A DNA stretch of 64,000 nt, taken from assembly GCF_000153325.1 (NCBI RefSeq), contig NZ_CH724142.1, positions 156,157 through 220,156 of the forward strand. Direction: 5' to 3'. This document shows positions 1 through 64,000 of the stretch, one piece after another (the stretch's first letter is position 1; the number at the start of each line of letters is the position of its first letter). Made by a program: the position numbers and the translations under genes. The notes below the pieces were generated by a model. That model did no database searches and was not told the DNA's origin. It saw only the letters and a program-made list of their open reading frames with translations. The DNA is from Photobacterium sp. SKA34. Its GTDB lineage: Bacteria > Pseudomonadota > Gammaproteobacteria > Enterobacterales > Vibrionaceae.

Positions 1-1
1 A

Positions 2-862
2 TTACAACATGGTGATATTCATTCTACTGTGATGACGCAGTTAGTGAGCCTATATCCTTATTCAGGATGGGGAATGCAGCTATATATAAATCAGAATAAA
101 AATTGGGTTAGTGAAGGCTTGTCTAACATTGATTTAGACAGCATCAATGCAGATGCGCATTGTAGTGATTACTTTCGCATTAATAGTAACGATAAAGTGC
201 TGCAATGTTTCAAAATTGTAGATACGCATAGTGTAGTGTTGGGGATTATTGTGATGGAACATCCTAATATTGCACGAGATGACTATGAAATTATTTCGTT
301 ATTTATTCGTCAACTATCTGCTGAACTTGAAGGTCGATTGTTGAATGAAGAGTTGGAACGAAGTGCTATTACAGACCCATTAACGGGCCTCAGTAATCGT
401 AAAGCGTTCGATGTTGATCTTGATGAATGGATAAAAACCGCACATCGCTATCCAGAACAATACTTTGGCTTGTTTATGATCGATGTTAATGGCTTGAAGC
501 AAGCCAACGATGAATATGGTCATCATATGGGTGATCAGCTGTTAATCGAAACGGGTAGGCTTATTCAAAGTGTTTGCCGAAGTACCGACAAGGTATATCG
601 TCTGGGTGGAGATGAATATGCGATTATTATCAAAGGTGGTAATAATGAAGGCTGTGATAAGTTAACGTTGCGTTTACAGCAGTTACTTACAGATGAGCAT
701 TATGCGCGCTTATCTTCAGGAGAGAAAGTGGCTATTCATTTTGCTATGGGCTGTGCTAGTACTGAAAATGTTGATGCGTGTACGCTTTATCAAGTAGCTG
801 ACAAAGCAATGTATTTAGATAAAAAAGCATATTACGAACGAATTGGACAGACGCCAAGATAG
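2..862 (+). CDS. Diguanylate cyclase (GGDEF domain), 5' end outside window
   Basis: The frame is open to the left edge, so this is the C-terminal part of a longer protein; the first possible start in view is GTG at 29. Roughly the first 90 residues look like the end of a GAF-type sensory domain, then a helical linker leads into DPLTGLSNRKAF, the usual entry to a GGDEF domain. The catalytic loop reads RLGGDEYAII, so the active site is intact and the protein should make cyclic di-GMP from two GTP. No RxxD inhibitory site is obvious before the loop. The signal sensed cannot be told from this fragment. Confidence 0.85.
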   Translation, partial: LQHGDIHSTVMTQLVSLYPYSGWGMQLYINQNKNWVSEGLSNIDLDSINADAHCSDYFRINSNDKVLQCFKIVDTHSVVLGIIVMEHPNIARDDYEIISLFIRQLSAELEGRLLNEELERSAITDPLTGLSNRKAFDVDLDEWIKTAHRYPEQYFGLFMIDVNGLKQANDEYGHHMGDQLLIETGRLIQSVCRSTDKVYRLGGDEYAIIIKGGNNEGCDKLTLRLQQLLTDEHYARLSSGEKVAIHFAMGCASTENVDACTLYQVADKAMYLDKKAYYERIGQTPR

Positions 863-880
863 CTTAAGATCACTATCTTA

Positions 881-913
881 ATGAAAAGCCATAGTATAGC
901 TATGGCTTTTCAT
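881..913. terminator. Bidirectional terminator after the GGDEF gene
   Basis: A perfect 14-bp stem (881-894 with 900-913) with a 5-base loop and A/T tracts on both sides, 18 bases after the GGDEF stop. Confidence 0.8.
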
Positions 914-1011
914 AGCACTAAAATCAAAAATAAAACACTAGTAATAAAAGGCTTAGTAGATAACTGTTAAACCTTGTAGCAAGGATTCAGCAACCGCCAT
1001 GGAATGGTTAT

Positions 1012-1357
1012 ATGATACAAGCACAAAGTATTCACAGTTGGTTATGGCGATGGCATATTATCGCTGGAATGATATCGTTAAAATTGGTTCTTCATGTTTG
1101 GCATTAGTGTGATGACTGCAATATTAAGCCTAAGTGCTTTAATATCATATTGTCTGCGTAAACCGAAAAGGAGTTTAGGTTTACCGAAAGTTGCAGAAGA
1201 TAAGAAAGTAGGACTGTTACTATGGGGGGGAATAGTATTACTTGCTGTTACTTTACCTATGTTTGGTATTAGTCTTTTGATTATTTTGACGGTATCTTTA
1301 ATTAGAAGAGTAATGTACAAAACAAGGAAACTAACATCAGAAACGTCATTAAATTAA
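1012..1357 (+). pseudogene. Remnant of a PepSY-associated TM protein
   Basis: Two frames together resemble the two ends of a PepSY-TM (iron-uptake-associated) membrane protein. From ATG 1012 the first frame reads SIHSWLWRWHIIAGMIS, the typical amino-terminal helix, and reaches LHVWH before a TAG at 1105. The next frame (1094-1357) gives a hydrophobic segment, RKPKRSLGLPK, then WGGIVLLAVTLPMFGISLLI, which matches the family's C-terminal helices. The large middle with the PepSY domains is missing, so this is an internal deletion plus frameshift. Family assignment is by recognition of the pattern only. Confidence 0.55.
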
Positions 1358-1391
1358 GCCACGATAGCGGATTAATTAGTTATCGTGGCTT
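1356..1391. terminator. Terminator between PepSY remnant and SpoU gene
   Basis: Inverted repeat AAGCCACGATA/TATCGTGGCTT (1356-1366 and 1381-1391). It lies between two convergent genes and can serve both strands. Confidence 0.7.
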
Positions 1392-1406
1392 TCATTACTT
1401 ATCGCG

Positions 1407-1874
1407 TTATTTGTGATTTGAAAAGTTATCGCCTTTAGCTAAACGATCATAAAGAATCACATTAACGGCAGCGGCAAGGTTCATTGAGCCATTTGTCGGT
1501 ACATAAATTGTTTCACGACAAAAATCAGTAATTTCTTTTTTTAAGGTGCCGTCTTCAGGACCAAAGATATAGAAAGCACGTTTTGGGTGCTTGTAGTCAG
1601 GTAATGCTTTTGCACCTTCGATTAAATCAACAGCAACGGGTACACAACCGATAGGAATGATTTTCTTTAAGTCTTCAACACCTATTAGTGGTATATCAAG
1701 TGATGCTTTTTTTGTATCAGTACAAAACTGTGCGGCATGATCATAACGCGATCCCGTATAAAACACCGAGTTAACGCCATAACAGCCAGCTGCACGCATA
1801 ACAGACCCAACATTTTCAGGTGTTTTAGGATTAAATAGGCCAATACAAGAATAGCCTTGGCTTTTTTTGCTCAT
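1407..1874 (-). CDS. SpoU/TrmH-type RNA 2'-O-methyltransferase
   Basis: A 155-residue single-domain SPOUT protein. Visible family motifs are NPKTPENVGSVMRAAGCYG near the N-terminus (motif 1), IFGPEDG in the middle (motif 2, cofactor loop) and SMNLAAAVNVILYDRL at the C-terminus (motif 3), which together form the knotted SAM-binding site. The RNA substrate is not determinable from sequence. The gene is alone between two terminators. A clear paralogue lies at 56055-56567, sharing the same three motifs, so the window carries two members of this small family. Confidence 0.85.
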   Translation of the reverse strand: MSKKSQGYSCIGLFNPKTPENVGSVMRAAGCYGVNSVFYTGSRYDHAAQFCTDTKKASLDIPLIGVEDLKKIIPIGCVPVAVDLIEGAKALPDYKHPKRAFYIFGPEDGTLKKEITDFCRETIYVPTNGSMNLAAAVNVILYDRLAKGDNFSNHK

Positions 1875-1950
1875 ACTTCTATCTACTTTAAATTAAAGAT
1901 AAACAAGTGTTTAACAGATGCGAATTAGACATTTATTTGAAGCTAAAAAC

Positions 1951-1974
1951 AAAGCAGGTACTAATACCTGCTTT
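1951..1974. terminator. Terminator downstream of SEC-C gene
   Basis: AAAGCAGGTA/TACCTGCTTT stem with a CTAA loop. On the minus strand it follows the SEC-C gene and is flanked by A/T tracts. Confidence 0.8.
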
Positions 1975-1980
1975 TTGTTA

Positions 1981-2316
1981 TTACTTACCACAGCACTTTT
2001 TGTATTTTTTACCACTATCGCATGAACATGGGTCATTACGGTTGGGGGTCTTTTCAAAAACAGTCGTTTGGGGCTTACTTAAAATACCATCTAGCTCAGC
2101 AATATTTTCTGCAATGTCGGCGTTGATATTGATATTTGCAAACAGTTGGTTGTCATTAACTTGTTGCTGCACTTCTTGTTGACGCTTTTCGCTGTTAACA
2201 ATCAATGTTAGTGGGTTGGTTTCCGTGCCCAGTTTTGTTTCGCGTTTCGTATTGTAACCAAAGCTTTCATATTTTGGTTTCTTTTCGATACGACCTTTAA
2301 AGAAGAATTTAGACAT
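1981..2316 (-). CDS. SEC-C metal-binding motif protein, PBPRA1643 type
   Basis: A 111-residue protein starting [20 protein letters not shown] and ending in a SEC-C zinc-binding motif, [17 protein letters not shown], the same Cys-rich motif found at the SecA C-terminus. The central part is polar and probably helical. The overall pattern fits the PBPRA1643 family of SWIM/SEC-C proteins named after a Photobacterium profundum locus. Its function is unknown; binding of one zinc and possibly of nucleic acid or ribosomes is inferred from the motif. Confidence 0.8.
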
Positions 2317-2380
2317 GGGATAACCTATTTACCATGAATTAACCCAAACTATAATAATGGGTTAATCGTTACGAATAAAA

Positions 2381-2399
2381 AACCACCGCAAGGGTGGTT
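2381..2399 (-). terminator. Orphan minus-strand terminator-like hairpin
   Basis: AACCACC/GGTGGTT stem with a 5-base loop; read on the minus strand it is followed by six T residues. No minus-strand gene is seen between it and zwf, so what it ends is unclear (see findings). Confidence 0.5.
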
Positions 2400-2520
2400 G
2401 AAATTGCGGGCATAATAACCGTCATTAGTGAGCTTATCAATAGTAAGCAATATGGGTTATAAGGTGTTTTGGACGGCTAAGCGGGTGATAGAGCATGAAT
2501 GATAATGTGAATTGGTGAAC

Positions 2521-2536
2521 GTTTAAACGTTTGCGT
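2521..2536. promoter_or_regulatory. PurR/LacI-family-like operator
   Basis: On the minus strand the site reads ACGCAAACGTTTAAAC, matching the first twelve positions of the PurR consensus. It overlaps a perfect 14-bp palindrome AACGTTTAAACGTT (2519-2532). It lies about 370 bases before zwf and 200 bases before the SEC-C gene; its target is unknown. The rest of 2400-2907 shows no convincing gene. Confidence 0.3.
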
Positions 2537-2907
2537 CAGTCTGGGTATCTTTTAGATTGACGATCGTTTCTAATAAAGAAAATTGAAAGAAGAAACGGCG
2601 TTCAAAGGCTTAGCCTATTAGCATAATAGAAAATTTCGACTGGTACTGATAACAAATGTTGTTAACATAAGCCGTAATAATTTTCTGTATTAGTGATTTA
2701 TCGTTGTGTAGTCAGCGAGTTATGCATCTATTTGATGTTGATAGTCATTATGCTTTTTAACAAAATAATAAGGTATAACGAAATTTTTTATTTTTTTTCA
2801 AATTTTTTCGTAATGATTGAAAAAAATACGGCATAATAAGGCCCCGTTATACCAAGCAATAGATTGCTGTCGCAGGTCTGAAGATCTGAAATTAATGGGA
2901 AAATGAT

Positions 2908-4407
2908 ATGGTTCAACCAGAAAATAACTCAATTGTAATTTTTGGTGCGTCAGGCGACTTGACACACCGAAAGTTAATACCTGCGTTTTATCACCTTTAT
3001 GCTAATGGTTTATTGCCTGAAGATTTTGCAATTCTAGGGGTAAGTCGTACATCATATAGCGATCAAGAATTTCGTGATAAGTTAAAGCAATCTTTGACAG
3101 AAAATGAAAAAATCGATGAAGAAACATTGGTTAACTTTTGTCAGCACCTTTACTACCAAGCATTAAATACGTCTGATAAAGATGAATATGCAGTATTGAA
3201 AGAACGCTTAGACACATTCAAAGAAACGCATAATACCCAAGGTAATGCCGTTTTCTACCTCGCGACACCACCAAGCCTTTACGGCGTGATCCCTGAATGT
3301 CTAGCCGCGCATGGCCTAAATGATGAAACTGAAGGTTGGAAAAACCTGATTGTTGAAAAACCATTTGGTTATGATCTAGAGTCAGCGATCTCATTAGACA
3401 AGCAAATTCATGCTTGTTTCCAAGAACATCAAATCTACCGTATCGATCACTACCTAGGCAAAGAAACGGTGCAAAATCTTCTTGTATTCCGCTTTGCAAA
3501 CGGCATGTTTGAGCCGCTTTGGAATCGTAACTTTATTGATTACGTTGAAATCACTGCGTCTGAATCATTAGGCGTTGAAGATCGTGGTGGCTACTATGAC
3601 GGTGCAGGTGCTGTTCGAGATATGTTCCAAAACCATTTGCTGCAAGTATTAGCAATGGTCGGTATGGAATCTCCTGCTGCAATTAATGCTGATTCTATCC
3701 GTGATGAAGTGGTTAAAGTGATGCAAAGCTTTAAACCATTATCAGAAGATGATCTTAAAAATAACTTAGTGTTGGGTCAGTACACTGAATCAGATGCTCG
3801 TGGTAAGCATTTCTTAGGTTATCGCCAAGAACCAGGTGTAGCAGAAGACTCTCGTACTGAAACTTACGTTGGTATGAAGATGTTTATTCAAAACTGGCGT
3901 TGGAATGGTGTGCCATTCTACGTTCGTACAGGTAAACGACTACCAACGCGTGTGACGGAAGTGGTTATCCACTTTAAGAAAACACCGCACCCAGTCTTTG
4001 GTGAAAATGCACCTGAGAACAAGTTGATTATCCGTATTCAGCCTGATGAAGGGATTCTAATGAGCTTCGGTCTTAAAAAACCGGGGGCAGGTTTTGAATC
4101 TCAAGAAGTATCAATGGATTTCCATTACGACAAGCTTGAAGAAACTAATATGCTAACGGCATACGAACGCTTACTTCTTGACTGTATGAAGCAAGATGCA
4201 ACTTTGTTTGCACGTACAGATGCTGTTCGCGCTTGTTGGAAATTCGTTCAACCAATTCTTGAATACAAAGAAAACCCAGAGCACTTATTTGGTTATGCCG
4301 CAGGTACGTGGGGACCAAAACAAGCTGATGACTTACTTGCATCAAGTAATCGTGAGTGGCGTTTTCCTTGTAAGAATTTAGCAAACACTGACTATTGTGA
4401 GCTATAA
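2908..4407 (+). CDS. zwf: Glucose-6-phosphate 1-dehydrogenase
   Basis: First step of the oxidative pentose phosphate pathway: glucose-6-phosphate to 6-phosphogluconolactone with NADP reduction. The 499-residue protein has normal family length. The N-terminal Rossmann motif reads [13 protein letters not shown], and the substrate-binding/catalytic segment reads [13 protein letters not shown], with the active-site histidine. The start ATG at 2908 follows a weak GGGAAA ribosome site. It is first in a tight zwf-pgl-gnd operon, with 2 bases to pgl. The 590-base upstream region is AT-rich; no regulator site could be assigned with confidence. Confidence 0.97.
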
Positions 4408-4409
4408 GC

Positions 4410-5135
4410 ATGATTAATTATCGCGTATTTGAAACACCGCAGGATGTTGTCGTTTCATTAGCTGACACCATGATAGCAATGAGCAAACAGGTGAAGCCTG
4501 TCCATATATCGCTTTCTGGTGGTAGTACACCAAAACTGTTGTTTAAAACATTATCGCAAGCACCTTATGTGAAAGATGTTAATTGGAGCAATTTACACTT
4601 TTGGTGGGGTGATGAGCGTTGTGTTGAGCCAACCGATCCGGAAAGTAATTTCGGTGAAGCGAATGAACTATTGTTCCATCAAATCGATATTCCAGCCGGT
4701 AATATTCACCGTATTAAGGGTGAAGATGATCCTGCTGTAGAAGTGGTTCGATTTGCAGAGGAAATGGATGCAGAAATTCCACATAAAAATGGGTTGCCTG
4801 CATTTGATTGGATTTTATTGGGTATGGGAACTGATGGGCATACTGCATCATTATTCCCAAACCAAACAGACTTTGACGATTCTGAGCTTTCTGTGATTGC
4901 AACACATCCAGATAGTGGTCAAAAACGCATTTCAAAAACAGCGCGCTTACTTGAAAATGCGGATCGTATTACCTACCTCGTGCTAGGTGAGAGCAAAGCT
5001 GAAGTATTACAAGAAATTAATAATACACCTGCAGAAGTTCTAGCTTATCCTGCAGCGAAAATTAAAGCCGTAAATGGCAAAACAGAATGGTTTTTAGATT
5101 CAGCAGCAGCAAAACTGCTGGCGCAAGGAGAATAA
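4410..5135 (+). CDS. pgl: 6-phosphogluconolactonase
   Basis: Hydrolyses 6-phosphogluconolactone to 6-phosphogluconate in the cytoplasm. The 241-residue protein is DevB/SOL type: HISLSGGSTPKLLF near the N-terminus binds the phosphate, WGDERCV follows, and GMGTDGHTASLFP carries the catalytic histidine region. It begins 2 bases after zwf and ends 1 base before gnd, so the three enzymes are very likely translated from one message in pathway order. Confidence 0.96.
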   Translation: MINYRVFETPQDVVVSLADTMIAMSKQVKPVHISLSGGSTPKLLFKTLSQAPYVKDVNWSNLHFWWGDERCVEPTDPESNFGEANELLFHQIDIPAGNIHRIKGEDDPAVEVVRFAEEMDAEIPHKNGLPAFDWILLGMGTDGHTASLFPNQTDFDDSELSVIATHPDSGQKRISKTARLLENADRITYLVLGESKAEVLQEINNTPAEVLAYPAAKIKAVNGKTEWFLDSAAAKLLAQGE

Positions 5136-5136
5136 T

Positions 5137-6585
5137 ATGAAAGGCGATATCGGCGTAATTGGCTTGGCAGTAATGGGCCAAAACCTGATCCTAAACATGA
5201 ATGACCACGGCTTTAACGTTGTAGCTTACAACCGTACAGTAGCGAAAGTGGAAGAATTCCTTGAAGGTCCAGCAAAAGGTACAAATATCATTGGCGCAAC
5301 GTCTCTTGAAGATCTTGTTGCTAAGTTAGAAGCACCACGTAAAGTGATGCTAATGGTGCGTGCTGGTGACGTTGTTGATGCGTTCATTGATCAACTCATT
5401 CCACTATTAGACGAAGGCGACATCATTATCGATGGTGGTAATACTAACTACCCAGATACTAACCGTCGCGTAGCGCATTGTCGTGAGAAAGGTATCTACT
5501 TCATCGGTACTGGTGTATCAGGTGGTGAAGAAGGTGCACGTTTTGGTCCTTCGATCATGCCTGGCGGTGCACCTGAAGCTTGGGAAGCGGTTAAGCCAAT
5601 TTTCCAAGGTATCTCTGCAAAAACTGACGCTGGTGAGCCTTGTTGTGACTGGGTTGGTAACGACGGTGCTGGCCACTTTGTTAAGATGGTTCATAACGGC
5701 ATTGAATACGGTGACATGCAGCTTATCACTGAAGCATACCAGTTCATGAAAGATGGTCTAGGTATGAGTGCTGATGAGATGCAGGCAGTATTCGCTGACT
5801 GGAATAAAACTGAGCTAGACAGCTACCTAGTTGAAATTACAGCTGATATCCTTGGCTACAAAGATGAAGATGGTGAAGCACTAGTTGAGAAGATCCTAGA
5901 CACTGCTGGCCAAAAAGGTACGGGTAAGTGGACTGGTATCAACGCACTAGACCTAGGTATTCCACTAACGCTTATCTCTGAGTCTGTATTCTCTCGTTGC
6001 CTATCTGCACTGAAAGACCAACGTGTTGAAGCTGCAACTTTATTCGGTAAGACAATCACGCCAGTTGAAGGTGATAAGCAAGAGTGGGTTGATGCACTAC
6101 GTCAAGCACTACTAGCATCTAAGATCATTTCTTACGCGCAAGGTTTCATGCTAATGCGTGAAGCATCGAACGAAAACGGTTGGGATCTAAACTACGGTAA
6201 CGTAGCACTAATGTGGCGTGGTGGCTGTATTATCCGTTCTGCATTCCTAAGTAATATCCGTGATGCGTACGAAGCAAACCCAGACATCGCGTTCTTAGGT
6301 TCTGATGAGTACTTTAAAAACATCCTACAAAGCAGCTTAGCAGCATGGCGTAAAGTAGCAGCTAAATCTCTAGAGTCTGGTATCCCAATGCCATGTACGA
6401 TTTCTGCGCTATCTTTCCTAGACGGCTTCACAACGGCACGTCTACCAGCTAACTTGCTTCAAGCTCAACGTGATTACTTCGGTGCTCACACTTATGAGCG
6501 TACTGACCGTCCACGTGGTGAATTCTTTCATACAAATTGGACTGGTACCGGCGGTAACACTGCTTCTACTACTTACGACGTTTAA
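5137..6585 (+). CDS. gnd: 6-phosphogluconate dehydrogenase, decarboxylating
   Basis: Converts 6-phosphogluconate to ribulose-5-phosphate and CO2 with NADP. The 482-residue protein is full length: the Rossmann motif GLAVMGQNL is at the N-terminus, IIDGGNTNYPDT and GTGVSGGEEGARFGPSIMPGG (shortened here to the part around GVSGGEEGAR) form the substrate site, and KMVHNGIEYGDMQ carries the catalytic lysine. Codon use is more biased than in its neighbours (many CTA/GGT/CGT codons), which suggests high expression. Preceded by the ribosome site AAGGAG at the end of pgl. Confidence 0.97.
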   Translation: MKGDIGVIGLAVMGQNLILNMNDHGFNVVAYNRTVAKVEEFLEGPAKGTNIIGATSLEDLVAKLEAPRKVMLMVRAGDVVDAFIDQLIPLLDEGDIIIDGGNTNYPDTNRRVAHCREKGIYFIGTGVSGGEEGARFGPSIMPGGAPEAWEAVKPIFQGISAKTDAGEPCCDWVGNDGAGHFVKMVHNGIEYGDMQLITEAYQFMKDGLGMSADEMQAVFADWNKTELDSYLVEITADILGYKDEDGEALVEKILDTAGQKGTGKWTGINALDLGIPLTLISESVFSRCLSALKDQRVEAATLFGKTITPVEGDKQEWVDALRQALLASKIISYAQGFMLMREASNENGWDLNYGNVALMWRGGCIIRSAFLSNIRDAYEANPDIAFLGSDEYFKNILQSSLAAWRKVAAKSLESGIPMPCTISALSFLDGFTTARLPANLLQAQRDYFGAHTYERTDRPRGEFFHTNWTGTGGNTASTTYDV

Positions 6586-6608
6586 TATCTAAACGCATTA
6601 ATTACACT

Positions 6609-6635
6609 AAGCCATCGTTCGCGGTGGCTTTTTTA
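6609..6635 (+). terminator. Terminator of zwf-pgl-gnd
   Basis: AAGCCA...TGGCTT stem followed by TTTTTTATTT, 24 bases after the gnd stop. Confidence 0.8.
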
Positions 6636-6741
6636 TTTCTAGTATTTTCTATTTAAAGAATAAGAATAGCGGATAACCGTTATCTAATAAAAAGAAGAGG
6701 TATGTGAAAAATTAAAGTTTTACCGAGTTTAAGAGTAAAAA

Positions 6742-6771
6742 AAGCCCTAACAATGTTTAATGTTAGGGCTT
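6742..6771 (-). terminator. Terminator of torC-torA
   Basis: AAGCCCTAACA/TGTTAGGGCTT stem; on the minus strand it is followed by a run of T. It sits 25 bases past the torA stop. Confidence 0.85.
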
Positions 6772-6796
6772 AATATTATTCAGGTACTACTGGTAA

Positions 6797-9265
6797 TTAG
6801 CTTACTTCAATTGGACCACCGAAGGAGGTTACTGGTGGCAGTTCACCTTTAAACTTCTCGAAGTTCACAATACACGTTTGTGCGCTCGTAGCCTGCGCAA
6901 GTTCAGATGATGGAATATCTATAGTAAGAGTGTTTGGATCACCATAGGTATCTATCGCACCAATTTTCTCGTTGAGAGGGCCGTACCATGCACCTTCTTC
7001 GATACGTACAACACCGCGAGGATAGCTGTCAGTAAGCACTGCTCCTGCTAATAGCTGACCACGGTCGTTAAATACACGTACCACGTCACCATCTTTAACG
7101 CCTTTTTCAGCCGCATCTTGTGGGTTAATGTAAACAGGCTCACGACCTTGGACAGTGTAAGTTGCACGGAACTCTTCCGATTCACACATTTGTGAGTGCA
7201 AACGCTTATCTGGGTGACAAGATTGCAGCCAGAATGGGTGTTTATCAGAACCTGGACCACCGTGAGAACGTTCTGTTTTTTCGAACCACATTGGGTGCTC
7301 TTGACAGTGTTCGTATTTGTAACGACCAATCTTACGGCTGGTGATTTCAATAAAGCCTGATGGTGTACCTAGAGCGTTAATTTCAGGATCTTGACGGAAG
7401 TCAGCATGACGTACCCAAGGTTGGCCTGTACCAAAATCTAAGAAACCTTGTTTCCAGAATACATCAAACTCAGGCATATCAAACTTACCCTTGTTCGCTT
7501 TACGACAATCATTATAAAGCATACTAACCCATTGCATTTCATCCATACCACGGGTGTATTCATTGTTTTTACCAAAGCGACGTGTCAGCTCAGTAAAGAT
7601 CTCAAAGTCAGTTTTAGATTGGTAAAGCGGATCAACCAGTTTATGCATAGCCAGTAAACCACGACCGCTGTATGAGCCCATGACATCAATATCATTTCGT
7701 TCAAACTGGGTACATGCTGGAAGCACAATATCTGAGAAACGACAGGTTGCTGTCCAAGCAAAATCAATCGTAACAACGGTTTGTAGTTTTTGGAACGCTT
7801 TCTTCATGCGGTTACGATCTTGGTGGTGATGCCAAGGGTTGTTACCACTGATCACCATCATTTTGTAATCAGGAAGAATAACTTTTGAACCATTGTATTT
7901 AATTTCTTTGCCTGGCTCTAAAATACAGTCAACGAAACGTGCAACAGGGATAGTGCGGCTGTAACCGTTAAAATCATTGTTATCCCATTTCGGCTTTTGA
8001 CCTTCATCGACGTTACGAGGGAAGCCACCTGGTGCAGCAAAGCCTGTTGAAGGTACACCGATACCAGAGTAGTGGTGACCATACGAAATACCACCACCAG
8101 GTAGACCAATTTGACCAACCATAGCGGCAATAACCGCACCCATCCAGTATGGCTGCTCACCGTGCTCTTGACGTTGAATACACCAACCAAACAGAATTTG
8201 AGTACGCTCTTTAACCAGCATACGGGCAAAATCTTTAATTTGATCGGTTGGTACGCCACAGATCTCAGCAGCCCATTCAGGCGTTTTCTCAATCTTGTCT
8301 TTGGTTTCGCCTTTTACGTAACCAATGAACTCATCGAAACCAAGGCAGTACATCTTGATGAACTCTTTATCGTAAAGGTTCTCGTTGTACAGGGTATGCG
8401 CCACACCTAACATAAATGCCACATCGGTTTGTGGATTAATGTATAGGTGTTTGTTGTTTAGGTAACGTTGGGTCTTGTTCTTAACCGGATCGACAGAGAT
8501 CACATTGATCTCACCGTTATCGACTTTCTCTTTCAGTTTCGCTAAGTATGGGAAAGATTCATGGGTTTCACAGTTCCAACCTACCTGCAGGTTTTTCACC
8601 GGATCATTTGCCCATAGCACCACATTTTTACTGTGATCAAGGATCTCAGACCAAGAAGTACCTTGTGCGTAAACTTCTGTTGAGCCAAGCACGTATGGCA
8701 TGATGGTTTGACCAGCACCTGTTGAGTAGTCGCCTACTTTGGTGATGTAGTTACCATGCATACCTACAGCACGTTGCATGTGGCTGGTACAGCTGTGGAA
8801 CTGACCCGTTTGACGCCAGCCAGTTTGACCTGCATGTAATGCCCATGGACCGTAATCTTTTTGAACACGTTCCAGTTCACGATAGAACAAATCTAATGCT
8901 TCATCCCATGTCACACGGATGAAACGGTTATTACCGCGAGTCTCACCACTAAATTTATGTTTCTTAAGCCAATCTAAACGCACCATAGGGTAGCGTACAC
9001 GAGATGGATTGTAGATTACGCCTTTGATGCCTTTTAGCATCTCTGTTGGGTTCTTATCTATTTCAATCGCTTCGATTTCTTGTACTTTACCGGCATAGAT
9101 ATGGGCGCGGAATGCGCCCCAGTGTGAGCCGGAGTAGCGCCATGTACCTTGACCAATTTGATCGTCTGCAAACACTTTTGATGATGCGAGTAGGCTAGGA
9201 CCGATAACAGAAGCAGCACTTGTTGTTGCAAGGCCTTTAAGAAAACTTCTTCTTGATACAGACAT
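6797..9265 (-). CDS. torA: Trimethylamine-N-oxide reductase, catalytic subunit
   Basis: Periplasmic molybdenum enzyme that reduces TMAO to trimethylamine as terminal respiratory acceptor. The 822-residue precursor starts with a Tat signal ([17 protein letters not shown]) ending near SSKVFA. The body is a bis-MGD oxidoreductase of the DMSO-reductase family without an N-terminal iron-sulfur Cys motif; [18 protein letters not shown] and [16 protein letters not shown] are typical cofactor-binding stretches. It lies 23 bases after torC, from which it should receive electrons. No chaperone torD or torTSR sensor genes are in the window. Its promoter now lies beyond an insertion sequence. Confidence 0.95.
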
Positions 9266-9288
9266 ATTTATTTTAACTCCATCAATAC

Positions 9289-10467
9289 TTAGTGCTGTGC
9301 GTCAGAAAAATCAGAAGAATGTTTCTGAAGGTATTTACGCACGACAGCTTCACTATCACGGTCAAAGTTAACGAACGCTAACATACCGTTGAACATTCCA
9401 GGCCAAGTATTGGCATCGAAGTGGCTTTCAGCAGGTTGGGTATGACAAACTGAACAGTTAGTGGTGTAAGCTGATTTCGCTTTTTCCCAAACTGGTGTGA
9501 TGTCATTAACAAGCGAGTCTTTTGGCATCCATACTTTTGCTGTTACACGTTGCCAAGGAAGGCCTGTTAAGTCATCAACTTTCTCTTCGTATTTATCGAC
9601 AACCTTGTCGTTTTGCGCTGATTCTTTTAGAAGCGATGCAACAGGAATATTCATACCGAAGTCTTCTTGAATAACTCGGCCATAGCCCTTGTCTTTACGC
9701 CAGCCTGCAATTTCAACTTCAACTGCGTTGTCAGTTTCATCGATAACTTTTACGCCAGAAGCAGGGTTTAAAAGGCCGGCTTCTACTTTCATGTCTTTAT
9801 CTTCATAAACAGGAAGGAAACGCACGCTATAAACTTCTTCGCCTTTGTTGTACTTAGTGTCGTGAGATAGCTGTACTAACTCAGATATCATGCCACCACT
9901 GGTATCCATATCTTTCGGTAGGTGGTGAGCAATACCTTTGTGACAATCCACACAGCTTTGATCACGCTCTGCTGCGTTCTTCATTTGAACGCGAGCAATA
10001 GGAGACATCTTAGTGAAGTCCATGCCTTTATAGTCATGGCAGTCTCTACATTCTTGAGATCCATTAGCTTTAAAGCGTTCCCACTCGTGTTGAGCCAGAA
10101 CAATACGGCGGTCTTCAAATTTTTCAGGAGTATCAATGAAGCCGGCCATGTGGGCGAAGACTTCTTTACTTGCTTGAACTTTACGCGCGATTTTATCTGT
10201 CCAGTCATGCGGAACGTGACAGTCAGGACAGGTTGCACGAACACCAGAACGGTTTTTGTCATGAATAGTGTTTGCGTATTCAGGAGCAAAGTTTTCAGCG
10301 TGACAACCAACACAGAACTCTTCAGTATTGGTTGCTTCTAGTGCAGTATTAAAACCACCCCAGAAAATAACGCCAGCAATAAAGCCGCCAAGGGTGAGTA
10401 CACCTAGGCTAATATGAACGCTTGGACGTGATAGAGTCTGCCAAGCTTTAAGCAAAAATGATTTCAT
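9289..10467 (-). CDS. torC: Pentahaem c-type cytochrome of TMAO respiration
   Basis: A 392-residue NapC/NirT-family membrane-anchored cytochrome passing electrons from menaquinol to TorA. One N-terminal membrane helix (about residues 15-40) precedes four haem motifs, CVGCH, CPDCH, CRDCH and CVDCH; a fifth, CSVCH, sits near residue 355 in the C-terminal domain that is specific to TorC. Upstream on the minus strand lie 58 bases of the old torE end and then an inserted IS, so transcription from the original torE promoter has to cross about 1.26 kb of IS DNA. Confidence 0.94.
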
Positions 10468-10597
10468 TATAGATTCTCTTATATGATGCTAACGGTGATT
10501 AATTAGGGATTAACCGCCATGTCCTTGTAGTGGCATAGTGAATTTGGTCACTTAGTTAGAGGTGATATCATCACTTCATACGTTAACAGGTGACACT

Positions 10598-11947
<1,350 letters not shown>

Positions 11948-12316
11948 ACAACCTCCTAATTTGTAAAATGAGTAGTTATAAATATTTTTATTAAATCTAT
12001 TTATATTACGATCATAAAGTAACCACTACATACAATTCAATTAATACTTTAGAGATATCCTTATGTTTTAAAGTGTTTTTTGATTTTGACCGTGTACATT
12101 AATGGTAAAAGACATAATAAGTAAAGATGTTAAGATTTATGATTGTATATTTTAATTTTAAAGGATGGGGATTATTACAGATCGTATTGTTTGTTGTGTG
12201 ATTGTAATAAAAAAAAGTAAAGTTGTATTCATCGTTACTTGAATATATGGATGGAGTTGTGTTATGGCAATTAATTGCTGCTGGGAATGTGAATAGTATT
12301 AACAAGGCTGTTGGTG
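11948..12316. other. Upstream region of torE, no gene seen
   Basis: AT-rich region between torE and the purC terminator. It should hold the torE promoter on the minus strand. I did not find a clear TorR-box array, and no convincing coding frame is present. Confidence 0.4.
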
Positions 12317-12317
12317 A

Positions 12318-12347
12318 AAAAATAGGCACCATATGAATGCCTATTTT
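12318..12347. terminator. Terminator of purC
   Basis: AAAATAGGCA/TGCCTATTTT stem with A/T tracts on both sides, 26 bases beyond the purC stop. Confidence 0.8.
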
Positions 12348-12372
12348 TATTGAGGTTTACTGTTCTCAAAGT

Positions 12373-13476
12373 TTAATCAATAAGCTGATATTCATTACGT
12401 AATATATCAATAATTTCAGCTTTAGGGTTTTGGCTTAGTGTGATATTTTTCCCTGTGATCTTTTCGGCAATACCCGTATAAACACGTGATATTTGCATTA
12501 GTACTTCTTGCGGTAATTCGTTGTCACGAGCTAGAGCAAAGCGTTCTTTCATACGATCTTTATTTAATAAAATATCTGGCTCTGGAAATGTGTTAAGCAG
12601 TACTTGGCGGAAATCTTCTTTTGAATTTTCGACAATTTGACCGTCGCGGTAAGCTGCACCATCCCAGATACGAGAAGAATCAGGTGTACCCACTTCATCC
12701 ATGTAAATGAGCTTTTCATTACCACTCGCGTCTGTTACATAACCAAATTCAAATTTGGTATCAACAAAGATTTGATCAATGTTTGCGAGTGCATTACTGA
12801 TTACATTAAACCCTTCTGCCAATAACTTCTCATACTGGGTAATATCATCTGCATTACGGAAGTTGAATGCTGCGAAATTATTGACTAGATCATCACGAGT
12901 TACATTGACATCATCGGCTTCAGGAACATTCGGAATGCCTTTTAGAATGCCTTTGGTTGATGGTGTCATGAGTAGTTCAGGGAGCTTTTGATCTTTTTCT
13001 AGACCTTCAGGTAATTCTATACCGCAGAAATGGCGTTCACCTTTGCTGTATGCTCGCCACATTGAACCTGTAATGTATTGGCGACAAATGGCTTCAACCA
13101 TAACGGGTTTTGCTTTTTGTACAATCCAAACAAAAGGGTGGGGGATATCAAGAATATGGCTATCAGCTAACCCATTATCTTTAAATAATTGAAACCAATG
13201 ATTAGATATCGCATTTAACGCAGCGCCTTTCCCAGGGACTCCTTTAAGCCCTCCCTCACCGTGCCAGATACAATCAAAAGCAGAAATACGGTCGCTGATC
13301 ACCATAATAGCGAGCGGTGCGTCGGGTTGAACGTTATAGCCTTTTTCTTTAATCAAACGTTGACTGTCAGCTTCTGTAAGCCAATAAACAGAGCGTACCT
13401 TACCACTATGAACGGGTTTGTTAGTACGGATAGGGAGATCATCATTAACAGCTAAAACTTGATCGGCAAGGCTCAT
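12373..13476 (-). CDS. purC: SAICAR synthase (long, Vibrio-type PurC)
   Basis: Phosphoribosylaminoimidazole-succinocarboxamide synthase, an ATP-dependent step of de novo purine synthesis. The 367-residue form is longer than E. coli PurC and resembles the second type found in Vibrionaceae. Seen motifs: [10 protein letters not shown] (nucleotide loop), [15 protein letters not shown]-like [13 protein letters not shown] and [13 protein letters not shown]. The start is placed at ATG 13476 ([13 protein letters not shown]), with AGGA 8 bases before; an in-frame TTG at 13494 is less likely. A PurR-type palindrome lies about 125 bases upstream. Confidence 0.94.
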
Positions 13477-13599
13477 CGTGAAAGTCCTATTCAAAGATTA
13501 CACAGAAATGCAGAAGGATAATGACATGAATAAAATCACGTTGTTATCAATCATCGTAATCGCATAATACAAGGATAAGTTGGTGACTGCCAGTAAAAT

Positions 13600-13613
13600 G
13601 GCAAACGTTTGCC
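13600..13613. promoter_or_regulatory. PurR operator upstream of purC
   Basis: Perfect palindrome GGCAAACGTTTGCC, the core of the PurR box (GCAAACGTTTGC). On the minus strand a possible -10 TATTAT lies about 40 bases downstream, so repression of purC by PurR with hypoxanthine or guanine is expected. Confidence 0.75.
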
Positions 13614-13633
13614 TTTGATTTGGAAAAATAAAA

Positions 13634-13665
13634 AAGGCGATAGACGTCGGGATATTTATCGCCTT
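13634..13665 (-). terminator. Terminator after the YdjM-like gene
   Basis: AAGGCGATA/TATCGCCTT stem; on the minus strand followed by TTTTTTATTTTT. Confidence 0.8.
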
Positions 13666-13673
13666 AACTATGT

Positions 13674-14438
13674 TTAAAATAGCTGATGAATACTGCTTAA
13701 TTTTTGTGGTGCTTGATGGATAAAGTGGTTTACCCATACTTGAATATCAGTCCAGTTAAGCCATACAGGGCTAAACCTAAAGTGATGCCAATTAGTTAAA
13801 ATATGCAATGTCTTATGATAAGACGGCGCGGTTGTAAAAAGTAAAACAATTGTCACTACCTGCGCCAAGCTGATGAAAGGATTGCTAAAAGAAAAGGGTT
13901 TTAATGCTGTTCCAAATGATTTCTTTAGACGTTGATTGGAAATATCCACACTGTAAATTTCATCCAACAACAAGTGTATAAAACCACCAAATAGAACAAA
14001 CCCACCTGCGAGCCAGCTGGTTTCTGCGGTATGTCCAATGATAGAGCTTATATGAACGCAACATAGAGCAATGAGAAGAACAAAGGCAATTGAATGACAG
14101 CAACCACGGTGGACTGTACGGCGTTCAAAAACCGTTTTTCCCATATAGCGAATAGTAATAAATAGTGCTGCTGTATAAAGCAGTAACTCAAGCATTGTCA
14201 CTTGATTATATATATGACTAATTAAAATAAAACAGCAAAAACCAGCTAAGATGTTAAACAAGGCTTTCATCGATGTTGAATGATCTGAATCTATGTCAGG
14301 TAATAAACCACCAATAGTGCCAAGAAATGTCATCCAAATTGCCGTCGAAGGCGAAATATGATCAGCTGATAAGAAGGCGGTGGCAGTTAAACCACTAACA
14401 ACGGCTGCAATACTAAAATGAGTAGAAAAGTTAGCCAA
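13674..14438 (-). CDS. YdjM-like inner-membrane metal-dependent hydrolase (DUF457)
   Basis: About 254 residues with several membrane helices and the family's His/Asp motifs: LLPDIDSDHS early and HRGCCHSIAF in the middle, with FIHLLLDEIY later. These match the YdjM/DUF457 family, whose E. coli member is a LexA-regulated membrane protein of unknown substrate. The start is placed at TTG 14438 (ANFSTHFSIAA follows), because family members begin this way and because a LexA box and a TATAAT element lie just upstream; the longer frame to 14510 would overlap both. Likely induced in the SOS response (inference). Confidence 0.75.
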   Translation of the reverse strand: MANFSTHFSIAAVVSGLTATAFLSADHISPSTAIWMTFLGTIGGLLPDIDSDHSTSMKALFNILAGFCCFILISHIYNQVTMLELLLYTAALFITIRYMGKTVFERRTVHRGCCHSIAFVLLIALCCVHISSIIGHTAETSWLAGGFVLFGGFIHLLLDEIYSVDISNQRLKKSFGTALKPFSFSNPFISLAQVVTIVLLFTTAPSYHKTLHILTNWHHFRFSPVWLNWTDIQVWVNHFIHQAPQKLSSIHQLF

Positions 14439-14452
14439 GAAGAAAATTCCAA

Positions 14453-14468
14453 CTGTATTTATATACAG
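14453..14468. promoter_or_regulatory. LexA (SOS) box
   Basis: CTGTATTTATATACAG fits the LexA consensus CTGT-N8-ACAG. On the minus strand it begins a few bases downstream of a TATAAT -10 element (14479-14484), where binding would block transcription of the YdjM-like gene. Confidence 0.75.
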
Positions 14469-14614
14469 TCTTTTTATCATTATATAGTCATAAACTTCAA
14501 TCAATATCACAATTTTAGCATGGGCTTTATGTTTGTTCGGATAAATAAACAGCGAAGCGGAGTATTTATCTGTTAAGTGTGTTGGAGCATTGGGGGGAGA
14601 AAAAGAGAGAAAAA

Positions 14615-14638
14615 AGCCTTAGTAACTTAACTAAGGCT
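14615..14638 (-). terminator. Terminator of DUF445 gene
   Basis: AGCCTTAGT/ACTAAGGCT stem; on the minus strand followed by TTTTTTCTC. Confidence 0.8.
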
Positions 14639-14660
14639 CTAATTAACAGAGAGAAAAAAC

Positions 14661-15368
14661 TTATGCGGCGATAAATGCCGATATAATACCGATCACACCA
14701 CCAAATACACCGCCCCAAACGACTAACCAGCCTAAATGTTCACTGATCATCTTTTGCACCATTTCTTTGACCATTTTAGGGGTTAATTCATTTAGACGCT
14801 GATCGATAATCTCTTCAATCGTATCTTCGATGTCATTGAGCGATTCAGGCTTAGCTAGTTGATCTTTAAGTGCTGCTTTAAAGTTATCTTGTTGGCTAAT
14901 TTCGTTAACAGAGTCCTGCATTTTTTCAATGAAAGGTTCGCGTAATGGTTGGAGTGCTTCTACGCCACCCATCATGGTTAACATGCCACCAAATTGTGAA
15001 TTCATGATCACGTCAAGTAACGAATCATAAGCTGGCGAAAAATCAATTTTTTGGATCACAGGCTGCAAGTTTAAATTGGTTGAACTTGTCATTTCTTTAT
15101 TTAGGAAGCGGCTAATGTTTTCCTGAGTAAAAAACTGCTCCATCATCAGATTTTTAATGGCTGTTTTAAATTCTTCGAAACGCGCTGGAATAACGCCTGA
15201 TCCATAGAGTCCTGGTACCTTTTCAAATAGCATATGAATGGCAAGCCAGTTTGTTAATGCGCCAGAGAATGCGAATAAGCCACAATAAAGGATGACTTGC
15301 TGGTTAGTAAGGTAACCAATAGCTAGCAAGATAAGTGAAATAAGATTTGTGAGTAAGCTTTTATTCAT
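14661..15368 (-). CDS. DUF445 family membrane protein
   Basis: A 235-residue protein with hydrophobic helices at both ends (about residues 5-50 and 213-234) around a helical, acidic middle. The segment FSGALTNWLAIHMLFEKVPGLYGSGVIPARF is characteristic of DUF445 (key part NWLAIHMLF and GVIPARF). Members are inner-membrane proteins of unknown function. Monocistronic between terminators, divergent from the helicase gene at 15613. Confidence 0.85.
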   Translation of the reverse strand: MNKSLLTNLISLILLAIGYLTNQQVILYCGLFAFSGALTNWLAIHMLFEKVPGLYGSGVIPARFEEFKTAIKNLMMEQFFTQENISRFLNKEMTSSTNLNLQPVIQKIDFSPAYDSLLDVIMNSQFGGMLTMMGGVEALQPLREPFIEKMQDSVNEISQQDNFKAALKDQLAKPESLNDIEDTIEEIIDQRLNELTPKMVKEMVQKMISEHLGWLVVWGGVFGGVIGIISAFIAA

Positions 15369-15612
15369 ACGGGTTTATTCTCGGTGTGGAATACACAGCT
15401 AATTTTAAAAGAGGTGAGCCAAATCTTTATGGCTTATAGAGGGAAGATTTTAACAACAGACCATGTGCAATGCCACAATTAGCAGATTGATAGGTAATAG
15501 TTAGGTACATGATATGTTCAACTGCTGTATATATCACCAGCAATGAATGTAAACCTAATTAAGGAATTGTTATACTCGCGCATTCACTTATCTACCATCA
15601 CGTGGTGTTGTC

Positions 15613-17934
15613 ATGACAAGCTTTACAGCTGAACAAACGGCTTTTATTAATCACCTATCTGGTAATGCGTTATGTGTTGCAGGGGCGGGGACGGGTAAAA
15701 CCACCACTTTGGTAGGACTAGTTGAGAAAAAATTAGCGACAATTGCACCACAAAATATGTTGGTGTTGATGTTTAACCGTGATATTCGCACTGATTTTAA
15801 AGCTAAGTTAGAGCGAAATAGTCATGGGGTGAATGTCCCCGTGCATACATTTCACAGTTTTTGTTATCAATTATTACGTCAATCTGGCTATTTAGCTGAG
15901 ACGGGTTATCAAATCGATTTCAATAATGGTGAAAGTGATAAAACCATCGCGAAACAAATTTTGCGACAAATGGCAGCGCAAGAGAAGTCGTATCAAAAGC
16001 AACAAACATTCAAAGATCCGCGTACCATTGAATTATTGATGAGTTTTATTGGTTTAGTAAAGGCGCATATGTTGCCGCCAAAGGAAGTGTTTGAGCTGTC
16101 TGATATTAGTGATGAATATCATTTTATCATTGAAGCTTATTGGAACTTTGAAACTATTCGTAAAGAGCGTAAACAGTTATTCTTCGATGACTGGTTAGTT
16201 GAAACGGTTAACTTATTGGCTAATAATGAGGCGTTACGTGCTTATTATCATCAACAAATCCAATTTATGGTCGTTGATGAATTTCAGGATATTAATACCG
16301 CGCAATATCGATTATTAAAGTTGTTACTCGGAGAGCAAGCGCAATTAGTGGCTGTCGGTGATGTCGATCAGTGCATTTATAAATGGCGTGGCAGCGCTCC
16401 CCAATTTATGCTGAATTTTGAGCAAGATTTTACGCCTGCAACCACCTATAGCCTGTCACATACATTTCGTTTTGGTCATAGCTTAGCGTTAGCTGCGAGT
16501 CACTTAATTGCAAATAACAAGCAACGTTTCCACGATTTTCAAACGATCTCTCATCAGTCAGTTGCTGATACACCCATTGAAGTGATAGGAACTGCGCGCC
16601 AAGTAGGTGAGATCGCACAATCAATTGCTGAATATATCGAACAAGGTGGAATAGCTTCGGATGTCGCGATTTTAGTTCGTCGTTGGTCACAAACCATGTT
16701 GTTTGAATTAGCGTTTTTAACTAAAAACATTCCCTTTTATATGCCTGTTGGCTCGGTGTTATCCAATAGTCGTGAAGTGAAATTATTGCTTGATGTGATG
16801 CGATTTGCCACTGGTCGCTACAATCAGTTTCAACCGTATGAGAAAGCGACATTAGTATTTAATATGATGTCTTTTCCGCACTGTTATGTGCCAAATGCGA
16901 GTTTACGACCGTTATGTGATGAACTTGCTAATACGCCAATTGAGCAGTGGTTAGATATTGTGAAGAAAACGGAAAAGTTACAGCCTGCATTAAATCATGA
17001 TAATTTTACCTCGCGAGTAGAATTGTTAATGATGCTTCGCCGTAAAGGTGGCTTTAAAGCTTTAGACGTTTATCGTCAGTATCGTCGTGATAGCGAGTTA
17101 GATAATTGGATATGGAAAACAGAAGCAACAGCCTCAGAAATTGAAGAAGCGGTTGAACGGCTTGATAGTGTTGAAACGGTATTGGCTTCGATGGATCAAG
17201 ATTGTGAAAAAGCACTACAGTATTTTGAGTATTATACGCAACGTTCTGATTCGTTACGCCAATTAGAATCCACCACAAGTAATGTGCAATTAACCACGAT
17301 ATTCAGAGCGAAAGGTTGTGAGTATAGCCAGGTGCATTTACCGTATTGGGATAAAGATGCTTTTCCTTACGTCAATCGATCTTCTGTTGGTATTTCTGCG
17401 GATACTGAAGAAGAACGACGATTAGCGTATGTCGCGATAACGCGTGCGAAGCATAACGCTAAAATTTACTATTCAGTTGAGAACAGTAAAAAAGATACGT
17501 ATGTTCGTAAAGATAAAAACGCGAGTCAGTTTATTCTTGAATCGAAGGCAACACTTGCACGAGAAATTGGTCCTCAGCTTTATCTGGAAGGGGCGTTACC
17601 ATTTAATAAATCGCCGATTGTTCAAGGGTATTACCAGCGCTTAGGGCGTATTGAACAGATGCAAGCAGCACCAGAGCCTGTAGAGATAGAGCTGCCAGCT
17701 GCCGGTAAGAATGGACAGTTAAGCTTCAGTTATTTGTGGGCAGTTGAACAACCATTGCCTCATAATGCTGAAAAACTTGTTCGTTCAATGGTGAAAACCA
17801 AAACAGCAAAATATTTAGAGACAGAGTTAAATAGAATATTACGAGAATTAAAAAAATCAGAGTTGAAGAAAGAAAAAGTGTTGGTGAATCGATTGATCGT
17901 AATAGCTAAAGCAAAAGCGAGAAGATATAGCTAA
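15613..17934 (+). CDS. UvrD/Rep-like superfamily 1 DNA helicase
   Basis: A 773-residue ATPase. Walker A reads GAGTGKTTTL, motif II reads MVVDEFQDIN, motif III is VGDVDQCIYKWRGS, and motif VI is AYVAITRAK near residue 610. The final 150 residues are not shared with UvrD/Rep proper. It is probably a 3'-5' helicase in repair or recombination, but shorter insertion domains and a distinct C-terminus set it apart from UvrD and Rep, so no symbol is given. Alone in its transcription unit. Confidence 0.88.
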   Translation: MTSFTAEQTAFINHLSGNALCVAGAGTGKTTTLVGLVEKKLATIAPQNMLVLMFNRDIRTDFKAKLERNSHGVNVPVHTFHSFCYQLLRQSGYLAETGYQIDFNNGESDKTIAKQILRQMAAQEKSYQKQQTFKDPRTIELLMSFIGLVKAHMLPPKEVFELSDISDEYHFIIEAYWNFETIRKERKQLFFDDWLVETVNLLANNEALRAYYHQQIQFMVVDEFQDINTAQYRLLKLLLGEQAQLVAVGDVDQCIYKWRGSAPQFMLNFEQDFTPATTYSLSHTFRFGHSLALAASHLIANNKQRFHDFQTISHQSVADTPIEVIGTARQVGEIAQSIAEYIEQGGIASDVAILVRRWSQTMLFELAFLTKNIPFYMPVGSVLSNSREVKLLLDVMRFATGRYNQFQPYEKATLVFNMMSFPHCYVPNASLRPLCDELANTPIEQWLDIVKKTEKLQPALNHDNFTSRVELLMMLRRKGGFKALDVYRQYRRDSELDNWIWKTEATASEIEEAVERLDSVETVLASMDQDCEKALQYFEYYTQRSDSLRQLESTTSNVQLTTIFRAKGCEYSQVHLPYWDKDAFPYVNRSSVGISADTEEERRLAYVAITRAKHNAKIYYSVENSKKDTYVRKDKNASQFILESKATLAREIGPQLYLEGALPFNKSPIVQGYYQRLGRIEQMQAAPEPVEIELPAAGKNGQLSFSYLWAVEQPLPHNAEKLVRSMVKTKTAKYLETELNRILRELKKSELKKEKVLVNRLIVIAKAKARRYS

Positions 17935-18123
17935 ATAGAGAAGTCATTTATAATTTTACGATCTTAAAAGTGCTATTCATAGCTTTAGCTTGTTTTATGA
18001 CTGTATTTATGAATATGTTATTTCTGTTGATACTCGTAATTAATTTACAGATGAATTATTTCAATAGTAAAGGTTTTATTTGATGATATTTGAATGATAA
18101 ACGTTTCATTATGATATCTATTA

Positions 18124-18273
18124 TTAATCAACAAAATAACGTTGTTCTCTATTATATCGTGCTTCGCGTTGGCCTAAGTTTTGTTGAATAACAAATTCAA
18201 GACGAGAGCGTAATTGTTGTGACTTATTAATTTTTCGTCTATGAAAAACGGTGTGAAGTAATTGTTTTAACAT
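18124..18273 (-). CDS. Small basic protein, 49 residues
   Basis: An open frame from ATG 18273, preceded by AAGTAGG about 6 bases away, to TAA. It is rich in Arg, Gln and Lys (for example HRRKINKSQQLRSRLE and GQREARYNREQRYF), with no signal peptide or helix for the membrane. No known domain is recognised. The ribosome site, composition typical of the surrounding genes and its place in an otherwise empty 630-base gap support a real gene. It might bind nucleic acid, which is only an inference from charge. The rest of 17935-18510 shows nothing else. Confidence 0.5.
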   Translation of the reverse strand: MLKQLLHTVFHRRKINKSQQLRSRLEFVIQQNLGQREARYNREQRYFVD

Positions 18274-18511
18274 TCTAAACCTACTTATTTTTTAGCTTTA
18301 TAAGAAAAGTTCTGTTAGTTATTAAAAACATCGCATTTAAGCTTCCCAATACGATTCAATATATCGAAACGCTTCTGAACCTAAGTTGTATTAAATAACA
18401 TAGGTTCTGACTTCCTAATTCAATAGAGGATGTTAAAAATGGTAAATATAAAGGAGTTTGACCTCAATAGCACTTATATTAGGTAATGAGAGTTACCATG
18501 TCAAAACCGAA

Positions 18512-18547
18512 AAATGCATCATAATATTGTGAAATTATGATGCATTT
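18512..18547 (-). terminator. Terminator of symporter gene
   Basis: Perfect 14-bp stem (18512-18525 with 18534-18547); on the minus strand it ends in a short T run. Confidence 0.75.
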
Positions 18548-18563
18548 CCATGCTTAATTAAGG

Positions 18564-19808
18564 TTACTTATTCTGCCACTTATCAATAACAAGCGCGGCA
18601 ATTAAATCACCTTCAACGTTAACGGCTGTTCTAAAGGTATCTAATGGGCGTTCAATAACCAATAAAATTGCGATTGCCTCTAGCGGTATACCGACAGCAA
18701 GTAAGACTAATTGCATACCTGACATAGAACCTGATGGCATACCCGGTGCGCCAATAGAGGAGACCATTGCCATGATGAAAATCATGATTAAACCACCAGT
18801 TCCAAGATCGATACCGTACATTTGAGCAAGGAAAATAGCAGCAACGCCTTCAAAGAGAGCGGTACCATCCATATTCATAATCGAACCTAGTGGCAGTACC
18901 ATACTGCTGGTTGATTGCGAAATATTAAGCTCTTCTTCTGCTGTTTGCATTGAAAGAGGTAAGGTGGCAGAGCTTGATGATGTTGCAAACGCCATTGCCA
19001 TTGGCGCTGATAGGGCTTTAAACAAATGGCTGAATTTAATTCCAGTAGTAATTTTAGCGATAATTGGCAGTACGAATCCACCGTGGATCAGCGTTAGTGT
19101 AAATACCAATAAAGCAAAAAGAGCTAATTGCCCAAAGATGGCATTACCGCTTTGCAGTGTGAACTGGAAAACAATAGAAAATACGGCTAGTGGTGCTAAC
19201 TTAATGATCCACGAAACAACACGGTTTACTGCTATATTGAGACCATTAATCACATCAAAAACTGGATGTTTTTCAGGTAGACTGGCTAACAGTGCGATAC
19301 CTAATAACAATGCGAAAACAACAATAGCGAGTAAATTAGTTGTTGCAAGAGCCTGAAAAGGATTGACCAATGCCATGTTAAATAACTTTTCAACAATCGC
19401 ACCACCTGACGCTGATGTTTGATCTATAAGCTGAACATGCTCACCAACCTTTACCGTTGAGGTATCAATAAGCTGCGGCCATTTAGGCAACGATAATGAA
19501 GTACCTAATGCTAAGCCAATCGCGAGTGTTGAAGTAAAAGTGTAAAAGGCTATGGTTTTACAGCCGAGCTCTTTTAGGCGAAGAGTTGAGCCTATGCTTG
19601 TTATTCCTCGTAATAGAGAAAATAAAACAACGGCGCCAACGAGCATTTTTAACAAACCAATATAGGTGGTCTTAGTTAACATCAGTAACTTAAATGTCGT
19701 TGAGCTTTCAAACTCTGCTGATAATGGCAATGCTGATGCTAATGCCCATGCTAACAGCCCTGATATGAGTAGTTGAAAAGGTAGTGATTTTAGTAATCTA
19801 CGATGCAT
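18564..19808 (-). CDS. Dicarboxylate/amino acid:cation symporter (DAACS)
   Basis: A 414-residue membrane protein of the GltP/DctA/SstT group, importing dicarboxylates or acidic/neutral amino acids with Na+ or H+. Eight or so hydrophobic segments are present. The two re-entrant loops carry the family signatures: AFATSSSSATLPLSMQ (serine-rich hairpin) and NMDGTALFEGVAAIFLAQ (substrate and cation site). Substrate cannot be fixed from sequence alone. A minus-strand terminator at 19881-19907 lies just upstream, separating it from adhC. Confidence 0.92.
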   Translation of the reverse strand: MHRRLLKSLPFQLLISGLLAWALASALPLSAEFESSTTFKLLMLTKTTYIGLLKMLVGAVVLFSLLRGITSIGSTLRLKELGCKTIAFYTFTSTLAIGLALGTSLSLPKWPQLIDTSTVKVGEHVQLIDQTSASGGAIVEKLFNMALVNPFQALATTNLLAIVVFALLLGIALLASLPEKHPVFDVINGLNIAVNRVVSWIIKLAPLAVFSIVFQFTLQSGNAIFGQLALFALLVFTLTLIHGGFVLPIIAKITTGIKFSHLFKALSAPMAMAFATSSSSATLPLSMQTAEEELNISQSTSSMVLPLGSIMNMDGTALFEGVAAIFLAQMYGIDLGTGGLIMIFIMAMVSSIGAPGMPSGSMSGMQLVLLAVGIPLEAIAILLVIERPLDTFRTAVNVEGDLIAALVIDKWQNK

Positions 19809-19880
19809 TAGAAACTCTTATACGTTCGTTGAGAAATTAAAAATGGCGCAATAATAAAAATATAATAGTTATAATAAAAA

Positions 19881-19907
19881 ACGCTCTGACACAAAGTGCC
19901 AGAGCGT
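19881..19907 (-). terminator. Terminator between adhC and the symporter gene
   Basis: ACGCTCTG/CAGAGCGT stem with inner CAC/GTG pairs; on the minus strand followed by TTTTTTATTATA. Confidence 0.8.
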
Positions 19908-20049
19908 GGCAAATGCCAATTCTCAATTAACGATAAGCTGATGTCTTAAAAAATGACAGTAAGAATAAGTTTAATAATAACTTTCGCTAAATGAGGAAGT
20001 GCTATTCCATAGCATTATATTGAACAAAGTTTGAGATATATGCATCTCA

Positions 20050-20085
20050 CTTGTCTTCACAACAAGCAGTTGTTGTGAAGACAAG
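20050..20085. repeat. Perfect 16-bp stem hairpin downstream of adhC
   Basis: A perfect inverted repeat (20050-20065 with 20070-20085) around a GCAG loop, 24 bases beyond the adhC stop. It lacks a T run, so it may stabilise the 3' end of the adhC message rather than terminate. Confidence 0.7.
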
Positions 20086-20108
20086 ATATTGCTTAAATAA
20101 GAGGCAAA

Positions 20109-21254
<1,146 letters not shown>

Positions 21255-21380
21255 TTAAGCCAACTTGATTGGCAATAATTATTATTAAAATACGACAATT
21301 AAACGATATTGCTCATGCCGTTTTGATGGAACCATTATATTTATTTCTTGCCTATTGATAATCCCATGATATGGAAAATT

Positions 21381-21402
21381 ATTATTACCATTTGGTAATA
21401 AT
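21381..21402. promoter_or_regulatory. Operator-like palindrome upstream of adhC
   Basis: Arms ATTATTACCA and TGGTAATAAT around a TT centre, perfectly symmetric, followed at 21408-21412 by another TTACC half. Three repeats of the same half-site in 40 bases suggest binding by a dimeric regulator. The regulator is not identified. The remaining stretch 21413-21790 is AT-rich with no convincing gene. Confidence 0.45.
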
Positions 21403-21791
21403 TTAAGTTACCAATTGATTTTTAAGCATAAAATTAATACTAAATTTTAGTAAATAACTATACGCCATTGTAGTTTATGTTTTAAAAGAATTCTTAGTTA
21501 TTCTTTTTTTATTGTTATAAACATTTATGTCAAACCTTATCTGGTTGAATTTATAGCTACTTTATATGCGAAGAAGTGCCTTCATTGATTATGAATGAAC
21601 AATTTTATTAATTTTTATTCCCAAGAAGTATTTATCTGTGGGTGGTTATAGGAGAGCTGTTCTGTTTAAAGCGTTATGAAGAAGTTGTTCTTTTGTACTC
21701 GATTAAAAAAGAATAAGCATGAATGTGGTCATGTTAGAGGTGGTTATAATGCAGTATTGCATCGTTAAGTTATTTTTTCAGTGCAAATAAA

Positions 21792-21827
21792 AAAGCACAT
21801 GCAAACCGAATGGTCTACATGTGCTTT
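21792..21827 (-). terminator. Terminator after gfa
   Basis: AAAGCACATG/CATGTGCTTT stem; on the minus strand followed by TTTTTTATTTG. Confidence 0.8.
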
Positions 21828-21853
21828 AAACGTTATTGGATTTATTTTATCGC

Positions 21854-22423
21854 TTATGCATTTTTATGATTTTGTGCATAAACGTGAGTTGCGATAGCAT
21901 CCATTAGTGCTGGAGATAGGCAATCGTATGGCTTAAGGCCAAGTTCGTTTAGACGAGCACGGATTGCATCCATACCTTTTGGATCAGTACCCGTTTCGAT
22001 GATAGAGGAAACAAATGCTGCAAACTCAGGAGTAGACCAACCTTCGTCAGTTGATAGTTCAGTGTGAACAAAGTCTAAACCGTGGAATGGGTGGTTAGTA
22101 TCTTTGATACGACCATACATGTGGACACTACATTCTTTACAAGCGTGACGTTTAATTGCTGCATTTTGGTCAACAACAACGAGTTTGTCTGCATTAGCGA
22201 TAACTGCAACATTATCACGAGAAATCACAGTGATTTGAGAGAAAACTGCGCCTTCAGGCTTCCAACATTTAGAACAACCACAAATATGGTTATGTGCAGT
22301 TTAACCTTCTAAAGAAACTGTTACTTTATTTGAACGGTAGTGGCATTGTAATTTACCGTCATTTAAAGTGTTATTCGTTGGAGTAATACCACGATTAACT
22401 GCTGGGTGGATGTTAATGATAGT
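21854..22423 (-). pseudogene. gfa: S-(hydroxymethyl)glutathione synthase, inactivated
   Basis: The reading frame from about 22423 reads INIHPAVNRGITPTNNTLN and then LQCHYRSNKVTVSLEG, meets TAA at 22303-22301, and continues in the same frame as [20 protein letters not shown] through [16 protein letters not shown] to the normal C-terminus. This is Gfa. Three faults are visible: the in-frame stop, loss of a start codon (the position of the usual Met reads Thr), and Tyr in place of the second Cys of the first CxC zinc motif. The later zinc motif CxxCxxC and HACKECS remain. A shorter start at 22228 would lack the zinc sites. Confidence 0.85.
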
Positions 22424-22595
22424 AGGGCGGTTGTTTTGGTTAAATTGTTTAGTGAATAGTTTTAGACTTATTAATTTAACGTGTGGCTGTAGACGACTAA
22501 TAAAAATAATAGATGAATATATTTTAAAAACTTTTATTTTTAAAATGGTCAATATTTTTCGAATATTAACCATTGTTGAGAACCTGAATTAGCGA

Positions 22596-23822
22596 TTAAA
22601 TACCGTTAGGTTTAAATACAGCTTTAAGGCGTTTTGCAATCATCAAGCGTGAAACAGTAAACATCCCCGTAACAGTACGTTGGTGAAGACGGAAAATGGT
22701 ATCGTATAGACGACGAATTAGACGTCCTTGAAGAACCATTTTCCCTTCCAATTTTGAACCAGGTGCAAATGAACCGACTGCAAAATGGTGACCAACAGCA
22801 ACAACCATACCGCCATCTTTAAATTCGAAGTCAGTTAATGGTTTACCACGTAGCATCCCACCAAGGCTTTTTGCTAAGTGAACTGCTGCACGGTTAGCCG
22901 CTTGTGCTTTAGGTGGAACAAAGCTGCCATCAGCTTGAGGGATTGAAGCACAATCCCCTAAAGAGAAGATGCTGTCATCAACCGTTGTTGTTAAATTGGC
23001 ATTGACCTGAATTTGGTTCATACGATTATAACTTAAACTGCCAATACCGTTTAGCCAATCCGGCGCTTTAACGCCTGCAGCCCAGAACTGTACGTCAGCA
23101 TTTAACTCACGGTTATCAACTGTTAGCATGCCTTTTTCAGTGACTTCACGAATACGTGTATCAAGAAGAACATTCACGTCATTACGCTCAAGCTCTTTTT
23201 GCACTTTTTCAGACATTTTTTCAGGGCTATTTGGTAAGACACGGCCAGCAGCTTCAATCAAGTTGATATGCAGTGGTGCACCATTATAGCGTTGAAGTTT
23301 CTGGCTAACACGTGCAAGCTCTGCAGCAAGCTCAACACCAGTTGCACCAGCACCTACGATGTTTACTGTACGATCTTCACTTGCTCGAAGGATCAGGCTC
23401 ACTTGATGCCATGCCTGACGCGCTTGACTTGCTGAATCGAGGAATAAGCAATGATCTTTTGCACCGGTGGTATTAAAGTCGTTACTTACCGCACCAATCG
23501 CAATAACAAGGTAATCGTATTTTAAAGCGGCCTCTGTTCCATCCGGACGACGAACAGAAAGCATTTTATTATCACGATCAATATTTGTCATCGCGGCTTG
23601 GTAATGTTGATAGCCATGACGGGCACCATGGGTGAAATAACAAACTGTATCTAAGTCACTATCAAAAGTTCCTGCTGCAATTTCATGCAAACGAGGCTTC
23701 CAGAAGTGATGCGTTTCTGGCTCTACAAGAATAATTTCATCTTCTTTTCGTACGGTTTTTGCTAATAGAGTTGATAACTCTAAGCCTGCGGCACCGCCAC
23801 CTACAATAACGATTCGTGACAT
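22596..23822 (-). CDS. ndh: Type II NADH dehydrogenase (NAD(P)/FAD-dependent oxidoreductase)
   Basis: A 408-residue two-dinucleotide-binding-domain flavoprotein. The FAD motif VIVGGGAAGLELS is at the N-terminus and the NADH motif NIVGAGATGVELAAEL about residue 160; SIFSLGDCASIP closes the flavin site. The C-terminal region is amphipathic, as expected for a membrane-associated non-proton-pumping NADH:quinone oxidoreductase. HFWKPRLHEIAAGTFD is typical of the Ndh group. The exact quinone is unknown. It is divergent from the phosphatase gene at 24280. Confidence 0.88.
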   Translation of the reverse strand: MSRIVIVGGGAAGLELSTLLAKTVRKEDEIILVEPETHHFWKPRLHEIAAGTFDSDLDTVCYFTHGARHGYQHYQAAMTNIDRDNKMLSVRRPDGTEAALKYDYLVIAIGAVSNDFNTTGAKDHCLFLDSASQARQAWHQVSLILRASEDRTVNIVGAGATGVELAAELARVSQKLQRYNGAPLHINLIEAAGRVLPNSPEKMSEKVQKELERNDVNVLLDTRIREVTEKGMLTVDNRELNADVQFWAAGVKAPDWLNGIGSLSYNRMNQIQVNANLTTTVDDSIFSLGDCASIPQADGSFVPPKAQAANRAAVHLAKSLGGMLRGKPLTDFEFKDGGMVVAVGHHFAVGSFAPGSKLEGKMVLQGRLIRRLYDTIFRLHQRTVTGMFTVSRLMIAKRLKAVFKPNGI

Positions 23823-24279
23823 ACGAATTCCTCAAAGGTACCCTGGACTTCATTCCACAGGGGATGGTTTGACCATCATTAAATTAATGAGCTAATCCGT
23901 TGCTACTCTATTATTTTTTAGCATACCTATATGGAATGGCACGCTATTTCATTTATTAGATGAATTTCCTTGATATAAGACAATGAAATCCACCAAAATT
24001 CAAGTTTTGTGAGCTATAGCAGGGTTTTATTTTCAAAATCATACTTTTCTTCGATGGAAGGTATTATATTTATTTCATTAAAGGTGATAATAGTCATAAA
24101 GATAAAATTACCTTTACCATTAAGTAATAATGCAAATTCCTTGAAGGTATTTTTCGTTACTGTCGTGCGCATTTTAAGTCTTTTGTTAATAAAAGTTACA
24201 TCTTACTCAAACAAGAACGTCATAAAGACATGCGATATTCCGCCTGGTTTGACCAGTTATTATATTTAAAGGAATAGAT
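23823..24279. other. Divergent promoter region, no gene seen
   Basis: Region between ndh and the PhoD-like gene. It is AT-rich and holds an 86-codon open frame with no supporting features. A single CTGTCGT at 24161 resembles half of a Pho box, but its partner repeat is poor, so phosphate control is not supported. Confidence 0.3.
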
Positions 24280-25959
24280 ATGTCGTTATCACGTCGAGGA
24301 TTTGTAAAAGCACTATCATCAGCAGCGATGGTCACTTCGCTTACAGGATGTAATAGTAATGATGAACAACAAGAAAAATCGAAGATTAAGGTTGGCTTTA
24401 ATCATGGAGTTGCTAGTGGTGATCCTTTACAACATGCCGTTATTATTTGGACGCGTATTACGACAGATGCACGCTTAATTAACGTTCAGTGGCAAGTCGC
24501 GACAGATGAAAAGTTTACGCAGGTTGTTGCTTCAGGTGATGTTACTAGCGATAGCGTAAAAGATTTTACAGTAAAGATAGATGTTAACGGTCTACAACCT
24601 AATCAACATTATTATTATCGTTTTGAAGCAAATAATACCTTAAGCCCTGTAGGGCAGACTCAGACTTTAGCTGAAGGTGAGCTAGATAAAGCGGCTATTG
24701 CTGTTGTGTCATGTTCTAACTTTCCTGCTGGTTACTTTAATGTGTATCGAGAAATAGTGAAACAGCACCAAACTTCACCTATAAATGCAGTACTACATTT
24801 AGGCGATTATATTTATGAATATGGAGCTGGGGAGTATGCCACTGAAGATGCACAACGTTTAAATCGCATTCCAAGTAAAGAGACTGAATGCCTTACTTTA
24901 GATGATTATCGCAAACGTTATGCGCAATACCGTAGCGACAGTGATCTTCAAGCCTTACATGCTACATTACCAATGATTGCTATTTGGGATGATCATGAAA
25001 TAGCCAATGATACATGGCGAGAAGGCGCTGAGAATCATCAACAACAAGAAGGCGACTTTTCTCAACGTCGAGCTGCAGCTGCACTAGCTTGGTTAGAATG
25101 GTTGCCTGTTAGAGAAAACCCTGTTTCTTCTATGATCACCTATCGAGATTTTAGCTTTGGTGATTTGTTTGACTTATATATGTTAGATACCCGCGTTGTT
25201 GCACGAGATGAACCACTTGATTACTTTTCACTGACAGATACATCGATTGAATCTATCTCTGGGTTAATTCAACAGGCACGTTCACCTGAACGTAGGTTAC
25301 TCGGCAATGATCAAAAGCAATGGCTTAGTGAGCGTATGGCAACGAATACAGCTAAATGGTCACTGTTAGGACAACAAGTGTTAATGGGTAAGATTGAAAT
25401 GCCAAGTAGTGTCATGATGGGGCTATTTCAATTATTTCAGGCAACTGATGAAAACAAACCTGCGGCGATGAAAGCGGTACAGAATGCCATTAGTGCGTAT
25501 TTAGCTAATCCAAGTTCAGACCCATATTTACTTCCATATAATTTAGATGCTTGGGATGGCTTTTATATGGAGCGTGAATGGCTATACGGTGTAACAACAA
25601 AACTCAACAAACAACTCATTACACTGGCAGGCGATAGCCACAATGCTTGGTGTAGTGAATTAAGTGATCATAAAGGGAAGGGGGTGGGGGTTGAGTTTGC
25701 GACAAGCTCGGTGACCTCCCCTGGATTAGAAAAATACTTAGGGTTAGACTTGAAAACTATTGGGCAAATGGAATTTGTCCTACCGCAATTAGTTTCAGAG
25801 CTTCAATGGGTTAATTTAAAACAACGCGGTTTCATTCGTTTAGATATTGATCATCAGCAAGTACTTTCAACGTGGCACTTTGTTTCGACAGTAAAAGAGA
25901 AAGAGTACCAAGTAGAAACACAGCAGGTGGTGACCAAAAATGGATTAATGGTCAGCTAA
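24280..25959 (+). CDS. phoD: PhoD-like alkaline phosphatase, Tat-exported lipoprotein
   Basis: A 559-residue phosphodiesterase/phosphomonoesterase. The signal peptide has a twin-arginine motif (SRRGFVKALSS) and ends in the lipobox SLTGC, so it is probably a Tat-exported lipoprotein. An N-terminal Ig-like domain begins at GVASGDPLQHAVIIWTR. Metal-binding motifs of PhoD follow: HLGDYIYEYG, IWDDHEIAND and TLAGDSHNAWCSE. It should release phosphate from organic esters at the cell envelope. Divergent from ndh; single gene with its own terminator. Confidence 0.9.
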   Translation: MSLSRRGFVKALSSAAMVTSLTGCNSNDEQQEKSKIKVGFNHGVASGDPLQHAVIIWTRITTDARLINVQWQVATDEKFTQVVASGDVTSDSVKDFTVKIDVNGLQPNQHYYYRFEANNTLSPVGQTQTLAEGELDKAAIAVVSCSNFPAGYFNVYREIVKQHQTSPINAVLHLGDYIYEYGAGEYATEDAQRLNRIPSKETECLTLDDYRKRYAQYRSDSDLQALHATLPMIAIWDDHEIANDTWREGAENHQQQEGDFSQRRAAAALAWLEWLPVRENPVSSMITYRDFSFGDLFDLYMLDTRVVARDEPLDYFSLTDTSIESISGLIQQARSPERRLLGNDQKQWLSERMATNTAKWSLLGQQVLMGKIEMPSSVMMGLFQLFQATDENKPAAMKAVQNAISAYLANPSSDPYLLPYNLDAWDGFYMEREWLYGVTTKLNKQLITLAGDSHNAWCSELSDHKGKGVGVEFATSSVTSPGLEKYLGLDLKTIGQMEFVLPQLVSELQWVNLKQRGFIRLDIDHQQVLSTWHFVSTVKEKEYQVETQQVVTKNGLMVS

Positions 25960-25983
25960 ACCTATTTATATTTAACAATGAAT

Positions 25984-26025
25984 AACCTGATGAATTGCCG
26001 TTTGGTGAATGAGTCAGGTTTTTTT
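25984..26025 (+). terminator. Terminator of phoD-like gene
   Basis: AACCTGA/TCAGGTT stem with a 23-base loop followed by TTTTTATT. Confidence 0.65.
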
Positions 26026-26053
26026 ATTGACTAATAAAGAAATTACCGTTTCA

Positions 26054-26227
26054 TTACCTAGTAATCCAGCGCAATTGATGACAAAGAATAATTTCTGGTA
26101 CGTTATCACAAACGGCATCGAAAACTGCATCCACTTCTGCACCTGGAATATCAAAAATGTGTGGAACGTTATAAGCGTTTAAAGTTTCAACAACTAGTTC
26201 AGCACCAGAAAAGGTTTTATCCGACAT
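26054..26227 (-). pseudogene. N-terminal remnant of acetolactate synthase (AlsS type)
   Basis: From ATG 26227 the frame reads SGAELVVETLNAYNVPHIFD, then IPGAEVDAVFDAVC and PEIILCH, which is the first fifty residues of a thiamine-diphosphate acetolactate synthase of the catabolic AlsS/BudB type. After CH, where the family continues with a Glu that is essential for cofactor activation, the frame ends within seven residues. The rest of the roughly 560-residue enzyme is gone and no budA/alsD is nearby. Only the first 57 codons remain. Confidence 0.75.
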
Positions 26228-26408
26228 ATAAGCCTAAAAATTATATTTATTAAGTTAATAGGCTCAGGACATTGTTCGTGAATTCGAATTTTATGTGATG
26301 AGTAGCACAATTGTATATATTCATAGTACAAATCAAATAACTGAAAATGATAGTTAAATTCTCAATTTAAAGATGAGGTGGGTGAGGGGGAACTTACGAT
26401 GTAATATA

Positions 26409-26445
26409 AAATGCCAGCTTTCATATTATAAAAGACCGGCACTTT
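26409..26445 (-). terminator. Terminator of nupC
   Basis: Interrupted stem of about 12 bp (TGCCAGCTTT with AAAGACCGGCA); on the minus strand followed by TTTTATATT. Confidence 0.65.
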
Positions 26446-26470
26446 AAGAGGGAAATGGCAATGACAGCGA

Positions 26471-27647
26471 TTAGATCATGATACCTGCGATTAACGCTGA
26501 TAGAAAACTAACGAGCGTGGAACCGTAAAGTAGTCGTAAACCAAAACGTGCCACCATATTACCTTTTTCTTCGTTAACCCCTTTAACAGCACCAGCAATA
26601 ATACCGATAGAGCTAAAGTTAGCGAATGAAACAAGGAAGATAGAAATAATACCTACGGTGTGCGGTGTTAATTCACTTAATTGTTTTTGTAGTGACAACA
26701 TTGCTACAAATTCGTTAGCAACAAGCTTGGTTGCCATGATACTACCTGCTTGTAGGGCTTCATGGGCAGGGATACCCATGATCCATGCAAATGGATAGAA
26801 AACGTAGCCAATAACATCTTGGAAGTTTATGCCAAACACAGCATCAAAGCCTGCATTAATCATTGAAATTAGTGCGATAAAACCAACCAGCATTGCCGCT
26901 ACAATAACCGCGACTTTAAAACCAGTAAGAATATATTCTCCTAACATTTCAAAGAACGTCAGTTTCTCTCCACTTTCAGCCGCCATCATCTCATCAATAT
27001 TCATCTCTGCTTCGTGGTCATATGGATTAATGATAGAGAGAATAATGAAGGTACTAAACATGTTTAGAAACAAGGCTGCAACTACGTATTTAGGATCGAT
27101 TAGCTTCATATAAGAACCGACAATAGACATCGATACGGTTGACATGGCAGTTGCCGCTAACGTGTACATGCGACGCTCAGACATTCTACTAGGTGATAAA
27201 GTTTTCAGACTGACCGACCATTAAGGCACTAATAGCGTTAAAGGATTCAAGTTTACCCATACCATTAACTTTTGATAATAAATATCCAAGACCTTTGATG
27301 ACATATGGCAAAACTTTGATGTGCTGAAGAATACCAATCAGTGCTGAAATGAATACGATTGGCATTAGAACACTTAAGAAGAAGTTAAAGCCATCATTGT
27401 TAGATAGGTTACCAAAGACGAAATTAGTCCCTTCTGCAGCAAAGTTAAGTAATCCATTAAATCCATCAGCAAACTCTTTAACGATCCCTGTACCAATTGA
27501 GGAGTTAAGCAAGAAGTAGGCTAATCCCATTTCAATAAGCAGTAGCTGAATAATATATCTGTACTTGATGTTTTTACGGTTATTACTTGCAACAAGTGCT
27601 AGGGCAGCGATAACGACTAAACCTAAAGCGAAATGTAGATAGACCAT
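26471..27647 (-). pseudogene. nupC: Concentrative nucleoside transporter NupC, frameshifted
   Basis: Two adjoining minus-strand frames make up one NupC. The first (27647-27189, 152 residues) ends ...[12 protein letters not shown]-stop; the second (27184-26471, 237 residues) begins [20 protein letters not shown]. In intact family members about eight residues join the NFI and MSERR motifs, but here only ten bases do, so about 14 bases are missing and the frame is shifted. GQSENF and [10 protein letters not shown], which line the nucleoside site, are both present but on separate products. Translation of two halves is possible yet unlikely to give a working Na+ or H+ symporter. Confidence 0.8.
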
Positions 27648-28165
27648 GTTTGGTTGCTCTCAGTGTGATTCTTGTCAATCAATGTGTTTATGTTTAAACA
27701 TTTCTTTCTTACTAAAAGTGACCAGTATCTCACTTTTTTATTGGCGTAATTTTCTGTCATTATTAAATGCTTAGATGAATTACGATTGCGGCAAACGATT
27801 GCACTTCGAAAGAGCCCTGTAGTTACAGGGATGTCGTTATACGCTTAAATGAGTCTCTCATCAATATGCTAAATTAGTATAACTGTGAGCTGAATCTCAC
27901 CTGTAATATGATTAAAAAAGGCTTTATTTAGAGTTTTTAAAATATAACAGTAGGATAGTCGTTAAAAACTCGATGATTAAATAGACAGTTGTGGTTTATA
28001 TGTATATCTAATGTTATTTTTAATTGTGTTCATTAAATATGGAAAATAATATTTTAGATAAACAAATTTCAGATTTTTGTAAATATGATTCAATACTGCG
28101 CTTAATATTTATTTATCTTACGAAAGAAAATATTATATTCGTGATAAGTTAGTTGAATCGAAACG

Positions 28166-28261
28166 ATGAAAAAATCCGCTAAAAATCGTAAACTATGGTA
28201 CTTCCATCAACACGATCAGCGTAATGAAAAAAGACTGAATAAAAGCCTAAAGTCTAAATAA
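28166..28261 (+). CDS. Possible small basic protein, 31 residues
   Basis: ATG 28166 to TAA 28261. The peptide is very basic and aromatic (for example RKLWYFHQHDQRNEKR). No strong ribosome site is visible. A strong hairpin follows 15 bases downstream (28276-28317), which would close the transcript. Known small proteins were not recognised. The rest of 27648-28165 shows no gene. Confidence 0.35.
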   Translation: MKKSAKNRKLWYFHQHDQRNEKRLNKSLKSK

Positions 28262-28275
28262 TGCATGGGTAGCTA

Positions 28276-28317
28276 ACTTACGTTGATCGTCTAAGTTAGA
28301 TTCGGTTCAACGTAAGT
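28276..28317. terminator. Bidirectional terminator-like hairpin
   Basis: ACTTACGTTGA/TCAACGTAAGT stem with an inner TCTAA/TTAGA hairpin; AAAAAT follows on the plus strand. It lies between the small frame and the transglycosylase gene. Confidence 0.6.
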
Positions 28318-28325
28318 AAAAATAC

Positions 28326-29792
28326 TTATTCTAGAATAGTAGGGCTATTAAATCGGTAGGGTGGCACAAAATGTCGTATACTTTTCTCTCGATGTTTTTT
28401 TAAACGCATTAATTGCTTATAGACAATATAATAACGATTTATATTCGTAACATAGATAATAGGTTGTTTACCTATATATCTCCTTGTAATAATTTCAACA
28501 TTATTAAACCATATGTCAGGGTTATAGCCTTTTTCCTTTGCATAACGGCGCATTTTTCTAATATTGCCAGGACCAGCATTATAAGAAGCGAGTGTCATAT
28601 ACATTTTATTATCAAAGGTTAGACGGTTATCATTTAAGTAATTATTTTGGATATAGCGCATATATTTTATACCCGCATGAACATTATTACTTGAGATATA
28701 AATGTTAGGAATATCTATATAGCGATCTCTTGCTGTACTTGGTAGTACTTGCATGATGCCCACAGCACCTTTATTTGAGACTTTATGTTGATTAAGCCCT
28801 GACTCTTGAAAGCCCTGAGCCATCATTATTAAGTAATCAAAGTCATATTCCGTAGAATATTTAAAAAACAGATCTGAAAGTTTCTCCATTTTATCAATAT
28901 TATTATGACTCAATAGGTTTGTTATCCAACTTTGATTATCTAAATACTTGTTATAAACAACATTCCCTAATAACGTCCCTGACTTTATTTGTTCAATATA
29001 CCGATTAACCAATTTCATTAATTTTGGATTATCTTTTCTCATCGCCCATGCTATTTCACTGTTTTTCCTTAAAACGAAAGCAGAATTCATACGTAATTTA
29101 GGTAAGATTTTCTTCCATATTTTCATCTTATGATCATCTAAAACGGTCATATTCATCAATCCGAGATTAACCATTTCTAATAATTCATAATCTTGCAGTG
29201 TTTCTTCTATAAAATGGATCTTCATTGGTGCAAGGCGTTGGAGTAATAGACGGTTATTGACTTCAAGCAGGCTTTGATAGTAACTCGAACTTTTTCTTAC
29301 CCAGATTTCTTGATCGCTCAGTTGCTCTATTTTGGTTATTTCAGGCGAATCGATATTATTAATAATAACTTCTGAAATATCGCTAAGTACAGGATCGCTA
29401 AACGCGACTTGCTTTTTGCGTTGCCCAGTAATAGTTAAATTTGCGACGGCAAGATCACCATGTCCGGCAATTAAGAATTTGATGAGCTGATCTCTATGTA
29501 CAGGGATCACTTGAATATTAAGCTTTGGATAAGTTTTATGAATATCTAACTCAAAGTGGTGAAGTAATTCAGCGATAATACCTTTAGGAAGGCCATCTTC
29601 AATATAATAAAAACCTAAGTCAGCCGAAACTAATACTCTTATCACTCTTTTTTTTTCAAGGACGCTAAGATCGCCTGTGTAAGTTGGGCCTATAAGGGGG
29701 GATAGTGTTAAGCCTAGAGCTGTACTAGAAGTAAGGAGTAAAGCTAGGTAGAGCAATAAAGGTAATAACAGCCTTTTTAGTTGGTTGTTCAT
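28326..29792 (-). CDS. MltF-like membrane-bound lytic murein transglycosylase
   Basis: A 488-residue envelope protein. An N-terminal signal or anchor helix (LLLPLLLYLALLLTSS) is followed by an extracellular solute-binding (SBP_bac_3) domain from about residue 48, then an SLT domain from about 300 with QGFQESGLNQHKVSNKGAVG (catalytic Glu in the QES motif) and IMQVLPSTARD. It cleaves the MurNAc-GlcNAc bond with anhydro ring formation. The order matches MltF. Its ATG overlaps the stop of the upstream VWA gene (ATGA), so the two are translationally coupled. Given that context it may serve a special role, so no symbol is assigned. Confidence 0.85.
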   Translation of the reverse strand: MNNQLKRLLLPLLLYLALLLTSSTALGLTLSPLIGPTYTGDLSVLEKKRVIRVLVSADLGFYYIEDGLPKGIIAELLHHFELDIHKTYPKLNIQVIPVHRDQLIKFLIAGHGDLAVANLTITGQRKKQVAFSDPVLSDISEVIINNIDSPEITKIEQLSDQEIWVRKSSSYYQSLLEVNNRLLLQRLAPMKIHFIEETLQDYELLEMVNLGLMNMTVLDDHKMKIWKKILPKLRMNSAFVLRKNSEIAWAMRKDNPKLMKLVNRYIEQIKSGTLLGNVVYNKYLDNQSWITNLLSHNNIDKMEKLSDLFFKYSTEYDFDYLIMMAQGFQESGLNQHKVSNKGAVGIMQVLPSTARDRYIDIPNIYISSNNVHAGIKYMRYIQNNYLNDNRLTFDNKMYMTLASYNAGPGNIRKMRRYAKEKGYNPDIWFNNVEIITRRYIGKQPIIYVTNINRYYIVYKQLMRLKKHREKSIRHFVPPYRFNSPTILE

Positions 29793-30994
29793 GGGAAACT
29801 AAAGCCTTTTGATTTAGCTTGATCCTGTATGGTTAAAATAATCGCATTTCCCAAGTCATCTTTTGACTTTGTATTCTCACTTTTTGATTGTTTAATGAAG
29901 GTTTTTCGCTTTTGCTCTAACGTTGATATTTGTTGTTGTAGTTGGACTCTTTGTGCAATTTGTTTTTTTAGCTTTTCGGTGATTTGTTGATCATTTAATC
30001 CATTATAGTGCTGTTGATCTTTTTTCGCGTACGTTACACCTTGCTCTAAATTTTCTTGAGCCAGAGAAATCAGATCCCAATCTTGGGTTTTATATTGCTT
30101 TCCTGCCTTGGCAATACTGCGCTCTGTGCTAGTGGATTTAGAAAGGCTTGATGCATTAGTGTCTTGAGCGATTTGCTGGCTTTTCTTACTTGCCCCTTTT
30201 GCACCATAACCTATGTAAGTGTCGTTAAGTTTTCTACCTAGTTCGATGATATCATCGTCGTAAGGGGTCTCAATATGGGGGGCCTTCCTCTTATGATCGA
30301 TATTCAGATATTTGCCATGGCTCAGTAGTGAAGGTGTTGCCCACTGTAATTTACGACCTTTTAAATGGGGACCGCAATATAAGGTGTTGATGATGATACC
30401 TTTACTTACTGCCAGAGGAATAGCATGGCTAATCGGAATATCCCCTTGTTGAAACTCTTCATTACCTGCAATGATGATTAAACGTAGATCGTCTTGATGG
30501 GGGCTCCACTGTAAACGGTTTGTAGCTTCTTGAATTACTTGTGGCGCATATTCTTTACTCCCTCCAATCTTTATTGCAAATAGTGCTTCTGAAAATTGGT
30601 CAAGATCTGAGGTAAGTGGTGAGAGTAGACGTAAATAACCATCGTATTTTGATTGATGTTCAACACCATATTCAAACAATGCAACTTGTAATGTGACAGG
30701 GTGGTCATGTTTATTGGCTGATGAAATGGCATTGATGATTGACCAGATCTGCTCTCTTGCCTGATTAATTAATCCTCCCATAGAGCCACTAGCATCGAGT
30801 AAGATCGCGACTTGAATTGTGGGGCCTGTACGAGTAAAAGGTATGGACGTGTTTATATTTTTTGTTTGTTCAGGTTGTAAAATGTCAGGTAAGACGAGTG
30901 CTGGTGGTTTTTTATCACTCCTACTATAGGTAGGAAGAGAGACCACCAAAAGAAAACTGAGCATTAATAGACGTATCAACATAATATCTCGCAT
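29789..30994 (-). CDS. Exported von Willebrand factor A domain protein
   Basis: A 401-residue protein with an N-terminal signal peptide (LIRLLMLSFLLVVSLPTYS) and one VWA domain starting near residue 55. The metal-ion-dependent adhesion site is complete in its first part (LLDASGSMGG). The last 120 residues are polar, rich in Gln and Lys, with a predicted coiled coil (QRVQLQQQISTLEQKRK). It overlaps the transglycosylase gene by four bases. Start is either 30994 or the ATG at 30982, which has a GAG six bases upstream. Function unknown; a periplasmic scaffold for the transglycosylase is an inference. Confidence 0.75.
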   Translation of the reverse strand: MRDIMLIRLLMLSFLLVVSLPTYSRSDKKPPALVLPDILQPEQTKNINTSIPFTRTGPTIQVAILLDASGSMGGLINQAREQIWSIINAISSANKHDHPVTLQVALFEYGVEHQSKYDGYLRLLSPLTSDLDQFSEALFAIKIGGSKEYAPQVIQEATNRLQWSPHQDDLRLIIIAGNEEFQQGDIPISHAIPLAVSKGIIINTLYCGPHLKGRKLQWATPSLLSHGKYLNIDHKRKAPHIETPYDDDIIELGRKLNDTYIGYGAKGASKKSQQIAQDTNASSLSKSTSTERSIAKAGKQYKTQDWDLISLAQENLEQGVTYAKKDQQHYNGLNDQQITEKLKKQIAQRVQLQQQISTLEQKRKTFIKQSKSENTKSKDDLGNAIILTIQDQAKSKGFSFP

Positions 30995-31824
30995 ATCAAT
31001 ATGTTATGTACTGAATTTCAGCATAATTACAAAAATGACTATTTAATTATGGCTGCTAAGCATCTTTTTTGCAGAGTTTTGACAAGTTGTTTATCTGGTA
31101 ATATTGGTGTTAGAGATTGATGAGTGTTTGTAACCTGTAGCCCTTGGCCTTAATATAATCTTCTACTTGTTCTGATAGTTATTGATAACAATGATTTAAA
31201 TTTATTGCATCATGTTTAATAGTGTTTGTCGATTTTACAAATGTCCCTCTTATTTTTATTATAATAACGATATGCTTCTAACAAAACACCTATACTTTAA
31301 ACGTGAATTCGTTAAGGTTTGTATATTCATGGCAAAAATTGGTGCTTATGGTTTATATGCTGGAGTACAATATATCGTATTTACTAATCAGACTAGACAC
31401 GATGATAAATTTAAATCTAAAGTTATAAATTTATAGTCCTTAAGTAATAACACCTAAAAGATATTAAGTTACTTTTTGTTTTCATTTAGTAAAGCTTTTT
31501 TAAGATGAATTATTTAATTAATATAGTAATAATAGTATATTAAAATTTTTATTTAAGTATTGACATTTAATATTAATGTATGTCTCTATTGTTTATTAAA
31601 AATAAATTATCATAGATGATTAAGGAAACCCCTAATTTTACTAATTTTTTCATGATGGTATTCAAAGTTTTATTGACGCATGTATTTTATAAAATACAAT
31701 TAAAAGTATGAAGTAAAATGATTCAAAATAATTTTTTCAATTTCAGCTTATGTTTAGGAATGCTTGATACGCTATTTATTCTTGGGTATTTAAACTAGCA
31801 TCACTAAAAATTGGAGCTTAAAGG
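30995..31824. other. Long AT-rich intergenic region
   Basis: No convincing gene. A 74-codon plus frame at 31212-31436 has no ribosome site or recognisable motif. An 18-bp perfect palindrome, TGTATTTTATAAAATACA, lies at 31681-31698, about 125 bases before the channel gene. Confidence 0.4.
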
Positions 31825-33072
31825 ATGAATAGCAGAATTACACAGTGGCTTTTGCAAACGCTTTCAATAAATGAAATAATGGCAAATTACTTATCAGCTT
31901 TAATCGTTTTTTTAACTATTTGTTGTGTTAGCTTTATTTTAAACTTCATTTTGAAGCGATATATTGTGACCACTGCTGAAAAAATCATAGCTAAAACTAA
32001 TAATAAATTACTAACAATAATTATTAATTTTAATGTAATTAAGGTCTTATCACATTTAGGTCCTGGTATTGTTTTTCTAAAAGCAGCACCGTTTATTTCG
32101 AGTGAAAAGTTGCCATTAGTTGACCTTGTTAAAACAATTGAAGTATTGGCTGCATTGTACTTATTGTTTGTGGTGATTATATTTTTATTTCGCTGCTTGG
32201 ATGGCTTAAAGAAACTGCCCCGAAGCGTTAAGTCACTAGAAAAACAACCTATGCATGTTTATGTACAGGTATTAAAGATTATCATTGCAGTTTTTGCTTC
32301 CATTCTTGCTATATCCATTATTATTAACAAAAGTTTGCTGTCATTAATGGCTGGTATTGGTGCTTTAGGTGGTATTGCATTAATTGTTTTTAAAGACTCA
32401 ATTATGGGACTTGTTTCGAGTATTCAAGTATCTCAAATGGATATGGTTAGAGTAGGAGACTGGATCACTATTCCATCTCAAGGTGTTGATGGTGATGTTA
32501 TTGAATTAAATCTCAATACAGTAAAAATTAGAAACTTTGACAAGACTATTGCAACAATCCCTACGACTTCATTAACGACGTCAACTGTTCAAAACTGGCG
32601 AGGGATGTCTGAGTCTGGTGGTAGAAGGATAAAACGTGCTCTATATATAAATTTAGACACTGTAAAGTTTTGCTCTGAAAGATTAGTTGAAAAACTTAAA
32701 GAGATAGAATATTTAAAAAAAATTATTGATGATAATTTATCCCAAGCAGCCAGTGATCATAATGGTTTTAAATATACAACATTGACCAATATTGGATTAT
32801 TTAGAAAATATATTGAAGTCTATTTAAGAAGTCGACATGATATTAAACTTGATTTCACTTTTCTAGTAAGGAGCCTTGAGCCGACATCAGAAGGTCTGCC
32901 CATAGAAATTTATATATTTACGAATGATACAAATTGGATCAACTATGAGTACATACAATCAGAAATATTTGATCACATTTTATCTTCGTTACCAATATTT
33001 GAGTTAAAGTCATTTCAACATATATCAGGATATATTGATAATAGCGATGCCTCTATATTATATAATCATTGA
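31825..33072 (+). CDS. MscS-family mechanosensitive channel (YbdG type)
   Basis: A 415-residue inner-membrane protein with about five hydrophobic helices, then the conserved pore-lining helix and upper beta domain: LLSLMAGIGALGGIALIVFKDSI and DMVRVGDWITIPSQGVDGDV (shortened motifs GIGALGGIALIVFKD, RVGDWI, GDVIELNLNTVKIRNFD). NWRGMSESGGRRIKR and LRSRHDI are typical of the YbdG/MscM branch, which has a small soluble insertion. It gates in response to membrane tension or osmotic shock. Ribosome site GGAG 8 bases before ATG. Monocistronic, with AT-rich flanks. Confidence 0.88.
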   Translation: MNSRITQWLLQTLSINEIMANYLSALIVFLTICCVSFILNFILKRYIVTTAEKIIAKTNNKLLTIIINFNVIKVLSHLGPGIVFLKAAPFISSEKLPLVDLVKTIEVLAALYLLFVVIIFLFRCLDGLKKLPRSVKSLEKQPMHVYVQVLKIIIAVFASILAISIIINKSLLSLMAGIGALGGIALIVFKDSIMGLVSSIQVSQMDMVRVGDWITIPSQGVDGDVIELNLNTVKIRNFDKTIATIPTTSLTTSTVQNWRGMSESGGRRIKRALYINLDTVKFCSERLVEKLKEIEYLKKIIDDNLSQAASDHNGFKYTTLTNIGLFRKYIEVYLRSRHDIKLDFTFLVRSLEPTSEGLPIEIYIFTNDTNWINYEYIQSEIFDHILSSLPIFELKSFQHISGYIDNSDASILYNH

Positions 33073-33253
33073 TATATTTATCAAAACTATTATAGGAATA
33101 TCTTTTTTTTCCGTTTACTTTACTGCTTATAGGTATAATATATTTGAGAAATACCGTGACTATGTGTTTTATGATTAAAGATATTATTATATAGAATGCT
33201 ATGATGTAATATGTTTATTATCGAACATAAAAAATCACAGGTATCCGTTTTTT

Positions 33254-34168
33254 ATGGCTAATAGAGTTCATTTCCCATTAAACAAGCATGTTTATTGGTT
33301 GTTAGGCTTTTTGTTTTTGTCTGGCTGTAGCACGGCCTCAACTTATGCTGTCCGTAAGCCATTAGATGTTAATGTTATAGCGAATTTGCCTGAGGTTTTA
33401 AATGAATCATCAGGTTTGGCGGTGATTAATGGGCATGTATGGTCACATAATGACAGTGGCAGCCTCAATCAGATTTATCAACTGTCTTCTAATTTTCAAA
33501 CTGTCACAAAAACGGTGACGGTTAAACGCAGTAAAAATTATGATTGGGAAGATTTAGCACAGAGTAAACGCTATTTATATATTGGCGATACAGGGAATAA
33601 CTCAACACGCCGTGATGGTGGTGTGATTTATAAAGTACCACTTGTCTCGCTTGAAAAAGGATCGTCAGTTACGCCTATCACGACTATTCGATACCGTTTT
33701 AAAGATTTTAAACCGGGTAAGACGTATCAACATAACTTCGATAGTGAAGCGATAACAGTCGTGGGTGATCAATTATGGTTATTTAGTAAAAATTGGCAAA
33801 ATGAACATACCAAGTTATACCGAATCAGTACGACTAAATCTAACCAGACTGTCTCACCGGTTGGGGATTACTTAACAGAAGGACTAATTACGAGTGCTGA
33901 TTATAATGACAAGACCTCAACACTGGCGTTATTGGGCTATCGTAAAGATATCTTTTTAGGTTATTCATTTATTTGGTTGGTTAAAGTGAAAAACAATCAA
34001 TTGGATTGGTCGACGGCAAAATATAAGCGTTTACGTATTTATTCTCAGTGGGAAGCTGTGAATTGGTATAAAGATAAAAAGCTCTTGATCACTAGTGAGA
34101 AGAACCCATTAACTAAGGCGATGATAGCAACGGTAGATGTGTCATCTTTGAACAATGCAAGTGAATAA
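33254..34168 (+). CDS. Predicted lipoprotein, beta-propeller-like
   Basis: A 304-residue exported protein. The N-terminus has a hydrophobic core and a lipobox FLSGC at about residue 25, so it should be lipidated. The mature part has repeated beta-rich blocks such as LNESSGLAV, VWSHNDSGSLNQIYQL, DWEDLAQSKRYLYIGDTGNN, and FDSEAITVVGDQLWLFSKNW, a layout seen in phytase-like or esterase-like propellers. No catalytic site is evident. No function is claimed. The gene stands alone 78 bases before the YehS-like gene and may be co-transcribed with it. Confidence 0.7.
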   Translation: MANRVHFPLNKHVYWLLGFLFLSGCSTASTYAVRKPLDVNVIANLPEVLNESSGLAVINGHVWSHNDSGSLNQIYQLSSNFQTVTKTVTVKRSKNYDWEDLAQSKRYLYIGDTGNNSTRRDGGVIYKVPLVSLEKGSSVTPITTIRYRFKDFKPGKTYQHNFDSEAITVVGDQLWLFSKNWQNEHTKLYRISTTKSNQTVSPVGDYLTEGLITSADYNDKTSTLALLGYRKDIFLGYSFIWLVKVKNNQLDWSTAKYKRLRIYSQWEAVNWYKDKKLLITSEKNPLTKAMIATVDVSSLNNASE

Positions 34169-34246
34169 CCCTGCAACATCTGCTAGTATCAGCCGAAACT
34201 TAGCTGTGATCCCGATGAAGGGGCAGCCTACTAAACTGGAAAAACT

Positions 34247-34732
34247 GTGACTAATAACGATATTTTACGCCGTGTACGCTACATCTTTGATTTAAACGAT
34301 AGCCAAGTAATTGAAATCTTTGCACAAGCAGATGCAACTGTAACTCGTGAGCAAGTATGTAACTGGTTAAAGCCAGAAGACAATGACGATTACAAAAGCT
34401 GTTCAGATGAAGAATTTGCAACGTTTCTAAACGGCTTTATCAATCAAAAGCGTGGCAAGAAAGAAGGTCCACAACCAGTACCAGAGCAAAAGCTAACGAA
34501 TAATATTATTTTCCGTAAGCTGCAAATTGCCTTAAATCTAAAAGCAGATGATGTATTAGATTTGTTTAAGCTGGTGGATTTCCGTTTAAGTAAGCATGAA
34601 TTAAGTGCGTTTTTCCGTAAGCTAGATCATAAACACTACCGTGAGTGTAAAGATCAGGTGCTACGTAACTTTTTACAAGCATTACAAATTAACTTACGTG
34701 GTGAAGAGTCCACTTCGGTAGAAGCCGAATAA
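34247..34732 (+). CDS. YehS-like DUF1456 protein
   Basis: A 161-residue cytoplasmic protein made of two copies of the DUF1456 domain: NDILRRVRYIFDLNDSQVIEIF (key part RRVRYIFDLND) and, 80 residues later, NNIIFRKLQIALNLKADDVLDL. Each repeat ends with a conserved CSDEEFATFLNGFI or CKDQVLRNFLQAL block. It resembles E. coli YehS, whose role is unknown. Translation probably starts at the GTG at 34247. Ends with a strong terminator. Confidence 0.88.
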   Translation: MTNNDILRRVRYIFDLNDSQVIEIFAQADATVTREQVCNWLKPEDNDDYKSCSDEEFATFLNGFINQKRGKKEGPQPVPEQKLTNNIIFRKLQIALNLKADDVLDLFKLVDFRLSKHELSAFFRKLDHKHYRECKDQVLRNFLQALQINLRGEESTSVEAE

Positions 34733-34776
34733 TTGTGTTGTCATCGTAGACATAACACATGAAATAGAAAGTGATA

Positions 34777-34800
34777 AAAAGCAGCGTTGGCTGCTTTTTT
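34777..34800 (+). terminator. Terminator of YehS-like gene
   Basis: AAAAGCAGC/GCTGCTTTT stem with a GTTG-type loop and a T run. The following stretch to 35186 shows no gene. Confidence 0.85.
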
Positions 34801-35186
34801 TACATCTGTAATACCAGGTTGCATGCGATTTTTATCAGAAAGAGTAAAATTTAGTAGAGATAAAATAATGGCTAATGGGTCACTCACACGAACTCAATGT
34901 TTCAAATTACAACTCCGCATTTGCCATAGGGATTATATTTAACGTATCTTTATATTTACTAAAAATGCGTTAGTCTTGGTGATTGATTGGTTGATGGTTT
35001 TATTTCTGATTATTTGGCGTTACTAGCAGATGCAGGGCATAACCTTTAGTAATGAACTGACTAATAGGATAAATTTACTTAAATTAAGCTAACGTTTATT
35101 CACCACAGTGATTTTTCTTGATAACCTGTGCCTATTGTAAGTCGTCCATCTTGTTTGGGCACTATGTTACTGAGAAGGTAATCTCG

Positions 35187-35987
35187 TTGGATCATTTTGT
35201 TTGGAATGTCGACCCCGTTATGGTGTCAATCTTCGGTTTGAAGATTCATTGGTATGGTGTGTTATTTGCGTTAGCAATTACCGCTGGTTTCCAAGTTATG
35301 AAGTCAGTGTATGAACGTGAAGATAAGCCAGTAGAAAGTCTAGATTCATTATTAATGTACGCAGTCGTTGGTATTATTGTTGGCGCGCGTTTATTTCATG
35401 TTGTGTTCTACGATCCAGGCTATTACTGGGCGAACCCTGGTCAAATTGTTGCGGTATGGAACGGCGGGTTAGCGAGTCACGGTGGTGGTTTAGGTGTTAT
35501 TCTAGCTGTCTACTTCTATACTAAGCGCTACAAAATTAACTTCATGTGGTTACTTGATCGTTTAGCTATCGCAACAGCATTGTTCGGCTTCTTTGTTCGT
35601 ACGGGTAATTTCTTTAATTCAGAGATTCTAGGTACACAGAGTAATCTTCCATGGGCCGTTATTTTTGAACGTGTTGATATGATTCCTCGCCACCCTGTCA
35701 TGTTGTACGAAGGGTTCTCTTATTTAGCCATCTTTGTTTTATTGTTTGCGCTTTACCGTAAAACAGATATTGGAAAGTATAAGGGGCTACTATTAGGCTG
35801 GTTCTTAGTATTAGTCATGACAGTACGCTTCTTGTTAGAATTTATTAAAGTACATCAGGCTGACTACTCAACAGATATGGTGCTTAATACTGGTCAACTG
35901 TTAAGTATTCCATTCATTATTGTTGGTATTATCCTTGTGATTAAAGGTCAAAAAGCGCGTCGATTAGCGCGAGAATCACAAAGTTAA
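35187..35987 (+). CDS. lgt: Prolipoprotein diacylglyceryl transferase, Bacteroidetes-like type
   Basis: Attaches diacylglycerol from phosphatidylglycerol to the lipobox cysteine of prolipoproteins. The 266-residue membrane protein has seven helices and the family signatures: HWYGVLFALAI, VVGIIVGARLFHVVFYDPGYY, GGLASHGGGLGV (essential His), FVRTGNFFNSEILG (Arg) and VRFLLEFIK. TTG 35187 is chosen because AGAAGG lies 8 bases upstream. The signatures ASHGG, RTGNFFNSEI and the C-terminal LNTGQLLSIPFI look more like Bacteroidetes Lgt than E. coli Lgt, and thyA, the usual neighbour, is absent. It is likely an additional or acquired copy. Confidence 0.85.
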   Translation: MDHFVWNVDPVMVSIFGLKIHWYGVLFALAITAGFQVMKSVYEREDKPVESLDSLLMYAVVGIIVGARLFHVVFYDPGYYWANPGQIVAVWNGGLASHGGGLGVILAVYFYTKRYKINFMWLLDRLAIATALFGFFVRTGNFFNSEILGTQSNLPWAVIFERVDMIPRHPVMLYEGFSYLAIFVLLFALYRKTDIGKYKGLLLGWFLVLVMTVRFLLEFIKVHQADYSTDMVLNTGQLLSIPFIIVGIILVIKGQKARRLARESQS

Positions 35988-36013
35988 AAACGATTGTTTG
36001 TACTGTAGATATC

Positions 36014-36041
36014 AAAAGCCGATCTCGTGATCGGCTTTTTT
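36014..36041 (+). terminator. Terminator of lgt
   Basis: AAAGCCGATC/GATCGGCTTT stem with a TCGT loop and T6 run. Confidence 0.88.
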
Positions 36042-36075
36042 GTTGCTGTTAACTGATACTACAAAGCTAAAGTAA

Positions 36076-36918
36076 TTAGTGGAATGGATACCAAAATAAG
36101 CTGGTAGATTCAACACGGTGGAAAATACCAAAACCAAGTATTGCTACAATAATTGCTAAAGCAATAAAGTCATTTTTAGTCATTGGTTTTAAACTATACC
36201 AAGTACGCTGTTTATTGCGTCCAAAACCACGTAAAGTCATTGCATTGGAAATGACATCTGCACGATCTAAGCTTGAAAAAATTAATGGGCCAAGAATCTT
36301 TGCGACATTGCGGATACGTGTCATCACCGGTGCATTTTTTGAAATATCTACCCCACGTGCTTGTTGAGCATGCATAATGTTGGTGAAGTCTTTCATCACT
36401 TCTGGCAGATAACGTAAGGTTAAACTAACAGCGTAAGCAACACGATAAGGTACACCCAGTTTGTTTAAACTTGCGGAAAACTCTGTTGGATGAGTTGTGA
36501 ACACAAACACCAATGCGATCGGGAACATGCTGAAATATTTTAGTGTTACTGTTAACAAGTAAAACAATGTTTCAAGCGTAATATCGTAATGACCAAAGAG
36601 GTGGATCAGAACGGTTTTACTATGCATGTAATCTGTGCCTTGCTGCGGCGCAATCAAGAACATAAATAATGCGTTCATCAGTAAAACGACAGCTGTACCC
36701 ATGAGTAACGGTTTATATACCTTAAAAGGTATTTTGGTTTCTTTAAGTAAGAACAGACCTAAAATAATCAATCCACAAATTACACGTAGATCGAACGTCA
36801 ATAATACCATGGTAACCCAAGCTATAAATAGAATGAGTTTCGTAATACCGTTTAGCGAGTGTAGCCATGAATGGGTATTAATATAACTAATACCAAATTT
36901 GAATTTATTGGTTTTCAT
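36076..36918 (-). CDS. ecfT: ECF transporter transmembrane component EcfT
   Basis: A 280-residue energy-coupling membrane subunit. Five hydrophobic stretches lie in the N-terminal 180 residues, and the two coupling-helix motifs of EcfT are visible: AQQARGVD (A-R-G) and NAMTLRGFGRNK (LRGFG), which contact the ATPases. It is the last gene of a three-gene operon: S component, double ATPase, EcfT. The gap to the ATPase gene is 2 bases. Confidence 0.9.
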   Translation of the reverse strand: MKTNKFKFGISYINTHSWLHSLNGITKLILFIAWVTMVLLTFDLRVICGLIILGLFLLKETKIPFKVYKPLLMGTAVVLLMNALFMFLIAPQQGTDYMHSKTVLIHLFGHYDITLETLFYLLTVTLKYFSMFPIALVFVFTTHPTEFSASLNKLGVPYRVAYAVSLTLRYLPEVMKDFTNIMHAQQARGVDISKNAPVMTRIRNVAKILGPLIFSSLDRADVISNAMTLRGFGRNKQRTWYSLKPMTKNDFIALAIIVAILGFGIFHRVESTSLFWYPFH

Positions 36919-36920
36919 GA

Positions 36921-38615
36921 TTATTTCGTTTTTGCTTCGTGCTCAATAAAACAACGGATGAAGTTGTCGATACGTGTAATGCCCATAGCTTTAGCTAAAG
37001 TGTAAAGGCTTGTCACTGTTAAGTTAGCTTTATCAAGTAGGGTTGGCTGGCTAAATATACGGTAGACACTATCATCTGCAAGCAATTGGCTGTCAGCAAT
37101 AACAATGGCGCGTTGTGTGTATTCCAGTACTAAATGCATATCATGCGAGATAATAATGATGGTAATACCAAGCTTTTCATTAAGTTCTTTAATGAATGCC
37201 ATCATTGCGGTGTAGTGGTGGTAATCTTGTCCTGCTGTTGGCTCGTCAAGGATCAACAATTCAGGCTCCAACACAAGCATAGTAGCAATAGTGACACGTT
37301 TCTTTTGACCAAAACTCAGCGCATCAATAGGCCATTCACGGTAACGACCTAAGCCACAGAGCTCAAGCATGTGATTAACTTTGTCTTTGACTGTATTTTC
37401 GTCAACACCACGGTTACGAAGCCCAGATGCGACTTCATCGAAAATCATATGGTGAGAAATCATATGATTGGGATTTTGTAATACAACGCCAATTTTATGG
37501 CTGCGTTCAAAAATAGAACAATTGGCGAGGTTATCACCATTTAACGAAATAGTACCGCTATCTTGCTCTAATACTCCCATGATTAAACGGGTGATGGTTG
37601 ACTTGCCCGAGCCATTTTTACCCATAATAGAAACAAATTCGCCTTTATGGACATTAAAGCTAACATCATTAAGGGTGTTTTTTACGCCATCATAGGAGTA
37701 AGACAAGTTTTTCACGCTCAATAAGGTATTGCTAAGTTCAGGCTTTTGTACTGGCGTAACTTGATGAAACCATTGCTCTAGTTGTGGCTTAAATTTATCT
37801 AGCGAAAGGGTAGAGAAATAAGCGGGGTGATCGTCTTTTGAAAGTGTACAACCTGCCGCTTTAATAGCAGAAATATACAAAGGTTCACGAATACCGTGCT
37901 GTTCAAGCACCGTACTTGCTAATAATTCATCAGGCGTCATATCTGCGACAATTTCACCACGATTCATCATAATGATGCGATCAACAGGACGATGGAGAAC
38001 ATCTTCTAAACGGTGTTCAATGATAATCACTGTTTTGCCTGTATCTTTATGCAAGTTATCAATGATTTCTATTGCTGCTTTGCCTGTTTTAGGGTCAAGA
38101 CTTGCTAAAGGTTCATCAAATAAGAGGATATCAACATCATCAACCATAACGCCAGCAAGTGACACTCGTTGTTTTTGACCACCACTTAAATCAAATGGTG
38201 AGTGATCAATGATAGCGTTCAAATCAACCATATCAGCAGTTGCTTGAACAATATCGTGCATCTCTTTTTGTGGGATCATTTGATTTTCAAGCGCAAAAGC
38301 GATGTCTTCGCCGACACTTAATCCTACAAACTGACCATCAGTATCTTGCAATACTGTACCAACCATACTTGTACAATGGTCGAGGTCCATTTTTTGAGTA
38401 TTTTGCTGATTGATAGTGAGTGTTCCTGAACAGTCACCTTTGATTGCATGTGGAATTAGGCCATTAAGACATTGTCCCAATGTTGATTTACCACTACCAC
38501 TAGGACCAACAATCACGATTTTCTCACCAGTATTAATGGTGAGGTTGATATTTTTTAGCGTTGGCTTTTCAAGCGCCCAATATTTGAAGGAGAAATCAGT
38601 AAATTGAATAGCCAT
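36921..38615 (-). CDS. ecfA: ECF transporter ATPase, two fused ABC domains
   Basis: A 564-residue protein combining EcfA1 and EcfA2. First domain (about 1-240): Walker A GPSGSGKSTL, signature LSGGQKQRVSLA, Walker B DILLFDEPLA. Second domain (about 290-530): Walker A GKNGSGKSTI, signature variant LSFGQKKRVTIA, Walker B ELLILDEPTAG. The variant GQ motif in the second half is common in these transporters. It powers the EcfT/S complex. Coupled tightly on both sides (2 bases to the neighbouring genes). Confidence 0.92.
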   Translation of the reverse strand: MAIQFTDFSFKYWALEKPTLKNINLTINTGEKIVIVGPSGSGKSTLGQCLNGLIPHAIKGDCSGTLTINQQNTQKMDLDHCTSMVGTVLQDTDGQFVGLSVGEDIAFALENQMIPQKEMHDIVQATADMVDLNAIIDHSPFDLSGGQKQRVSLAGVMVDDVDILLFDEPLASLDPKTGKAAIEIIDNLHKDTGKTVIIIEHRLEDVLHRPVDRIIMMNRGEIVADMTPDELLASTVLEQHGIREPLYISAIKAAGCTLSKDDHPAYFSTLSLDKFKPQLEQWFHQVTPVQKPELSNTLLSVKNLSYSYDGVKNTLNDVSFNVHKGEFVSIMGKNGSGKSTITRLIMGVLEQDSGTISLNGDNLANCSIFERSHKIGVVLQNPNHMISHHMIFDEVASGLRNRGVDENTVKDKVNHMLELCGLGRYREWPIDALSFGQKKRVTIATMLVLEPELLILDEPTAGQDYHHYTAMMAFIKELNEKLGITIIIISHDMHLVLEYTQRAIVIADSQLLADDSVYRIFSQPTLLDKANLTVTSLYTLAKAMGITRIDNFIRCFIEHEAKTK

Positions 38616-38617
38616 GC

Positions 38618-39169
38618 TTAGTATGCCTCTTTGAGGTTGTAGCTTTGCTGCTTACGTTTGGCAACAGATGTCAAAATAAAGTGTCCCACAACGGCAATTA
38701 ACGTTGTGTTACCTGCAGCAATAATGACAAGTTGCGCTAAGACTTTGGCAAAAGGTTCGGCATAAAGAATAGAGTCTAAAAAGGCAGAACAGCCGTAGCC
38801 AATTACATTGCCTAAGAATGCGAGTACTACAAATAGAGTGAAATCAAGCTTAGAAAAAAGGCCTTTTTCCAAGCGTTCACGGGTTAGTTTGGGGTATAAG
38901 CCAATGATCATACCGACGATTCCAGAGCCTAAAACCCAAGTGAACCAAACCCCCCATCCAGCAAACAGGTCTGTCACCCAGTGGCCGATAAAACCAACAA
39001 GAAAACCAACTAAAGGGCCAAATAGAACAGCGAATAGTGCCAGTACAGCCATTGCTGGCTTTAAAGTTGTGTTTGCAAAAACAGGAATACCAAACATAGG
39101 TAACCCTCCAATGCCGTAAAGTGCAGCACCGATAGCAATCAGAACAACCGTTTTGGCTGAAAGACTCAT
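38618..39169 (-). CDS. ECF transporter S component, UPF0397 type
   Basis: A 183-residue membrane protein with about six helices. [38 protein letters not shown] (key part LFGPLVG), [22 protein letters not shown] and [13 protein letters not shown] match the UPF0397 family of substrate-binding subunits, often listed as vitamin (riboflavin-related) transporters, though its real ligand is not established here. The promoter at 39344-39349 and a structured leader (39234-39338) precede it. Known TPP, FMN or cobalamin riboswitch cores were not found. Confidence 0.85.
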
Positions 39170-39233
39170 AACTAAACCTTGTAAACTCTTGATAGTTATT
39201 CAACGTATATTGAACAACACATATAAAAACTAG

Positions 39234-39338
39234 ATTCGCGTATGCTTTATGGTTAAGTAAATGCACCGGTTCAGCTGCCATGCCAAAGTTGATGATAATC
39301 AATAGCAAATTATGCTAAATGTTGTCACTCACGCGAAT
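39234..39338 (-). ncRNA. Candidate structured 5' leader (riboswitch-like) of ECF operon
   Basis: On the minus strand the stems ATTCGCGT (39338-39331) and ACGCGAAT (39241-39234) close a 105-base region. Inside are hairpins TAGCA/TGCTA and TTGAT/ATCAA. The closing stem is followed by CTAGTTTTTAT, so it may act as a terminator. A TATAAT -10 element lies at 39344-39349, which puts the predicted start of the RNA almost exactly at the outer stem. This arrangement suggests a ligand- or protein-controlled leader. The class is not recognised. Confidence 0.45.
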
Positions 39339-39343
39339 AGTCC

Positions 39344-39349
39344 ATTATA
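39344..39349 (-). promoter_or_regulatory. Promoter -10 element of ECF operon
   Basis: TATAAT on the minus strand, with a weak -35 TTAGGC 17 bases upstream. Confidence 0.45.
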
Positions 39350-39359
39350 AAATAAGAGC

Positions 39360-40080
39360 GGTGGCGGCCTAATTTCTGAGTTCGATATATCGAAAAAAGA
39401 GTAGAACCAAAAGCGGCGCACATAATACTCTATTAAGTAAGCGAAGGGAATGCTTTACATCTAGACGTCTAAAGAATGAACGACTTTATTTAAATTAATA
39501 TTAAAAACTAAAATTTAGTCGGTGTTTGATATGGTTTTATTAAATTTTTCAATATGTTATAGAGCTGATAAAACTCGATTTTTAGTACGCGTTCTTTGTT
39601 TTTATAGGGGGGTTTGGAAACAATAATGTGAAAACTTGAGTCAGAGAGGTTTAATAGGTCGGAGTGTATTCATTTTTGGTGTTTTTTTGCGCTTTTTTTT
39701 CAATTTAAGTAAAAAAAATCACATAATCAATTACACTCATATAGTCAATACAGCAAAAAGCATGACAAATCTAGTGTTAGATCTAAACTTTATAAATTAT
39801 AACTGATGTAACAAATTGTTATTTGATTGATAATTATAACTAATTGGAAATATTATATTTTTCGCTTTATTTTTTTTTCTAAATAGGAAATAATTGAGGC
39901 GCACCTTTATTTTGAAGCGTGTAATAAAACAACGTATTGTCAAGCTTTAACTTAACACTAAACTTTGCGCTGATACACAGAATCAGCATTTGGTGAGGTA
40001 TCAAGTTAAGGTAGAATTATGTAGTAGTAGCTATCCTGCCATTCTGGCTGGGTGCAGAGCCAAATCATTGGAGATACAGC
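39360..40080. other. AT-rich intergenic region before uvrY
   Basis: No gene seen. Near its right end a nested inverted repeat (outer TTAACTT 39947-39953 with AAGTTAA 40013-40019; inner GCTGAT 39969-39974 with ATCAGC 39982-39987) lies about 60-130 bases before uvrY and may fold in the uvrY leader or bind a regulator. Confidence 0.4.
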
Positions 40081-40725
40081 TTGATAAATGTATTCCTTGT
40101 AGATGATCACGAACTGGTTCGCACAGGGATTCGACGTCTTCTTGAAGATGTCCGTGGTATTAAAGTGGTAGGGGAAGCCATCAGTGGTGAGGAAGCCGTA
40201 AAATGGTGCCGTAGCAATCATGCCGATATCATTCTTATGGACATGAATATGCCTGGTATTGGTGGACTTGAAGCGACCCGTAAGATTTTACGATTCAATC
40301 CCGATGTAAAAATTATTGTTTTAACGATTCATACCGAAAACCCATTTCCAACAAAAGTAATGCAAGCAGGTGCTGCGGGCTACTTAACGAAGGGAGCGGG
40401 ACCTGATGAAATGGTTAATGCGATAAGAATGGTAAACAGTGGCCAGCGTTACATTTCACCTGAAATTGCGCAGCAGATGGCGTTAAGCCAATTTGCTTCA
40501 AATTCTGAGAATCCTTTTAAAGAGCTTTCTGAGCGCGAACTTCAGATAATGATGATGATCACGAAAGGGCAAAAGGTAACAGATATTTCGGAGCAATTAA
40601 ATTTGAGTCCGAAAACCGTTAATAGTTATCGCTATCGTTTGTTTAACAAACTGGATATTAGTGGTGATGTTGAATTAACGCATCTTGCCATTCGACACGG
40701 AATGCTTGATACAGAGACCTTATAG
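40081..40725 (+). CDS. uvrY: Response regulator UvrY (BarA-UvrY system)
   Basis: A 214-residue NarL/FixJ-type regulator, the partner of the BarA sensor, which activates the Csr small RNAs in gamma-proteobacteria. The receiver domain has [13 protein letters not shown], the phosphorylated Asp in ILMDMNMPG and the Lys in YLTKGAG; the C-terminal LuxR-type HTH reads [21 protein letters not shown] with [19 protein letters not shown] 40081 is the start, after GGAGA at 8 bases. Its stop overlaps the GTG of uvrC by one base, the conserved uvrY-uvrC arrangement. Confidence 0.95.
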
Positions 40726-42575
40726 TGTCAGATGTTCCAACAGAAAAAAGTTTTGATTCTCAAGCTTTTCTAAAAACAGTAACACACCAGCCAGGCGTTT
40801 ATCGAATGTATGACGCCGCTGGTGTGGTTATTTACGTCGGTAAAGCAAAAGATTTAAAAAAACGCCTTTCTAGCTATTTTCGAACTAATGTTGCGGGTGA
40901 AAAAACACGTGCCTTAGTTAAAAATATCTGCAATGTGGATGTGACGGTAACCCATACTGAAACTGAAGCGCTTATCCTTGAACATAACTACATCAAGCAG
41001 TATTTACCTAAATATAATGTATTACTGCGTGATGATAAGTCTTATCCTTATATTCTTCTAAGTGCCAGCAAACATCCACGCTTGTCGATTCACCGTGGTG
41101 TTAAACGTCGCAAAGGTGAATACTTTGGTCCATATCCTGATGTTGGTGCAGTTCGCGAAAGTTTGCATCTCATACAAAAAATTTTTCCGGTTCGTCAGTG
41201 TGAAGACTCAGTATATGCTAACCGAAGTCGTCCATGTTTGATGTATCAAATTGGGCGTTGCTCTGGGCCTTGTGTAGAAGGGTTGATCAGCGATGATGAC
41301 TATCAACAACAAGTGCAATTGGTGCGATTATTTTTACAGGGTAAAGATCGCCAAGTGATTAGCATTATGGTTAAGAAAATGGAGCAAGCTAGCCAAGCGT
41401 TAGAGTTTGAGCAAGCGGCACGATATCGCGATCAAATTCAAGCACTAAGGCGTATACAAGAACAGCAGTTTGTAAGTCAAGACAATGAAGATGATATTGA
41501 TGTCATTGGTATTGCACACAGTAATGGGCTTGCATGTATCCATGGGTTATATATTCGTCAAGGTAAGATCTTAGGTAGCCGCAGTTATTTTCCTAAAGTG
41601 CCAATTGATGCAACGTTAACAGAAGTTCTCTCAGGGTTTGTTACTCAATATTATTTTAACCAAGTAGAAGGTCGAGTGATCCCGAGCGTTATTTTATTAA
41701 GTGAAACGCTGGGAGAAGAAGGTGAAACCATTGCTAAAGCGTTAACGGAAATGGCTGGGCGCACTATCACTTTTAAATACAATTCACGAGGAACTCGTGC
41801 GCAGTATTTAAAATTGGCAAAGACGAATGCAGAAACCGCACTGACGAGCAAAATTAATCACCGTCTAACGATACAAGAGCGTTTCTTTGCGCTTCAACAA
41901 GCTTTAAACTTAAAGCCGATTTCACGTATGGAATGTTTTGATATTAGCCATACGATGGGGGAAAAAACGGTTGCCTCATGTGTTGTGTTTAATCAGGAAG
42001 GGCCATTAAAGCAAGAATATCGTCGTTATAATATAACGGGTATTACTGGTGGTGATGATTACGCAGCAATGGCACAAGTTTTGGAACGTCGTTATAGCAA
42101 AAATATGGAATTAGATAAAATTCCAGACATAATTTTCATAGATGGCGGTAGAGGTCAGTTATCAACAGCGTATGATGTAGTGAAGCCGTATATTGCTGAT
42201 TGGCCAAAACGACCTTTGCTTGTTGGTGTGGCAAAAGGCACTACACGTAAGCCTGGTTTAGAAACGCTCATATTTGTTACAGGCGAAGAGTTTTCTATGC
42301 CAAGTGATTCACCAGCGTTGCATCTGATCCAGCATATTCGTGATGAAAGTCATAACCATGCTATTAGTGGTCACCGCGCCCAACGTGCAAAAGTTCGTAA
42401 GCGTAGTAGTCTTGAAGATGTAGAAGGTATTGGGCCTAAACGACGTCAAGCGTTGCTCAAATATATGGGTGGTATGCAAGAGCTGAAGAAAGCAAATAAA
42501 GAAGAAATTGCTAAAGTACCTGGTATTAGTCCTGCTTTAGCAGAAAAAATAGTCGATGCATTGCAACATAATTAG
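40725..42575 (+). CDS. uvrC: Excinuclease ABC subunit C
   Basis: Makes both incisions in nucleotide excision repair after UvrA/UvrB find the lesion. The 616-residue protein is full length: GIY-YIG endonuclease domain at the N-terminus ([21 protein letters not shown]), a UvrBC-binding UVR motif around residue 205-240, the RNase H-like second nuclease domain with MECFDISH and FIDGGRGQL, and C-terminal helix-hairpin-helix repeats ([28 protein letters not shown]). Starts with GTG overlapping uvrY by one base. Confidence 0.97.
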
Positions 42576-42684
42576 TTCGCTGCACTTTTTTGGTTTAATT
42601 TACTGATAAATTCGCACCTAAGCAGACTTTGGAGTAGGCTAGGGGAGTAGATTAAACTCTGATTTTGAACATAAGAATAATATT

Positions 42685-43242
42685 ATGCGTTTATCAATAC
42701 CTAACATCTTAAGTTTCGTCCGGCTCATTCTTATCCCATTTTTTGTTATTGCCTTTTATGTGCCGTACGAGTGGTCTGCTTTTGCAACAGCGTTCATTTT
42801 TTGGGTCGCGGGTGTCACCGATTGGTTCGATGGCTACCTTGCTCGTAAATTAAATCAAACAACTCGGTTTGGTGCTTTTATCGATCCTGTTGCTGATAAA
42901 CTCATGGTAGCAACGGCCTTAGTACTCGTGGTTGAGCATTATCATTCAGTATGGGTTACGATCCCTGCTGTCACTATGATTGGTCGTGAAATTATTATTT
43001 CAGCACTACGTGAATGGATGGCTGAAATTGGTAAACGTGCAAGCGTAGCTGTTTCTTGGGTAGGGAAAGTGAAGACTGCCTCTCAGATGTTTGCTCTATT
43101 ATTGTTGTTATGGCATCCGCATGAATACGTTGTATGGTTAGGTTATGTATCTTTGTATGTTGCAATGGTATTAACGTACTGGTCAATGGTGCAATATTTA
43201 AAGGCAGCCAAAGGTGATTTGCTTAACGCAGAAAATCACTAG
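42685..43242 (+). CDS. pgsA: CDP-diacylglycerol-glycerol-3-phosphate 3-phosphatidyltransferase
   Basis: Commits CDP-diacylglycerol to phosphatidylglycerol synthesis at the inner membrane. The 185-residue protein has four or more hydrophobic helices and the CDP-alcohol phosphatidyltransferase motif [27 protein letters not shown] (core D-G-A-R-G-D-D pattern: [15 protein letters not shown]). It follows uvrC by 109 bases and closes with a terminator. In related genomes a tRNA cluster follows; here nearly 9 kb of other DNA lies between. Confidence 0.96.
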
Positions 43243-43257
43243 TAAGCCATATTTTTA

Positions 43258-43288
43258 AAAAAGGTCTGATTAATCAGGCCTTTTTTTA
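43258..43288 (+). terminator. Terminator of pgsA
   Basis: AAAGG-CTGATT/AATCAG-CCTTT stem followed by TTTTTTAT. Confidence 0.75.
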
Positions 43289-43544
43289 TACTTCTAGTAT
43301 TTCTTAAGACACCCTCTCTTAGTTATATTGAGTGAAAATCAAACGATTAAGGATGAGGGATCAGTGCAATGGAATATGCTCAAGAATACTCAAAGAAAGA
43401 AAAAGGGGGGTGCAAGTTCCTAATTTTCCAGCACTGGATAAGCAAGCGTTAGATCCTAATCTGTGTATAAAAGATAATACTCATTAATGTTGGACATGCA
43501 GACTTATTACTCTTTCTTGTTGAAAGTATATAACCTGCATGTTG

Positions 43545-43662
43545 TTATCTTGGTTTAAACGTAAGTTCGCATTCAATGTCACGATATTCTTCGTGATATA
43601 CACCCTGTCCGTAATAGCGTTCCATTTTCAGGTGCTTAACTTTTAGTTTTCTGAGCTGTCAT
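43545..43662 (-). pseudogene. Small frameshifted gene, function unknown
   Basis: From ATG 43662 the frame reads MTAQKTK then stops; one base away the frame continues as LKMERYYGQGVYHEEYRDI and ends ELTFKPR-stop. The continuous, charged and aromatic second part looks like real protein, so a single-base indel in a gene of about 38 codons is likely. I do not recognise the family. The rest of 43289-43544 shows no gene. Confidence 0.3.
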
Positions 43663-43760
43663 GAACGCCTCTGTTATCAGAAGATTTTATTTATTAGTCG
43701 AGTTAACAGCTATAAAAAACGTCTATACCATTTACGACTTACAAAAGTGCTTAATACTTT

Positions 43761-44516
43761 TCATATGTTCGCTGCATCCCGACGTTTAATGTCTTTGTGA
43801 CCATCTTCTGACACACCGTTTTTCCAATAACTGCTTATGTAAATGAACTCTTTTTCAACGTTTTTCTCATTACGAAAATATTGTCGTAATTGACGCATGG
43901 TATCGAATTCACAGGCTGACCAAACAGAAACCTTGCCATCTTTCCAAGGTAATGACGTTACAGTATCTGTTAGCGAATCAGAGGCTGTTATCCATATCAC
44001 TTCAATATTTTTAGGCTTAGATAATTCCTGTATATCCTCTTTATCAATAACTTGAATAACGGCGTATCCCTTCGCATTTATTGGCAGCCTTTGTATTTTT
44101 GTCGTCAATGATGGTAAGGCAGTCATATCGGCAACCATAAAAAACCAATCTGCATCATGATTGAGGTCTTTAATTTCCCCTGGGCCTAATAGACTAATTT
44201 TATCGCCTAATGATGCTTGCTTCGCCCATTTAGCCGCATAGCTGTGATCGCCTTGATCTGTATTATGACGAACAAAATCGACTTCAATACTATTTTCTTC
44301 CGGAATATATTTTCTAATCGTATAGGTACGCATCACTGGTCGTTGCCCTTTCGGCACAAGACTAATATCAGTACTGCCATTTTCAGCAAAAAGTAATTTT
44401 ATATAGTTTCCTGCACTATTCTTAGAAAATGCAGATAAGCACTCTCCTTGTAAAGTAATTCGTTGCATATTGGTTGTGATGATTTCGCTGTTTCTTACTT
44501 TTACTTCGTTATTCAT
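43761..44516 (-). CDS. Siderophore-interacting protein (ViuB/YqjH-like FAD reductase)
   Basis: A 251-residue NADPH-dependent ferric-chelate reductase-like protein that would release iron from imported ferric siderophores. The FAD motif reads RPVMRTYTIRKY with the following VDFVRH, then GDKISLLGPGE, FFMVADMTALPS (NAD-side), and a C-terminal WSACEFDTMRQLRQYF segment, all in family order. An AT-rich Fur-like site lies directly upstream, in accord with an iron-starvation role. No siderophore synthesis or uptake genes are in the window. Confidence 0.85.
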   Translation of the reverse strand: MNNEVKVRNSEIITTNMQRITLQGECLSAFSKNSAGNYIKLLFAENGSTDISLVPKGQRPVMRTYTIRKYIPEENSIEVDFVRHNTDQGDHSYAAKWAKQASLGDKISLLGPGEIKDLNHDADWFFMVADMTALPSLTTKIQRLPINAKGYAVIQVIDKEDIQELSKPKNIEVIWITASDSLTDTVTSLPWKDGKVSVWSACEFDTMRQLRQYFRNEKNVEKEFIYISSYWKNGVSEDGHKDIKRRDAANI

Positions 44517-44528
44517 GCCTTACCAATT

Positions 44529-44547
44529 GAGAATGATTTTTGTTTAT
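44529..44547. promoter_or_regulatory. Fur-box-like site
   Basis: GAGAATGATTTTTGTTTAT matches 11 of 19 positions of the Fur consensus by eye. It lies 13 bases before the siderophore-interacting protein gene and overlaps a plus-strand -35 element (44540-44545), so it could control both directions. Confidence 0.4.
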
Positions 44548-44574
44548 ATTAGCAGGGCTCTGTACAATAGGATA

Positions 44575-44680
44575 TTTTATTTACTATTTTTACGCATATG
44601 GCTGACAGAAATTATATGGACGAATATCTATTTTAATTTTCTATAATGACCAAACGGCTCAATGTGCAGCCGTTTTTTTT
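44575..44680 (+). ncRNA. Candidate small RNA between divergent genes
   Basis: A plus-strand promoter (-35 TTGTTT at 44540-44545, 17-base spacer, -10 TACAAT at 44563-44568) is followed about 105 bases later by a strong terminator: AAACGGCT/AGCCGTTT (44652-44659 and 44668-44675) with T8. The unit ends before the NUDIX gene. The promoter overlaps a Fur-like site. No conserved small RNA is recognised; it could instead be an attenuated leader of the NUDIX gene. Confidence 0.35.
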
Positions 44681-44733
44681 ATAAGTATTCGTGTATAACT
44701 AGAAAAGGGTAGTGATCAACAAATTAAGGAGTG

Positions 44734-45207
44734 ATGATGATCCCGATTGATTCTTCGATTGTAGCGGGCGTTGCGTTATCAGAAATTGATGGCGTGATGA
44801 AAATGCTACTAATGAAGCGCGTGAAAGGTGGATATTGGTGCCATGTTGGTGGGTCTATCGAAGGTAATGAAACGGGTTGGCAAGCCATTGTCCGTGAGTT
44901 TAAAGAAGAGACCCAAATTGAAGTGGTAGATCTTTATAACGCTGAGTATTTGCAGCAGTTTTTTGAAGCCAACGTTAATGTGCTGCAAATTATTCCGGTT
45001 TTTGTGGTGATGTGCCCTCCAAATCAAGCCGTAACACTTAATCACGAACATACAGATTATCAATGGTGCACATTAGAAGAAGCAAAAGCACTAACGCCAT
45101 TTCCCAATCAGCACCATGTTTTTGATCATGTATGGGCTTATTTTGTTGATAAGCCGATTGAATCTCTTTTTAAAGTAGATATTAAGCAGAACATTCCAGA
45201 TTATTGA
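44734..45207 (+). CDS. NUDIX hydrolase
   Basis: About 157 residues. The Nudix box is GGSIEGNETGWQAIVREFKE followed by ETQIEV, slightly off consensus at the position after EE, where Gln replaces Gly. Such enzymes hydrolyse nucleoside diphosphates linked to other groups; the substrate is unknown. Several ATG/GTG codons sit at 44731-44739; AAGGAG ending at 44731 favours the ATG at 44734 or 44737. It is followed after 13 bases by the ABM gene, probably in one operon. Confidence 0.82.
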   Translation: MMIPIDSSIVAGVALSEIDGVMKMLLMKRVKGGYWCHVGGSIEGNETGWQAIVREFKEETQIEVVDLYNAEYLQQFFEANVNVLQIIPVFVVMCPPNQAVTLNHEHTDYQWCTLEEAKALTPFPNQHHVFDHVWAYFVDKPIESLFKVDIKQNIPDY

Positions 45208-45220
45208 GGAAATTGAAAAT

Positions 45221-45508
45221 ATGGGAAAAGTGATATTAAAAGGATTTATTGTCGTTCCTGAAGAAGAACTTAATTTTGTTAGCAAAGCACTTGAGAAGCA
45301 TGTCGAATTAACGAAGAAAGAATCTGGTTGTTTAGTGTTTAATGTTCATCAACGTTCTCATTCTCTTTGTTATTTTGATGTTTACGAAGAGTTTTCTAGT
45401 AATACTGCGTTCGAACATCACCAAAGGCGAGTCAAAGCATCTGAATGGGGGAGAGTCACTTCAAATGTTGAACGCCATTATGAGGTGTGGCAAACCGAGA
45501 ATGAATAA
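45221..45508 (+). CDS. ABM-domain (antibiotic biosynthesis monooxygenase-like) protein
   Basis: A 95-residue single-domain protein of the dimeric alpha-beta barrel type. Features are KGFIVVPEEELNFVSKALEKH at the start, ESGCLVFNVHQ in the middle and FEHHQRRVKASEWG near the end, as in YgiN-like putative quinol monooxygenases. The substrate is not known. It follows the NUDIX gene by 13 bases and precedes a MAPEG-like frame. Confidence 0.75.
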   Translation: MGKVILKGFIVVPEEELNFVSKALEKHVELTKKESGCLVFNVHQRSHSLCYFDVYEEFSSNTAFEHHQRRVKASEWGRVTSNVERHYEVWQTENE

Positions 45509-45546
45509 AAAAGGACTATTCAATCGAGTTTTTGCTTCCCTATAAA

Positions 45547-45928
45547 ATGACAATTTGGGTTATTGGCTCTTTGGGATTGTTGTTACTATTGCAATTAGTC
45601 GTATTAGATATTGTTATTCTTAGTGCAAAAGCACGCCCCTGGTTTTACTATTGAAGCTAACCATGAACACTTTTTATTCCGTGCTAATAGAGCATTAGCT
45701 AATAGCAATGAAAGCCTTGGGATCTTTATTTTATTCGTTCTTTTTCCATTATTTTCTCAGCCGATTGCTCACTGGATTAATGGCTTCGCTGTGGTTTATT
45801 TATTCGTACGAATAGGGCATATGTTGTGTTATTACTTTAATTTAAAAGTATTACGCAGTATCTTTTTCGCGGTGAGTTTACTGGGGCTTATTGGACTATT
45901 TGCTACAGCAGTTATCGCTTGGCTGTAA
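45547..45928 (+). pseudogene. MAPEG-family membrane protein, frameshifted
   Basis: ATG 45547 opens MTIWVIGSLGLLLLLQLVVL...AKARPW and stops soon after; the +1-shifted frame carries on as APGFTIEANHEHFLFRANRA, then SNESLGIFILFVLFPLF to 45928. Together they make one MAPEG (membrane-associated eicosanoid/glutathione) protein of about 125 residues with four helices. The shift lies near GCACGCCCCTGG, around a C run, so one extra base is the simplest cause. A sequencing error is also possible. Confidence 0.65.
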
Positions 45929-46073
45929 ATTGAGTTATTTTATTGTAATGTTAAAGGCTGTTTTAACTCTCGTAGTCGTTGAGTTATGGCTAAATTTTCG
46001 AGAGTGGTGATTTGTAAAAGTTTGTATCTTTTTATTTTTCAATGTTGTTTTTTATTAATAGATTGTGGTATTT

Positions 46074-46102
46074 TTGCCCCGTCTTAGCTTGAGTAAGATA
46101 AT
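46074..46102 (+). promoter_or_regulatory. Predicted promoter of the norspermidine operon
   Basis: -35 TTGCCC (46074-46079), 17-base spacer, -10 GATAAT (46097-46102). Start of transcription would be near 46109, giving a leader of about 380 bases before the first enzyme gene. Confidence 0.4.
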
Positions 46103-46218
46103 AACGTAGTTCACTTAGCAATTACGCAGTAGGTATTTGTGCTTATTTGCATAAATAGAAGGGAATTTATACGGTGTTCAGTTTTGTAATAGCTAACACA
46201 TATTTAAGGAACCCAACA

Positions 46219-46290
46219 GTGGATCTATTATCACTTTCATTTCATTTTGGTTTTCATTTACCGAAATACCGTATTATTACGGAGCCTTGA
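46219..46290 (+). CDS. Candidate leader peptide of the norspermidine operon
   Basis: A 23-codon frame, GTG 46219 to TGA 46290, with AAGGA 8 bases upstream. The peptide begins with Leu/Ser-rich residues and contains LSFHFGFHLPKYR near the middle and end, followed by an acidic-proline C-terminus (TEP). It sits within a 380-base leader before polyamine genes. By analogy with known nascent-peptide control of polyamine genes (SpeFL before speF in E. coli), it may sense a polyamine or precursor through ribosome stalling. The link to control is inference. Confidence 0.5.
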   Translation: MDLLSLSFHFGFHLPKYRIITEP

Positions 46291-46337
46291 TCGTTCCAGA
46301 TCGAAAATCACACTAAACCTTGAATTGCATGTTGTTG

Positions 46338-46373
46338 CAAATGCTTATTGCTTCTGCACATTTGTATTTTTAG
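46338..46373 (+). promoter_or_regulatory. Possible attenuator hairpin after the leader peptide
   Basis: CAAATG (46338-46343) pairs with CATTTG (46359-46364) and is followed by TATTTTTAG. An earlier hairpin, GCAT (46327-46330) with ATGC (46341-46344), would compete for the same bases. Stems are short, so support is weak. Confidence 0.25.
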
Positions 46374-46489
46374 TATGATTTTATATTTAAAAATATCTTA
46401 ACTCGGTATTTATATCGTTATTAATATGGTTTTTACTTATCTTTTGTTACGTTTATTGTGCAAAAGCTAAGTGATGACAGGAACGAAAT

Positions 46490-49399
46490 ATGTCTACACT
46501 TTTTAATTTTGGCGACACTGATCTATCAACAACAGTACCTGTTGTTAATGGTTTATATGACTTAACTCTTGATGAATTGTTATTAAGCCAAGAGCACTAC
46601 GAATCGGATGTACGCTCATACCCAAGACGTTTACCTTTAGCAATAGCGAAAGCGGCAGGTGTATTAGTTGAAGATACCCGTGGGCAATTGTTTATTGATT
46701 GTTTAGCTGGGGCGGGAACGTTAGCACTTGGCTATAATCACCCAGAAATTAATAAGTCAATTGTTGAACAATTAGAATCAGGCCTACCATATCAAACCCT
46801 TGATATAACAACGGTTGCTAAAGATAAATTTATTAAGCAATTGTTGAGCTTTTTACCCGAGTCGTTTGCAAATAATGCCTGTGTGCAATTTTGTGGCCCA
46901 ACAGGGGCTGATGCCGTAGAAGCTGCGATTAAACTTGCCAAACAAACGACAGGTAGAAATACCATGGCAGCTTTTCATGGTGCTTATCATGGAATGACAA
47001 ATGGCACGATGGCGATGATGGGAAATTTAAACACTAAATCTCGCCGTCAAGGGTTAATGGCTGATGTACATTTCTTGCCATTCCCATATTCATTGCGCTG
47101 TCCGTATGGTTTGTCTGGTGATGACGGCGCAAAACAAAGCTTACGTTATATCGAACGCATGCTGAGTGACGATGAAAGTGGAGTTCAAAAACCTGCTGCC
47201 ATCATTGTAGAACCTGTTCAAGGTGAGGGTGGAGTTATTCCTGCGCCTGCTTTTTGGCTGCGAGAATTACGTCGAATAACGCAAGAGCATGGCATTCTAC
47301 TTATCTTTGATGAGATCCAATGTGGTATTGGTAAAACGGGTCATAATTTTGCGTTTGAAGAATCAGGGATCACGCCAGACATTCTTTGTTTATCAAAAGC
47401 TGTAGGCGGTGGTTTGCCAATGTCAGTCCTTGTTTTTAATAAAGAGATTGATAATTGGAATCCTGGAGAGCATACCGGCACATTTCGTGGCAACCAGTTA
47501 GCAATGGCAACAGGGGCTAAAACGTTAGAAATTATTGAACGAGACGGTTTAGTTGAGCATGCTCAAAAAGCGGGTATGTATCTGCGTCGTGGTTTAGAAA
47601 AAGTGGCAGCACAAACTAGCTGTATTGCTGAAGTACGCGGTAAAGGCTTAATGTTGGGCATCGAAATTGTTCAATCCGATGGTAGTAAGAATAAGTTTGA
47701 TGAGCCGATCGCCGCTCCTGAGTTAACCGCTGCGATTCAACGCTCTGCATTAGAGCGTGGTTTGATTATTGAAAAAGGTGGACGTCAAGGCTCTGTATTA
47801 CGTTTTTTACCGCCTCTTATTATTAGTTTCGAACAGCTTGATTTTGTTATTAATACGATTAAAGAGGCTATTGAGGTTCATGTTGAACCGATTGAACAAG
47901 GATTGGTTTTAGAGTCGGATCATAAAGTTAATTGGAAAGATTACTTTATTCAAACGGGTAAAGGTGGCTCTGAGAGCTTTGAAACGGCGCTGAATCAAAC
48001 GACTCAAGTACTGAAAAAAGTCTTTGAACAAACTAATCAGCCTTATTCGGGGATGGATCCTCAATTACTAAAAACGCTAATAAATGGTATTGATTTAAAT
48101 CGGCCGCAGTCCTCACTTGATGCCGTGATTGAGCAAACAGGCGATCTTATCGCGAAGCACTCAATTATGGTGCAACATCCACACTGTATTGCGCATTTGC
48201 ATACCCCGCCACTTGTTCCTGCTATTGCTGCAGAAGCTTTTATTGCCGCATTGAATCAGTCAATGGATTCATGGGATCAGGCCAGTGCAGCAACGTTTGT
48301 TGAACAGAAAATCATTGATTGGTTGTGCGATGTTTATCAATTAGGCCAACAAGCAGATGGTGTGTTTACCAGTGGGGGAACGCAAAGTAATCTGATGGGA
48401 CTATTGTTAGCACGTGACTGGGCTGCCGACACTATCTCTGGTCATAATATTCAGCAACAAGGTTTGCCATCATACGCGGATAAACTACGTATATTATGCT
48501 CTAAAAAATCCCATTTCACCGTGCAAAAATCAGCGTCGTTGATGGGACTTGGTGAACAATCTGTAGTCTGTGTTGATACTAATCCTGATGGCACTATTCA
48601 ATTAGCATCATTGATTACCACGATTGAAGCATTAAAAGCAGATGACCTTATTCCGTTTGCAGTTGTTGGAACAGCAGGTACAACAGACCACGGTGCAATT
48701 GATGATCTTACAGGATTGGCAGATATTTCCGCTCGTCACAATCTTTGGTTCCATGTTGATGGTGCATACGGTGGCGCACTCATTTTAAGTCGTCATCAAA
48801 GTCGTTTGCATGGTATTGAAAAAGCTGATTCTTTAAGCGTTGATTTTCATAAGCTTTTCTTTCAACCGATTAGCTGTGGTGCAGTGTTGGTGAAAGATAA
48901 AGCACACTTTAAGTATCTGCTCCACCATGCAGATTATCTTAACCGTGAAGATGATTTACTGCCAAATTTAGTGGATAAATCAATAGCGACAACTAAGCGT
49001 TTTGATGCTTTAAAAGTGTTAATGACGATGCAAAGTGTTGGCGCTGATGCATTAGGTGAAATGTACGATCATCTTATTAATCAAACGCAACATGTCGCTG
49101 ATTTAGTTAATCAACAATCGCAATATGAGTTATTAGCCGATCCTGCTTTATCAACGGTACTATTCCGTTTTGTAGGTGAAGGAGCAAACTTAACTGAGCA
49201 GCAACTTAATCAACTGAATAAACAATTGCGTATAGATGCCTTAGTGCAAGGACAAGCAGTACTGGGTGAAACTGTTGTTGACGAGAAAGTGGCATTGAAG
49301 TTCACGATTTTAAACCCGTGTTTAACTATTCACGATTTCAAAACCTTATTGAATAAAGTTTCTCAATTAGGCCAATCGCTATTGTCTTCAACTCAGTAA
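46490..49399 (+). CDS. Fused diaminobutyrate aminotransferase / diaminobutyrate decarboxylase
   Basis: A 969-residue two-enzyme protein. N-terminal half (about 1-465): class III aminotransferase forming L-2,4-diaminobutyrate, with LIFDEIQCGIGKTGHNFAFE and the PLP lysine in ILCLSKAVGGG. C-terminal half (about 490-969): group II decarboxylase, with GVFTSGGTQSNLMGLL, FHVDGAYGGALIL and the PLP lysine in SVDFHKLFFQP, giving 1,3-diaminopropane. This fusion is known as the first enzyme of norspermidine synthesis in Vibrio (VC1625 type). AGGA lies 7 bases before ATG. Confidence 0.95.
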   Translation: MSTLFNFGDTDLSTTVPVVNGLYDLTLDELLLSQEHYESDVRSYPRRLPLAIAKAAGVLVEDTRGQLFIDCLAGAGTLALGYNHPEINKSIVEQLESGLPYQTLDITTVAKDKFIKQLLSFLPESFANNACVQFCGPTGADAVEAAIKLAKQTTGRNTMAAFHGAYHGMTNGTMAMMGNLNTKSRRQGLMADVHFLPFPYSLRCPYGLSGDDGAKQSLRYIERMLSDDESGVQKPAAIIVEPVQGEGGVIPAPAFWLRELRRITQEHGILLIFDEIQCGIGKTGHNFAFEESGITPDILCLSKAVGGGLPMSVLVFNKEIDNWNPGEHTGTFRGNQLAMATGAKTLEIIERDGLVEHAQKAGMYLRRGLEKVAAQTSCIAEVRGKGLMLGIEIVQSDGSKNKFDEPIAAPELTAAIQRSALERGLIIEKGGRQGSVLRFLPPLIISFEQLDFVINTIKEAIEVHVEPIEQGLVLESDHKVNWKDYFIQTGKGGSESFETALNQTTQVLKKVFEQTNQPYSGMDPQLLKTLINGIDLNRPQSSLDAVIEQTGDLIAKHSIMVQHPHCIAHLHTPPLVPAIAAEAFIAALNQSMDSWDQASAATFVEQKIIDWLCDVYQLGQQADGVFTSGGTQSNLMGLLLARDWAADTISGHNIQQQGLPSYADKLRILCSKKSHFTVQKSASLMGLGEQSVVCVDTNPDGTIQLASLITTIEALKADDLIPFAVVGTAGTTDHGAIDDLTGLADISARHNLWFHVDGAYGGALILSRHQSRLHGIEKADSLSVDFHKLFFQPISCGAVLVKDKAHFKYLLHHADYLNREDDLLPNLVDKSIATTKRFDALKVLMTMQSVGADALGEMYDHLINQTQHVADLVNQQSQYELLADPALSTVLFRFVGEGANLTEQQLNQLNKQLRIDALVQGQAVLGETVVDEKVALKFTILNPCLTIHDFKTLLNKVSQLGQSLLSSTQ

Positions 49400-49439
49400 G
49401 ACAACCACACAGATAAATGAATTTAGAAGGAAATAAATA

Positions 49440-50684
49440 ATGGCTATTTTACAAATTGGTGCTGGTGGTGTTGGCTGGGTTGTCGCACATAAAGCGGCTC
49501 AGAATAATGATGTGCTCGGCGATATTACATTAGCTTCTCGTACAATCAGTAAATGTGAAAAGATTATTAGCTCAATTGATAAGAAAAATAATCTAAAAGA
49601 TCCGACGAAGACAATTCAAGCACGTGCTGTCAATGCAGACGATGTTGATGCATTAGTTGCTTTAATTGAAGACGTGAAACCCGACTTGGTAATTAATGCA
49701 GGGCCTCCTTGGGTCAATATGGCGATAATGGAAGCGTGCTACCAAGCGAAAGTTTCTTATCTCGATACTTCTGTTGCTGTTGATTTATGCTCTGAAGGTC
49801 AGCAAGTACCTCAAGCTTATGATTGGCAATGGGGTTACCGTGAGAAATTCAAGCAGGCAGGTATTACAGGGATTTTAGGTGCGGGGTTTGATCCTGGTGT
49901 AGTGAGTGTTTTTGCTGCTTATGCAGTAAAGCATTTGTTTGATGAAATAGACACCATTGATGTAATGGATGTAAACGCAGGTGATCACGGTAAGAAGTTT
50001 GCGACTAACTTTGATCCCGAAACCAATATGTTGGAAATCCAAGGCGATTCTTTCTATTGGGAAAATGGTGAATGGAAACAAGTGGGCTGTCATAGCCGTA
50101 TGCTTGAATTTGATTTCCCGTTAGTAGGTAAGCATAAAGTTTATTCTATGGCACATGATGAAGTGCGCTCTATGCAGGAGTTTATTCCAGCAAAACGTAT
50201 TGAGTTTTGGATGGGTTTTGGTGATGCATACCTGAACTATTTTAACTGTATGCGTGATATTGGCTTATTAAGTCCAGATCCACTAACGCTTCATGATGGA
50301 ACTGTCGTACAACCACTGCATGTTTTAAAAGCGTTATTACCTGATCCAACATCATTAGCGCCGGGTTACACGGGAAAAACCTGTATCGGTACTTGGGTAC
50401 AAGGTAAAAAAGACGGCAAAGAACGCAGTGTGTTTATTTACAACAACGCTGATCATGAAGTGGCGTATGAAGATGTAGAGCATCAAGCAATTTCATACAC
50501 AACAGGTGTTCCTGCTATTACTGCCGCATTACAGTTCTTTAATGGTAAATGGGCGGATAAAGGTGTGTTTAATATGGAGCAGCTAGACCCAGACCCATTC
50601 TTAGCGACAATGCCAACAATCGGTTTAGATTGGCATGTACAAGAATTGCCAGTGGGTCAGCCTGATATTCAAATCTTGAAATAA
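49440..50684 (+). CDS. Carboxynorspermidine synthase (dehydrogenase)
   Basis: A 414-residue saccharopine-dehydrogenase-like enzyme that couples 1,3-diaminopropane with aspartate semialdehyde and reduces the imine with NADPH to carboxynorspermidine. The N-terminal Rossmann motif is ILQIGAGGVGWVVAHKAAQN; VINAGPPWVNMAIMEAC and GAGFDPGVVSVFAAYA mark the family. It lies 40 bases after the aminotransferase/decarboxylase gene with AAGGA before the ATG, in the same order as in V. cholerae. Confidence 0.95.
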   Translation: MAILQIGAGGVGWVVAHKAAQNNDVLGDITLASRTISKCEKIISSIDKKNNLKDPTKTIQARAVNADDVDALVALIEDVKPDLVINAGPPWVNMAIMEACYQAKVSYLDTSVAVDLCSEGQQVPQAYDWQWGYREKFKQAGITGILGAGFDPGVVSVFAAYAVKHLFDEIDTIDVMDVNAGDHGKKFATNFDPETNMLEIQGDSFYWENGEWKQVGCHSRMLEFDFPLVGKHKVYSMAHDEVRSMQEFIPAKRIEFWMGFGDAYLNYFNCMRDIGLLSPDPLTLHDGTVVQPLHVLKALLPDPTSLAPGYTGKTCIGTWVQGKKDGKERSVFIYNNADHEVAYEDVEHQAISYTTGVPAITAALQFFNGKWADKGVFNMEQLDPDPFLATMPTIGLDWHVQELPVGQPDIQILK

Positions 50685-50697
50685 GACACATCTATTT

Positions 50698-50729
50698 AAG
50701 CGAGCTTGTATGTAGAAGCAAGCTCGCTT
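50698..50729 (+). terminator. Terminator-like hairpin between synthase and nspC
   Basis: An 11-bp perfect stem, AAGCGAGCTTG/CAAGCTCGCTT, with a 10-base loop and TGTTATTTAT after it. It could be a partial terminator lowering nspC expression, or an RNA stability element. Confidence 0.6.
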
Positions 50730-50757
50730 TGTTATTTATATAAAAGAGTAAGCCGCA

Positions 50758-51876
50758 TTGAAAACGCCATATTTCATGATTGATGAGCAGAAGCTGATCA
50801 ATAATTTAGAGCAAGCCAAAAAGTTAAAACAATTATCTGGTGTAAAACTGGTACTCGCGTTGAAGTGTTTTTCAACATGGGGCGTGTTTGATGTCATGAA
50901 GCCATATCTTGACGGCACAACCAGTAGTGGGCCATTTGAAGTCAGGTTAGGTGCTGAAAAATTTGGTGGTGAAACTCATGCTTATAGCGTTGGATATAGC
51001 CAAGAAGATGTAGAAGAGGTCCTACAGTACTGTAATAAAATCATTTTTAACTCTGTTTCTCAATTGCAAGCCAATCGCCATTTGGCTGACGGCAAGGCGT
51101 CAGTTGGTCTTCGTTTAAATCCGGGTATAAGTTGTGCAGGGCAAGATTTAGCTGATCCTGCTCGTCAATATTCGCGTTTAGGAGTGCAAGAAAACCTATT
51201 AATAGATGAACTGTTTGATGATCTCGATGGCGCGATGTTTCATATGAACTGTGAAAATAAAAGTGCAGATGCGTTTATTGCGTTATTAGATTCTATATCA
51301 GAACGTTTCGGGCGTTATTTGGAAAAACTTGATTGGGTGAGTTTAGGTGGCGGTGTTTTCTTCACTTGGCCGGATTACGAGTTAGAAAAGTTGGCTGCGG
51401 CTTTAAAAATATTTGCAGAGCGATTTGATGTGCAATTATATCTAGAGCCTGGTGAAGCAATTATTACTCAAACTACTGACTTAGCGGTGACCGTGGTTGA
51501 TATTGTCGAAAATGGTATTAAAACAGCGATTGTAGATAGCGCAACAGAAGCGCATCGACTCGATACTTTAATTTATAATGAACCTGCCACAATTAGTGAA
51601 GCATCTGAAAAGGGGAACCATCAATATGTGATTGGTAGTTGTTCTTGTTTAGCAGGCGATCAATTCTGTGTGGCGAATTTTGAACAGCCATTAGCTATTG
51701 GGCAGAAATTACACATAGCAGATAGCGCGGGTTATACCATGGTGAAGCTTAATTGGTTCAATGGATTAAGAATGCCTAGTATTTATTGTCGTCGAATCGA
51801 TGGCGCTGTAGAAAAATTAAACGAATTCACTTATCAAGATTTTGAGTCTTCATTATCACGATTTCTTATTTCGTAA
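50758..51876 (+). CDS. nspC: Carboxynorspermidine decarboxylase
   Basis: A 372-residue PLP enzyme of the alanine-racemase-fold decarboxylases making norspermidine (or spermidine from carboxyspermidine). [18 protein letters not shown] carries the PLP lysine; [28 protein letters not shown] and [12 protein letters not shown] are the phosphate-binding parts; [11 protein letters not shown] contains the catalytic Cys with the following Asp. It starts with TTG at 50758, a weak start, after an in-operon hairpin. Norspermidine is linked to biofilm formation in Vibrio. Confidence 0.95.
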
Positions 51877-51987
51877 ATGAGACAAAGTTAATAATTAAAG
51901 ATTGTCTGGTTTTTGATCATTTACGGGCTGAAATATAGGTTGATGTAATGGAAAGTGACCAATTAAATAAAAAGTCATAATTTTTCG

Positions 51988-52015
51988 TTGACTGATTCTG
52001 TAAAATCAGTAAATT
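51988..52015 (+). promoter_or_regulatory. Predicted promoter of the tRNA array
   Basis: -35 TTGACT (51988-51993), 16-base spacer, -10 TAAATT (52010-52015), about 75 bases before the first tRNA. An ACTGATT/AATCAGT inverted repeat overlaps the spacer. Confidence 0.5.
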
Positions 52016-52091
52016 ACACCACGTACCACAACGAGGTGACTCGTAAAGGACAAAAGATTCTGGAAAAGTTAACTTCTTCAGAAACAAAGTT

Positions 52092-52165
52092 GGCGCGTTG
52101 GCAGAGTGGCTATGCAGCGGATTGCAAATCCGTGGACCTCGGTTCGACTCCGGGACGCGCCTCCA
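52092..52165 (+). tRNA. tRNA-Cys (GCA), copy 1
   Basis: Acceptor GGCGCGT/ACGCGCC, anticodon stem CGGAT/ATCCG around GCA, T-arm GGTTCGACTCC, and encoded CCA end. First in the array. Confidence 0.95.
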
Positions 52166-52184
52166 TTCTCTTATGAGAATCTAT

Positions 52185-52260
52185 GCGACACTAGCTCAGC
52201 TGGTAGAGCGCAACCTTGCCAAGGTTGAGGTCATCGGTTCGAACCCGATGTGTCGCTCCA
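52185..52260 (+). tRNA. tRNA-Gly (GCC), copy 1
   Basis: Acceptor GCGACAC/GTGTCGC, anticodon loop with GCC flanked by AACCT and AGGTT, CCA encoded. Confidence 0.95.
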
Positions 52261-52323
52261 AATTAAAGATTATGGCGAAAGCGGTAATCACAGATGGTGT
52301 CTAACCATCGCAAGAAATTGCGT
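52261..52323 (+). other. Spacer with two hairpins between tRNA-Gly and tRNA-Leu
   Basis: Hairpin GATGGT/ACCATC (52293-52309) and CGCAA-GAAA-TTGCG (52309-52322) with a GNRA-type loop. The same spacer occurs three times in the array at 339-base intervals. Confidence 0.6.
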
Positions 52324-52410
52324 GCCCTGGTGGTGGAATTGGTAGACACAAGGGATTTAAAATCCCTCGGCGTTCGCGCTGTGCCGGTTCAAGTCCGGCC
52401 CGGGGCACCA
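52324..52410 (+). tRNA. tRNA-Leu (TAA), copy 1
   Basis: Class II tRNA with long variable arm. Anticodon stem GGGAT/ATCCC around TTAAA gives anticodon TAA; acceptor GCCCTGG/CCGGGGC; CCA encoded. Confidence 0.95.
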
Positions 52411-52430
52411 TCTAATTGAGAAGTAAAAAT

Positions 52431-52504
52431 GGCGCGTTGGCAGAGTGGCTATGCAGCGGATTGCAAATCCGTGGACCTCGGTTCGACTCCGGGACGCGCC
52501 TCCA
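52431..52504 (+). tRNA. tRNA-Cys (GCA), copy 2
   Basis: Identical to copy 1, 339 bases on. Confidence 0.95.
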
Positions 52505-52523
52505 TTCTCTTATGAGAATCTAT

Positions 52524-52599
52524 GCGACACTAGCTCAGCTGGTAGAGCGCAACCTTGCCAAGGTTGAGGTCATCGGTTCGAACCCGATGTGTCGCTCCA
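52524..52599 (+). tRNA. tRNA-Gly (GCC), copy 2
   Basis: Identical to copy 1. Confidence 0.95.
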
Positions 52600-52662
52600 A
52601 ATTAAAGATTATGGCGAAAGCGGTAATCACAGATGGTGTCTAACCATCGCAAGAAATTGCGT

Positions 52663-52749
52663 GCCCTGGTGGTGGAATTGGTAGACACAAGGGATTTAAA
52701 ATCCCTCGGCGTTCGCGCTGTGCCGGTTCAAGTCCGGCCCGGGGCACCA
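52663..52749 (+). tRNA. tRNA-Leu (TAA), copy 2
   Basis: Identical to copy 1. Confidence 0.95.
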
Positions 52750-52769
52750 TCTAATTGAGAAGTAAAAAT

Positions 52770-52843
52770 GGCGCGTTGGCAGAGTGGCTATGCAGCGGAT
52801 TGCAAATCCGTGAACCTCGGTTCGACTCCGGGACGCGCCTCCA
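52770..52843 (+). tRNA. tRNA-Cys (GCA), copy 3
   Basis: As copy 1 but with A instead of G in the variable region after the anticodon stem (CCGTGAACC). Confidence 0.94.
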
Positions 52844-52862
52844 TTCTCTTATGAGAATCTAT

Positions 52863-52938
52863 GCGACACTAGCTCAGCTGGTAGAGCGCAACCTTGCCAA
52901 GGTTGAGGTCATCGGTTCGAACCCGATGTGTCGCTCCA
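52863..52938 (+). tRNA. tRNA-Gly (GCC), copy 3
   Basis: Identical to copy 1. Confidence 0.95.
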
Positions 52939-53001
52939 AATTAAAGATTATGGCGAAAGCGGTAGTCACAGATGGTGTCTAATCATCGCAAGAAATTGCG
53001 T

Positions 53002-53088
53002 GCCCTGGTGGTGGAATTGGTAGACACAAGGGATTTAAAATCCCTCGGCGTTCGCGCTGTGCCGGTTCAAGTCCGGCCCGGGGCACCA
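53002..53088 (+). tRNA. tRNA-Leu (TAA), copy 3
   Basis: Identical to copy 1; the spacer before it has a C to T change that still allows G-U pairing in the hairpin stem. Confidence 0.95.
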
Positions 53089-53108
53089 TCTATTTGATAA
53101 GTAAAAAT

Positions 53109-53182
53109 GGCGCGTTAGCAGAGTGGCTATGCAGCGGATTGCAAATCCGTGTACCTCGGTTCGACTCCGGGACGCGCCTCCA
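53109..53182 (+). tRNA. tRNA-Cys (GCA), copy 4
   Basis: As copy 1 but with A in place of G at position 9 (GCGTTAGC) and T in the variable region (CCGTGTACC). All stems are intact. Confidence 0.93.
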
Positions 53183-53196
53183 TTATCTAAAAATAA

Positions 53197-53281
53197 GCCC
53201 GAGTGGTGAAATTGGTATACACGACGGATTCAAAATCCGTTTCCTTCGGGAGTGACGGTTCAAGTCCGTCCTCGGGCACCA
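53197..53281 (+). tRNA. tRNA-Leu (CAA)
   Basis: Class II tRNA: acceptor GCCCGAG/CTCGGGC, anticodon stem CGGAT/ATCCG around TCAAA gives CAA, long variable arm, CCA encoded. Last tRNA of the array. Confidence 0.95.
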
Positions 53282-53292
53282 GTAAAAACGAT

Positions 53293-53319
53293 AAAGCCTC
53301 AGCTCACACTGGGGCTTTG
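53293..53319 (+). terminator. Terminator of tRNA array
   Basis: AAAGCC-CAG/CTG-GGCTTT stem followed by TGTTGTTTCT, 12 bases after the last tRNA. Confidence 0.75.
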
Positions 53320-53326
53320 TTGTTTC

Positions 53327-53647
53327 TAGTCTAATCATAAACTTAGCCCTGTCCTTTTTCTGGTCGTTTTCCTGTTCTACTCTGTTAAGACCATTTCTAA
53401 AAACTGCAGTTTTATAGCGACCTTTTGCCAGTTCAATAATGCTTCCTGCTTCCGCTTAAGATAAAGCTTTCTTTAGGGTGTTATAAGATAGAGTGGATGA
53501 TCCGTTATTATTAACGTTGCCATCATGGCTAACAAAAATAGCTTGTATTACAGTGCAGCTACCATAGTTTTCGGCTATAGTGCCGTCAGGGCAAGTAACT
53601 TCTTTTGGTGGTTCAGTATGACATTCTTCAATCGTTGGTGCGGTTAT
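53327..53647 (-). pseudogene. Remnant of a right-handed beta-helix surface protein
   Basis: On the minus strand the frame from 53647 reads CPDGTIAENYGSCTV and then FVSHDGNVNNNGSSTLSYNT with LKKALS, stop, and continues in the same frame as AEAGSIIELAKGRYKT. The pattern (I/F-V-S-x-D-G-x-x-x-N-x-G-S ... T-L-x-K-A-L ... A-G-x-x-I-x-L-A-x-G-x-Y) is the opening repeat of secreted parallel beta-helix proteins such as polysaccharide lyases. It has an internal stop, no start and no remaining repeats. Confidence 0.6.
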
Positions 53648-53820
53648 ATATTAAAAGATAAATTAACATCGTTCTGAAATACGATAAGGTCATACTGAGA
53701 AATTAAATCATTTTGAAGAGAATAAGAATAAATTGATTTCAATACTTGTTAAAAACTCAAAGCAAGTGATAATGCGACAAAATTTAACACTTTACTCTGT
53801 AATTAATTAATGTAGGTGCA

Positions 53821-54678
53821 ATGAAGATACCCCCACGATTACAACCCCTCGTAGAGGATGGCCTTATTGATGATGTTTTATCACAATTGATGAGTGGCAA
53901 AGAAGCTTCCGTATATGTTGTTCGCAGTGGTGGAAAAATCTGTTGCGCTAAAGTTTATAAAGAAATAGATCAACGAAGCTTTAAAAAAGCGGTCTCCTAC
54001 CGTGAAGGGCGAAAGGTACGTAATAGCCGTCGCGCACGAGCTATGGAAAAAGGTTCTAAGTTTGGTCGTGATGAGCAAGAAAAAGTGTGGCAGCAAGCAG
54101 AAGTTGATGCGCTGTCGTTGTTAGCCAAAGCTGATATACGAGCCCCTGTTCCTTATGGCTGTTTTGATGGCGTATTATTGATGGAGCTGATCACCGATGC
54201 AAATGGCAATGTTGCACCTCGACTCAATGATATCACGCTAACTAAAGATCAAGCACTACACCACCATGAGCTAATGATTAACTACGTTAAACGTATGCTA
54301 TGCATCGGTCTTATTCATGGTGATCTATCTGAGTTTAATGTGTTAGTGGATGCTAATGGCCCTGTTATTATCGATTTACCGCAAGCAGTAGATGCTTCAG
54401 CCAACAATAACGCCAAATGGATGCTTGAGCGTGATGTTAAAAATATGGCTAGCTATTATGGCCAATATGTACCTGAGTTGCTTGATACACAATACGCAAA
54501 AGAAATGTGGGCATTATTTGAAGCAGGAACATTAAAGCCTAAGACTGAACTAACGGGTATTTACGTTGAAAGTGATGCCGACGCAGATATTGATAGCGTG
54601 ATGGCTGAAATTAATGCGGTAATGGAAGAAGCAGCGCTTCGTCGTGCGCGTATTGCAGAGCAAGAACAAGTAGACTAA
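53821..54678 (+). CDS. RIO-family serine/threonine protein kinase
   Basis: A 285-residue atypical kinase. The nucleotide loop reads MSGKEASVYVVRSGGKI with the Lys in CAKVYKEID, the catalytic loop is GLIHGDLSEFNVLVD and the metal-binding loop VIIDLPQAVD. Between them a basic stretch, REGRKVRNSRRARAMEK, is typical of bacterial RIO1-like proteins. The C-terminal 40 residues are acidic and helical. In eukaryotes RIO kinases act in ribosome maturation; the bacterial role is not settled. Monocistronic. Confidence 0.88.
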   Translation: MKIPPRLQPLVEDGLIDDVLSQLMSGKEASVYVVRSGGKICCAKVYKEIDQRSFKKAVSYREGRKVRNSRRARAMEKGSKFGRDEQEKVWQQAEVDALSLLAKADIRAPVPYGCFDGVLLMELITDANGNVAPRLNDITLTKDQALHHHELMINYVKRMLCIGLIHGDLSEFNVLVDANGPVIIDLPQAVDASANNNAKWMLERDVKNMASYYGQYVPELLDTQYAKEMWALFEAGTLKPKTELTGIYVESDADADIDSVMAEINAVMEEAALRRARIAEQEQVD

Positions 54679-55023
54679 CGACTTGAAATATTTCTAATGA
54701 GTCAAATAAAGGCGCTCGGATCATTCTGGGCGTTATTTATCTTTTTTAATTTATTACAGCCCTTTTTTATCTATTGAACTTTCTAAATATAGTCATCTCA
54801 ACGCAATATAATGTCCTTATAATTTTAAAATTAGGTAAATATGAACATTCTTTATTGTAAAAATAATATCCAATAAAAATGAAATATTTGCCATAAAGTG
54901 ATATTCACCTCATATGTAAAAGAAATGCAATGTTTATGTATATATATGTGTGATCTGTGAGGTGTTTAGTTGATCAAAAATTAACGATAATTCTTTCCTT
55001 AAATTTTCATAAATTGAACTGTT

Positions 55024-55044
55024 CAAGATCAGTAGCTGATCTTG
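55024..55044. promoter_or_regulatory. Inverted repeat before the DUF2608 gene
   Basis: CAAGATCAG-TAG-CTGATCTTG, a 9-bp perfect inverted repeat 42 bases before the start, flanked by further ACTG/CAGT symmetry. It could be an operator or a hairpin in the leader. The rest of 54720-55020 is AT-rich with no gene seen. Confidence 0.4.
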
Positions 55045-55085
55045 TCAGTACTTTAGACTGTTTCATATGTCACAATTAAGGAAAG

Positions 55086-55946
55086 ATGATGAATCTAAAA
55101 ACGTTAGCTGCTCTATGCATATTTTCTTTTTCAACAAATACATTTGCTGATGTGGTCGTAAAAGATACAGACAAATTCCAAGATGTTGCTGTTAAGGTAG
55201 ATGAGCTAACGTCGAAAGGAGAAAATCCTCTGATTGTTATCGATATTGATAACACGTTGTTGACGTCAACCTCTGATATTGGTGGTGATATATGGTATCA
55301 ATGGCAAAGAGGAAAGCTTGCCGTAAAACCAACTAAGGATGAGAAAGTTGATTGTCTTTTTGAAGATTCAATCGGTATGCTCTACGAACTTTTGCCTATG
55401 AAAGCTATTGAAGAGAAGGTACCTTCAACTGTTCGTGGTTGGCAAGACAAAGGGCTAACTGTCATTGCGCTAACATCCCGCTCGCCTAATTACCGTTATG
55501 CTACTGAAAGAGAAATGTATCGTAACCACTATGATATGACTGTCTCTCCTTTGAAAGAAAAAGGGGCAGATAAAGCTCCTGTTTATATTGATAAGCTCGA
55601 CCGACCTCTTAGTTATATCAATGGCATTATGATGACAACTGGTATGAATAAAGGCACGATGCTTAAATACGTTCTTGATAAAACAAATCAAAAATATGAT
55701 GAGATCGTGTTCGTAGATGATAGTCAAAAGAATGTTGTAAATATGGAGAGTGCTTACAAAGCTGATCCAGAAGTGGATATGACTATTTTCCATTATACAA
55801 AAGTAGAAGATGACCGCATTAAAGCTAATGGATCTGTATTAACTCAGAAGCAAGCGGATAAAATGGCAAGTGATTGGAAACAATTAAATGCTGTATTAAA
55901 GACAATTGCTCCAGCAAGAGCAGGAGATACTTGCTTAGGTAAATAA
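55086..55946 (+). CDS. Exported DUF2608 (HAD-like) protein
   Basis: A 286-residue protein with a cleavable signal peptide ending at NTFADV. The HAD motif I is present as VIDIDNTLLTS, motif II as VIALTSRSPNY, and the acidic motif near the end as IVFVDDSQKNV. This matches DUF2608, periplasmic or secreted proteins of the HAD superfamily whose substrate is unknown. Two Asp residues in DIDNT suggest a working phosphatase or phosphotransferase. Followed by its own terminator. Confidence 0.8.
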   Translation: MMNLKTLAALCIFSFSTNTFADVVVKDTDKFQDVAVKVDELTSKGENPLIVIDIDNTLLTSTSDIGGDIWYQWQRGKLAVKPTKDEKVDCLFEDSIGMLYELLPMKAIEEKVPSTVRGWQDKGLTVIALTSRSPNYRYATEREMYRNHYDMTVSPLKEKGADKAPVYIDKLDRPLSYINGIMMTTGMNKGTMLKYVLDKTNQKYDEIVFVDDSQKNVVNMESAYKADPEVDMTIFHYTKVEDDRIKANGSVLTQKQADKMASDWKQLNAVLKTIAPARAGDTCLGK

Positions 55947-55967
55947 CCACTATTCTTATCCCTTTTT

Positions 55968-56000
55968 AAGCCGTAAAATTAGTTTTTACGGCTTTTTTAT
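55968..56000 (+). terminator. Terminator of DUF2608 gene
   Basis: AAGCCGTAAAA/TTTTACGGCTT stem followed by TTTTTAT. Confidence 0.88.
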
Positions 56001-56054
56001 TAACTAATGAATTTGATTTAAGCTGTTAAGGTAATTAAAGGTACACAGGAAAAA

Positions 56055-56567
56055 ATGAAAGATACGTCAGTCATTATTGGATTAAGTAATCCTAAAAGCC
56101 CTACAAATGTTGGAGCGGTACTTAGAGCTGCTGGGTGTTATCAGGCGGATGCGGTTATATATACAGGAACCCGTTATGATAAAGCGGCAAAGTTTCAAAC
56201 TGATACGAAACAAATGCTGCAGACAATCCCTTTGTCTGGCGTAGAATCAATGCTTGATGATCTACCTGAAGATATGAAAGTTGTGTGTGTCGATTTTGCA
56301 GAAGGCGCAACATTACTTCCTCATTTTACGCATCCAGAAAAAGCAATTTACATTTTTGGTCCTGAGGATGGCTCAATTGCACAAGATGTTGCAGATAAAG
56401 CCGATCATGTTGTTTATGTACCTACTGTAGGGTGTATGAATTTAGCCGCTTCAGTCAATGTTGTGCTGTATGATCGCCTAGCAAAGCAGGAGAATATTGT
56501 TCAAAGTGATGAGCATATTCGCCAAAATAGAGATAATAAAAATAATCTGCGTGTAGCAGCTAAATAA
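56055..56567 (+). CDS. SpoU/TrmH-type RNA methyltransferase, second copy
   Basis: A 170-residue SPOUT protein with NPKSPTNVGAVLRAAGCYQ, IFGPEDGSI and CMNLAASVNVVLYDRLAK. It is clearly paralogous to the minus-strand gene at 1407-1874 and shares also the segment YTGTRYDKAAKFQTDTK, but has a longer, polar C-terminal tail rich in Asn, Lys and Arg. The substrate is unknown. Confidence 0.85.
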   Translation: MKDTSVIIGLSNPKSPTNVGAVLRAAGCYQADAVIYTGTRYDKAAKFQTDTKQMLQTIPLSGVESMLDDLPEDMKVVCVDFAEGATLLPHFTHPEKAIYIFGPEDGSIAQDVADKADHVVYVPTVGCMNLAASVNVVLYDRLAKQENIVQSDEHIRQNRDNKNNLRVAAK

Positions 56568-56729
56568 CATAGAACAAAAATGAAAACGTAATGGTACGCC
56601 CTATCTTGAGGGCTATCATTGAGGATTTAGAGATTAATGATCACTTAACCCTTCCTTAAAAATATTTATATTTCTATCTCATAGTCAGTAGCGTATGCTT
56701 TTTGATTATTATATAAAATAGAAAGAAGC

Positions 56730-57050
56730 ATGAATATTTGTTTAGATAACAACCGACACTTACGTAAGTTTTTTCACCAAAATGCCTGTTACGAAGAAAC
56801 GATTATGTGCGATCTTCGTGAACTATTACCGCTCTTACTTACGTTACATAATGGTAAAATTAAATCTGTACCTCACGCTTTTTTTTCTAAATTGCGAGTT
56901 CTAGAATATAAGATTATCGTGAAATCAGATATAGCATTTAGAGTAGCTTTTACAGTGAAAGATGAAACGCTGACAGTGATTTTTATTAGTGAAGTACTAA
57001 TAAAAGCTCACTTTTGTAAGCTGTTAGCGAAAACAGATTTACTTGATTAA
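56730..57050 (+). CDS. Unknown protein, first of a two-gene pair
   Basis: A 106-residue protein, preceded by AGAAAG before the ATG. The middle (LRELLPLLLTLHNGKIKSVP) and the later strand-like part (LEYKIIVKSDIAFRVAFTVK and LTVIFISEVLIKA) recall the helix-then-beta layout of RelE/ParE- or Gp49-type toxins, but no diagnostic residue set is seen. It is 9 bases before the next gene, so the two are co-transcribed. Function unknown. Confidence 0.6.
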   Translation: MNICLDNNRHLRKFFHQNACYEETIMCDLRELLPLLLTLHNGKIKSVPHAFFSKLRVLEYKIIVKSDIAFRVAFTVKDETLTVIFISEVLIKAHFCKLLAKTDLLD

Positions 57051-57059
57051 GAGGTTGCT

Positions 57060-57389
57060 ATGTCAAAGTTACATATTTCTCAGGTTGAATCTGGTTGTGA
57101 ACGATTTTTAAAGTTGATGCAGATTGGAGATGCATTTGAAGTACTGACTTTTAAAAAAGATCGTGGTTTTAAAGTATTGAAACATTCATCAACAGACTAT
57201 GTGTTTAAACAGTTTGGTTATATGGATAAAAATATTATAACTGAATCTAGCGTATTGAAAAAACACATCAAAAAAGCCATTAAAACAGAATTTCCTAGAA
57301 GTAATATGGCATGGATTGAACACTTCTACGGGGTAGATTCGATTGATAAGTTAAGTAAAAACCGACAAACACAATACCATCTATTTTAA
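57060..57389 (+). CDS. Unknown protein, second of a two-gene pair
   Basis: A 109-residue basic protein starting MSKLHISQVESGCERFLKLM after a GAGG ribosome site. The second half, LKKHIKKAIKTEFPRSNMAW, is helical and strongly basic. No helix-turn-helix, ribbon-helix-helix or other antitoxin domain is recognised. Its close spacing with the gene at 56730 suggests a functional pair. Confidence 0.6.
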   Translation: MSKLHISQVESGCERFLKLMQIGDAFEVLTFKKDRGFKVLKHSSTDYVFKQFGYMDKNIITESSVLKKHIKKAIKTEFPRSNMAWIEHFYGVDSIDKLSKNRQTQYHLF

Positions 57390-57525
57390 TCATAAATGTT
57401 GTTTTTATTAATGGTGTAACAAAACGTCATACTAGTAGAAAAATTGCATTTGAGTATAAATTTTATGATTTGTTCTAAACATCAACAGGCGATATAAATC
57501 ATTTTTTATTGCGATTGGAACGAAT

Positions 57526-58134
57526 ATGAATTACGACAAACTTATTGATGCTTTATTCACGCAAGGTTGGTTTGTCTGGGATGACTTTTTAGCTCAGGAT
57601 GAGGTCAAAGCACTTAAAGCTTGTATTCCCGATGATTGGAGCCAAGCGGGTATTGGTCGAAATGATGAATACACCACCCAAAAATCTATTCGAAGTGATA
57701 AAATTCAATGGCTCTCGGCTGAAATGGGAGAGCCTGTTGTGAATTATTTAAAACGAATGAATGAAATTCGCCTAGAGGTGAATCGCCACTTTTTCCTTGG
57801 TTTATTTGAATATGAAGCACATTTTGCGAAATATGAGCAAGGTGATTTCTATCAAAAGCATTTAGATTGTTTTCGCGGTCAAGAAAATCGTAAATTAACA
57901 ACGGTATTTTACCTTAATGATGATTGGCAACCAGAGCATGGTGGTCGTCTAAAAATGTATGATTTAGATGATAATGAATTAGCAACATTAGATCCAAAAG
58001 CTGGGCGTTTAGTTGTGTTCTTATCTGAAATGTTCCCTCATGAAGTACTGCCTGCAACACAGCGTCGATTTAGTATTGCAGGTTGGTTCCGAACTAACGG
58101 TGTTACTGGAAATCAATTAGATATTTCACGTTAA
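57526..58134 (+). CDS. 2-oxoglutarate/Fe(II)-dependent oxygenase (prolyl 4-hydroxylase-like)
   Basis: A 202-residue SM-20/PiuC-like dioxygenase. The iron-binding triad is visible in FYQKHLDCF (His and Asp) and MFPHEVLPA (distal His), and the 2-oxoglutarate Arg in RRFSIAGWFRTN. KLTTVFYLNDDWQPEHGGRL is the conserved core strand. It may hydroxylate a protein or small molecule; the substrate is unknown. It ends with a strong terminator and stands alone. Confidence 0.85.
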   Translation: MNYDKLIDALFTQGWFVWDDFLAQDEVKALKACIPDDWSQAGIGRNDEYTTQKSIRSDKIQWLSAEMGEPVVNYLKRMNEIRLEVNRHFFLGLFEYEAHFAKYEQGDFYQKHLDCFRGQENRKLTTVFYLNDDWQPEHGGRLKMYDLDDNELATLDPKAGRLVVFLSEMFPHEVLPATQRRFSIAGWFRTNGVTGNQLDISR

Positions 58135-58141
58135 TTCATGC

Positions 58142-58168
58142 AAAAGGAGTTTAGTTACTCCTTTTTTA
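58142..58168 (+). terminator. Terminator of the oxygenase gene
   Basis: AAAAGGAGT/ACTCCTTTT stem followed by TTATTTT. Confidence 0.85.
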
Positions 58169-58192
58169 TTTTCTCTCGTTATGGAAATGAGT

Positions 58193-58372
58193 TGAAAGCT
58201 AAACCTAGATGTTGTCGCTGAAGGTGTTGAATCTGAAGCTCAAGTCCGTATTTTATAAAAAATAGGCTGCCATTATATTCAAGGTTTTTATTTTAGCCCT
58301 GCCGTTGAAATTAAACAGGCAATGAGATTACTTGAACAGAATAAAATTTGTACGATACCTGCATATGTTTAA
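58193..58372 (+). pseudogene. C-terminal remnant of an EAL-domain protein
   Basis: The frame reads KLNLDVVAEGVESEAQVRIL, TAA, then in the same frame KIGCHYIQGFYFSPAVEIKQ and ends after QNKICTIPAYV. VVAEGVE and GCxYIQGxYFSxP are the last motifs of cyclic di-GMP phosphodiesterase (EAL) domains. Everything upstream of these motifs is missing and an internal stop is present, so no active enzyme can result. Confidence 0.75.
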
Positions 58373-58441
58373 TCACCAAGCTACATGGATAATCATAGCC
58401 GTGCTATAAAGTAGGCGTTTTTAGTATTTTTCAGGTAGTAC

Positions 58442-59095
58442 ATGCAAACGATTTTTTTTGATTTTGATGGAACACTCGTTGACTCTGAGCGCTTTCATGC
58501 TGTGAATTGGAGTCAGTATTTAGCTAGCCATGGTGTTGAATTAAGTACTGATACGTTCATGTCTCAGTTCGCTGGTGTTACTTGGCCTCAGATCGCAGAA
58601 CACTTTATCTCTCAATACAATATACTGATAACAGAAACGGTAATGATTGAAGAGGTGGAAGCTTTAACAGAGATGATGATCATTGAAAAAGGTATACCAC
58701 CGATGCCTGGCGTGGATGAATTGCTCAAAATCTTATCGGGTAAAGTGCCGATGGCAGTCGTCACTGGAGCTCCAAAAGATTACGTAGAAGGTGTTTTAGC
58801 GCAACATGGCTGGTTATCACTCTTTGAACATGTATTTAGTGGGTATGAAGTGGCTAAAAATAAGCCTGCGCCAGACGTATATTTAAAAGCCTGTAAAACA
58901 ATGGACGTGCTGCCTGAAAAGGCGGTTGCTGTCGAAGATAGTCGTACTGGGTTAATGTCAGCAATGAGTGCTAATATTCATGTGGTCTTTGTAAATAGTC
59001 ACAATATGAAATTACCCGCTCACGCACAGCATTCGTTTACATCAATGAAAGAGGCAACACCTGCGTTGTTATCATTGCTTAAGGTCAATAGTTAA
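58442..59095 (+). CDS. HAD-superfamily phosphatase
   Basis: A 217-residue protein with motif I FFDFDGTLVDSE, motif II AVVTGAPKDYV, the conserved Lys in KNKPAPDVY and motif IV AVEDSRTG. It is a subfamily IA hydrolase with a helical cap, like phosphoglycolate phosphatase or beta-phosphoglucomutase. The SRTG form and the DxDGTLVDSE start are shared by several members, so the sugar-phosphate substrate cannot be chosen. AGGT lies before ATG. Confidence 0.88.
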   Translation: MQTIFFDFDGTLVDSERFHAVNWSQYLASHGVELSTDTFMSQFAGVTWPQIAEHFISQYNILITETVMIEEVEALTEMMIIEKGIPPMPGVDELLKILSGKVPMAVVTGAPKDYVEGVLAQHGWLSLFEHVFSGYEVAKNKPAPDVYLKACKTMDVLPEKAVAVEDSRTGLMSAMSANIHVVFVNSHNMKLPAHAQHSFTSMKEATPALLSLLKVNS

Positions 59096-59178
59096 ATTGC
59101 TTAGCATACAGGTCTAGGTTGGCTATTACCTAGCGAGTTAAGCTAGAATAAGTTCAAATTTTAGATAGGCTGATATAA

Positions 59179-59445
59179 ATGGAAAACGAAGATATCATGA
59201 CAGGCGATATGCTTGTTGAGACGGTTGAGAATCAACTTGCTGACGGCGAGCCATTAGTTGTTAAAGAGACGCTGATGCGTCTTGTAATGACAGGCACACC
59301 CCGTGATGAAGCTATTCAAATGATAGCGTGCGCATTATCTATTGAAGTTTTCGATGTAATGAAAAACGATGGTAAATTTGATCTAAAGCGTTATAGCGAA
59401 AACTTAACAGAGCTTCCTGATATGCCTTGGGAAGATGATATCTAA
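59179..59445 (+). CDS. Conserved small acidic protein, unknown function
   Basis: An 88-residue acidic protein. Its pattern (VKETLMRLVMTGTPRDEAIQ, then MIACALSIEVFDVM, then FDLKRYSENLTELPDMPW) looks like a conserved single-domain family of marine gamma-proteobacteria, but I do not recognise a named function. ATG 59179 is used; an in-frame ATG at 59197 is possible. It follows the HAD gene by 83 bases and has a terminator. Confidence 0.7.
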   Translation: MENEDIMTGDMLVETVENQLADGEPLVVKETLMRLVMTGTPRDEAIQMIACALSIEVFDVMKNDGKFDLKRYSENLTELPDMPWEDDI

Positions 59446-59456
59446 ATCATAAGATG

Positions 59457-59502
59457 AACCGCATAATCTCCTTTTGGTATAAATATGATTATGCGGTTAT
59501 TT
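59457..59502. terminator. Terminator between convergent genes
   Basis: AACCGCATAATC/GATTATGCGGTT stem with an 18-base loop, followed by ATTTACTT. Confidence 0.7.
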
Positions 59503-59540
59503 ACTTCAGCCATCCTACAAGTATAAAACCCTCATCCCTT

Positions 59541-60107
59541 TTATTTTACATCTGTCGATTGGTGTATTGTTGCAATACGGGACAATGTTGTGAGTGAGGT
59601 ATTGTGTTCTTCTTCTGTTGCAGCTGTACATGCATCAGCAATTATATGCACCTGATAATCTCGATCATGGGCATCTCTGGCCGCTGATTGAATCGCCCAT
59701 GTTGTACTTACCCCACAAAAGTAAATATCAGTGATCTTATTTGCACTTAATATGCTATCTAATTGTGTGTTATGGAAAGGATTGACTCTTGGTTTATTGA
59801 TCACAATATCGTCTTTACCTATAAGTAGATTTTGATGAAATTGTGTTCCCCAATCGTTCAAGTTTAATGCGTTGATAGATTGTGCTTTACCAAACATTGG
59901 TGAGTGTAGGGGGAGATCGAGAAAATTATTATGAAAACCTACTTTGATATAAATACAAGGAATGTGTTGGCTCTGTGCCCATAGAATTGAGCGGTTTGCA
60001 TTTTCAATTGTATTATTATCAATAACTTGTTGAGCACAACTAGGAATCTTCCCATTAAGATCAACAATGTCATTAATAAAATCAATAATAACAAGTGCCT
60101 TTTTCAT
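59541..60107 (-). CDS. Isochorismatase-family cysteine hydrolase
   Basis: A 188-residue hydrolase. Catalytic residues of the family are visible: Asp in LVIIDFINDIV, Lys in INKPRVNPFHNT, and the nucleophilic Cys with a cis-peptide in FCGVSTTWAIQSAARDA. The substrate (for example nicotinamide, isochorismate or an unknown amide) cannot be assigned. It is the only gene between two terminators. Confidence 0.85.
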   Translation of the reverse strand: MKKALVIIDFINDIVDLNGKIPSCAQQVIDNNTIENANRSILWAQSQHIPCIYIKVGFHNNFLDLPLHSPMFGKAQSINALNLNDWGTQFHQNLLIGKDDIVINKPRVNPFHNTQLDSILSANKITDIYFCGVSTTWAIQSAARDAHDRDYQVHIIADACTAATEEEHNTSLTTLSRIATIHQSTDVK

Positions 60108-60211
60108 AATAAACCTCGAAAAATTAAAACAATTCTAACATTACAAAGTAAATCACAACTTAACGGATGGGCTGGAATGAAAGGGCTGATAAAAAATAGA
60201 GATAAAAAAAA

Positions 60212-60251
60212 GCTGTTAGCATTTAACTTATTTTAGCTAAATACTAACAGC
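60212..60251 (-). terminator. Terminator of L,D-transpeptidase-like gene
   Basis: GCTGTTAG-ATTTA/TAAAT-CTAACAGC stem; on the minus strand followed by TTTTTTTATC. Confidence 0.85.
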
Positions 60252-60268
60252 CTGTTTTAATAAATAAA

Positions 60269-60904
60269 TTAAGCGTAAGCAAAAATAACACTACCGCCTT
60301 TGATAGTATCAATAATTTTCTTTGCAATTGCTTCAGGTAGGGCTGGGCAACCCCAGCTACGACCTAAATAGCCATTACGTTTAATAAACTTTTCAGAAAC
60401 ATACTTTGCGCCATGAATAACAATATAGCGTTTTAGCGCGTTGTCATTTTTACCACGGGTTAAACCACTTAGTTTAAGAGAATAACCATTTCCACCTAAA
60501 TAAGTCGATTCGGTTAAAAATGTACCCAGTGATGTTTTGTGCGAATCAACTTGATTAGAAAACTTATCAGCTTTAAGCAGGCCGCTATTCATACCATGTG
60601 ATACGTATGTCTTGTAAAGTAATTTATTTTGTTTTAAATCAATTACGTAAAATCTTTTTTGTGTTGATGGTTTACTATAATCAATGATTGTTAGTAATGA
60701 TTTTTTTTTGCCTTTAGTTTTGTTATACGCAATAAAGGCTTGTTTAAATACGTCGTAGTTAATCTTGTTTTTCAAATGTGCTTTTTGGTAAACATAATCA
60801 ACAACGATATCAGTATTTTTTCTTTCAGTATGTAGAGCATGTGCTGAGGTCTGAAATGACAAAGAACACATGAACAGAATTATTAGACATATCGCTTTTT
60901 TCAT
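60269..60904 (-). CDS. L,D-transpeptidase catalytic domain protein
   Basis: A 211-residue exported protein (signal LIILFMCSLSFQTSAHA) of the YkuD_2 type that would form or edit 3-3 peptidoglycan cross-links or link proteins to peptidoglycan. The catalytic Cys/His region is IVIHGAKYVSEKFI with RSWGCPALP; YVIDLKQNKLLYKTYVSHG and LTRGKNDNALKRY are family blocks. The start is placed at ATG 60904 so that the signal peptide has a Lys pair (MKKAIC); the longer TTG form lacks a ribosome site. Confidence 0.85.
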   Translation of the reverse strand: MKKAICLIILFMCSLSFQTSAHALHTERKNTDIVVDYVYQKAHLKNKINYDVFKQAFIAYNKTKGKKKSLLTIIDYSKPSTQKRFYVIDLKQNKLLYKTYVSHGMNSGLLKADKFSNQVDSHKTSLGTFLTESTYLGGNGYSLKLSGLTRGKNDNALKRYIVIHGAKYVSEKFIKRNGYLGRSWGCPALPEAIAKKIIDTIKGGSVIFAYA

Positions 60905-61316
60905 TAAGTCAGTACTACCATCAAACAATGCTTACGAGGCTTTTTGGAGAGTAGAACTTTAGCATAAAAATAACGAATTAATAGGTAGAGTGAATGTAAC
61001 CCTATGCTTGGCAGGGATAGTATGGGTGGTATTTATTTTATAAATATTAAAACTTAAATATTAAATAACAGTAAGTTATAATAAAGAACAGCATTTAATT
61101 ATATTTATAGATATCAGCTTTAGCTGGAATGTTTAATTCTTAAATTTAGTCGTTGATAGGTTACTAAGCACTTGTTTTAAAATATTAAAAATATGCCCAT
61201 ACACACTAAGGTAAAAAAAATATTTTTTTTTAGAAAAAGCGATTTTTTGTGTAAAAAGCAATCAAGTAATCGATTGTATTTGTATAAGTGTCTGCTTTTC
61301 TAGATTTCAGTGAATA
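60905..61316. other. AT-rich intergenic region
   Basis: No gene or clear structure seen apart from the promoter region of the L,D-transpeptidase gene. Confidence 0.35.
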
Positions 61317-61346
61317 AAAAAGCAGGTAGTAACTACCTGCTTTTAT
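61317..61346 (-). terminator. Terminator of the chitinase gene
   Basis: AAAAGCAGGTAGT/ACTACCTGCTTTT stem with a single central base; A/T rich on both sides. Confidence 0.85.
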
Positions 61347-61368
61347 AATTACTGTTTACGTCGTTTGA

Positions 61369-63999
61369 TTAAAGGTTACAAACCTTAGCCCAGCTACCGT
61401 CACTTCCTGGTACTGATGACGTCCACCAGTTAGCTTTGTAGACAGCACCATCATGGATGATTTCATCGCCGCTACCTGCATGAGTTGGTGTACCTTGCCA
61501 ATCAGTCTGAGGCCAGTTAGGGTAAGTTGTTAGGCCATCTGAATTACAGTTGCCATTATTACCACCCGTATCGTCGCCTCCGTTATTATCACCGCCACCA
61601 GCATTTAAATCACCAATAGGTAGGCTTGGTTGCTCAAACTTAAACGCATACTCATTACCATCAACATTCACTGAGTAGTTAGCAGGACCTGATATTGGTA
61701 GGTAATAAATAAAGTCTAGCTCGTAGCTTTCACCTGCTGGTAGTGTTTTCCATTTAGGTAGAGTAAAGGCTACACGGTGCATTGTTCCGTCTAAACCACC
61801 AATGTTATCTCCACGAGTATGGCCAGAAGAGATGACTTTCAGACCACCACCAGATTGATCTTTTGCGTTATCTGGTGCAGACACTGGAATATCAAACTGG
61901 AATTCAGTACCACCTGGTAAATCAGTACCTGTGTTATTGGTAAAGGTTACAGTTGGGTTGATAGGGTAGTTTTGGTCACCAACTTTAAAGCCACTAATAT
62001 TAACTGCAATATCAATTGCCTGAGTTGGGATTGCACCTGTTGCTATAGTATTACCGTATGGAGTTGCTGACTTAAACTTATCGTAGATAGCTTTCGTCAT
62101 AGCATTACCCATGTGGTACTCACCGTTACCAGATGCACATGCTTTTTCAGTTGCATCAATAGTGTTAGTACGCTTTCCGTTTGCATCGAATAAGTAACAG
62201 TTGTAGTCGCCTGCAAGCTCCCAGAACATGATACCACCGATTTCTTTATCGATTACGTAGTCGGCTTTCACGCCAACCGAGGCTTTATCTTCTGTTGAGA
62301 TAAATACGCTTTTCTCTGCATTCCATAACCATGGAGCAACAGCGACATCATCGTAATTACGTGTGTACGAACCAACAAGTTTATCTTGTGGATCATTAAC
62401 TGGATCTAAACCATAAGCGGCTGTATACGAACCGAAGATACCTTGCTCAAGGTTTTTCGCGTGCCACATTGGGTTAGAACCTGCTCCCATTTCTTTACCA
62501 TCAGGGTCAAGATCGTGCCACATATTGTCGATACCGATAGCACCGTAACCACAGTTGTTCTTCTCGCCTTCACCAGTACCTGCCTGACACTCTGATTGGT
62601 TAGGAAGTGCTGCACGTCCCCATAGACCGTTATCAACACCTTTAACATCTTGCCAGCCACGAGTGTAGTATGGAACACCGATATTGATACGACCTGCAGG
62701 CATTGAACCGCGGAAATAGTGGTAAGCCCAGTCAGTATTTAGGTAACCAATACCACCGTATGCTGCTGTGCCGTATACGTTCCACTGTGCTAATTCTGAA
62801 TCTTTACCTGTATCGAATAGCGCAGCATTATGACCAACGTGGTCGTTCCAAGCACCGTGTAAGTCGTAAGACATGATGTTTACATAATCTAAGTATTTCG
62901 TTACATCAAATGTTTCCATACCACGTAGTAGGTAGCCAGATGATGGTGCTGCAATCGTTAGCATGTAGTGAATATCGTCTTCAGCAGAAGCAACATCCAG
63001 TTTTTCACGAAGGACTTTCATCAGTTCTTGGTAAGAAGCCCATAGGTATGGACGACGTGGTTCCATGAACTCTTTATCGTATGGGTTACCTGCACCCGCC
63101 ATAGAAGTTGGGTATTCGTAATCAATATCAAGACCATCGAACTTGTACTTACGTAGCATTTCAACGGCAGATGTGGCGAATTTCTCAATGCCAGCGTGGT
63201 TAATAGAACCATCAGCATTTGTTGTCATTGTGTAGAAGCCACCATCTGGTGCTCGACCACCATCAGTGCCAAAGTGACCACCTGTTTCAGCCCAACCACC
63301 GATAGATATTAATGTTTTAACATCGTGTTTAGCTTTTGCTGTTGCAAGTGCACCGAAATGACCTTTAAAGCCAAGTGCAGGGTCAATTTCAACCCCATCC
63401 CATTCCATACCCACTGCAGCATTGCTTGGATCTGATATATCACCGATGTTTACTTTGCCGTCAGCACCAATACTTACGAATGCGTAGTTAATGTGTGTTA
63501 ACTGTTCCCATGGGATATCGTTAACTAAGTAGCTGCTTTGAGGATCATCCCCTGCACGCCAGCTAGTGAAGTAACCAATAACACGGCGAGGGTGATCAGC
63601 ACCCATCATTTCACGGCCATCTTCATCATAGATAGAACAGTAAGGAACATTTACACCTTCTGTTTGGTATAAACCGTCAGGACGACAACCATTTGATACG
63701 ACAGTACCATTTATAGCAACAGAACTAACGGCTGAATCAGATGTTTTGTTCTGGTTATCAGTTGCACGAGCAAAAATTTTTGCATTGCCTGCTTGAACCG
63801 TTGTGTATTCAAGAGCATAAGGGGCTGTAGCTACGGTGCCAACCAGTGCGCCATTTACGTAGAAATCAACTTTTTCTACTGTACCGTCAGTATCTACTGC
63901 GTCAGCAGTAATAGTAACAACTTCACCTAATTCAACACTTGCTGCTGAAACAGCAACAGAAACGGTAGGTGCTATGTTAACTGGTCCTTCTGGTGCGAC
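61369..63999 (-). CDS. Secreted GH18 chitinase (ChiA type), N-terminus outside window
   Basis: The frame runs off the right edge; 876 codons are visible. From the N-terminal side: an Ig/Big-like domain ([20 protein letters not shown]), a Cys-rich linker [20 protein letters not shown], then the GH18 catalytic domain from [14 protein letters not shown] with the catalytic motif [12 protein letters not shown] (Glu is the proton donor), a beta-sandwich domain after it, a Gly/Asn linker ([14 protein letters not shown]) and a C-terminal CBM5/12 chitin-binding domain with [11 protein letters not shown] and [12 protein letters not shown]. It degrades chitin outside the cell. Confidence 0.93.
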
Positions 64000-64000
64000 A

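Follow-up and report, generated by a model that had tools for sequence, protein, structure and literature searches.

The control of norspermidine synthesis is of direct interest because in Vibrio cholerae this polyamine is a driver of biofilm formation and also acts as a signal for cell lysis (PMC10914755; papers given by PMC number are cited from excerpts). Here we ask whether a short ORF upstream of the norspermidine genes of Photobacterium sp. SKA34 is translated as a leader peptide, and by what route it could influence a gene that starts much further downstream. The window, by which we mean the whole stretch of DNA that was analysed, is 64,000 nt long. A full-text search of the open-licence literature found no publication on the leader of the norspermidine operon, and the excerpts of the V. 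parahaemolyticus transcriptome paper PMC8577284 contained no relevant mention of this leader.

The norspermidine operon and its leader

The following features of the leader and the operon are used below; all are on the forward strand.

46076–46218, forward: DABA-DC-AT-like structured RNA (Rfam RF02951; cmscan, 53.1 bits, E 1.7e-11)
46206–46210, forward: Shine-Dalgarno (SD) sequence AAGGA of the leader ORF, within the 3′ end of the RF02951 element (from the sequence)
46219–46290, forward: leader peptide ORF, GTG start, 23 codons, MDLLSLSFHFGFHLPKYRIITEP, UGA stop at 46288–46290 (from the sequence and conservation of the frame)
46269–46282, forward: hairpin CCGTA-TTAT-TACGG inside the leader ORF, just 5′ of the stop codon (comparative permutation test)
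46276–46290, forward: Ile-Thr-Glu-Pro-UGA C-terminus, putative slow-termination context (TEP in 136 and UGA in 135 of 137 ORFs)
46291–46297, forward: UCGUUCC, 5′ arm of a predicted SD-masking helix (fold and comparative test)
46480–46486, forward: GGAACGA, SD region of dat-ddc, 3′ arm of the predicted helix
46490–49399, forward: diaminobutyrate aminotransferase/L-2,4-diaminobutyrate decarboxylase fusion (dat-ddc), the presumed regulated gene
49440–50684, forward: carboxynorspermidine synthase (NF043000, 861.7 bits, cut-off 800)
50758–51876, forward: carboxynorspermidine decarboxylase nspC (TIGR01047, 487.8 bits, cut-off 409.05)

The N-terminal half of the dat-ddc product matched TIGR00709 (NCBIfam) above its cut-off and the C-terminal half matched NF052646 below its cut-off; the P. 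angustum locus L009 encodes a 98% match to this protein. A preliminary description of the window had recorded a 23-codon GTG frame with an AAGGA site about 200 bases ahead of the gene. The sequence bears out the coordinates of this frame, and the distance from its stop codon to the dat-ddc ATG (46490) is 199 bases. No intrinsic-terminator-like site was found between 45900 and 46520 of the window, and attenuation at an intrinsic terminator was set aside. Taken alone, the window leader ORF is within chance expectation, as an ORF of at least 20 codons with an SD-like site was present in 462 of 2000 shuffles of the window leader. The ORF is significant because it is conserved across leaders, as described below.

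Upstream of the leader lies what looks like a broken gene for a MAPEG-family membrane protein (PF01124, 45547–45928). The frame at 45611–45928 covers only profile positions 44–128, and the likely N-terminal part begins at an ATG at 45547 in a different frame and stops after 35 residues. Right after nspC there is a tRNA array (52092–53281) that consists of three Cys-Gly-Leu(taa) units 339 bases apart, followed by Cys and Leu(caa).

The RF02951 motif was reportedly defined in a NAR 2017 paper, and no mechanism for it turned up in our search of open-licence full texts. The window match was obtained in a 551-base search and spans the model from end to end (positions 1–149). Its score is about 3 bits under the gathering cut-off of 56.1 bits, and it is not listed in a scan of the whole window at gathering thresholds; we treat it as a divergent relative that narrowly misses the curated threshold. 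It is the same RNA in the same place, the leader of the DABA aminotransferase/decarboxylase gene (46076–46218, with the gene at 46490), and the last base of the model is the base that precedes the leader start codon. In contrast, the leader ORF, the hairpin within it and the putative helix between the stop region and the distal SD sequence all lie outside the Rfam model.

RF02951 scored over the cut-off in 16 of 17 named relatives scanned and occurred in 288 of the 329 genomes examined from the Vibrionaceae, with 269 above the cut-off and one match each among the matches listed. An order-wide draw of 394 genomes contained the RNA in 32, every one of them from the Vibrionaceae. When 18 genomes without RF02951 were searched for dat-ddc, no hit at E 1e-100 was obtained in 15. 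In genome G066, also without the RNA, the only match covered one half of dat-ddc at 40% identity. G036 and G047 carried divergent full-length versions (60–61%), and about 780 nt of sequence 5′ of the gene lacked both the start pattern and the TEP-stop pattern described below. Truncation of the gene was also seen: in the Aliivibrio-like genomes G010 (L185) and G012 (L184) dat-ddc is cut to its decarboxylase half with RF02951 and the leader ORF intact. In G001 (L183, reverse strand) the RNA is kept, the dat-ddc match is gone and the leader ORF has decayed; its frame continues into what appears by eye to be a dat-ddc remnant.

Conservation of the leader ORF and its peptide

An initial motif search with His/Phe patterns identified the frame only in P. 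angustum-like and Enterovibrio/Grimontia-type loci, and it was replaced by a rule based on the start codon. We found that an NUG directly 3′ of CCCAAC(N) opens an ORF ending in Thr-Glu-Pro-UGA in 71 of 71 Vibrionaceae leaders. This set comprises the window and 70 of 80 loci found through the downstream protein; L033 was excluded because its contig extends only 29 nt upstream, and nine non-Vibrionaceae loci (L078, L079 and L081–L087) are outside the set. A second Vibrionaceae sample of 60 leaders, mostly from the genus Photobacterium together with other diverse matches among those listed, was reduced to 36 by removal of 23 duplicates of leaders already counted and one leader with only 25 nt. 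The TEP-stop ORF was present in 35 of these 36. The sole misfit, L168, has 31 codons and is frameshifted relative to its kin L164, and the ORF of L174 ends in UAA. Lastly, the 30 best RF02951 loci, seven of which duplicate the 71-leader set, each contained exactly one TEP-type leader ORF among the ORFs that end in TEP or follow ATGGGAAACCC.

The leader ORFs start with AUG, GUG or UUG. Single-base variants 5′ of the start codon (CCCAAC-ATG, CCCAAC-GTG and CCCAACA-TTG) keep the NUG frame and break the upstream frames. Earlier in-frame starts (GTG at 46174, and the ATG within ATGGGAAACCC of Vibrio) were rejected, as they are disrupted by these one-base CCC-to-NUG changes whereas the NUG stays in frame. 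The pooled set contains 137 sequences, with 126 distinct ORFs and 105 distinct peptides. A TEP end occurs in 136 of the 137 and a UGA stop, which is read by RF2, in 135; by comparison, UGA ends 5 of the 43 window ORFs of at least 150 codons, none of which has a Glu-Pro end. With the exception of L168, the leader ORFs fall into ten in-frame length classes of 21 to 52 codons. In the V. litoralis/rumoiensis group (L020, L021, L023 and L072) the ORF has 52 codons, does not contain LP and ends in (I/L)TEP-UGA.

We next consider whether the peptide itself is maintained. Among close pairs, pN/pS in the reading frame was 0.17 for the 21-codon group, 0.47 for the 23-codon group and 0.28 for the 28-codon group, compared with 1.89 and 1.39, 1.35 and 0.59, and 0.91 and 1.85, respectively, in the two other frames. 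On the basis of these substitution patterns we strongly infer that the leader ORF is translated and kept as a peptide. The preliminary description had proposed a candidate leader peptide ahead of the norspermidine operon, and had suggested that aligned leaders be inspected for a conserved frame and start codon and for synonymous bias. The frame stood up to this comparison in both sets of leaders, and the 23-codon leader frame is a real feature.

Conservation is concentrated in a few residues. Leu14, Pro15, Ile20, Thr21, Glu22 and Pro23 are invariant in all 35 distinct 23-codon ORFs, with four different codons used for Pro15. In the 28-codon group (53 distinct ORFs), Cys17 and ITEP are invariant, Leu14 has two exceptions and Pro15 has one. 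The conserved part is thus LPxC...ITEP-stop, and the unusual His/Phe pattern to which the preliminary description drew attention was seen only in P. angustum-like leaders; in the window clade LSFHFGFHLPKYR occupies the place of ISFVLPNCS in other Photobacterium leaders. An (L/F)P motif is present in 120 of the 137 ORFs, at codon 14 in 100 of those 120. The distance from this motif to the stop codon is 15 residues in 65 ORFs, 10 in 48 and 27 in 4, so at termination only ITEP would occupy a constant position relative to the peptidyl-transferase centre. This variable spacing argues against a classic tunnel-sensing peptide. Trp, which is essential in the TnaC peptide, is absent from the window peptide and present in 3 of the 137 leader ORFs.

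Predicted RNA pairing within and downstream of the leader ORF

The preliminary description had placed a weak hairpin after the end of the peptide; a hairpin also lies inside the ORF (46269–46282). Other leaders carry the form CAGTA-TTAT-TACTG. Across the 35 distinct 23-codon ORFs, 98.3% of cells were paired and 7 were double-change cells, compared with a codon-permuted mean of 0.63; neither the paired-cell nor the double-change value was matched in any of 300 codon permutations. The hairpin is longer in the 28-codon Vibrio ORFs, where it likewise exceeded all 300 permutations for paired and double-change cells. For the number of pair types, no group stood out from its permutations (the observed number was reached in 127 of 300 for the 23-codon group and 168 of 300 for the 28-codon group), and the 21-codon hairpin was not significant (paired cells reached by 73 of 300 permutations). 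The structures tested were taken from folds of those same sequences. This comparative support suggests that a hairpin before the stop codon is retained through paired changes.

We also found a possible contact between the ORF and the upstream RNA. In the 28-codon ORFs codon 10 is ATC and codon 11 is AGC, each in 52 of 53 distinct ORFs, such that the third positions of these codons are nearly frozen in Vibrio. Codons 10–12 (AAUCAGCUU) are complementary to a stretch of RF02951 about 110 nt 5′ of the start codon (AAGCUGAUU with AAUCAGCUU), and in 46 of 55 leaders with CAGCTT the strongest pairing partner is located between −135 and −91. Synonymous randomisation backed this complementarity in Vibrio (0 of 100 randomisations; 49 leaders) and Photobacterium (1 of 100; 10 leaders), but not in Enterovibrio (86 of 100; 8 leaders) or the window clade (100 of 100; 3 leaders). 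The pairs showed no covariation, as own and permuted partners scored alike in a comparison based on 70 of the 71 leaders. Thus, a pseudoknot between the RF02951 loop and codons 10–12 is a lead in Vibrio and Photobacterium; we do not propose it for the window itself, as the complementarity is absent from the window clade.

The distance from the leader stop codon to the dat-ddc start is 119–360 nt in the 71 leaders, for 23 of which the gene start was set by eye. When three stretches of the window were folded, each minimum-energy structure paired 46291–46297 with the SD region at 46480–46486 (pair probabilities 0.32–0.77). RNAalifold returned no consensus structure for 36 aligned Vibrio stop-to-gene stretches, and therefore permutation tests were used. 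The stop segment (−9 to +26) paired with its own SD sequence at −11.67 kcal/mol, compared with −10.02 kcal/mol for permuted partners (z −6.4; 0 of 5000 permutations), whereas ten other segments of the same 71 leaders gave z values between −3.2 and +0.2. With slightly different bounds the values were z −7.5 for the 71 leaders and z −6.2 for 45 non-redundant leaders, and mean pairing peaked at the stop codon. Within clades the signal was z −2.6 in 36 Vibrio leaders and z −2.6 in 22 Photobacterium-type and Enterovibrio-type leaders; the other 13 leaders belong to neither subgroup. In only 20 of the 71 leaders did the stop region contain the single best partner of the SD sequence. Because relatedness inflates the scores (a control segment reached −3.2) and the segment was chosen after folds had been inspected, we regard the evidence that the stop region is complementary to the dat-ddc SD sequence as good but not final.

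We then modelled a ribosome on the leader. With the ribosome at the stop codon, mean openness of the SD sequence in the 71 leaders rose from 0.282 to 0.345, with an increase in 46 of 71 (p 0.007). A ribosome modelled eight codons before the stop gave 0.303 (p 0.07), and masking elsewhere downstream left the mean at 0.282. The model supports the direction of the predicted unmasking; the effect is small. As a separate observation, CGGGTATTTCCCG and a CACAC...GTGTG pair occur between the leader stop and the gene in 6 of 8 aligned Enterovibrio/Grimontia-type leaders (L022, L024, L025, L026, L028 and L073).

Models for control of dat-ddc expression

We propose that the leader is a three-part translational switch composed of an RNA gate, a leader ORF with a slow stop and an SD-masking helix, a reading to which we give an even chance of being correct. 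RF02951, which ends in the leader ribosome-binding site, would probably gate how often the leader ORF is translated. Leader ribosomes may then linger at the stop codon, since release is reported to be hampered in a Glu-Pro-UGA context. From the comparative data, the sequence around and immediately 3′ of this codon is predicted to pair with the dat-ddc SD sequence 119–360 nt downstream. With a ribosome held there, the first arm would be covered, the helix would open and the decarboxylase would be translated. If the leader were not translated, or if release were quick, the helix would re-form and the operon would be off. Since the operon makes norspermidine, feedback is the simplest logic; speculatively, the pathway product or polyamine sufficiency might reduce leader translation or speed release and thereby turn the operon off.

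Published work bears on the slow stop from both sides. EP- and DP-stop contexts were associated with high ssrA tagging (PMC7246954, citing Hayes 2002), and release after proline was inefficient in vitro (PMC7246954). In other work, C-terminal Pro-Pro interfered with termination, and in cells lacking RNase II the mRNA was truncated 12 nt past the stop codon, which corresponds to the reach of a halted ribosome (PMC3834316). However, the expression library of PMC7246954 showed no drop for a C-terminal EP, a result that counts against the slow-stop model.

A more detailed version of the switch, which we consider unlikely in full, is that RF02951 is a riboswitch for a norspermidine-pathway metabolite that controls the leader ORF, that the terminating ribosome frees the SD sequence 119–360 nt away, and that in Vibrio and Photobacterium the pseudoknot between the loop and codons 10–12 takes part. 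If true, this would be a two-stage relay, with an RNA sensor followed by a ribosome actuator, in which the programmed slow stop at Glu-Pro-UGA is the timing element. In either version, a leader ORF right after RF02951 would give this catalogued regulatory RNA a concrete, testable output, and suggests a route by which an RNA element ending 200–450 nt 5′ of the gene could act.

The sensor could instead be the peptide, and the RF02951 RNA and the leader peptide are equally good candidates for this role. The preliminary description had suggested that the peptide may respond to norspermidine, spermidine or diaminobutyrate. If the nascent peptide were a metabolite-dependent arrest peptide like SpeFL or TnaC, the metabolite would block release at Pro-UGA, the stalled ribosome would open the SD sequence or block Rho, and RF02951 would be a structured part that loads ribosomes or stabilises the transcript. 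Peptide-level selection, the invariant Cys17 and ITEP of the 53 distinct 28-codon ORFs and the near-universal UGA all fit this reading, and termination arrest is known for both TnaC and SpeFL (PMC8429421). Like SpeFL, the leader peptide of the polyamine synthesis gene speF, the norspermidine ORF is short, conserved and apparently selected as a peptide, and it lies in a polyamine gene leader; like TnaC, which has 24 residues and arrests on tRNA-Pro at UGA, it ends in Pro-UGA (PMC8429421). The systems also differ: SpeFL inhibits RF1 (PMC8429421) whereas the norspermidine leader stops at UGA, and the leader does not share the Trp of TnaC and belongs to a different operon. The variable (L/F)P-to-stop distance, together with 52-codon ORFs that have no (L/F)P and diverge in the middle, would be unusual for a tunnel sensor. 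We judge an arrest peptide to be possible but somewhat unlikely. At the opposite extreme, RF02951 could be an RNA switch acting on its own, with the conserved frame a by-product of RNA conservation. The frozen ATC and AGC codons and the hairpin internal to the ORF would be expected in that case, but the substitution bias is confined to one frame, the ORFs occur in ten in-frame length classes and four Pro codons are used at the invariant Pro15. This RNA-only reading is already disfavoured, and we consider it highly improbable.

Control could also be exerted on transcription, with a ribosome at the leader stop shielding a Rho loading site in the following 119–360 nt, a mechanism described for tnaC and proposed for mdtU. 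The length of that gap in the 71 leaders and the lack of an intrinsic-terminator-like site at 45900–46520 are in keeping with a role for Rho, and the mdtU leader, which responds to spermidine, is a target of Rho (PMC7815308). A Rho mechanism leaves the complementarity between the stop region and the SD sequence unexplained, and we view it as improbable. MdtU, the small ORF ahead of the polyamine genes mdtJI in E. coli, is nevertheless the closest architecture to the one described here (PMC7815308). Its stop codon is 106 nt upstream of the next gene, compared with 119–360 nt in the norspermidine leaders; its translation is required for induction by spermidine; and its best-conserved part is the C-terminal end, which overlaps a stretch predicted to base-pair with the ribosome-binding site of the following gene (PMC7815308). 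The norspermidine leader appears to share this last property, in that complementarity to the dat-ddc ribosome-binding site is found around the end of its ORF. The systems differ in that MdtU ends in ...WRNAL* and precedes exporter genes, whereas the norspermidine leader ends in ITEP* and precedes synthesis genes.

The translational switch that we favour also has a counterpart in ppe2 of M. tuberculosis, in which a B12 riboswitch controls a short uORF on whose translation the gene depends (PMC11260477). The ppe2 ORFs overlap and are coupled by termination-reinitiation (PMC11260477). Because 119–360 nt separate the leader ORF from dat-ddc, coupling in the norspermidine operon would instead go through an RNA helix.
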